32,141 bases of DNA, taken from Thermoleophilia bacterium. GTDB lineage: Bacteria > Actinomycetota > Thermoleophilia > Miltoncostaeales > Miltoncostaeaceae. Below the pieces are notes generated by a model. It saw only the letters and a list, made by a program, of their open reading frames with translations, ran no database searches and had not been told where the DNA came from. The position numbers and the translations under genes were made by a program. Location: contig JAFMJQ010000007.1 of assembly GCA_017853415.1 (NCBI GenBank), forward strand, positions 1 through 32,141, given 5' to 3'. Shown here one piece after another: positions 1-32,141 of this stretch (position 1 is the first letter of the stretch; every line of letters begins with the position of its first letter).

Positions 1-146
1 GGGTAGTTCTCGACGTCGGTGGTGATCATCAACTGGCCACCGGCCCCGTAGCCCTCGATCACGAGGGGGTCGAGCCCGGCCCGCGCCGCGTAGATGGCAG
101 CCGTCAGTCCCGCAGGCCCGCTGCCGATGATGATCACCTCGTTCAC
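1..146 (-). CDS. trxB: Thioredoxin reductase, N-terminal part (cut by window edge)
   Basis: The first 48 codons of an FAD-dependent pyridine-nucleotide-disulfide oxidoreductase; the rest lies outside the window. The protein begins [20 protein letters not shown], with the FAD-binding GxGxxG at residues 8-13, followed by an acidic E at 31 and the GGQL motif at residues 36-39 that is typical of thioredoxin reductases. The family uses NADPH to reduce thioredoxin in the cytoplasm; the CxxC centre is not visible here. The GTG at 146 is chosen because the protein starts just before the FAD motif and a TATAGG box lies 8 nt upstream, as in the leaderless genes of this window. Related flavoproteins such as ferredoxin-NADP reductase share this N-terminus, so the assignment is strong but not absolute. 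Confidence 0.85.
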
Positions 147-154
147 ATCCCCCA

Positions 155-160
155 CCTATA
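155..160 (-). promoter_or_regulatory. Leaderless -10 box of trxB
   Basis: TATAGG on the minus strand ends 8 nt before the GTG start of trxB. This is the spacing expected if transcription begins at or next to the start codon. No clear -35 box is visible. Confidence 0.5.
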
Positions 161-252
161 CCCCCCTCCCGTATACAGGGATACCGTACCACGCCCCGTC
201 ACAGCCGCCCCGAGGTGGGTGGTACCCGGACGAACCCGCATCAGGCCCCGCG

Positions 253-849
253 TCAGCCGCGCGTGACGGTGAACACCAGGCGGTTGCCGGCGCCCCAGGG
301 GCGGCGGGCGGCGGCCCAGTAGGTGCGCTTCTCCTCGAGCTGCGTGCGGGCGATGCGGCGGGCGTCCTCGAGGGTCACGAAGCCCCAGGCGAGCAGCACG
401 CCGATCACCACCCCCTCGGCGGTGCCGCCGCGGCCGAGCACGGCCACGAGGAAGAGCAGCGTGGCGCCGGCCGAGATGAACAGCAGCACGGCCACGAGGG
501 CGGCGAAGCTGCGCCAGTCGCCGGGCGCGGCCGACAGCATGCGGCGGCCCTCCGCGGGCTGGGCATCGGGCAGGCGGATGGACGGCAGGCCGCCCTTTCG
601 CAGCCACACCCGCAGCAGCGGGAAGAAGATCAGGCCGGTGATGCCGGTCATCGCCACCAGCGTGCCGAGCCACCACCACGACCAGCCATCCTCGGATGTG
701 GCCTCGAGGATGATGGACACCACCACGAGCGCCACCGACACGCCGAGCAGCTGGATGCCGTACATGCGCGCGAGGCGCGCGTAGTCCCACAGCAGGTCCC
801 GTTCGCCGATGCGGATGGCCTTCGGCGTCTTGCGCGTCTTCCTCGCCAC
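253..849 (-). CDS. Small integral membrane protein, function unknown
   Basis: A protein of 198 residues with a basic N-terminus (VARKTRKTPKAIRIGERD) and four hydrophobic stretches. They begin with LLGVSVALVVVSIIL and WWWLGTLVAMTGITGLIFF, followed after a hydrophilic loop by FAALVAVLLFISAGATLLFL and GVVIGVLLAWGFVTL, so a four-helix inner-membrane protein is likely. The C-terminal tail is hydrophilic and ends FTVTRG. I do not recognise the family. An in-frame extension to 957 exists, but the GTG at 849 is preferred because a TAGCCT box sits 8 nt before it and the extra residues look like shadow coding. It is divergent from the MFS operon; trxB follows 106 bases downstream on the same strand. 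Confidence 0.65.
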   Translation of the reverse strand: MARKTRKTPKAIRIGERDLLWDYARLARMYGIQLLGVSVALVVVSIILEATSEDGWSWWWLGTLVAMTGITGLIFFPLLRVWLRKGGLPSIRLPDAQPAEGRRMLSAAPGDWRSFAALVAVLLFISAGATLLFLVAVLGRGGTAEGVVIGVLLAWGFVTLEDARRIARTQLEEKRTYWAAARRPWGAGNRLVFTVTRG

Positions 850-857
850 GGCGGGGA

Positions 858-863
858 AGGCTA
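858..863 (-). promoter_or_regulatory. Leaderless -10 box of the 253-849 gene
   Basis: TAGCCT on the minus strand, 8 nt before the GTG at 849. It supports that internal start over the longer reading frame. Confidence 0.45.
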
Positions 864-884
864 GCCCCCCGGACCCCCCGGGGG

Positions 885-890
885 TATACC
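885..890 (+). promoter_or_regulatory. Leaderless -10 box of the MFS-MFS-rlmN operon
   Basis: TATACC lies 9 nt before the GTG start at 900. It is embedded in the perfect 8-bp palindrome GGTATACC (883-890), so it could also fire on the opposite strand towards the divergent gene. Confidence 0.5.
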
Positions 891-899
891 CTCGGCGGC

Positions 900-2405
900 G
901 TGCAGGAGACCTTGCTTCCGGCGCGGCTGCGCGCGCTCCGCGCCCGCCTGCGGGCAAGCCCGCGGTGGCGATGGATGGCCATGACGGTCGTGGCCGGCGG
1001 GATGATGCTCTCGGTGCTGAACATCAGCATCGTCAACATCGCCCTGCCGGATATCTCGCGCGACTTCGACGCCAACGTGTCGACGGCCGGCTGGGTGGTG
1101 ACCGGCTTCCTGGTCACCCAGGCGGTGCTGCTGCCCATCGCGGGCCGTGCCGGCGACCTCTACGGCCGACGGCGCATCTTCGTGCTCGGCGTGCTCGTGA
1201 TGGTGCTCGCCTCGGTGCTCTGCGCCCTGGCCTGGAACGAGCCATCGCTGGTGCTCTTCCGCATCCTCCAGGGGGTCGGGGCGTCGGCCATGGCCCCCAC
1301 GGCATATGCCTATGCGGCGATCCTCTTCCCGCCGAACCAGCGTGGCCTGGCCATCGGGATACTCACGGCGATCATCACGGTGGCACCCGTGGTGTCGCTC
1401 AACATCGCGGGCGTGCTCGTGGGCATCTGGGGCTGGCGCAGCGTGTTCTGGTTCACCCCCGTGGTGGGCGCCTTCGTGCTCATCGGCGCGGCGCTCGTGA
1501 TGCACCGTCGCCCGCCCGGTCCCAAGCGCCCCTTCGACCTCGGGGGCGCCGCGCTCGCGGCGCTGGGCCTGTTCCCCATACTCACCGCGCTCACCGGCGC
1601 GTCGAGCTGGGGCTGGGCATCCACGCAGACCCTGCTGCTGCTGGCCCTGGGGGTCATCGGGCTCGGGCTGTTCGCCTGGCGCGAGTCGCGGGCGCCGGAT
1701 CCCATGCTCGACCTCGGCCTGTTCCGCCTGCGCACCGTGCGCAACCCCAACATCGCCGGGTTCTGCGTGGGGGCCACCATGTTCGGCACCCTGCTGCTGC
1801 TGCCGTTCTACTTCACGGCCGTCCTCGGCTACAGCGACGTCATGCTCTCGCTGGCCATCACGCCGGTGGCGCTGTCGTTCATGGTGGGGTCGCCCATGTC
1901 GGGCCGGCTGCTCACCCGCGTGGGCAGCGACCGCATGATGCGCGTGGCGTTGATCCTCGCGGTGACCGGCGCGCTCGTGCTGGCCTACGGCTTCGGGTTC
2001 GAGGCCTACTACGCGGTGCTGCCCGGCATGGTGCTGCTGGCGCTGGGGCTCGCCACATCCACCGCCCCGGTGACCACCACCGTCATCCACGAGGTGCCCG
2101 AGGGCCGCCTGGGCGTGGCGTCGTCGCTGCCCAACGTGTCGCGCTACTCCGGGGGCGCGCTGGGCGGTGCGCTGCTCAGCACGGTGGTCGCCATGACGAT
2201 CCCCGCCACGGTCACGGCCGAGGACGGCCTGGTGAGCGCGCCCCTGCGCGCGCTGGTGGCCGACGGCATGCGCAACGCGCTGCTGGTGGGCGCGGCCATC
2301 CTGGCGCTCGGTGCCATCGCGGCGTTCCGCGTGCCGCGCGTGATCGGCCCGGGGGCCACCATCGCGGCGCGCATCCCCGGCACGGGGTCCGGCGCAAACC
2401 GGTGA
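900..2405 (+). CDS. MFS efflux transporter, DHA2 (EmrB/QacA) type
   Basis: A 501-residue polytopic membrane protein. LNISIVNIALPDISRDF near the N-terminus and the loop 2-3 motif GRAGDLYGRRR are hallmarks of drug/H+ antiporters of the DHA2 group, which have 14 helices; the length fits. A motif-C-like stretch follows in AAIITVAPVVSLNIAG and the WGWRSVFW segment. The family uses the proton gradient to export hydrophobic or cationic compounds across the cytoplasmic membrane; the substrate cannot be told from sequence. The GTG start at 900 is supported by a TATACC box 9 nt upstream. The stop overlaps the next MFS gene by 4 nt (GTGA), so the two are probably translated together. Confidence 0.85.
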   Translation: MQETLLPARLRALRARLRASPRWRWMAMTVVAGGMMLSVLNISIVNIALPDISRDFDANVSTAGWVVTGFLVTQAVLLPIAGRAGDLYGRRRIFVLGVLVMVLASVLCALAWNEPSLVLFRILQGVGASAMAPTAYAYAAILFPPNQRGLAIGILTAIITVAPVVSLNIAGVLVGIWGWRSVFWFTPVVGAFVLIGAALVMHRRPPGPKRPFDLGGAALAALGLFPILTALTGASSWGWASTQTLLLLALGVIGLGLFAWRESRAPDPMLDLGLFRLRTVRNPNIAGFCVGATMFGTLLLLPFYFTAVLGYSDVMLSLAITPVALSFMVGSPMSGRLLTRVGSDRMMRVALILAVTGALVLAYGFGFEAYYAVLPGMVLLALGLATSTAPVTTTVIHEVPEGRLGVASSLPNVSRYSGGALGGALLSTVVAMTIPATVTAEDGLVSAPLRALVADGMRNALLVGAAILALGAIAAFRVPRVIGPGATIAARIPGTGSGANR

Positions 2406-3601
2406 CGCGCGGCACATACCTCGCGCTGGTCGCCCTGCTGGTGTTCACCATGGGCACCAGCATCATCACCCCGCTGCTCCCCCTCTACCAGGGCACCTAC
2501 CACCTGTCGAACGGCGTGCTGATGCTGCTGTTCGCCACCTACACCGCCACGGTGGTGCCCACCATGCTGCTCGCGGGCAACGCATCCGACCGCCTGGGGC
2601 GCAAGCGCCTGGCGATTCCGGCCATGCTCGTGATGACGGCCGCATCGCTGGTGTTCTCGTTCGCCGAGTCGGTGCCGCTGCTGTTCGCCGGCCGCGTGCT
2701 GCAGGGGCTGGCCATCGGCATGTACCTCGGGGTGGGCACGGCCTTCGTCATCGACCAGGCGCTGCCCGGGGCCAAGGCGCTGGCGTCGATGACGGCGGGC
2801 GCGGCATTTCGCATCGGGTTCGGGCTCGGGCCGCTGATGGGCGGGCTCATCGCCCAGTACTGGGGCAATCCGCTGCACCGGCCCTTCGAGGTGCACGTGG
2901 TGCTGATGGTGGTGGGCCTCGCGTGCGTGCTCATCGCCCGCGAGACCGTGCCACGGCGTCCGTATCGCTTCGAGATGCGCGTGGGCATCCCGAAGGGGCA
3001 GGGCATCGGGTTCGCGGGGTTCATCGGCCCGGCCGTGTTCACCATGTCGTTCATGGAGGGCACGGTGCTCTCGCTGGTGCCGCTCTTCCTCTACAACACC
3101 CTGGGCGCCACCAACGTGGCCATCGCGGGCCTGTGCGGGTTCCTGGTGCTGGGGCTGGGGGGCCTCACGCCGATCCTCACGCGCAACGTCGATCCGCGGA
3201 AGGCCGTGATGATCGGCGTGGCGGTGTCCGCCGTTGTCACGTGGCTCATCGCGGGTGCCGCGTTCGCCGGCAGCGCGGTGCTGGTGGTGGTGGCCGCCGG
3301 CGTGCTGGGCTTCGTGAACGGTCTCATCCTGCAGGGCGGCACGGTGATCTGCGGCACCATCGTGCCGCTCGCGGAGCGGGGCAAGCTGATGTCGGCCCTC
3401 TACATGTGCGCCTATGCGGGAACCATCCCCACCGTGGGGCTGGGGTACCTCTCCCAGGCCATCGGGCTCACCAATGCGCTCATCGTGTTCAGCTGCATCG
3501 CGTGCCTGCTCGCGGCGTGGATCGTGCTGGTCGGCCGCCGGCTGTTCCCCCGGGTCGTTCCGTACCAGGAGCCGGTCACGATAGGTTCCTCCACCGCATG
3601 A
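2402..3601 (+). CDS. MFS transporter, DHA1-like
   Basis: A second major facilitator protein of 399 residues, the usual length for 12 helices. It starts VTRGTYLALVALLVFTMGTSIITPLLPLY and carries the loop 2-3 motif as GNASDRLGRKRLAIP, then GRVLQGLAIGMYLGVGTAFV. The sequence fits drug or metabolite exporters of the DHA1 group; substrate unknown. The GTG start overlaps the stop of the preceding transporter (GTGA, 2402-2405), and its own stop overlaps the ATG of rlmN (ATGA, 3598-3601). Two different MFS proteins in one transcript is unusual but not rare in actinobacteria. Single-subunit transporters are the family rule, so they need not form a complex. Confidence 0.82.
   Translation: MTRGTYLALVALLVFTMGTSIITPLLPLYQGTYHLSNGVLMLLFATYTATVVPTMLLAGNASDRLGRKRLAIPAMLVMTAASLVFSFAESVPLLFAGRVLQGLAIGMYLGVGTAFVIDQALPGAKALASMTAGAAFRIGFGLGPLMGGLIAQYWGNPLHRPFEVHVVLMVVGLACVLIARETVPRRPYRFEMRVGIPKGQGIGFAGFIGPAVFTMSFMEGTVLSLVPLFLYNTLGATNVAIAGLCGFLVLGLGGLTPILTRNVDPRKAVMIGVAVSAVVTWLIAGAAFAGSAVLVVVAAGVLGFVNGLILQGGTVICGTIVPLAERGKLMSALYMCAYAGTIPTVGLGYLSQAIGLTNALIVFSCIACLLAAWIVLVGRRLFPRVVPYQEPVTIGSSTA
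3582..3587 (+). promoter_or_regulatory. Possible internal -10 box before rlmN
   Basis: TAGGTT inside the end of the upstream MFS gene, 10 nt before the ATG of rlmN. It would allow rlmN to be transcribed separately. The spacing is at the long end of the range seen in this window. Confidence 0.3.
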
Positions 3602-4602
3602 GCGATCAGATCGCATCAATCCTCAAGTCGTGGGGCGAGCCGGCCTACCGCCTGAAGCAGGTGGAGGACGCCCGTCGCGCCGGCGCCCGCGACTGGGAGG
3701 ACGTCACCACGCTGCCCAAGGACCTCCGCGCGCGCCTCGCCGCGGTGGCCCCGCTGTGGACGGTGACCCCCGACGCCATGGCCGAGAGCCGCGACGGCAC
3801 GATCAAGTGGCGCCTGCGCACCGCCGATGGCCTGGCCATCGAGAGCGTGCTGATCAAGCACGCCCGCGGCCGGCGCACGCTGTGCGTGTCGAGCCAGGCC
3901 GGGTGCGCGCTCGGCTGCCGGTTCTGCGCCACCGGTGCGATGGGCCCGGGGCGCGACCTCACCGCCCGCGAGATCGCCGACCAGGCCTTCCTCGCGGCCG
4001 ACGTCGCCCGCGAGGCCGATGCCCGCCTCGGCAACGTGGTGTTCATGGGCATGGGCGAGCCGCTGCAGAACACCGGCGCGGTGTTCGGGGCCATCCGCGA
4101 GATGCACTCGCCCGACGGCCTGGGCATCTCGGCCCGCTCGATCGCCGTCTCCACCGCCGGCTGGGTGCCGGGCATCGAGGAGATGGTCGCCTTCGACATC
4201 CCCGTTCGCCTCGCGCTCTCGTTGCATGCCGCCGACGACGAGACCCGCACGGCCCTGATGCCCATCAACAACCGCTGGCCCATCGCAAACGTGCTGTCCG
4301 CGTGCCGCCGCTACGCCGACCGCACGGGCCGCCGCGTGTTCATCGAGTACCTGCTGCTCGACGGCGTGAACGACTCCGTGTCCGATGCCCGTCGCCTCGC
4401 CACCCTGCTGCGCGACGGCCGCTTCCACGTGAACCTCATCGAGTACAACGCCACCGGCGGCCGCTACCGGGGGTCATCCCCCGACCGCGCCCGCGGATTC
4501 GCCGAGGCGCTGCAGGATGCCGGCCTGCATCCGTCGTTCCGCCGATCGCGCGGCGCCGACATCGCCGCCGCCTGCGGCCAGCTGGCGAACACGCCCGCCT
4601 GA
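3598..4602 (+). CDS. rlmN: 23S rRNA (adenine2503-C2)/tRNA A37 methyltransferase, radical SAM
   Basis: A 334-residue radical SAM enzyme that methylates C2 of A2503 in 23S rRNA, and in some bacteria A37 of certain tRNAs. The iron-sulfur cluster motif CALGCRFC gives C103, C107 and C110, preceded by SSQAG. The SAM-binding MGMGEPLQN follows, and the methyl-accepting cysteine sits near the end in RGADIAAACGQL (C326). The N-terminal YRLKQV and TTLPKDLR blocks are typical of RlmN rather than Cfr. It is slightly shorter than E. coli RlmN. The ATG overlaps the MFS stop (ATGA). Its TGA stop is part of the outer arm of the palindrome at 4597-4782. Confidence 0.95.
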   Translation: MSDQIASILKSWGEPAYRLKQVEDARRAGARDWEDVTTLPKDLRARLAAVAPLWTVTPDAMAESRDGTIKWRLRTADGLAIESVLIKHARGRRTLCVSSQAGCALGCRFCATGAMGPGRDLTAREIADQAFLAADVAREADARLGNVVFMGMGEPLQNTGAVFGAIREMHSPDGLGISARSIAVSTAGWVPGIEEMVAFDIPVRLALSLHAADDETRTALMPINNRWPIANVLSACRRYADRTGRRVFIEYLLLDGVNDSVSDARRLATLLRDGRFHVNLIEYNATGGRYRGSSPDRARGFAEALQDAGLHPSFRRSRGADIAAACGQLANTPA

Positions 4603-4782
4603 CGCGCGGCCCGGGGCCCGCCGCCACCCGAGGGGGGTTCCCGCATTGGGGTGGCGGGGATCGCAGCCGGGGATCCTGCATTTGCGGCCCCCGCAAATGC
4701 CGATCCCGCTTCGGCGAGTGCCCGCCACCCCAATGCGGGAACCCCCCGACCCGGGCGGCGGGCCCCGGGCCGCGCGTCAGGC
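4597..4782. repeat. Giant hairpin element, copy 1, between convergent rlmN and yciI-like genes
   Basis: An inverted repeat filling the whole 174-bp gap between two convergent stop codons and including both of them. Outer arms 4597-4625 and 4754-4782 are perfectly complementary over 29 bp. A 6 x 6 nt internal loop follows (4626-4631, 4748-4753). Middle arms 4632-4658 and 4721-4747 pair perfectly over 27 bp. Inside is an asymmetric loop (4659-4669; 4708-4720), a 6-bp stem (4670-4675/4702-4707) and a 10-bp apical hairpin GCATTTGCGG-CCC-CCGCAAATGC (4678-4700). The right asymmetric segment contains GCTTCGGC, which could form a UUCG tetraloop. There is no T tract. It may be a bidirectional terminator, a structured RNA or a mobile palindrome; its core recurs inverted at 6207-6286. 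Confidence 0.9.
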
Positions 4783-5064
4783 CTGCAGTGCCTCGGCTCC
4801 CGGTGCGGCGAGCACCACGTCGTACTCACGCACGTCGTACTCGGCCACGCCGTGGGTCACGTACGGGTCGGCGGCGATGATGGCGTCGACCTCATCGCGG
4901 GTGACGCCCACGGCGACGAGCAGGCCGCCCTGGAGGGGGATCTCCCGTCCCGCGGCGATGAAGCGCCCCGCCTGCGCGTTCTCGCGCACCCAGTCGCGGT
5001 GGGCGTCGAGGTGCACCTCCACCTCGTCGACGGGCTTCAGGTAGCGGCCGAGCAGCAGGAACAT
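4777..5064 (-). CDS. YciI-like protein
   Basis: A 95-residue protein of the YciI/DGPF-like dimeric alpha-beta barrel type. It begins MFLLLGRYLKPVDEVEVHLDAHRDWV, with the conserved region around the histidine and aspartate (HLDAHRDW), then FIAAGREIPLQGGLLV and the glycine-rich strand leading to the ADPYVTHGVAEYDVREYDVV C-terminal part, matching the common YciI layout (DPY-hydrophobic). The biochemical role of most members is unknown; some act as small hydrolases. It lies 5 nt downstream of the peroxiredoxin gene and is probably cotranscribed with it. Its TGA stop is paired in the outer stem of the palindrome. Confidence 0.8.
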   Translation of the reverse strand: MFLLLGRYLKPVDEVEVHLDAHRDWVRENAQAGRFIAAGREIPLQGGLLVAVGVTRDEVDAIIAADPYVTHGVAEYDVREYDVVLAAPGAEALQA

Positions 5065-5069
5065 CGGGG

Positions 5070-5528
5070 CTACGCCCTGCAGGCGGCGAGCGACGCGATG
5101 AGCCGCTCGGCATCGGGCTGCTTGAGCGGGTGCACCTGGTCGACGTCGACGATGACGCCGTTGGCGTCGATCACGTAGGTGCAGCGGCCCGCCACGCCGA
5201 AGTCGTCGATGTAGACGTCGTACAGCCGGGCGACCTCGCCCTTGGGGTGGAAGTCCGCGCAGAAGGTGACGTCGTCGGCGCCGAGCTGCGCCTTCCAGGC
5301 GTTCAGCGACCCGTGGCCATCGACGCTCACGCCCACGACCCGTGCACCCTCGAAGGCGCCCGGGTCATTCGCGATGGGGGTGAACCAGTCGGTGCACACC
5401 GGCGAGAACGCGGCCGGGAAGAAGTTGAGGTGCACCGGGGTGCCGCGCAGCGACGACAGCGTGAACTTCTCGCCCGAGTCGTCGGTGAGGGTGAAGTCAG
5501 GGGCCTCGGTGCCGATTGCCAGAGCCAT
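5070..5528 (-). CDS. Peroxiredoxin, AhpC/TSA family (AhpE-like)
   Basis: A 152-residue cytosolic thiol peroxidase that reduces hydrogen peroxide, organic hydroperoxides or peroxynitrite. The N-terminal GTEAPDFTLTDDSGEKFTLSSLRGTPVHLNFFPAAFSPVCTDW is diagnostic; the peroxidatic cysteine is C45 in the P-x-F-x-P-V-C-T context. Later cysteines occur in FCADF, GRCTYVID and LAACRA, any of which might act as resolving cysteine; length and the FFPAAFSPVC form are closest to AhpE-like enzymes. The conserved arginine is in AGRCTYVID. The ATG at 5528 is chosen because it begins MALAIGTEAPDF and has a good AGGAG site 7 nt upstream; the longer frame to 5660 is not coding-like. The YciI-like gene follows by 5 nt. 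Confidence 0.9.
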   Translation of the reverse strand: MALAIGTEAPDFTLTDDSGEKFTLSSLRGTPVHLNFFPAAFSPVCTDWFTPIANDPGAFEGARVVGVSVDGHGSLNAWKAQLGADDVTFCADFHPKGEVARLYDVYIDDFGVAGRCTYVIDANGVIVDVDQVHPLKQPDAERLIASLAACRA

Positions 5529-5571
5529 GTCATCTCCTGCTGATCCACATGCTGACGGGGAAGTGAGCGTC

Positions 5572-5577
5572 AGGGTA
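5572..5577 (-). promoter_or_regulatory. Possible -10 box of the peroxiredoxin operon
   Basis: TACCCT on the minus strand, 43 nt before the ATG. Unlike most promoters here it would give a leader, consistent with the AGGAG ribosome site of this gene. Based on motif only. The rest of 5529-5673 shows nothing else clear apart from the AGGAGG site at 5663-5668. Confidence 0.3.
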
Positions 5578-5673
5578 CTTGCTGCGATCCGCGGGGTGCG
5601 AGGTGTCCGGGACCGCCTGTCGAAGGGTGTGCCGACGCCCCGCTGGCGCGTCGTTCCCATTCAGGAGGAATCC

Positions 5674-6162
5674 ATGGCATCCGTGCAGCAGCAGAAGGCC
5701 GCCAACGTCACCATGGCGCTCACCTACGCGGTGGGCGCGCTGGGCCTGGGCCTGGCGTTCTCGACGGTGTTCTCGTCCGACCCCGACCTGCGCTGGGGGT
5801 GCCTGTTCGCGGTGGGGCTGGCCGGCGTGCTGTCGTTCATCCGCCACTCACTGATGCACCGCGGGGATGCCGCCCGCATGGGCTGGGACATGGGGCGCAC
5901 CAACCCGTTCCAGATCGAGGTCGGGCTGGCCAACCTGGCCTGGGGGCTGCTGGCCATCGTGGCGGTGGTGCTGTCGTGGGGGCTGGCCGTGTACGCGGCG
6001 TGCTTCCTGGTGTTCGGCTTCTACATGGCGGGCGTCACGGGCTTCAAGGCGTTGTGGGCGTCATCGGGGCATCCGCAGGAATGGCGCGCGGTGGTTCCCG
6101 CGGCATCGTTCGCCGCCCTGCTCATCCTGATCGGCGCCGCCGGCATGTCGGCCCTGCCGTAG
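5674..6162 (+). CDS. Four-helix membrane protein, function unknown
   Basis: A 162-residue protein with four predicted membrane segments: MALTYAVGALGLGLAFSTVF, the WGCLFAVGLAGVLSFI region, LANLAWGLLAIVAVVLSWGLAVYAACFLVFGFYMAG (long, possibly two helices), and AVVPAASFAALLILIGAAGM. Between them is the polar motif GRTNPFQIEVGLANL, which I associate with an uncharacterised four-helix actinobacterial membrane family (perhaps DUF6790), but I cannot confirm it. The start at 5674 is supported by a strong AGGAGG at 5663-5668. It is divergent from the peroxiredoxin gene. Its TAG stop touches the left arm of the second palindrome. Confidence 0.75.
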   Translation: MASVQQQKAANVTMALTYAVGALGLGLAFSTVFSSDPDLRWGCLFAVGLAGVLSFIRHSLMHRGDAARMGWDMGRTNPFQIEVGLANLAWGLLAIVAVVLSWGLAVYAACFLVFGFYMAGVTGFKALWASSGHPQEWRAVVPAASFAALLILIGAAGMSALP

Positions 6163-6330
6163 CCCCGCCCCAGCCCGCCTGGTGGGTCGGGGCCCCCGCA
6201 CATCGGGGTGGCGGGCACTCGCCGAAGCGGGATGGGCATTTGCGGGGGCCGCAAATGCAGCATCCCCGGCTGCGATCCCCGCCACCCCGATGTGCGGGGG
6301 CCCCTCCGTGCAGGCGGGCTGGGGCGGGGC
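6162..6330. repeat. Giant hairpin element, copy 2, between the 5674-6162 gene and lon
   Basis: The same architecture as the element at 4597-4782, again between convergent genes. Outer arms 6162-6181 and 6311-6330 pair perfectly over 20 bp; a 7 x 6 nt internal loop follows; middle arms 6189-6215 and 6278-6304 pair perfectly over 27 bp. The 80-bp core 6207-6286 is the reverse complement of 4650-4729 except for two substitutions, which restore one base pair (GGGATG/CATCCC here, GGGATC/GATCCC there). The middle arms differ from copy 1 at 7 of 27 positions in ungapped alignment, and each change is matched on the other arm. It begins at the last base of the upstream stop codon and ends 4 bases before the lon stop. 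No T tract. Confidence 0.9.
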
Positions 6331-6334
6331 GCCC

Positions 6335-8754
<2,420 letters not shown>

Positions 8755-8758
<4 letters not shown>

Positions 8759-9204
8759 GCGTCACCCCGCACGTTCACGCGCACGGTCTCGGGGCCGCGC
8801 CGGGGCGCCAGCGGCAGCGTGATGGTGAGCATGCCCTGGTCGTAGTCGGCGGTGGCCGCGTGCACGTCGACCGGGGCTCCCACGCGCAGGCGCCGCTCGA
8901 AGCGCCCCCATTCGATCTCGGCGTGCTGGTACACGCGGCGCTCGCCGGTGGGGCGCCGCCTCTCGCCGCGCACCACGAGCAGGTCGTCCTCGAGCTCCAC
9001 GCTGATGGCGGACGGATCGACCCCGGCCACATCCAGTTGCACCACCACCCGCGGGGGCTCGTCGGCCAGCCACACGTCGGCCATGGCGCGCATGCCCGCG
9101 GCCCGCGGCGGCCTGCCGCCGCCCGCCAGTTCGGCGAACATCCGGTCGAGCTCGTGCTCGAGGCGCCGGTACTGCACCAGCAGGTCGTCCTCAGCCCTTC
9201 CCAT
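8755..9204 (-). CDS. Small heat shock protein, Hsp20/alpha-crystallin family
   Basis: A 149-residue ATP-independent holdase. The N-terminal arm MGRAEDDLLVQYRRLEHELDRMFAEL is helical; the alpha-crystallin domain runs from about residue 42 (ADVWLADEPPRVVVQLDVAGVDPSAISVELEDDLLVVRGER) through the conserved hydrophobic-Gly segment YDQGMLTITLPL. It has a short C-terminal extension and no clear IxI motif (VRVNV may substitute). Its stop overlaps the lon start by 4 nt, coupling a holdase with a protease. The ATG at 9204 has TACCCT 6 nt upstream, giving a leaderless mRNA. I searched the 57-bp intergenic region for HrcA/CIRCE and HspR/HAIR operators and found none. Confidence 0.92.
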
Positions 9205-9210
9205 GCCCAC

Positions 9211-9216
9211 AGGGTA
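9211..9216 (-). promoter_or_regulatory. Leaderless -10 box of hsp20-lon
   Basis: TACCCT on the minus strand, 6 nt before the ATG. An imperfect inverted repeat, ACCGGGGTG (9216-9224) and CACCCGCCGGT (9239-9249), lies between this box and the divergent one at 9249 and could be an operator. Confidence 0.5.
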
Positions 9217-9248
9217 CCGGGGTGGAGTGGAGCGGCGGCACCCGCCGG

Positions 9249-9254
9249 TAGGGT
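9249..9254 (+). promoter_or_regulatory. Leaderless -10 box of the 9262-9647 gene pair
   Basis: TAGGGT, 7 nt before the GTG at 9262. It selects this start inside a much longer open frame. Confidence 0.5.
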
Positions 9255-9261
9255 AGGACCC

Positions 9262-9477
9262 GTGAGCGATCCCGACCGCACGCGCAGGCGAATGCCGACC
9301 GGCCCCCCGGTGGGCGGCTGGGGCTTCGGGGCCGCCGGCATCCCGTCCGGTTTCTGGGTGGGCCTGTCCGGCGTGCTCGTGGCGGTGGCCATCGTGCTGC
9401 TGGGCGTCGACTACACCGGGTACGGCGCCCTGCTGCTGGTGCTCGGCCTCGCCGCCGCGGTCAACCTGATCCCGTGA
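9262..9477 (+). CDS. Small two-helix membrane protein
   Basis: A 71-residue protein: a polar basic N-terminus (VSDPDRTRRRMPTGPPVGGWGF), then two hydrophobic stretches, FWVGLSGVLVAVAIVLLGV and YGALLLVLGLAAAVNLIP, separated by DYTG. I do not recognise it. The longer frame from 8860 is antisense to hsp20 and not credible; the GTG at 9262 has a TAGGGT box 7 nt upstream. The stop overlaps the following small gene by 4 nt (GTGA). Its position divergent from hsp20-lon suggests a shared control region, but no function can be assigned. Confidence 0.65.
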   Translation: MSDPDRTRRRMPTGPPVGGWGFGAAGIPSGFWVGLSGVLVAVAIVLLGVDYTGYGALLLVLGLAAAVNLIP

Positions 9478-9647
9478 TCGACGCCGGGGCGCTGGCCGAT
9501 GCCCTGCGCGCGGCGCGACCGCACTCCGAGCCGTCGGAGATCCCGCCCGATGAGCTCGACGACCTCGTGCGCGACGCCGGGGGCGATCCCCACGACCACG
9601 ACCTCGTGGGCCGGGCGCTGGTGGAGTGGGAGCGCATGCTCCCCTAG
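9474..9647 (+). CDS. Tiny acidic protein coupled to the membrane protein upstream
   Basis: A 57-residue frame starting VIDAGALADALRAARPHSEP and ending LVGRALVEWERMLP. It is rich in D, E, P and H (DDLVRDAGGDPHDHDLVG), soluble, and has no motif I recognise. Support for it being a gene: its GTG overlaps the stop of the 9262 gene in the GTGA arrangement used throughout the window, and it fills the gap to lipB exactly. Its TAG stop overlaps the lipB stop in the palindrome CTAG (9644-9647). The conserved-looking start and length should be tested in relatives. Confidence 0.55.
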   Translation: MIDAGALADALRAARPHSEPSEIPPDELDDLVRDAGGDPHDHDLVGRALVEWERMLP

Positions 9648-10309
9648 GACACGGGCCCGGCCGCGACCTCCACGGACAGGTCGAGCCGTCGTGCCACCGC
9701 CTCGGCGAGAGCCGCGTCAACGGCCATCCGGTCGCCGGTGCCGCCCTCGGCGGTGATCGACGTGGCCGGCACGTCCGGCGCGCCGCAGGCGCTCATGCGC
9801 GCGAACCACGCGAGGTCGGGGTCGATGTTGAGCCCGAGGCCGTGCATGCTCACCCCCTCGGCCACGCGGATTCCCACGCTGCCCAGCTTGCGGCCGTCGA
9901 CGTAGGTGCCCATGCGGTCGTGGTCGCTCACCGCGCCCGCGACCCCGCACGCGTGGCAGGCGTCGGTCATGGAGTCCACCAGGGCCTCGACGAACCGCCG
10001 CACGCCGGGTCCCCGGCGGAGGTCCATGATCACGTAGCCGGTCACCTGACCGGGCCCGTGCCAGGTCATCTGGCCCCCGCGGTCGCTGGCCAGGCACGTG
10101 GCGCCAAGCGCCGCCAGGGCGTCGTCGTCGATCCAGAGGTCGTCACGTGTTCCGTGGCGGCCGTAGGTGTAGACCGGGTCGTGCTCGAGCAGCCAGATCA
10201 CCGTGGGGCTGTCGCCCGAGCGCACCAGCTCGGCGAGCCGGCGCTGCTCATCCCAGGCCTCGATGTACCCGATGCGCCCGGTGCGGGCGAGCAGCGCCGG
10301 GCGCGTCAC
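9644..10309 (-). CDS. lipB: Octanoyl-[ACP]:protein N-octanoyltransferase
   Basis: A 221-residue enzyme that transfers octanoate from acyl carrier protein to the lipoyl lysine of E2 and GcvH proteins; LipA then inserts sulfur. The signature RGGQMTWHGPGQVTGY is at residues 77-92. The catalytic lysine is K141 in DGRKLGSVGIRV and the acyl-accepting cysteine is C175 in MSACGAPDVPATSI. It begins with GTG overlapping the stop of the E2 gene by 4 nt, which links the modifying enzyme to its own substrate protein; the E2 lipoyl lysine is encoded just upstream. lipA is not in the window. The stop shares CTAG with the convergent tiny gene. Confidence 0.95.
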   Translation of the reverse strand: MTRPALLARTGRIGYIEAWDEQRRLAELVRSGDSPTVIWLLEHDPVYTYGRHGTRDDLWIDDDALAALGATCLASDRGGQMTWHGPGQVTGYVIMDLRRGPGVRRFVEALVDSMTDACHACGVAGAVSDHDRMGTYVDGRKLGSVGIRVAEGVSMHGLGLNIDPDLAWFARMSACGAPDVPATSITAEGGTGDRMAVDAALAEAVARRLDLSVEVAAGPVS

Positions 10310-11730
10310 ACCAGCAGCGCGGCGGGGTGCTCGAGCAGTTCGGCCACGCGCCCGAGGAATGTGGCGGCCTCGGCTCCGTAGACCGCCCGGTGGTCCACCG
10401 ACAGCGACAGCGTCATGATGTCGCGCACCACCACGTGGCCGTCCACCACCACGGGCTTCGCCACGGCGCGCCCGACGGCGAGTATCGCCGCCTCGCCGGG
10501 ATTGATCACCGCGTGGAAGCGGTCGATGCCGAACATGCCGAGGTTGGTCACGGTGATCACCGAGCCCTCGAGCTCGTCGGGCCGCAGCGCCCCGGACCGC
10601 CCGCGGCCCGCCAGGTCGCGCACCTCGGCGGCGATCGCCGGCACGCCCTTGGCGTCGGCCCCGTGGATGACCGGCACGATGAGCCCGCCCGGCACGGACA
10701 CGGCCACGCCCACGTCCACGGAGTCGGGCACCACGAACTCATCGCCCTCCACGCGCGACACGATGTCCGGGCGCTCGCGCACGGCCATGGCGATGGCGCG
10801 GATGACGAAGTCGTTCACGCTCGGGCGGTTCTGCTCGGGCAGCGCCACGCGCAGGTCGGCCCGCGCGGCGGCCAGTGCGGTGGTGTCGACGTCGCGCTCG
10901 AGGGTGAAGTCGGGGATGGCGTTGGCCTCGTCCATGCGCGTGCTGATCGTGCGCTGCAGGCGGGTCATGGGCGTGCGCCGCCCCGCGGGCCAGGCCTGCA
11001 GTGCCACGGGCGCGGGCGGCGGCGGCGGGGTGGGTGCCGCCGCGGGCGCGGACTGCGCCGCCACGGTCGCCGCCACGACGGGCGCCGCCGGCGGAGCCGA
11101 CGGGGTTGGCGCCGCGGGTGGCGCGGAGCCCCCGCCGAGCGCGGCCTCCACGTCGGCCTTCACGATGCGGCCCCCCGGGCCGGTTCCGCGCACGGTGGCC
11201 AGGTCGAGCCCCGCCCGCGCGGCCATCGTGCGGGCGAGCGGTGATGCGGCCACGTGCTGGGCGGTCGCGCTGACGTCCGTGGGGGTGAACGCCGCCGCGA
11301 TGGAGTCGGCGGTGCCGTCGTCGGCCGTGGGGATGCCCTGCGCCTCGCCGGCCTCGGCAGCGGGCGGCGCGGTGGCCACCGGTGCCGCGGCATCGGGCAC
11401 CGAGACGGCCTCGATCTCCTGGGTGGGCGCGTCGGGCATCTCGATCACGCCGGTCACGCCCGGGTCGTCGGCCACCGCCGGAGGCGTGGTGGCGGCTCCC
11501 GCAGCGCCGATCCGGGCGATGGGCTGGCCCACGTCGAGGGTGTCGCCCTCGGCCGCCACGATGCTCAGCGTGCCCGAGTCGGGGGCCTCCACCGTCATGG
11601 TGGCCTTGTCGGTCTCGATCTCCACGAGCGGCTCGCCCTTGGCCACGGCATCGCCATCGGCCTTGAGCCACTTGAGCACCGTGCCCTCCTCCATGGTGTC
11701 GGAGAGCTTGGGCATGAGCATGTCGCTCAT
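10306..11730 (-). CDS. 2-oxoacid dehydrogenase E2 component (dihydrolipoyl acyltransferase)
   Basis: A 474-residue core subunit of a pyruvate or branched-chain 2-oxoacid dehydrogenase. It has one lipoyl domain (residues 1-80; lipoyl lysine K42 in EIETDKATMTVEAP), a long Ala/Pro/Thr linker, and a peripheral-subunit-binding domain around ASPLARTMAARAGLDLATVRGTGPGGRIVKADVEAAL. A second Ala/Pro linker precedes the catalytic domain, which ends SVDHRAVYGAEAATFLGRVAELLEHP. The catalytic histidine is H447. The usual aspartate of HRxxDG is tyrosine (Y451), a variant that also occurs in cyanobacterial and plastid PDH E2. The ATG overlaps the E1beta stop (ATGA). E3 is not in the window. Pyruvate is the most likely substrate, but not proven. 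Confidence 0.93.
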   Translation of the reverse strand: MSDMLMPKLSDTMEEGTVLKWLKADGDAVAKGEPLVEIETDKATMTVEAPDSGTLSIVAAEGDTLDVGQPIARIGAAGAATTPPAVADDPGVTGVIEMPDAPTQEIEAVSVPDAAAPVATAPPAAEAGEAQGIPTADDGTADSIAAAFTPTDVSATAQHVAASPLARTMAARAGLDLATVRGTGPGGRIVKADVEAALGGGSAPPAAPTPSAPPAAPVVAATVAAQSAPAAAPTPPPPPAPVALQAWPAGRRTPMTRLQRTISTRMDEANAIPDFTLERDVDTTALAAARADLRVALPEQNRPSVNDFVIRAIAMAVRERPDIVSRVEGDEFVVPDSVDVGVAVSVPGGLIVPVIHGADAKGVPAIAAEVRDLAGRGRSGALRPDELEGSVITVTNLGMFGIDRFHAVINPGEAAILAVGRAVAKPVVVDGHVVVRDIMTLSLSVDHRAVYGAEAATFLGRVAELLEHPAALLV

Positions 11731-12728
11731 CGGGTGACCTCCCGGGCCATGGTCGCGAGCACGGCCCTCACCACGTCGTCCGGCTGCGGTATGGCCGCCT
11801 GCTCGAGGTTCTTCGCGTAGGGCATGGGAACGTCCGCGGAGTTGACGCGGCCGATGGGCGCATCGAGCCAGTCGAAGCACGCCTCGTAGAGATGCGCGGC
11901 CACGCCCGCCGCGATGCCGCACTCGGGCCAGCCCTCGTCCACCACCACGGCACGCGATGTGCGGCGCACGCTCTCGGCGAGGGTGTCGAGGTCGAGGGGC
12001 CTGAAGGTGCGCGGGTCGATCACCTCGGCCTCCACGCCTTGGGCGGCGAGCTGCTCGGCGGCGGCCAGCGCCACCCACACCATGCGCGAGTGGGCGACGA
12101 TCGTGCAGTCGCGCCCGGGGCGCCGCACCACCGCCTGGCCGAACGGGATGAGGTGGTCCTCGCCGCCCACCGGGCCCTTCTTGCCGTAGAGCCCCTCGCT
12201 CTCGAGCACGATCACCGGGTCGTCATCGCGGATGGCGGTCTTAAGCAGCCCCTTGGCGTCCTCGGGCGTGGCCGGGACGGCCACCTTGAGCCCGGGCACG
12301 TGGGCGAACATCGCGTCGAGCGAGTGCGAGTGCTGTGCCGAGAGCTGGTGCCCCGCGCCACCCGGCATGCGGATGACCATGGGCACCGACACCTGACCGC
12401 CGAACATGTAGTGGATCTTCGACGCGTTGCTCACGATCTGGTCCATGGCCACGAGCGCGAAGTTGACGGTCATGATCTCGATCACCGGTCGCAGCCCGGC
12501 CATCGCCGCGCCGATGCCCAGCCCGGTGAAGCCGGCCTCGGTGATGGGCGTGTCCACCACGCGCGCCTCGCCGAACTCGGCGAGCAGCCCCTTGGTGACC
12601 TTGAAGGCACCCTCGAAGTGCCCGATGTCCTCGCCCATGAGGAACACCGACTCATCGCGCAGCATCTCCTCGCGCAGGGCCTGGTTGATGGCGTCGCGGT
12701 AGGTGGTGTCCTTCGGCTCGGTGCTCAT
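11727..12728 (-). CDS. 2-oxoacid dehydrogenase E1 component, beta subunit
   Basis: A 333-residue transketolase-like subunit that, with the alpha subunit, binds thiamine diphosphate and decarboxylates the 2-oxoacid. Starts MSTEPKDTTYRDAINQALREEM. Diagnostic blocks: VFLMGEDIGHFEGAFKVTKGLLAEFG, RVVDTPITEAGFTGLGIGAAMAGLRPVIEIM, SAQHSHSLDAMFAHVPGLKVAVPATPEDAKGLL and, in the C-terminal domain, VEAEVIDPRTFRPLD. This is a normal length for PDH/acetoin-type E1beta. The ATG overlaps the stop of E1alpha, and the stop overlaps the ATG of E2, both in the 4-nt ATGA arrangement. The same subunits occur in acetoin, pyruvate and branched-chain complexes; the absence of acetoin-specific regulators favours pyruvate or branched-chain. 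Confidence 0.95.
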   Translation of the reverse strand: MSTEPKDTTYRDAINQALREEMLRDESVFLMGEDIGHFEGAFKVTKGLLAEFGEARVVDTPITEAGFTGLGIGAAMAGLRPVIEIMTVNFALVAMDQIVSNASKIHYMFGGQVSVPMVIRMPGGAGHQLSAQHSHSLDAMFAHVPGLKVAVPATPEDAKGLLKTAIRDDDPVIVLESEGLYGKKGPVGGEDHLIPFGQAVVRRPGRDCTIVAHSRMVWVALAAAEQLAAQGVEAEVIDPRTFRPLDLDTLAESVRRTSRAVVVDEGWPECGIAAGVAAHLYEACFDWLDAPIGRVNSADVPMPYAKNLEQAAIPQPDDVVRAVLATMAREVTR

Positions 12729-13747
12729 GGGCGCACCAGCGCGCTGCCACGCGGGTCGTCGTTCCAGGGCTGGGCGTACACCCCGTCGGCCAGCTCGGCC
12801 ACGGGCACCTCGGCGCTCTCCCGGGCGAACGTGGTGGCGTCATCCACCACGCCGTCCACCTCGGCCTGCATGGCGGCGATGGCATCGGCATCCATGATCC
12901 CCTCGCCCAGCAGCACCCGCTCGAACGTCACCAGCGGGTCGCGGGCCTTCCAGCGCTCCTTCTCCTCGGCCGCGCGCACGGTGTCGGGGTCGCTCATCGA
13001 GTGACCGCGGTAGCGGTAGGCCAGGAGCTCCACGCACGCCGGGCGGCGCTCCTCGCGGGCCAGCCGTGCCGCCTCGGACAGCGCCGCCCGCACGGCCAGC
13101 ACGTCCATGCCGTCCACCTTCCACGACTCGATGTCGTAGGCGGCGGCGCGCGGGTAGAAGTCCTCCACCGCGGCCGCGCGTTCCACCGGGGTGCCCATGC
13201 CGTACTGGTTGTTGAGGATCAGGAACACGATCGGAAGGTCCCAGAGCCCGGCCATGTTGAAGCACTCCGACACCACGCCCTGGTTGGCGGCGCCCTCGCC
13301 GAACATGGTCACCGACACCTGGTCGGCCTCGCGGTAGCGCGCGGCCCAGGCGAGCCCCAGCGCCAGTGGCACCGCCCCGCCGACGATGCCGTAGCCGCCG
13401 TAGAAGGCCCTGCCGACATCCATGAGGTGCATCGATCCGCCGCGCCCGCCGCAGATGCCGGTGGAGCGCCCCAGGAGCTCGGCCATGATGGCCCGCGGGT
13501 CGCTGCCCCGGGCGAGCGCCTGCCCGTGCTCGCGGTATGTCGAGGTGAGCGGATCATCGGGCCGGAGCGCCGACACGGTGCCCACGATCGCGGCCTCCTC
13601 GCCGATGGCCAGGTGCAGGAACCCCCCGATGCGGCCGGCCATGTACTCCTCGGACGCCCGCTCCTCGAAGCGCCGGATCAGCGTCATGGTGCGAAAGATC
13701 TCGCGCATCTCGTCCGGCGGCGGCACGGGCGGCGGCGATGGGCTCAC
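12725..13747 (-). CDS. 2-oxoacid dehydrogenase E1 component, alpha subunit
   Basis: A 340-residue subunit with the thiamine diphosphate motif at residues 150-180: GEGAANQG (150-157) to LNNQYGM. The canonical GDG is GEG here (E151), a conservative change at a Mg2+ ligand position. Other signatures: RRFEERASEEYMAGRIGGFLHLAIGEEA near residue 25, GRGGSMHLMD around 101-110, and YRYRGHSMSDPD with the phosphorylation-loop-like serines. It starts with a GTG that overlaps the stop of the GNAT gene by 4 nt, and its stop overlaps E1beta. The gene order alpha-beta-E2-lipB makes a compact unit for complex assembly and lipoylation. Confidence 0.95.
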   Translation of the reverse strand: MSPSPPPVPPPDEMREIFRTMTLIRRFEERASEEYMAGRIGGFLHLAIGEEAAIVGTVSALRPDDPLTSTYREHGQALARGSDPRAIMAELLGRSTGICGGRGGSMHLMDVGRAFYGGYGIVGGAVPLALGLAWAARYREADQVSVTMFGEGAANQGVVSECFNMAGLWDLPIVFLILNNQYGMGTPVERAAAVEDFYPRAAAYDIESWKVDGMDVLAVRAALSEAARLAREERRPACVELLAYRYRGHSMSDPDTVRAAEEKERWKARDPLVTFERVLLGEGIMDADAIAAMQAEVDGVVDDATTFARESAEVPVAELADGVYAQPWNDDPRGSALVRP

Positions 13748-14256
13748 AGGTCCTCCTCCACGTGGAGTTCCACCACGGTGACGTCGCGCCAGGCATCGCC
13801 CACCCGTGCGTGCGCGCGGTGCGTGCCCACCTCGCGGAAGCCCCGACCCCGGGCCAGCGCGAGCCCGGCGTCATTGCCCTCGAGGATCATCCCGACGAGC
13901 TTCCAGTAACCCAGCGCGGGGGCCTCGGACACGAGGTGGTCGAGCATCACCCGCCCCACGCCCATGCCCTGCGCTGCGGCCGATACGTACACGGTGTACT
14001 CGGCCACGCCGTCGTACCACTCGCGGTGCGAGAACGGGGCGAGGGCGGCCCAGGCGAGCACGCCCCCGGGATCCCCGAGCACCCACACGGGTGCGCGCTC
14101 GCCCCGGGCCGCCAGCCACACGGCACGCTCATCGGCGTCGTGCGGGCCCACGGCGAACGTGGCCACGCCCGTGGCGATGGCCTCGTCGTAGATCGCGCCG
14201 ATTGCGCCGGCGTCCCCGGGTTGGGCCCTGCGGATGAGGTGCTCGCGCGTCGGCAC
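13744..14256 (-). CDS. GNAT acetyltransferase, phosphinothricin acetyltransferase-like
   Basis: A 170-residue Gcn5-related N-acetyltransferase. After VPTREHLIRRAQPGDAGAIGAIYDEAIATGVATF come the acetyl-CoA motif QGMGVGRVML, preceded by YTVYVSAAA, and the C-terminal GNDAGLALARGRGFREVGTHR. The pattern (IYDEA..TGVATF, AWAALAPF) matches the Pat/YncA-like subgroup, which acetylates small amino-group compounds; the true substrate is unknown. The GTG at 14256 is preferred because TATGCT lies 7 nt upstream, but ATG at 14268 is in frame and also possible. Its stop overlaps E1alpha by 4 nt, and htrA lies upstream on the same strand with a 44-bp gap. Confidence 0.8.
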   Translation of the reverse strand: MPTREHLIRRAQPGDAGAIGAIYDEAIATGVATFAVGPHDADERAVWLAARGERAPVWVLGDPGGVLAWAALAPFSHREWYDGVAEYTVYVSAAAQGMGVGRVMLDHLVSEAPALGYWKLVGMILEGNDAGLALARGRGFREVGTHRAHARVGDAWRDVTVVELHVEEDL

Positions 14257-14263
14257 GCGAACC

Positions 14264-14269
14264 AGCATA
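14264..14269 (-). promoter_or_regulatory. Leaderless -10 box of the GNAT-E1-E2-lipB operon
   Basis: TATGCT on the minus strand, 7 nt before the GTG at 14256. It would uncouple the metabolic operon from htrA. If the ATG inside the box is the true start, this call is wrong. Confidence 0.4.
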
Positions 14270-14300
14270 GAACGGCTGGCCCGGGCGCCGACGCCATTCA

Positions 14301-15503
14301 TCAACCGGCTCCGAGGCGGGCCGGCCGGTCCTCCAACCGCAGGGTGACGGTCTTCTCCTGGCCATCGCGCAGCACCGTGACGGTGATGGTGTCGCCCACC
14401 TCCCGCGTGGCCACCGCGCGACTGACGTCGGCCATGTCCTGCACGGGCCGGCCATTGATCGCCACGATGAGGTCGCCGCCGCGCGGAACCTCGGCGTCGG
14501 GCTTGGTGGCCGCCGTGAGGTCGGCCCTCGCGGCGGGGCCGTCCTCCACCACCTGGGCGATCACCACGCCACGGCGGCCCTCGAGCCCGAGCGCCTTCGC
14601 CATGGCAGGCGTGAGCTCGCGTCCGGAGATGCCGATCCAGGCGTGCTCGGGCCTGCCCCCGTCGATCACCGACTCGGCGATCGGCTTGATGGTGTCGATG
14701 GGCACGGCGAACCCGAGGCCCACGTTGCCGCCGTTCTGCGACGCGATCTGCGAGTTCATGCCGATGACGCGCCCGGCGCGGTCGAAGAGCGGTCCGCCGG
14801 AGTTGCCCTGGTTGATTGCCGCGTCGGTCTGGATGGCGTTCTGGATCGTGAAGCCGTTGGGCGACTCGATTGCGCGCTCGAGCGCGGAGACGATGCCCGT
14901 GGTGGCCGTGCGCTCGAGGCCGTAGGGGTTGCCGATGGCCACCACCTCCTGGCCCACCACGAGGCTGCTGCTCGACCCGAGCGGCACGGGCCGCACGCCC
15001 GCGGGGACCGTGTCGATCTTCAGCACCGCGAGGTCGGTGGACGGGTCGGCGCCGAGGATGCGCGCCTTCTCCTTCGTGCCGTCGGAGAACGTCACGGTGG
15101 TGTCGTCGCTCTTGTCCACCACGTGGGCGTTGGTGAGGATGTGGCCGTCCCGGTCGATGAGGAACCCGGACCCGAGGCCCCCGTTCCCGGAACCGGATGA
15201 GGCCTCGATGAGCACCACGGCCGGCGACTCGCGGCGCACGATCTCGGCCACCGAGAGCGCCCCGTCGCTGCGCTGCACGGCGTCCTCCGCCACCACGGCG
15301 GCATCGGAGGGCGTGGAGGTGGCCGTGCTGAGCGGCGCGCTCTCGCGGATGACCGTGACATCACCGTCACTGAACTCGCCGGTGGCCGCCATCACCCCGA
15401 GCGCCACACCGGCGCCGATGAGGGCGGGGATCATGAGGGCCGCGGCGCGGCGGCCGCGTGATGGCTGCCGGGGCGTGGGATCGTCTGGCGTCACGTCGTT
15501 CAT
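14301..15503 (-). CDS. Membrane-anchored serine protease, HtrA/DegP-like
   Basis: A 400-residue trypsin-fold protease for quality control outside the cytoplasmic membrane. A polar N-terminus is followed by one membrane segment (about residues 20-40: AAALMIPALIGAGVALGVMAA). The catalytic triad is H127 (TNAHVVD), D157 (DPSTDLAVLKI) and S235 (QGNSGGPLFD). One PDZ domain follows from about residue 286 (AWIGISGRELTPAMAKALGL to DLIVAINGRPVQDMADVSRAV). The layout resembles mycobacterial PepD and Bacillus HtrA. The gene is divergent from an OmpR-type regulator and kinase with only 56 bp between, as in MprAB-PepD and CssRS-HtrA, so it is probably their target. TAGAAC lies 6 nt upstream of the ATG. Confidence 0.95.
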   Translation of the reverse strand: MNDVTPDDPTPRQPSRGRRAAALMIPALIGAGVALGVMAATGEFSDGDVTVIRESAPLSTATSTPSDAAVVAEDAVQRSDGALSVAEIVRRESPAVVLIEASSGSGNGGLGSGFLIDRDGHILTNAHVVDKSDDTTVTFSDGTKEKARILGADPSTDLAVLKIDTVPAGVRPVPLGSSSSLVVGQEVVAIGNPYGLERTATTGIVSALERAIESPNGFTIQNAIQTDAAINQGNSGGPLFDRAGRVIGMNSQIASQNGGNVGLGFAVPIDTIKPIAESVIDGGRPEHAWIGISGRELTPAMAKALGLEGRRGVVIAQVVEDGPAARADLTAATKPDAEVPRGGDLIVAINGRPVQDMADVSRAVATREVGDTITVTVLRDGQEKTVTLRLEDRPARLGAG

Positions 15504-15509
15504 GGCCGG

Positions 15510-15515
15510 GTTCTA
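15510..15515 (-). promoter_or_regulatory. Leaderless -10 box of htrA
   Basis: TAGAAC on the minus strand, 6 nt before the ATG of htrA. It departs from TAnnnT at the last base. Confidence 0.35.
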
Positions 15516-15524
15516 CCGCGTATT

Positions 15525-15546
15525 CGTTAGGGCCGCGTTAGGACCG
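15525..15546. promoter_or_regulatory. 11-bp direct repeat, probable operator of the adjacent response regulator
   Basis: Two tandem copies of CGTTAGGrCCG (15525-15535 and 15536-15546) differ at one base. An 11-bp period is the usual layout of OmpR/PhoB-family sites, which bind a head-to-tail dimer. The pair fills the space between the -10 boxes of htrA and of the regulator gene and covers the -35 region of both, so it could control both genes. Confidence 0.6.
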
Positions 15547-15547
15547 G

Positions 15548-15553
15548 TAGCAT
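15548..15553 (+). promoter_or_regulatory. Leaderless -10 box of the response regulator gene
   Basis: TAGCAT, 6 nt before the ATG at 15560 and immediately after the direct repeat. Confidence 0.5.
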
Positions 15554-15559
15554 CGCGGC

Positions 15560-16258
15560 ATGGCCGAACGGGTGCTCGTGGTGGACGATGAGAAGTCCAT
15601 CCGCAAGGTGGTCGAATACGCCCTGAAGGAGGGCGGTTTCGAGGTCCTCTCCGCAGGCCGCGGCGACGACGCCCTCGAGATCGTCGAGAAGGAGCCCGTC
15701 GACCTGGTGGTGCTCGACCTCATGCTGCCGGGCCTCGACGGCATGGAGGTGTGCCGCCGCATCCGGGCCACCCGCAACGTGCCCATCATCATGCTGTCGG
15801 CCCGCGACGACGAGGTCGACAAGGTGCTGGGGCTCGAGATGGGCGCCGACGACTACGTGACCAAGCCGTTCTCCCCCCGCGAGCTGGTGTCCCGCGTGAA
15901 GGCCAACCTGCGCCGGGCCCGGGTGGTGCCCGTGCAGGAGGACCCCATCCGCGTGGGCGACATCGAGGTCGACCCCGCGGCGCGCACCGTGATGCGCGAT
16001 GGCGAGGACATCCCGCTGACGTTCTCGGAGTTCGAGATCCTGCTCAAGCTCATGAAGTCGCCGCGCCGGGTGTTCACGCGCGAGGAGCTCATGGACCACC
16101 TGTGGGACGGGTCGTTCTACGGCGACCTGCGCAGCGTCGACGTGCACGTGCGTCACCTGCGCCAGAAGATCGAACGCGACCCCGCGAACCCGGTGATCAT
16201 CCGCACGGTCCGCGGCGTCGGGTACGCGCTCGGCCGGGAGGACGGGCCGGCGGAGTGA
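15560..16258 (+). CDS. Response regulator, OmpR/PhoB family
   Basis: A 232-residue transcription factor. The receiver domain (1-120) has the acidic pocket D9/D10, phospho-acceptor D53 in VVLDLMLPG, the S80 switch and K102 in GADDYVTKPF. The C-terminal winged helix begins near residue 130 (IRVGDIEVDPAARTV) and contains the recognition region VFTREELMDHLW, ending VDVHVRHLRQKIE and IRTVRGVGYAL, as in MtrA/RegX3/MprA-type regulators. It is followed by a GTGA overlap with the kinase. Divergence from htrA and the direct repeats upstream suggest control of itself and of htrA, probably under envelope stress; that signal is an inference from family context. Confidence 0.95.
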   Translation: MAERVLVVDDEKSIRKVVEYALKEGGFEVLSAGRGDDALEIVEKEPVDLVVLDLMLPGLDGMEVCRRIRATRNVPIIMLSARDDEVDKVLGLEMGADDYVTKPFSPRELVSRVKANLRRARVVPVQEDPIRVGDIEVDPAARTVMRDGEDIPLTFSEFEILLKLMKSPRRVFTREELMDHLWDGSFYGDLRSVDVHVRHLRQKIERDPANPVIIRTVRGVGYALGREDGPAE

Positions 16259-18051
16259 GCCGCCCCCGGGGACGCACCGGGCTCCAGACCTGGCTCATCG
16301 GCTCCTTCATCACCCTGGGGGTCGCGGCGAGCCTCCTCATGTTCCTCGTGCTGCTCCCCACCCTCGAGGGCAGCGTGGTGTCGGGCGCCACCGAGCGCAC
16401 GTCGCAGGCGACCGTGCGCGTGCTCGAGGACCTCTCGGAGGTGCCGGGCTCCGGGTACGGGCTCACCGACAGCCAGGGCGACGCCTACGTGACCCGCCTG
16501 GCGTCGGAGGTGCGCGGCGGCGCCCGCTACTACGACATCGCCACCGGCTGGCACGCGGCGGGACTGTCGTCGGCCCCGGGTGCCTTCCCGGTCGACGCCC
16601 TCACGCAGGAGGGCGACCTCGCCGACAAGTCGGTGTCACCGGCCCCGGTGCGCGTGCGCGTGGCGGAGGGCCCCGGCGACGCGCGCACGGTGTTCTCGGC
16701 GGTGCGCGTGACCCAGGGGGGCAACGTGGTCGGCATCGCCGAGGTGGCCGTGCCGGTGCCGCCTCCCACCGCGGAGATCGGGGCCCTGCAGCGTCGCGTG
16801 CTGTTCGCGGTCATCGCCGTGCTGCTGCTCGCCACCGTCGCCGGCGTGGCGCTGGCCCGCGTGCTCGGCCGGCGCATCGGGCGCGTGGCCGCCACCGCCG
16901 CCACGCTGTCGGGCGGCGACCTCTCGGCCCGCGCCCCGGAGGCCTCGCCGCGCGAGGTGGCCACGCTCGCGAATGGCCTCAACCGCATGGCCGACCGCGT
17001 GGAGGACCTCATCGGCACCGTCACGGGCGAGCGCGACCGCGCGCGCAGCCTGGTCGCCGGGCTCGCCGAGGGCGTCCTCATGATCGACCCCGACGACGTG
17101 GTGGTGGTGGCCAACGACGCCGCCGTGCGCATGATCGGCCTCGGTGCCCGTGGCGAGGCGCGCGTCGCCGACCTCGACCCCGACCTCGTCGCGCTCATCG
17201 GCCGTGCCCGCTCCGAGGCCCGGCCGGTGGAGGGGCCGGAGGTCTCCACCCCGGAGGGGGGCGCACTGGCCGTGGAGGCGGTGCCGCTGCCCGAGCCCGC
17301 TGGCACGGTGATCCTCACGATCCGCGATGTCACCCAGGAGCGCGCGCTCGAGCGCACCCGCCGCGAGCTCGTGGCCAACGTCTCGCACGAGCTGAAGACG
17401 CCCGTGGCCGCCATCCGCGGGTTGCTCGAGCTCATGGAGGACGACTCCATGCCGGCGGACGACCGGCGCGAGTTCGTGCGCCTCATGAGCGCCGAGTCGG
17501 CCCGGCTGCAGCGCCTGGTGGAGGAGCAGCTGCAGCTCGCGCGCCTCGACTCGGGCGGCCTGCCGCTGGAGCGCGAGCCCATGGACCTGGCGGCCACCAT
17601 CCGCGCGGCCGCGCGTCCCAGGGCGCTGCTTGCCGAGCGCGAGGGCGTGACCCTGCGCATCGAGGCCGCATCTCCCGTGCCCATGGAGGGCGACCCGGCG
17701 CGGCTGGAGCAGGTGCTGCTCATCCTGCTCGACAACGCGGCCCGGCACACGCCCGCGGGCGGCACCATCGCGGTGGACGCCCACGTGCAGGGCGCGGACG
17801 CCGTGATGTCGGTGTCGGACACCGGCGAGGGCATCCCCGCCGATGCCATCGACAGCGTGTTCGATCGCTTCTACCGCGCCGACGCCTCGCGCGAGCGGTC
17901 CGATCAGCAGGGCGCGGGGCTGGGCCTGGCCATCGCCCGCGGCATCGTGCGCGCACATGGCGGCGACATCACGGTGCGCTCCCAGCCGGGTCGCGGCAGC
18001 GTCTTCACCGTGCGGCTGCCGCGCGACGCCGGGGTAGGCTCCGCCACGTGA
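16255..18051 (+). CDS. Sensor histidine kinase
   Basis: A 598-residue membrane kinase, partner of the regulator encoded just upstream (GTGA overlap). One membrane segment at about 13-34 (WLIGSFITLGVAASLLMFLVLL), an extracytoplasmic sensor of about 145 residues with no recognised fold, a second segment at about 182-205 (FAVIAVLLLATVAGVALARVLG), HAMP to about 255, then a PAS-like region (VAGLAEGVLMIDPDDVVVVANDAAVRMIG). H378 in ANVSHELKTPVAAIRG is the phosphorylated histidine. The ATPase domain has the N box DNAARHTPAGG, G1 DTGEGIPAD and G2 GAGLGLAIARGIVRAHGG. The domain order is that of PhoR/ResE-like kinases. The signal sensed is unknown; coupling to htrA suggests envelope protein stress. Confidence 0.93.
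   Translation: MSRPRGRTGLQTWLIGSFITLGVAASLLMFLVLLPTLEGSVVSGATERTSQATVRVLEDLSEVPGSGYGLTDSQGDAYVTRLASEVRGGARYYDIATGWHAAGLSSAPGAFPVDALTQEGDLADKSVSPAPVRVRVAEGPGDARTVFSAVRVTQGGNVVGIAEVAVPVPPPTAEIGALQRRVLFAVIAVLLLATVAGVALARVLGRRIGRVAATAATLSGGDLSARAPEASPREVATLANGLNRMADRVEDLIGTVTGERDRARSLVAGLAEGVLMIDPDDVVVVANDAAVRMIGLGARGEARVADLDPDLVALIGRARSEARPVEGPEVSTPEGGALAVEAVPLPEPAGTVILTIRDVTQERALERTRRELVANVSHELKTPVAAIRGLLELMEDDSMPADDRREFVRLMSAESARLQRLVEEQLQLARLDSGGLPLEREPMDLAATIRAAARPRALLAEREGVTLRIEAASPVPMEGDPARLEQVLLILLDNAARHTPAGGTIAVDAHVQGADAVMSVSDTGEGIPADAIDSVFDRFYRADASRERSDQQGAGLGLAIARGIVRAHGGDITVRSQPGRGSVFTVRLPRDAGVGSAT
18035..18040 (+). promoter_or_regulatory. Possible leaderless -10 box of the SDR gene, inside the kinase gene
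   Basis: TAGGCT, 7 nt before the GTG at 18048 and within the last codons of the kinase. It may let the metabolic genes downstream be expressed without the two-component system. Confidence 0.4.
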
Positions 18052-18920
18052 GCAGCCCCGTCGCACTCGTCACCGGCGCCGGCCGCGGCGTCGGCCGTGC
18101 CACCGCCGAGCGCCTGGCGCGCGGCGGCTACGCCGTGGTGGCCGGAGTGCGCGACCTCGATCGTGCGCACGAGGAGTACGACGACCCGTCGGCGCTCACC
18201 CTCGTGGAGCTCGACGTCACCCGCCCCGAGCAGATCACCGCCGCCGCGGCCGTGGCCACCGAGCTCGCGGGCGGCGGCGCCGTGGACGTGCTCGTCAACA
18301 ACGCCGCGTACGCGATGATGGGCCCGCAGGAGAGCGGGGACCTCGACGTGGCCCGCGAGATGTTCGAGACCAATGTCTGGGGCGCCGCGGCCGTGGTGCA
18401 GGCCGTGGTGCCGGCCATGCGCGAGGCCCGGCGCGGCACCGTCGTCACGGTGTCGTCCATCGGCGCGCGCCTCACCAACCCGCTCGTCGGCTTCTACCAC
18501 GCGTCCAAGTACGCCCTGAACGCGCTCTCCGAGGCGCTGTCGGTGGAGATGGGCCCGTTCGGCGTGCGGGTCGTGATGATCGAGCCCGGCATGATCGACA
18601 CCGACTTCCCCAGCGCCACCCGGCTCACCGGTGGGGTCACCGACGCCGACTCGCCCTACGCGCCCCTGTTCGGCGACCTTCGCGCCGGCTTCGGGAAGTG
18701 GCGCGAGCGCCCCGACTCCAGCACCGCCGCCACGTGCGCCGAGGCCATATGGGACGCCATCCACGCCGACCCGCCGCCGATTCGCGTGGTGGTGGGTGAC
18801 GATGCCGCCGAGCTCGACGAGGCCATCCGCACGTCGGCCGACGACGCCGAGTTCCAGCAGCGCCTGCGCGGCTTCCTCGACCTCGACTGGGCCCCCCGCC
18901 CGCCGGATCCCCGCACCTGA
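18048..18920 (+). CDS. Short-chain dehydrogenase/reductase
   Basis: A 290-residue NAD(P)-dependent oxidoreductase of the classical SDR group. It has the cofactor motif TGAGRGVG at residues 9-16, the NNAAY motif (usually NNAG), the active-site serine in TVSSIGARL and YHASK as the catalytic Tyr-x-x-x-Lys. The sequence SKYALNALSEALSVEMGPFGVRVVMIEPGMIDTDF is typical of this group. The substrate is unknown. The GTG at 18048 overlaps the kinase stop by 4 nt and its stop overlaps the ATG of the glycerate kinase gene by one base (TGATG). The C-terminus is extended relative to minimal 250-residue SDRs. Confidence 0.88.
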   Translation: MSSPVALVTGAGRGVGRATAERLARGGYAVVAGVRDLDRAHEEYDDPSALTLVELDVTRPEQITAAAAVATELAGGGAVDVLVNNAAYAMMGPQESGDLDVAREMFETNVWGAAAVVQAVVPAMREARRGTVVTVSSIGARLTNPLVGFYHASKYALNALSEALSVEMGPFGVRVVMIEPGMIDTDFPSATRLTGGVTDADSPYAPLFGDLRAGFGKWRERPDSSTAATCAEAIWDAIHADPPPIRVVVGDDAAELDEAIRTSADDAEFQQRLRGFLDLDWAPRPPDPRT

Positions 18921-20035
18921 TGCGGGTGGTCGTGGCACCGGCGCCGTTCAAGGCGGCACTGGGCCCGGCCGATGCCGCAGCGGCGATGGCCATGGGTGCC
19001 CGCCTGGCCGGGGCCGAGGTGGTGGAGCTGCCCGTGGCCGACGGCGGCGAGGGCACCCTCGATGCGCTGGTGGCGGCCGGGGGAGGGCGGCTGGTCGAGG
19101 CGACGGCGCGTGATCCGCTCGGCCGACCCATCGGCACGGCCTTCGGGATCCTCCCCGACGGCACCGCCGTGGTGGAGCTCGCGCGCGCGTCGGGCTACGA
19201 ACTGCTGTCCGACCACGAGCGCGATCCCGAGGCCACCACCACCGCCGGCACCGGCGACCTCATCCGGGCGGCGCTCGACGCCGGCTGCGGGCGCGTCATC
19301 GTGGGGGTGGGTGGCAGCGCCACCACCGACGGCGGCCTGGGCCTGGCCATCGCCCTCGGTGCCGGCGTGCGTGATGACAACGACGAGGAACTCGCCGGCA
19401 TCGGCGGCGCGCTGCTGCGCGTGCGCCGGGTCGACCTGGCGGGGCTCGACCCCCGGCTGGCGTCGGTGACCATCGACGTGGCGTGCGATGTCACCAGCCC
19501 GCTCACCGGCCCCGACGGCTCGGCCGCGGTGTTCGGTCCGCAGAAGGGCGCCACGCCCGACGCCGTGGAGCGCCTCGATGAGGGCCTCGCCAACCTGGCG
19601 TCGGTGCTGGTCGCGCAGGGACTGCCCGACATCGCCCACCTGCCCCGTGCCGGGGCGGCCGGCGGCGCGGCGGGCGGCATGATGGCCATGCTTGGCGCCG
19701 CGCTCACCGACGGCGGCGCGCTGGTGACCGAGGCGGCCGGGCTGGACGCCGCCCTCGTGGGCGCGGACCTCTGCATCACGGGCGAGGGGCGCCTCGACGA
19801 GCAGACCCTCACCGGCAAGGCCCCCGCCGCGGTGGCCGCCGCCTGCACACGCGCCGGCGTGCCGTGCGTGGGGCTCTTCGGCCAGGTGGACGTGCCGCCG
19901 GGCATCGCGCGGCGCATGGGGCTTGTGGCCGCGCTGCCCATCGGCCGCGCCGTGCGTCCCCTGCCCGAGGCGCTTGCCGCGACGGCCGACGACCTCGCCG
20001 CCGCCACGGCCGCGGTGGTGGCGCTGCGGTCGTGA
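18920..20035 (+). CDS. Glycerate kinase (GarK/GlxK family)
   Basis: A 371-residue cytosolic kinase that phosphorylates glycerate, normally giving 2-phosphoglycerate. The start MRVVVAPAPFKAALGPADAAAAMAMG (canonical DSFKGSLSA form altered to APAPFKAAL) is followed by VADGGEGTLDALVAAGGG, GVGGSATTDGGLGLAIALG, AAVFGPQKGATPD, GAAGGAAGGMMAML and ITGEGRLDEQTLTGKAP, all family signatures. The TGATG overlap with the SDR gene suggests coupling. It may act in glyoxylate or serine turnover; nothing else of that pathway is in the window. The C-terminal segment is full length. Confidence 0.93.
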   Translation: MRVVVAPAPFKAALGPADAAAAMAMGARLAGAEVVELPVADGGEGTLDALVAAGGGRLVEATARDPLGRPIGTAFGILPDGTAVVELARASGYELLSDHERDPEATTTAGTGDLIRAALDAGCGRVIVGVGGSATTDGGLGLAIALGAGVRDDNDEELAGIGGALLRVRRVDLAGLDPRLASVTIDVACDVTSPLTGPDGSAAVFGPQKGATPDAVERLDEGLANLASVLVAQGLPDIAHLPRAGAAGGAAGGMMAMLGAALTDGGALVTEAAGLDAALVGADLCITGEGRLDEQTLTGKAPAAVAAACTRAGVPCVGLFGQVDVPPGIARRMGLVAALPIGRAVRPLPEALAATADDLAAATAAVVALRS

Positions 20036-20061
20036 TCCCCGTGGGCATTCGGCCCCGCTGC

Positions 20062-20067
20062 TAGGGT
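20062..20067 (+). promoter_or_regulatory. Leaderless -10 box of the rmlA-rmlD-rmlB genes
   Basis: TAGGGT, 8 nt before the GTG at 20076, in the 40-bp gap after the glycerate kinase gene. Confidence 0.5.
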
Positions 20068-20075
20068 CGCGCGTC

Positions 20076-21149
20076 GTGAGCAGGGAACTCAAGGGACTGG
20101 TGCTCTCGGGCGGAGCCGGCACGCGCCTGCGGCCCATCACCCACACGTCGGCCAAGCAGCTCGTGCCGGTGGCCAACAAGCCCGTCCTCTTCTACGGGCT
20201 CGAGGCCCTGCGCGACGCCGGCATCACCGACATCGGCATCATCATCGGCGACACCGGCGATGAGATCCGCCAGGCGATCGGCGACGGCTCGGCGCTGGGG
20301 ATCCGCGTCACGTTCATCCCGCAGTCGGCGCCGCTGGGCCTTGCCCACGCCGTGCTGACGGCCGAGGACTTCCTGGGCGACAGCCCCTTCGTGATGTACC
20401 TGGGCGACAACCTGCTGCGCGATGGCATCACGCCGCTGGTGGATGAGTTCCGCGCCTCCGACCCCGACGCGATGATCCTGCTGCAGCACGTGCCCAACCC
20501 GTCGTCGTACGGCGTGGCGGTGCTCGACGGCGACCGCGTGGTGAACCTCGAGGAGAAGCCCGCGCAGCCGAGGAGCGACCTCGCGCTGGTGGGCGTGTAC
20601 ATGTTCACGCCGTCCATCCTCGACGCCGCGAAGTCCATCGCGCCGTCCGCGCGCGGCGAGCTGGAGATCACCGACGCCATCCAGTACCTCATCGACCAGG
20701 GTCGCCGGGTGGAGCCCCACGTGGTGACCGGCTGGTGGAAGGACACCGGCCAGGTGGAGGACATGCTCGAGGCCAACCGGCTCATCCTCGATGTCATCGA
20801 GCCCCGGGTGGACGGCGAGCTCATCGACAGCGACATCGAGGGCCGTGTGGTGATCGAGGCCGGGGCCCGGCTCGTGAACAGCCACGTGCGCGGACCCGCG
20901 GTGATCGGCCGCGACGCCGTGGTGGAGAACGCCTACATCGGGCCCTACTCGTCGATCTCCACGGGGTGCGTGGTGCGCCGCGCCGAGATCGAGCACTCGA
21001 TCCTGCTCGAGCGCGTGCACGTGGAGGACCTCGACGCCCGCGTCGAGAGCAGCCTCATCGGCCGCGACGTCACGATCACCCGCACCGACGCCAAGCCGCG
21101 CGCCTACCGCTTCGTGCTGGGCGACTCGTCGGTGATCGGCCTCACCTAG
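20076..21149 (+). CDS. rmlA: Glucose-1-phosphate thymidylyltransferase, long form
   Basis: A 357-residue nucleotidyltransferase making dTDP-glucose from dTTP and glucose-1-phosphate. The N-terminal Rossmann-like domain has SGGAGTRLRPIT (residues 11-22), SAKQLVPVANKPVLFYGLEAL and the YLGDNLL motif; WWKDTGQVEDMLEAN follows. A C-terminal left-handed beta-helix part (from about residue 250, RVVIEAGARLVNSHVRGPAVIG) marks it as the long (StrD-like) type rather than the roughly 290-residue RmlA. The GTG at 20076 gives the normal N-terminus and has a TAGGGT box 8 nt upstream. It is followed by rmlD after 9 nt. A sugar other than glucose is possible for this subgroup. Confidence 0.9.
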   Translation: MSRELKGLVLSGGAGTRLRPITHTSAKQLVPVANKPVLFYGLEALRDAGITDIGIIIGDTGDEIRQAIGDGSALGIRVTFIPQSAPLGLAHAVLTAEDFLGDSPFVMYLGDNLLRDGITPLVDEFRASDPDAMILLQHVPNPSSYGVAVLDGDRVVNLEEKPAQPRSDLALVGVYMFTPSILDAAKSIAPSARGELEITDAIQYLIDQGRRVEPHVVTGWWKDTGQVEDMLEANRLILDVIEPRVDGELIDSDIEGRVVIEAGARLVNSHVRGPAVIGRDAVVENAYIGPYSSISTGCVVRRAEIEHSILLERVHVEDLDARVESSLIGRDVTITRTDAKPRAYRFVLGDSSVIGLT

Positions 21150-21158
21150 GCGGCGGGC

Positions 21159-21995
21159 GTGCGTGCGCTGGTCATCGGGCACCGGGGGATGCTCGGCACG
21201 GACCTCATGCAGCACCTCGCCGCCGGGGGGCACGAGGCCGTGGGCCTCGACCTGCCGGAGCTCGACATCACCGACCGCCGCCGGGTCATCCGTGCGGTGT
21301 CGGAGGCCGCCCCCGATGCGGTGTTCCACCTGGCGGCCTGGACCGATGTGGATGGCGCCGAGGAGAACGAGGAGCAGGCGCTGCTCGTGAACGGCGAGGG
21401 CACGCGCAACGTGGCCATCGGCGCGCGCGAGGCCGGTGCGGCGCTCGTGGCGGTGAGCACCGACTACGTGTTCCCCGGCACGGGCGGCCCCTACGCCGAG
21501 GACGACGCCACCGATCCGCTGCAGGCCTACGGCCGCACCAAGCTCGCCGGCGAGCGCCTGGCCGAGCTGGAGTACCCGGAGGGCACGCGCATCGGCCGCA
21601 CGGCCTGGCTCTACGGGGCGCATGGCCGCAACTTCGTGGACACCATGATCGGGCTGGGATCCGACCCGGCACGCGACCACGTGGACGTGGTGGCCGACCA
21701 GGTGGGGTGCCCCACGTGGACCCGCGACCTCTGCCCGGCGCTCGTCGACCTGCTCGACCAGCCCGCGGGCACCTACCACGTGGCGGGCGGCGGCAGCACC
21801 ACCTGGGCGGGGCTCGCGCGGGAGGCCTACCGCCTGGCGGGGGTGGAGTGCGAGGTGCGCGACACCACCACCGAGGCGTTCGCGCGACCGGCGCCGCGGC
21901 CGGCGGTGAGCGTGCTCGAGGTGACCCACGAGGGTGCCCCGCGCCTGCGCGCGTGGGAGGATGCCCTCGCCGACTACATCAGGGAGCGTTCGTGA
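21159..21995 (+). CDS. rmlD: dTDP-4-dehydrorhamnose reductase
   Basis: A 278-residue NAD(P)H-dependent SDR-fold enzyme catalysing the last step of dTDP-L-rhamnose synthesis. The cofactor motif is GHRGMLG at residues 7-13 (usually G.GQLG). Further blocks are VFHLAAWTDVDGAEE, VSTDYVFPGTGGPYAEDD, YGRTKLAGE (catalytic Tyr-x-x-x-Lys) and RTAWLYGAHGRNFVDTM. It starts with GTG 9 nt after the rmlA stop and ends in a GTGA overlap with rmlB. It is not fused to an RmlC-like epimerase domain, and no separate rmlC is present, so the epimerase must be elsewhere. Confidence 0.92.
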   Translation: MRALVIGHRGMLGTDLMQHLAAGGHEAVGLDLPELDITDRRRVIRAVSEAAPDAVFHLAAWTDVDGAEENEEQALLVNGEGTRNVAIGAREAGAALVAVSTDYVFPGTGGPYAEDDATDPLQAYGRTKLAGERLAELEYPEGTRIGRTAWLYGAHGRNFVDTMIGLGSDPARDHVDVVADQVGCPTWTRDLCPALVDLLDQPAGTYHVAGGGSTTWAGLAREAYRLAGVECEVRDTTTEAFARPAPRPAVSVLEVTHEGAPRLRAWEDALADYIRERS

Positions 21996-22984
21996 AGGTC
22001 CTCATCACCGGCGGGTGCGGGTTCATCGGCTCGGAGGTCATCCGGGTGGCCATCGAGCAGGGCCACGAGGTGGTCAACCTCGACAAGCTCACCTACGCGG
22101 GCAACCCCGCGAACGTCGCCGAGCTCATGGACAACCCGCTCTACGGGTTCATCCACGGCGACATCGCCGACCCCGAGGTGGCGGCCACCGCGGTGGAGGG
22201 CTGCGAGGTGGTCATCAACCTGGCCGCCGAGAGCCACGTGGACCGCTCCCTGCACAACCCCACCGAGTTCATCCAGACCGACGTCGTGGGCACCGCCACG
22301 CTCATCATGGCCGCGCGCGAGGCCGGGGTGCGCCGCTTCGTGCAGGTGAGCACCGACGAGGTGTACGGCTCCATCCCGTCGGGGGCCTTCAGGGAGACCG
22401 ACCCCATCCAGCCCTCGTCGCCCTACTCGGCGAGCAAGGCCGGTGGCGACCTTCAGGCCCTGGCGATCCACCACACCTTCGGTTACGACATCGTCATCAC
22501 CCGCGGCTCGAACACCTACGGCCCGCGCCAGTACCCCGAGAAGCTCGTGCCGCTGTTCATCACCAACGCCCTCGACGGCCTGCCGCTGCCGGTGTACGGC
22601 GACGGCCAGCAGGTGCGCGACTGGATCCACGTGCGCGACCACGCCGAGGGCATCTGGTTCGCCATGGAGAACGGCGAGGCGGGGCAGGTGTACAACGTGG
22701 GCGGCGGCAACGAGTGGCCCAATCTGGAGATCACCCGCCGCATCCTCGCCCACACCGGCGCGTCGGACGACCTCATCACCTACGTGGAGGATCGCCCGGG
22801 GCATGACCGCCGCTACGCCCTCGACACCTCGAGGATGCGCGCGATGGGCTGGGCCCCGCAGGTGGACTTCGACGAGGGCCTCGCGGCCACCGTGGAGTGG
22901 TACCGCGACGGCCGCCCGTGGTGGGAGCCCATCAAGAGCGGCGAGTACGCGGAGTGGTACGCCAAGAACTACGCCTCGCGCTGA
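21992..22984 (+). CDS. rmlB: dTDP-glucose 4,6-dehydratase
   Basis: A 330-residue extended SDR that converts dTDP-glucose to dTDP-4-keto-6-deoxyglucose. It has GGCGFIGSEV (residues 7-16), the DKLTYAGNPAN loop typical of RmlB, NLAAESHVDRSLHNP, VSTDEVYGS with the acid/base Asp-Glu, and YSASKAGGD with the catalytic Tyr and Lys, then RGSNTYGPRQYPEKLVPLF. The length is normal. The GTG at 21992 overlaps the rmlD stop (GTGA) and gives the typical MKVLITGGCGF-like start; the longer frame upstream is not coding. It ends 22 bp before the convergent protease gene. Confidence 0.95.
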   Translation: MKVLITGGCGFIGSEVIRVAIEQGHEVVNLDKLTYAGNPANVAELMDNPLYGFIHGDIADPEVAATAVEGCEVVINLAAESHVDRSLHNPTEFIQTDVVGTATLIMAAREAGVRRFVQVSTDEVYGSIPSGAFRETDPIQPSSPYSASKAGGDLQALAIHHTFGYDIVITRGSNTYGPRQYPEKLVPLFITNALDGLPLPVYGDGQQVRDWIHVRDHAEGIWFAMENGEAGQVYNVGGGNEWPNLEITRRILAHTGASDDLITYVEDRPGHDRRYALDTSRMRAMGWAPQVDFDEGLAATVEWYRDGRPWWEPIKSGEYAEWYAKNYASR

Positions 22985-23006
22985 CCGTGGCGTGCCGCCC
23001 TGCGCG

Positions 23007-24095
23007 TCACCTGATGCGCAGGCGGGTGGGGTAGGTGCTCCAGTAGCGCATGCCCGTGGTGGCGTCGCGCACGTCGGCGAACACCGTGAGCACCTGGCCC
23101 CTCCGGTGCGTGTGCCGGTGCTGCACCGACCAGGCGCCACAGCGCGTGCGCATGGTCCGGGTGGTGGCCCGCGTGTAGTGCCAGCTCTCGCCCGAGTGCG
23201 CGGCGCGGAAGCGCGTGGTCACGCGGTGCCCGAGCCCACCCGACTGGCACCAGCGCATGGTGAGGCGCGTCCACCGGCCGCCCGGCACCTGGCGGGCGGA
23301 CAGGGACGTCACCTCGGGAAGGCTCACGCGGGCATCCCCGCCCGAGCGCACCCAGTCCACCCAGGTGCTGTAGGTGCCCACATGGGTGTAGGCCGTGGGG
23401 GCGGAGTTGTCGCAGCCCTCGGGCCCGAATGAGACCACCCCGATGAGGATTCCCTCGTGCTCGAGCGGCCCGCCGCTGTCGCCCCAGCACGCCGCGGCCT
23501 CGGTGCTGAACGGCATGGTGCCGCAGATCGTTCCCCAGGGCGCGCCCTGCTCACGGCACTCGGCGGGCGTGGACACCGAGATCTGGCCCGTGAGCAGCTG
23601 GTCGCTGCCCTGCGGGGCCTCCACCGTGGCGCCCCAGCCCGACACCCATCCGCTGGCGGCGTATGAGGCCCGCGGGCCGCGCTGGTACCTCTCGGTGGCC
23701 GGGCTGATCGACGGCGGCACCGGTTGGGCCAGGTGCACGAGTGCGATGTCGTGTCCCCAGCGGCGCGGGTCGTAGAGCGGGTACTGGGCGATGCGGTCGA
23801 CGACGTAGCGGTTCTCCGCGGCAACCAGGGAGAGCACCGGCTGGCCGGCGGCCACCTGCACCTGGTCGGGCCGCAGGCCCTGGGTGCAGTGGCCAGCGGT
23901 CACCACCCATTGCGGGTCGAGCAGGGTCCCGGTGCAGAACTGGGCCGCGCGGGTGGTGGGCTGCGTGGGGTCGAGCAGCGCCACCACGTGGTCGCCCGTG
24001 CCCGGGTCGGCGGGGGCGCCCCCCACCACCCCAAGCGCTGCCGATACGCCCCACAGCGACAGGATGCCCGTGATGATCGCCAGCGTCCTCCGCAT
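23007..24095 (-). CDS. Secreted S1-family serine protease with extra C-terminal domain
   Basis: A 362-residue protein. Signal peptide about residues 1-20 (MRRTLAIITGILSLWGVSAA), then VVGG at 23-26, the position of the mature trypsin N-terminus, so any propeptide is only a few residues. The triad is H69 (VTAGHC), D116 (GHDIALVHL) and S217 (CWGDSGGPL). The specificity residue six before the serine is A211, not Asp, which argues against trypsin-like cleavage after Arg/Lys. Residues about 255-362 form an extra Arg/Trp-rich domain that I do not recognise (LTMRWCQSGGLGHRV, CGAWSVQHRH), perhaps beta-rich. The ATG at 24095 has TAGCGT 7 nt upstream. It probably acts outside the cell. Confidence 0.85.
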   Translation of the reverse strand: MRRTLAIITGILSLWGVSAALGVVGGAPADPGTGDHVVALLDPTQPTTRAAQFCTGTLLDPQWVVTAGHCTQGLRPDQVQVAAGQPVLSLVAAENRYVVDRIAQYPLYDPRRWGHDIALVHLAQPVPPSISPATERYQRGPRASYAASGWVSGWGATVEAPQGSDQLLTGQISVSTPAECREQGAPWGTICGTMPFSTEAAACWGDSGGPLEHEGILIGVVSFGPEGCDNSAPTAYTHVGTYSTWVDWVRSGGDARVSLPEVTSLSARQVPGGRWTRLTMRWCQSGGLGHRVTTRFRAAHSGESWHYTRATTRTMRTRCGAWSVQHRHTHRRGQVLTVFADVRDATTGMRYWSTYPTRLRIR

Positions 24096-24102
24096 GCGGG
24101 CG

Positions 24103-24108
24103 ACGCTA
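24103..24108 (-). promoter_or_regulatory. Leaderless -10 box of the protease gene
   Basis: TAGCGT on the minus strand, 7 nt before the ATG at 24095, lying inside the last codons of terC copy 1's neighbourhood. It gives the protease gene its own promoter. Confidence 0.45.
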
Positions 24109-24116
24109 TCAGCGGC

Positions 24117-25082
24117 TCAGCCCGCCGCCGGCGATCCCGGGCGAGGTCCGTCCTTTCGGGTAGCCCACAACGACCAGATGATCGAGACCGCCAGCGCCCC
24201 GACGATGACCGACAGCGAGAGCCAGATGGGCAGCTTGCCCACGGGCGTCTCGGAGAGGATCAGCTTGATGCCGGCGAAGGCCAGCAGGAACGCCAGCCCG
24301 TAGTGCAGGTGCACGAACCGCTTGAGCAGCCCGGCCAGGCAGAAGTACAGGGCCCGGAGCCCCAGCACGGCCATGGCGATTGATGCCCACACGATGAAGG
24401 TGTTGGTGGTGATGGCCAGCACCGCGGCCACGGAGTCGATGGCGAAGATGAGGTCGCTCGATTCGATGGCCACCAGGGCCACGAGCAGCATCGTGGCCGC
24501 GCGCTTGCCGCCCACGCGCGTGAAGAAGCGGTTGCCCTCATACGTGCTGGTGACCGGCATCATGCGGCGCATCAGCCGCACCATCACGTTGTTGCCCGGG
24601 TCCTTCGGCGCGTCGTGCCTGAACGCCATGTGCCAGCCGGTGTAGATGAGGAAGATGCCGAACAGGTAGGCGGTCCAGAAGAAGGCCTCGAGCAGCCCCG
24701 AGCCCACGAAGATGAACGCCAGGCGCATCACCAGCGCGCCGATCACCCCCCAGAAGAGCACCCGGTGCTGGTAGCGGTCGGGCACCGCGAAGTACCCGAA
24801 GATGAGCGCGAAGATGAACACGTTGTCCACCGACAGCGCCTTCTCGATGAGGTACGCCGAGTAGTAGGTGGCCGCCGCGTCGCCCCCCTGCCACATCAGC
24901 AGGATCAGGCCGAACCCGAGCCCGGCGGCGATCCAGATGGTGCTCCACACCGCGGCCTCGCGGAACGACACCACGTGGTCGTCGCGGTGCAGGAACAGGT
25001 CGACGGCCAGCATCACCACGATGCCGCCGCCCAGGGCGAACCACGCCCACAGGGGAACCGCGAAGTCGAGTGCCTCGTTCAC
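24117..25082 (-). CDS. TerC/Alx-family membrane protein, probable Mn2+ exporter (copy 1)
   Basis: A 321-residue polytopic protein with about eight or nine helices. Family signatures: LIEKALSVDNVFIFALIFGYF and, in the second half, AIESSDLIFAIDSVAAVLAIT, whose acidic residues lie in the membrane and likely bind metal. Alx/TerC members export manganese or supply metal to exported enzymes. The gene starts with GTG at 25082, 10 nt after a GGAGG site, and lies behind a manganese-sensing riboswitch (25118-25214), which strongly supports a manganese role. It is the only gene here with a long structured leader of known type. A second TerC, only partly similar, is at 30763. Confidence 0.92.
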   Translation of the reverse strand: MNEALDFAVPLWAWFALGGGIVVMLAVDLFLHRDDHVVSFREAAVWSTIWIAAGLGFGLILLMWQGGDAAATYYSAYLIEKALSVDNVFIFALIFGYFAVPDRYQHRVLFWGVIGALVMRLAFIFVGSGLLEAFFWTAYLFGIFLIYTGWHMAFRHDAPKDPGNNVMVRLMRRMMPVTSTYEGNRFFTRVGGKRAATMLLVALVAIESSDLIFAIDSVAAVLAITTNTFIVWASIAMAVLGLRALYFCLAGLLKRFVHLHYGLAFLLAFAGIKLILSETPVGKLPIWLSLSVIVGALAVSIIWSLWATRKDGPRPGSPAAG

Positions 25083-25092
25083 CGCGTGCGCA

Positions 25093-25097
25093 CCTCC
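25093..25097 (-). promoter_or_regulatory. Ribosome binding site and expression platform of terC copy 1
   Basis: GGAGG lies 10 nt before the GTG. Directly upstream, GCTCGA (25114-25119) and TCGAGC (25098-25103) can form a 6-bp hairpin that overlaps two bases of the 3' strand of riboswitch stem P1. A switch between the two folds is therefore possible; this is an inference. Confidence 0.45.
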
Positions 25098-25117
25098 GCT
25101 CGATCACCGGATGTCGA

Positions 25118-25214
25118 GCCGAGGTCTCCCCCACCCTGTGGTGGGCGGCACGGCCGGAGCCTGCGGGCTCGTAGTGACGACCGGTGCCTGTCGCGGGGTA
25201 CTCCCCTTGGCGGC
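25118..25214 (-). ncRNA. yybP-ykoY manganese riboswitch
   Basis: The leader of terC copy 1 has the two hallmark motifs of this aptamer, which joins two Mn2+-binding loops: GGGGAGTA (25199-25206, read on the minus strand) and, about 70 nt later, GAGACC (25123-25128). They are flanked by the closing stem P1, GCCG and AGG pairing with CCT and CGGC. The hairpins between are GC-rich. A TATAGT -10 box is just upstream. In known cases manganese binding switches on an exporter of the TerC/MntP type, which matches the gene that follows. Only the core motifs and P1 were checked by eye. Confidence 0.85.
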
Positions 25215-25218
25215 GCGG

Positions 25219-25224
25219 ACTATA
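25219..25224 (-). promoter_or_regulatory. -10 box of the riboswitch-terC transcript
   Basis: TATAGT on the minus strand, a near-consensus box, placed so that transcription would begin close to the start of the riboswitch stem P1. No clear -35 box. Confidence 0.6.
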
Positions 25225-25237
25225 CCGCGCCCCTGCG

Positions 25238-25933
25238 CTACTGGTTGCCGAGCAGTTCCTCGTCGGGCACGTCGCGCCACACGCGTGCCGGCAGCCCGGC
25301 CACCAGCTTGCCGGCGGGGATGTCCTTGGTCACCAGGGCGCCGGCGGCCACGAAGGCCTCCTCGCCGATCTCGATGCCCGGGAGGATCACCACGCCGCCG
25401 CCGATGCGCGCGGCCCGTCGGATGGTGGCGCCCTTCAGCAGCTCGTGCCGTGCCTCGGTGCGCCCCATGAAGTTGTCGTTCGTGGTGGTGACGCACGGCG
25501 CGATGAAGACGTCGTCCTCGAGCACGCACAGGCGGGTGATGTACGAGTTGCTCTGGATGTTGCAGCGGTCGCCGATGGTGGTCTGGTTCTCCACGCACAC
25601 CGCCCGGCCGATGCCGCAGTCGCGGCCGATCTGCACGTTCTCGCGCACGAAGGCCTGGTCGCCGATCACGGTGTTGTCGCCCACGCTGCTGCCGGCGAAG
25701 ACGACGGCCCCGGAGCAGATCGACACGCCCGAGCCGATGACCAGCGGCGGCAGCGGCTCGCGCTTGGTGGTGGACCGCCGCGCGAGCTTGGGCTGCTTAC
25801 CCAGCACCACGTTGTCCTGGATCACGCAGCCGGCCCCGATGACCGTGCCGTCGTGGATCACCACGTTGGCACCGATCTCGACGTCGTCGGCGATCTGCAC
25901 GCCCTCTCCCAGCACGAGGTTCTCGCGGCTCAT
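25238..25933 (-). CDS. Left-handed beta-helix (hexapeptide) sugar N-acyltransferase, WbpD/WlbB-like
   Basis: A 231-residue protein made almost wholly of isoleucine/valine-rich hexapeptide repeats (VQIADDVEIGANVVIHDGTVIG..., VGDNTVIGDQAFV..., IGDRCNIQSN, VVILPGIEIGEEAFVAAGALV), the fold of acyltransferases that modify nucleotide sugars. The end PAGKLVAGLPARVWRDV is typical of 3-amino-sugar N-acetyltransferases such as WbpD/WlbB. It overlaps the upstream 3-dehydrogenase gene by 4 nt (ATGA), which together with wbpA suggests N-acetylation of UDP-3-amino-2-acetamido-glucuronic acid. It is somewhat longer than Pseudomonas WbpD. Other sugar acetyltransferases remain possible. Confidence 0.85.
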   Translation of the reverse strand: MSRENLVLGEGVQIADDVEIGANVVIHDGTVIGAGCVIQDNVVLGKQPKLARRSTTKREPLPPLVIGSGVSICSGAVVFAGSSVGDNTVIGDQAFVRENVQIGRDCGIGRAVCVENQTTIGDRCNIQSNSYITRLCVLEDDVFIAPCVTTTNDNFMGRTEARHELLKGATIRRAARIGGGVVILPGIEIGEEAFVAAGALVTKDIPAGKLVAGLPARVWRDVPDEELLGNQ

Positions 25934-26949
25934 CGGGATGCCCCCTCCAGGGTGATCGGTCGGCCGCCCTCGGCCAGTGATGTGTCCATGGCCTCGAGCA
26001 CCTCGACGGTGGCGAGTCCGGCCCAGCCGTCGGCGATCGGCGCCGTGCCCGTGCGGATGCACTCGAGGAAGTGCTGGCACACCAGGCGAAGCGGCTCGGC
26101 GCTGTCGATCTTCGGGCTGAAGATGTCGCCGGACCGCACCTGGATGTACTCGCCGTAGTCGCCCGTGCGCGGCACCGGGCCCTTGTCGTACACGGTGATC
26201 TTGCGCTCCGACTCCATGTCGTCGAACACCACCATGCGCTCCGAGCCGATCACCGTCATGCGGCGCATCTTGTGCGGGTCGAGCCACGACAGGTGCAGGT
26301 GCCCGATGACGCCGCTCTCGAACAGGATGCGCCCGAACACGACGTCCTCCACGCCCTCCTGCAGGTAGCAGGCGCCCGTGGCCGACACCTCCACGGCCGG
26401 CTGGCCCACCAGGTGCAGCATCACGCTGATGTCGTGCGGGCCGAGGCTCCAGAGGGCGTTCTCGTCCTTGCGCACGATCCCGAGGTTGAGCCGGTTGCCG
26501 TAGAGGTAGTGCACGTCGCCCAGGTGCCCGGTGTCCACGAGTTCCTTGACCTTGGTCACGCCCGGGTGCAGCACCAGCAGGTGATCGACCATGCAGGTGA
26601 CCCCCGCGGCCTCGGCGGCCTCGGCCACCGCGCGGGCATCGGCGGTGGTGAGCGCGAGCGGCTTCTCCACGAACACATGCTTGCCCGCCGCGATGGCCTT
26701 GAGCGCCAGCGCCGCGTGGGTGGGCACGGGCGTGGCGATGACCACCGCGTCGGTGTCCGGGTCGGCCAGCACCTCGTCGAGGTCGGTGGTGAACCGCGTG
26801 CGCGGGAATGCCGCCCGGTGGCGGTCGAGCAGCGCCTCGTCGAGGTCGCAGGCCCACGCGAGCTCCGATCCCTCGATGCGGTCGAAGTTGCGCGCGAGGT
26901 TGGGGCCCCAGTAGGACATCCCCACCACGGCCACGCGGATCGGCGTCAC
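25930..26949 (-). CDS. Gfo/Idh/MocA-family oxidoreductase, probable UDP-GlcNAcA 3-dehydrogenase (WbpB/WlbA-like)
   Basis: A 339-residue NAD(P)-dependent dehydrogenase. The Rossmann fold begins RVAVVGMSYWGPNLARN, and the family motif EKPLAL is at residues 95-100, followed by a C-terminal alpha-beta domain with the catalytic-type histidine in LWSLGPHDISVML. In the WbpA-WbpB context it would oxidise C3 of UDP-N-acetylglucosaminuronic acid before transamination. The GTG at 26949 is supported by a 4-nt overlap with the stop of the upstream dehydrogenase gene and the usual start position; the long frame upstream of it is shadow. Other members of this large family act on inositol or glucose, so the exact substrate is inferred. 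Confidence 0.85.
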   Translation of the reverse strand: MTPIRVAVVGMSYWGPNLARNFDRIEGSELAWACDLDEALLDRHRAAFPRTRFTTDLDEVLADPDTDAVVIATPVPTHAALALKAIAAGKHVFVEKPLALTTADARAVAEAAEAAGVTCMVDHLLVLHPGVTKVKELVDTGHLGDVHYLYGNRLNLGIVRKDENALWSLGPHDISVMLHLVGQPAVEVSATGACYLQEGVEDVVFGRILFESGVIGHLHLSWLDPHKMRRMTVIGSERMVVFDDMESERKITVYDKGPVPRTGDYGEYIQVRSGDIFSPKIDSAEPLRLVCQHFLECIRTGTAPIADGWAGLATVEVLEAMDTSLAEGGRPITLEGASR

Positions 26950-28226
26950 AGCGTCCACACGTTCTCCCCTCGCGGTACCGCGTTGCGGAAGTCCACCACC
27001 AGCTGGCTCCTGTCGGCCACGCGCTGCCAGTCGATCCCCGAGTGCGCGGTGACCACCACCACGGCGTCGGCCCCGGCCAGCGCCTCGTCGGTGAGCTCCA
27101 CGCCGGCCATGGTGCGGTCGAATCCATGCCCGGGCTCGAGCTGCGGCACGTGCGGGTCGTGGTAGCTGACGTCGGCGCCCCGGTCGAGCAGCAGCGAGAT
27201 CACCTTGAGCGCCGGGCTCTCGCGCATGTCGTTCACGTCGGCCTTGTATGCCACGCCGATCACCAGCACCTTCGCGCCCTTCAGGGCCTTCTCGTGGTCG
27301 TTGAGCGCCCGGGCCAGCTTGGCCACGCAGAAGTAGGGCATCTGCGAGTTGATCTTGCCGGCGAGCTCGATGAACTCGGTGTGGAAGTCGTACTCGCGGG
27401 CCTTCCAGGTGAGGTAGAAGGGGTCGATCGGGATGCAGTGCCCGCCGAGGCCCGGCCCCGGCCGGAACGGCATGTAGCCGAACGGCTTGGTGGCGGCCGC
27501 GTCGATGACCTCCCACACGTCCACCCCCATGCGGTCGCAGAGCAGGGCCGTCTCGTTGACCAGCGCGATGTTCACGCTGCGGAAGACGTTCTCGAGGATC
27601 TTGGTCATCTCGGCCACCTCGGGGGTGGACACCGGCACGAGCGTGTCGAACGCCTGGCCGTACACCTCGAGCGCCTTCGCGGTGCAGGCCGGGGTGAGCC
27701 CGCCCACCACCTTCGGCGTGCTGCGGGTGGTCCAGTCCTCGCGCCCCGGGTCGACGCGCTCGGGGCTGAATGCCAGGTGGAAGTCCTCGCCGGCGGTGAG
27801 GCCGTACTCCTCGAGGATCGGCGCGAGCTCCTCGCGCGTGGTGCCCGGGTAGGTGGTGCTCTCGAGCACCACCAGCTGGCCGCGCTGCAGGCGGGGGGCG
27901 ATGTCGCGGGTGGCGCCCAGCACCGCGCCGAGGTCGGGCTCGCGGTGCTCGTCGAGCGGCGTGGGCAGGCAGATGACGATCGCCTCGAGGGCGGGAAGCT
28001 CATCGAGGTCGGTGCTCGCCCGCAGCATGCCCGACTCGGTGAGCGGCGCCAGCCGCTCGGACGGGACGTCCTCGATGTGCGAGATGCCGCGGTTGATCGC
28101 GGCCACCTTCTCGTCGACCACGTCGAGCCCGACCACGGGCACGCCCGCCTCGGCGAACACGACGGCCAGCGGAAGGCCGACGTAGCCGAGTCCGATCACG
28201 CCGATGCGCGGCGATGGGGCGCTCAC
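26946..28226 (-). CDS. wbpA: UDP-N-acetyl-D-glucosamine 6-dehydrogenase (WbpA-like)
   Basis: A 426-residue enzyme of the UDP-glucose/GDP-mannose dehydrogenase family that oxidises C6 of a UDP-hexosamine twice to the uronic acid. It has NAD motif GLGYVG at residues 12-17, LPTP, ESTTYPGTT, AFSPERVDPG and the catalytic cysteine C264 in GPGLGGHCIPIDPFYLTWKA. The pattern RVDPG..D and KPFGYMPFRPGPGLGGHCI is typical of the UDP-GlcNAc rather than the UDP-glucose enzymes; UDP-ManNAc dehydrogenases are close relatives. The GTG at 28226 follows the divergent promoter region and a weak AAGGG ribosome site. It heads a three-gene overlapping operon with the 3-dehydrogenase and acyltransferase. Confidence 0.92.
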   Translation of the reverse strand: MSAPSPRIGVIGLGYVGLPLAVVFAEAGVPVVGLDVVDEKVAAINRGISHIEDVPSERLAPLTESGMLRASTDLDELPALEAIVICLPTPLDEHREPDLGAVLGATRDIAPRLQRGQLVVLESTTYPGTTREELAPILEEYGLTAGEDFHLAFSPERVDPGREDWTTRSTPKVVGGLTPACTAKALEVYGQAFDTLVPVSTPEVAEMTKILENVFRSVNIALVNETALLCDRMGVDVWEVIDAAATKPFGYMPFRPGPGLGGHCIPIDPFYLTWKAREYDFHTEFIELAGKINSQMPYFCVAKLARALNDHEKALKGAKVLVIGVAYKADVNDMRESPALKVISLLLDRGADVSYHDPHVPQLEPGHGFDRTMAGVELTDEALAGADAVVVVTAHSGIDWQRVADRSQLVVDFRNAVPRGENVWTL

Positions 28227-28270
28227 TGGGCGCCCTTGGGGATGTTCGTTCTCGGCACAGGCAGCGGCGG

Positions 28271-28277
28271 TATCGTA
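28271..28277. promoter_or_regulatory. Overlapping divergent -10 boxes (28284 gene and wbpA)
   Basis: TATCGTA reads TATCGT on the plus strand, 7 nt before the ATG at 28284, and TACGATA on the minus strand, 45 nt before the wbpA GTG. One 7-bp box could therefore serve both directions. Both assignments rest on motif and spacing only. Confidence 0.45.
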
Positions 28278-28283
28278 GTCACC

Positions 28284-28886
28284 ATGGCCGATGCGGCGCT
28301 CGCGGGGCTCCCGCGCATAGTGCGAGCTGATGACGAGGTGCGATGGCGGGGGCAGGTGCTCACGTCACTCGGGCTCGCGTCGCTCTCGTACTGGATCATC
28401 CTCTGGTTGGTCGAGGGACCCGTCGACCCGGTGTTCGCGGGCATTGTCTTCGCGGCCGCGCTGCTCTTCGCGCTGGTGCTGGGGGGCATCACCAGCCGCC
28501 GCCGATTCGCCCACGCCATGCTCACCCTGCGCCCGCCCCGATCGGTGGTGCACGAGACCCTGGCCGACGCCCGCGAACGCCGCGTGCGCGCCGCCACCAT
28601 CATGTTCCTGGGCGTGGGAATCCTGCTGCTGCTCGACACCGTGGTGAGCGACGTCGGCGCCACGGCCGCCCTGGTGGCGGGGGCCGGCATCGGCGCGGGA
28701 ATCATCGACCGCCTCGAGGCGCGGCGCTGGGAGCGTGCCGAGGACGAGCGCGAGTCGCGCATATTCCTCATGCTGCGGCCCAACGCGCTGATCGCGCGCA
28801 TGGGGATGCAGGATGCATACGAGCTCCCTCGGGGCCGGCAGCAGGGCGACGACGAGCCGCCGGAGTTCCCGGGCACGTACCTCTAG
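28284..28886 (+). CDS. Membrane protein with four helices, function unknown
   Basis: A 200-residue protein with hydrophobic segments LGLASLSYWIILWLV, VFAGIVFAAALLFALVLGGI, AATIMFLGVGILLLLDTVV and TAALVAGAGIGAGII, then a charged cytoplasmic-like tail (EARRWERAEDERESRIF...). The loop RRRFAHAMLTLRPPRSVVHETLADARERR is basic. I do not recognise the family. The ATG at 28284 has TATCGT 7 nt upstream. The gene sits between two divergent/convergent operons of nucleotide-sugar genes, which may point to polysaccharide assembly, but a flippase or polymerase would be larger. Its TAG stop overlaps the epimerase stop within CTAG (28883-28886). Confidence 0.65.
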   Translation: MADAALAGLPRIVRADDEVRWRGQVLTSLGLASLSYWIILWLVEGPVDPVFAGIVFAAALLFALVLGGITSRRRFAHAMLTLRPPRSVVHETLADARERRVRAATIMFLGVGILLLLDTVVSDVGATAALVAGAGIGAGIIDRLEARRWERAEDERESRIFLMLRPNALIARMGMQDAYELPRGRQQGDDEPPEFPGTYL

Positions 28887-29953
28887 CCGAGTTCCGAGAC
28901 GACGGCACGCGCGATGGCATCGGCCGCGTGGCCATCGCCGTAGTACGGCGGGCGCTCGGCGGGCATCGACAGCGCGGCGAGCGCGGCGCGCACCTTGTCG
29001 GCGTCCATGCCCGTGAGCGTGTTGAAGCCGCCGTCCACGGTCTCCACCCACTCGGTGGTGTCGCGCAGGGTCACGCACGGCACGCCGTGGAAGTAGGCCT
29101 CCTTCTGCACGCCGCCGGAATCGGTGACCACCGCACGGGCGCCCATGAGCAGGCTGGTGAAGTCGAGGTAGCCGGCAGGCGGCGCCAGCACGAGGCCGGG
29201 CACCTTGTCGAGGGCATCCCAGCGACCGCCCGCGTGCAGCTTGCCACGGGTGCGCGGGTGCACGGGGAAGATCGCGGGCTCGCCCAGCGACGACAGCACC
29301 TCCACCATGGCGTCGAGCGCCTCGGGCGTGTCGGTGGCTGCCGCCCGGTGGATGGTCACCAGCAGGTAGCCGCCGGGCTCGAGGCCGTGCGCGGCCCCGG
29401 CATCGCGCTCGGCCGCCAGCGGGGCGAACATGCGGCTGGCGTCGAACATCACATCGCCCACCAGGTGCACGCCGCCGGTGATGCCCTCGGCCGCGAGGTT
29501 GTCCACGGCCTGCGTGGTGGGGCAGAGCAGCACGTCGGAGAGGTGATCGGTGACAACCCGGTTCTGCTCCTCGGGCATGGTCCTGTCGAACGAGCGCAGC
29601 CCGGCCTCCACGTGCGCGAGCGGTATCCCGCACTTGGCGGCGGCCAGCGCGCCCGCCAGCGTGGTGGTGGTGTCGCCGTACACGAGCACGGCGTCCGGGT
29701 GCTCGTCGCGCAGCACGTTCTCGAACCGCTCCATGATGGTGGCGATCTGGTGCACGGGCGTCCCCGGGCCCACCTCGAGCGCGTGGTCGGGACTCGGGAT
29801 GCCCAGCTCGTCGAAGAAGAGGTCGGCGAGCTCGGGGTCGTAGTGCTGGCCCGAGTGCACCAGGACTTCCTCCCCCTGGGCGCGGAGGGCGATGCAGAGG
29901 GGCGCGGCCTTGACGAACTGGGGCCGGTTCCCGACAAGGGACACGATGCGCAC
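28883..29953 (-). CDS. UDP-N-acetylglucosamine 2-epimerase family enzyme (WecB/WbpI type)
   Basis: A 356-residue non-hydrolysing 2-epimerase. Blocks: MRIVSLVGNRPQFVKAAPL, VHSGQHYDPELAD, VLVYGDTTTTLAGALAA, PLAHVEAGLRSFDRTMPEEQNRVVTDHLSD and VTIHRA plus DSGGVQKEA. The VYGDT/LAGALAA/FDRTMPEE form looks more like WbpI/WlbD, which epimerises UDP-GlcNAc(3NAc)A, than like E. coli WecB, which would complete the pathway begun by the wbpA operon. This is an inference; a plain UDP-GlcNAc/UDP-ManNAc epimerase is the alternative. The GTG at 29953 has AGGAG 6 nt upstream, and the ccdA-like gene is 8 nt upstream. It is probably in one transcript with ccdA. Confidence 0.9.
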   Translation of the reverse strand: MRIVSLVGNRPQFVKAAPLCIALRAQGEEVLVHSGQHYDPELADLFFDELGIPSPDHALEVGPGTPVHQIATIMERFENVLRDEHPDAVLVYGDTTTTLAGALAAAKCGIPLAHVEAGLRSFDRTMPEEQNRVVTDHLSDVLLCPTTQAVDNLAAEGITGGVHLVGDVMFDASRMFAPLAAERDAGAAHGLEPGGYLLVTIHRAAATDTPEALDAMVEVLSSLGEPAIFPVHPRTRGKLHAGGRWDALDKVPGLVLAPPAGYLDFTSLLMGARAVVTDSGGVQKEAYFHGVPCVTLRDTTEWVETVDGGFNTLTGMDADKVRAALAALSMPAERPPYYGDGHAADAIARAVVSELG

Positions 29954-29961
29954 GAAGGCTC

Positions 29962-30678
29962 CTAGAGGCCGGCGAACCCGATGGTGGCGAGTCGCTGGGT
30001 GATGCGCTCGAGGTTACCGGTGAGCACCATGATGCCGAGCACGATCATCAGCGCACCCCCGATGGCGTTCACCGCGTACCAGCGGTCGCGCAGCCACTTC
30101 GAGGCCGAGAGGGTCTGGGTCATGAAGATGCCCGCGAGCAGGAACGGGATGCCCAGGCCGAGGGAGTACACGAACAACAGCAGCGCCCCGGCGGCCGGCG
30201 ATCCGGTGGGGGCGGCGTACGTGAGGATGCTCCCGAGGATCGGCCCGATGCAGGGCGTCCAGCCCGCGGCGAACGCGGCGCCCACGAGCCCCGCCCCGAT
30301 GAGGGTCTCGGGGCGCTTCGACAGCCGCACGTGGCGATCCGACTGGAACCACCCGATGCGCGGCAGCAGGATCATGGCGAGCCCGAACACGATGAGGATG
30401 ATCCCGGCCACGAGGTTGAGCACCTCGCGATCGCGCGCCAGCGAGCGCCCGACAAGCCCCGCGCTGGCGCCGAACAGCGCGAACATGATCGCGAAGCCCA
30501 TGACGAACGCCGCGGTGGGGCGGATGACCGCCTTCCAGCGCTTGTCCACCTGGTCTGCGGGCACCCCGGAGATGAACGACAGGTACCCGGGGACGAGTGC
30601 CAGCACGCAGGGCGACACGAACGACACGAAGCCGGCCGCGAAGGCGACGGCGAGCGATACGACGGAGAGCTGGTCCAC
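29962..30678 (-). CDS. ccdA: CcdA/DsbD-like membrane thiol-electron transporter
   Basis: A 238-residue, six-helix protein that passes electrons from cytoplasmic thioredoxin across the membrane to extracytoplasmic thiol proteins, for example in cytochrome c maturation. The two redox cysteines are C24 in VSPCVLALVPGYLSFISG and C143 in GWTPCIGPILGSIL, the hallmark positions. The GTG at 30678 gives the usual start just before the first helix; TACCAT lies 8 nt upstream. The 8-nt gap to the epimerase gene suggests cotranscription, although the functions look unrelated. No cytochrome c biogenesis partner genes are in the window, and trxB at the left end is too distant to be an operon partner. Confidence 0.93.
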   Translation of the reverse strand: MDQLSVVSLAVAFAAGFVSFVSPCVLALVPGYLSFISGVPADQVDKRWKAVIRPTAAFVMGFAIMFALFGASAGLVGRSLARDREVLNLVAGIILIVFGLAMILLPRIGWFQSDRHVRLSKRPETLIGAGLVGAAFAAGWTPCIGPILGSILTYAAPTGSPAAGALLLFVYSLGLGIPFLLAGIFMTQTLSASKWLRDRWYAVNAIGGALMIVLGIMVLTGNLERITQRLATIGFAGL

Positions 30679-30686
30679 CGTGGGCC

Positions 30687-30692
30687 ATGGTA
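30687..30692 (-). promoter_or_regulatory. Leaderless -10 box of ccdA
   Basis: TACCAT on the minus strand, 8 nt before the GTG at 30678. Confidence 0.45.
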
Positions 30693-30746
30693 TCCCCGTA
30701 CCGGCGCCGCCCCGCCGAACGACGCCGTGCGCGGGACCTGTGTCAG

Positions 30747-30763
30747 GCGCGCCGCCGGCGCGC
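30747..30763 (-). terminator. GC hairpin at the end of terC copy 2
   Basis: GCGCGCC-loop-GGCGCGC, 7-bp stem with a 3-nt loop, starting at the last base of the TAG stop codon. No T tract follows, so classic intrinsic termination is not supported. Confidence 0.4.
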
Positions 30764-31686
30764 TAGGCCGGGCGCGGGGGCTTCGTCTTGATCCAGCTGT
30801 AGATGATGCTCGTGCCGAGCACCACCACGATCACCGAGAGCGACAGCCAGATCGGCGGGTGCCAGAAGTCCTTCACCAGCATCTTGGCGCCCACGAACGC
30901 CAGCACGATGGCCAGTCCGTAGCTGAGGTACGGGAAGCGGTCGACCAGGCCCTCGAGCACGAAGAAGAGCGACCGCAGGCCCATGAGGGCGAAGGCGTTC
31001 ACCGCGAACACCAGGAACGGCTCGCGCGTCACCCCGAAGGCCGCGGGGATGCTGTCGAGCGCGAACACCAGGTCGGTGCCGGCCAGCATCACCAGCACCA
31101 CGGTGAGCGTGGTGTACATCCACTTGGCGTCCACCTTCACGCGGAACTTCTGGCCCTCGTAGGTGCCGGTGAGCGGCAGCCGCTTCTTGAGGAACTTGAG
31201 GATCGGCGAGTGCTCGGGGTCGGCCGGCTCGTCGGCGTGCCGGAAGAGCTTCCAGGCCGTGTAGATGAGGAACGCGCCGAAGAGGTAGAGCACCCACTCG
31301 GCCTTCGCGATGAGCACCCCGCCCACGAGGATCGCGATGAGCCTGAGCCCGAGCGCGATGAGGATGCCGATGGTGAGCACGCGCAGCTTCGCGGCCGGGG
31401 GCACGGCGAAGAACCCGAACAGCACGATGAACACGAACACGTTGTCCATCGAGAGCGAGTACTCGAGCAGGAAGCCCGACAGGTACTCGGTGGCGTACTT
31501 GGTGTCGAACGCGACACCCACCACGATCGCGAACAGCAGGCCGAGGCCCAGCCACACGCCGGTCCAGGCGAGTGCGCTGCGCAGGCTCATCTCCTTGTCG
31601 CTCTTGGAGATGAACAGCAGGTCGACGGCGATGACCACGACCGTGCCGAGCACGAGCGCGATCCATGCCCAGAGCGGGACGTTCAC
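30763..31686 (-). CDS. TerC-family membrane protein (copy 2)
   Basis: A 307-residue polytopic protein with the same two signature helices as copy 1 but different detail: EYSLSMDNVFVFIVLFGFF (copy 1 has EKALSVDNVF) and GTDLVFALDSIPAAFGVT, and it ends in a helix IWLSLSVIVVVLGTSIIYSW. The second form with SIPAAFGVT is the classical TerC type. Probable metal handling or export. Unlike copy 1 it has no GGGGAGTA riboswitch; instead a 16-bp hairpin directly precedes and includes the GTG start at 31686. A GC hairpin follows its stop. Whether the two TerC proteins have separate metals or partners is unknown. Confidence 0.9.
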   Translation of the reverse strand: MNVPLWAWIALVLGTVVVIAVDLLFISKSDKEMSLRSALAWTGVWLGLGLLFAIVVGVAFDTKYATEYLSGFLLEYSLSMDNVFVFIVLFGFFAVPPAAKLRVLTIGILIALGLRLIAILVGGVLIAKAEWVLYLFGAFLIYTAWKLFRHADEPADPEHSPILKFLKKRLPLTGTYEGQKFRVKVDAKWMYTTLTVVLVMLAGTDLVFALDSIPAAFGVTREPFLVFAVNAFALMGLRSLFFVLEGLVDRFPYLSYGLAIVLAFVGAKMLVKDFWHPPIWLSLSVIVVVLGTSIIYSWIKTKPPRPA

Positions 31687-31720
31687 GGGGCGGCAGTCTG
31701 GTCGAGACCGCCGCCCCGTG
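31684..31720 (-). promoter_or_regulatory. Hairpin containing the start codon of terC copy 2
   Basis: On the mRNA strand, 31720-31705 pairs with 31699-31684 over 16 bp (15 Watson-Crick and one G-U), with a CGACC loop. The last three pairs are CAC with the GTG start. A TAGTAC box (31724-31729) is placed so that the RNA would begin at or near the 5' side of this stem. It may control start-codon access, or be the terminator of the upstream CBM2 gene, whose stop is 15 nt away. Confidence 0.6.
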
Positions 31721-31723
31721 CCC

Positions 31724-31729
31724 GTACTA
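31724..31729 (-). promoter_or_regulatory. Possible -10 box of terC copy 2
   Basis: TAGTAC on the minus strand, about 4 nt before the hairpin that contains the terC start. It lies within the small palindrome CCCGTAGTACGGG, which weakens the call. Confidence 0.3.
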
Positions 31730-31734
31730 CGGGA

Positions 31735-32141
31735 TCATCGCTGCGCGCAGTAGCCGAAGCTCGCGGGCGATGCCGCCGACGCCGTGGGGTTCCACGACGC
31801 CCCGCGCACCGTCACCGTGCCCGTCGAGCCCGGGGTTGTGGCGTTCCAGATGCTGGTGATCGTGCCACCCACCTGCAGCTGGGCCGACCACGTGATGGGC
31901 ACGACCGAGGTGGTGCGCACCGTGACGTCGGCGCAGAAGCCCTTGCCCCAGTCGGTCGTGATCGTGCGCGTCAGCGTGAATGCTCCCGGTGCCGGAACCA
32001 CCGGCTGGGGAGCCGGGGCGGGCGTCGGCGCGGGTGCCGGTGCCGGGGCGGGCGCCGGCGTGGGCGTGGGAGCCGGCGTGGGCGTGGGCTGCGGCGCAGG
32101 GGCCGGAGTGCCGGCCACGCGGTCGGCGCAGTAGCCGAAGG
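31735..32141 (-). CDS. Tandem CBM2-like secreted carbohydrate-binding protein, C-terminal part (cut by window edge)
   Basis: The open frame runs through the window edge. It ends with a roughly 90-residue domain FTLTRTITTDWGKGFCADVTVRT...SIWNATTPGSTGTVTVRGASWNP...SPASFGYCAQR, resembling family 2 cellulose/chitin-binding modules (Trp-rich, GYC end) with a likely disulfide between FCAD and FGYC. It is joined by a long Pro-Ala-Thr linker to a preceding domain of which only the end FGYCADR is visible, so at least two such modules are present. An internal GTG at 32118 exists but is not the real start. Secretion and polysaccharide or cell-wall binding are inferred; any catalytic part would be further upstream. 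Confidence 0.75.
   Translation of the reverse strand, partial: FGYCADRVAGTPAPAPQPTPTPAPTPTPAPAPAPAPAPTPAPAPQPVVPAPGAFTLTRTITTDWGKGFCADVTVRTTSVVPITWSAQLQVGGTITSIWNATTPGSTGTVTVRGASWNPTASAASPASFGYCAQR

Follow-up and report, generated by a model that had tools for sequence, protein, structure and literature searches.

The window, a stretch of 32,141 nucleotides from a Thermoleophilia bacterium (contig JAFMJQ010000007.1 of assembly GCA_017853415.1, positions 1 to 32,141), contains two long hairpins with near-perfect arms, and these raise the question of whether matched changes in the arms reflect selection on a structure or copying of one arm from the other at the DNA level. An earlier note on this DNA interpreted the compensated changes as constraint on structure, and named DNA-level arm correction as an alternative. 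The source genome of the window is designated G000, and other genomes of the genus G001 and so on. The features of the two hairpins are as follows.

4600 to 4779, plus strand: copy 1, whole hairpin (folding, sequence and gene calls).
4600 to 4625, no strand: copy 1 outer arm facing the radical SAM (RlmN-like) gene, on the side that was overwritten (its homologue is the YciI-side flank of G001, z 6.5).
4650 to 4729, plus strand: copy 1 conserved core, or tip (genus-wide alignment and comparison with copy 2).
4678 to 4700, plus strand: copy 1 apical hairpin GCATTTGCGG-CCC-CCGCAAATGC (sequence).
4754 to 4779, no strand: copy 1 outer arm on the side of the YciI-like gene (homologous to the same side in G001, z 3.4).
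6162 to 6330, minus strand: copy 2, whole hairpin (folding and inverted repeats I4 and I10; the core reads on the minus strand).
6162 to 6181, no strand: copy 2 outer arm, left (20 of 20 positions complementary to 6311-6330).
6189 to 6215, no strand: copy 2 middle arm, left (27 of 27 positions complementary to 6278-6304).
6207 to 6286, minus strand: copy 2 conserved core, or tip (78 of 80 positions identical to the reverse complement of 4650-4729; genus-wide alignment A1).
6236 to 6258, minus strand: copy 2 apical hairpin GCATTTGCGG-CCC-CCGCAAATGC (sequence; the pairs are kept in family members with double changes).
6278 to 6304, no strand: copy 2 middle arm, right (partner of 6189-6215).
6311 to 6330, no strand: copy 2 outer arm, right (partner of 6162-6181).

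Both copies are located between convergent genes, as called by a simple codon-usage script. Copy 1 reaches from stop codon to stop codon of two convergent genes, TGA on the left and TCA (TGA) on the right. Its outer arms, which are complementary at 26 of 26 positions, start exactly at the TGA of the RlmN-like gene and finish at the TCA with which, in mirror image, the YciI-like gene stops. The first base of the copy 2 stem is the last base of the TAG stop codon of the upstream gene. As the earlier note stated, the core at 6207-6286 is the reverse complement of that at 4650-4729 with exactly two differences in 80 nucleotides (C/G at 4675 and G/C at 4702), which form one swapped C-G/G-C pair, and the outer arms pair without a mismatch over 20 bp (copy 2) and 26 bp (copy 1), yet are mutually unrelated. 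The middle arms do differ from those of copy 1 at about seven ungapped positions in the 20 nucleotides outside the core, but some of these differences are better described as an insertion of 2 nt with a mirrored counterpart on the other arm (CGCACATCGG versus CGCATCGG in copy 1 of G001). The script alignments contain a two-base register shift at copy 2, which does not affect the conclusions. The fold z-scores of the hairpins are -11.8 to -13.9, and none of the shuffles is equally stable. Perfect stems of at least 25 bp occur only twice (both 26 bp) in a background sample of about 1.56 Mb from four genomes of the same family, and a chance origin of the hairpins is excluded because such stems are so rare. 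Elsewhere in the window, two genes 6.6 kb apart (24117-25082 and 30763-31686) contain stretches of about 70-74% identity and are probably paralogs.

The two hairpins belong to a family of palindromic repeats that occupies intergenic sites in a single genus, which bears out their earlier description as a structured repeat family. A DNA search detects the element in 17 of the 20 species of one Miltoncostaeales genus, including more strong copies in G000 itself (for example on contigs C172, C16, C5, C48 and C38), and in none of 22 genomes from other genera of the same family. When a covariance model of the tip is searched against 299 Thermoleophilia genomes, the same 17 species are found, with about 90 copies, which is a lower bound; the 279 genomes outside the genus give only five marginal matches (E > 6e-4), none of which is convincing. 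The contigs matched in an exact-pattern scan of 84,980 species fit genomes of the same genus wherever they are compared. A phage, plasmid or viral origin was rejected, since the viral contigs, phages and plasmids searched contain no match to the element. Each copy has a conserved tip of about 65-84 nt, in which pairing is imperfect, between arms of about 25 to more than 100 bp, so that the near-palindromes are about 110-280 bp in total, and copies with the same tip are present at about 18 distinct loci. A description of this family was not found in the open literature, to which the search was confined (subscription papers lie outside it). Several public records titled Acidobacteria REEB500 or Bifidobacterium breve (L115, L125, L135, L147 and related records) have titles that look misassigned, and probably contain contigs of the actinobacterial genus. 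Two divergent copies lie side by side in opposite orientation at L059:3810-4106, where they are located between divergent genes, and also on G013:C10 and G003:C69.

The unpaired segments of the tip are nearly invariant in the genus-wide alignment, with AGCCG on one side and TTTCG on the other. Their identity, reported earlier for the two copies, thus holds nearly throughout the family, but not absolutely: variation is seen at two bulged positions, at the first position of the loop and at one position of TTTCG. Among orthologous copies of the middle distance class, the mean divergence is 0.055 for the core, 0.20 for the inner arms and 0.28 for four-fold codon sites. Constraint is clear only at the tip. 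The "functional structured element" of the earlier note is therefore a structured element, for which constraint beyond the tip is not clear. The core diverges within one genome (0.056) about as much as between orthologs (0.053), and its identity may therefore result partly from spread or gene conversion rather than from selection. The tip subtypes are bound to loci, such as the ABC-F/thioredoxin junction and the chlorite dismutase junction. Less certainly, the tip may persist through selection on its sequence, or because it is with this part that the element reaches new sites.

Pairing of the two arms within a copy is nearly perfect, but arm sequences show no relationship from one locus to another, and often none from one species to another. 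The orthologous arms that can be aligned contain 270 double changes that keep pairing and 106 one-sided changes, counts which indicate a trend rather than a formal test, because the copy pairs compared share ancestry. Transversions account for 165 of the 270 paired changes (61%). If RNA pairing were selected on one strand, G.T mismatches would be tolerated and A.C mismatches would not, but none of three counts shows such a bias (75 G.T versus 83 A.C in the first, 10 versus 8 for isolated and 27 versus 26 for one-sided mismatches). Judged from these sequence comparisons, the mismatch counts and the majority of transversions argue against RNA selection on the arms, although equal numbers of G.T and A.C would also result if a stem were selected on both strands at once, as for a terminator that works in both directions. 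The paired changes are clustered, with 44 adjacent pairs against 28.7 expected in shuffles. In three copies (L095, L094:5158 and L105), the usual two-against-one bulge of the tip is converted to perfect pairing, with one side replaced. Stems that extend symmetrically over both stop codons are common at convergent loci, and most species have CCCACCTGA and TCAGGTGGG in such stems at locus 3. A point against arm copying is that long palindromes are not in general excess in the background sample of the genus, and nothing genome-wide therefore appears to promote perfect arms. The compensated arms are most likely explained by DNA-level arm copying, and where arms are rewritten in this manner, matched changes alone are no proof of RNA function.

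Besides the converted bulges, direct traces of such copying are found at copy 1. The outer arm of G000 on the RlmN side is unrelated to the flank of G001 on the same side (z -0.5), and its match in G001 is instead the flank across the hairpin, next to the YciI-like gene (z 6.5). The stop codon on the RlmN side is TAG in G001 and TGA in G000. In this one clear case, a flank has thus been replaced with a reverse-complement copy of its counterpart. In addition, the orientation of the tip differs between species at at least seven orthologous loci. The tip of G000 at the copy 1 locus is inverted relative to that of ten other genomes, and each orientation is represented among the species at loci 3 and 4 and at several others. 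Homogenisation of arms together with inversion of the spacer is the reported product of template switching between inverted repeats (PMC8604942; PMC8794818), and both are found in this family, as arm overwriting at copy 1 and as spacer inversion at the seven or more fixed loci. The tip inversion could also be produced by homologous recombination between the arms, without template switching. The absence of a G.T excess, the transversions, the clustering, the tip inversion and the overwriting do not support the view that compensated arm changes represent constraint on structure, and correction at the DNA level is now the favoured reading for the perfect arms.

We propose that replication would stall at the hairpin and that the polymerase would then switch template between the arms, either within or between strands. 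One arm would be copied from the other, so that the arms are homogenised and kept perfect. Arm copying would also repair bulges and invert the tip, and would push the arms outward into the flanks until coding sequence sets the limit. Less certainly, the element may be tolerated, or used as an orientation-independent boundary of 3' ends, because it sits where genes end. As a whole, the explanation that we consider best, with a probability of about 0.68, is that these are genus-specific palindromic repeats with arms shaped by template switching and a tip that is selected or spreading, and that they are either tolerated or used as 3'-end boundaries.

The gene context bears on the possible role. 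Elements face 95 gene 3' ends and 33 gene 5' ends, and members are thus located mainly at 3' ends. They are not always located between convergent genes, as had been considered earlier, because copies are also found at tandem junctions and, in one case, at a divergent junction. Any role must be independent of orientation, because the tip flips freely. A 3'-end boundary and a tolerated mobile hairpin appear about equally likely from the sequences. The preference for 3' ends, the many copies that reach from stop codon to stop codon, and the short GC hairpins at the empty junctions of other species would suit a bidirectional terminator or 3'-end stabiliser, in which both strands of the stem are under selection as RNA and compensation arises by ordinary selection; its function would be orientation-independent, as the tip flips require. 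This reading is possible but doubtful. The U-tract signature is absent, and the region 4500-6450 contains no Rho-independent terminator site (GC stem followed by a T-run). A terminator would not need a conserved tip of 65 nt, nor does the one locus between divergent genes fit it. Overwriting of whole arms including stop codons and mirrored indels would not be expected under stepwise selection, and the 61% of transversions among paired changes also speaks against it.

Copy 2 is a gain specific to G000. The gap to the Lon stop codon is 172 nt in G000, and 7, 16, 18, 25, 32, 32, 75 and 75 nt at the same junction elsewhere (eight junctions of seven species that were read across). The core is absent from all eight of these junctions, and the empty junctions contain short GC hairpins. 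Loci 3, 4 and 5 of G000 carry near-identical long versions, which match over 249-261 bp with 14-20 mismatches; in other species these loci have different arms. From the G000-specific copy 2 and the near-identical loci, spread or conversion between loci seems to continue. No enzyme for spreading was identified. At L063, L067 and L082, contigs fuse the flanks of different element loci, which suggests either inversion by recombination between copies or assembly chimeras.

The same tip at about 18 distinct loci, the gain of copy 2 in G000 only, and the three near-identical versions of 250-260 bp in G000, with different arms in other species, are also what would be expected of a non-autonomous transposable palindrome of the REP or MITE type, in which a transposase recognises the folded tip and the arms are made or modified afterwards. 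This explanation is likewise possible but doubtful. The ends, which a MITE-type transposase needs, are the least conserved part, and conserved terminal inverted repeats are not found. A target-site duplication is not definable, the empty-site flanks of copy 2 being too short and altered, and a larger autonomous version is not seen. REP/BIME repeats with RAYT (TnpA-REP) are likewise intergenic palindromic repeats located mainly at gene 3' ends, with possible spread. REPs are short and have a conserved foot. In the element, by contrast, the tip is conserved and the arms are not. The REP/RAYT system, suggested earlier as a candidate, was rejected, because G000 lacks a Y1 (RAYT) gene, as do several other rich carriers, and the RAYT genes of the genus are flanked by a different family of palindromes. 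In a profile search, PF01797 is present in 11 of the 20 genomes of the genus, and absent from G000, G001, G005, G007, G009, G010 and G014, all of which carry the element. The RAYT flanks of several species contain CCGGTGCCTGACACC or GGTGACAGTCACC hairpins, and the element core was not found near any of these RAYT genes. Separate REP-like palindromes (CCGGTGCCTGACACC / GGTGTCAGGCAC) flank RAYT-type genes at L196, L201, L202 and L203, and also at L245 and L253. Two elements (L076:1082 and L072:944) contain sequence similar to the RAYT-flanking palindrome inside their arms.

A more speculative and unlikely extension is that only the tip is inherited or spread, and that the stem is built anew at each site by copying the flanking DNA of the host into an inverted duplicate, which grows outward to the neighbouring stop codons. 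If true, a mobile tip with a stem made at the site would be a new kind of mobile hairpin.

The very stable folds and the fixed sequence of the unpaired segments would agree with a family of structured non-coding RNAs (regulatory RNA or sRNA) with covarying stems, but this is very unlikely: one and the same locus can have the tip in opposite orientations in different species, G.U tolerance is absent (G.T does not exceed A.C in any of the three counts), and the flanking genes that are annotated share no functional theme. A known RNA family was rejected, since Rfam gives no match at the gathering threshold, and the matches below it, such as microRNA families, are generic hairpins. Fold-back chimeras in short-read metagenome assemblies are highly improbable as the source of the family. 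In favour of such an artefact, the genomes appear to have been assembled from metagenomes, several copies are located at contig ends, and the contigs of L063 and L082 join flanks of different loci. Against it, many species that were assembled separately have orthologous genes in one shared order on both flanks, and the asymmetry of the internal loop is kept within the palindromes.

Of the 18 genomes of genera g3-g12, 16 have canonical SbcD above the profile cut-off, on which the statement of its absence rests; the 24 genomes of g1 (20 genomes) and g2 (4 genomes) have none above it, and SbcC agrees. A divergent pair of Mre11-like and SMC-like genes is present in g1 and g2 instead (for example L191:35-3900). 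Loss of SbcCD as a general cause of the palindromes was rejected, because this divergent pair remains, because g2 lacks both SbcCD and the element, and because background palindromes are not more frequent. At most, the loss is permissive for the palindromes.

The template switching described for quasipalindromes shares with this family the homogenisation of arms, the inversion of spacer or loop, the clustered multi-base changes and the repair of a stem in one event (PMC8604942; PMC8794818). The repeats in those reports are short and lie in yeast genes or RNA genes. In the Miltoncostaeales family, the process would recur at dispersed copies that share a conserved tip and have arms of up to more than 100 bp that extend into coding ends. 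The hairpin elements of sponge mitochondria are likewise dispersed, intergenic and possibly mobile, but their stems are conserved and their loops vary (PMC2800124), the reverse of the Miltoncostaeales element. The coding palindromes of nematomorph mitochondria share the very long perfect inverted repeats that extend into coding sequence, but the abstract on them (PMC6649704) describes neither a conserved tip nor a dispersed family, both of which the element has.

Bacterial chromosomes can thus carry near-palindromes of about 110-280 bp, in a genus where the search detects no canonical SbcCD. It is common to regard compensatory base changes as proving that an RNA structure is functional. The family offers many replicates in nature, with perfectly compensated arms that appear to come from DNA copying and with the conserved tip, the flips and the overwritten stop codons as built-in controls, and it makes directly testable how often covariation reflects a mutation mechanism rather than selection.
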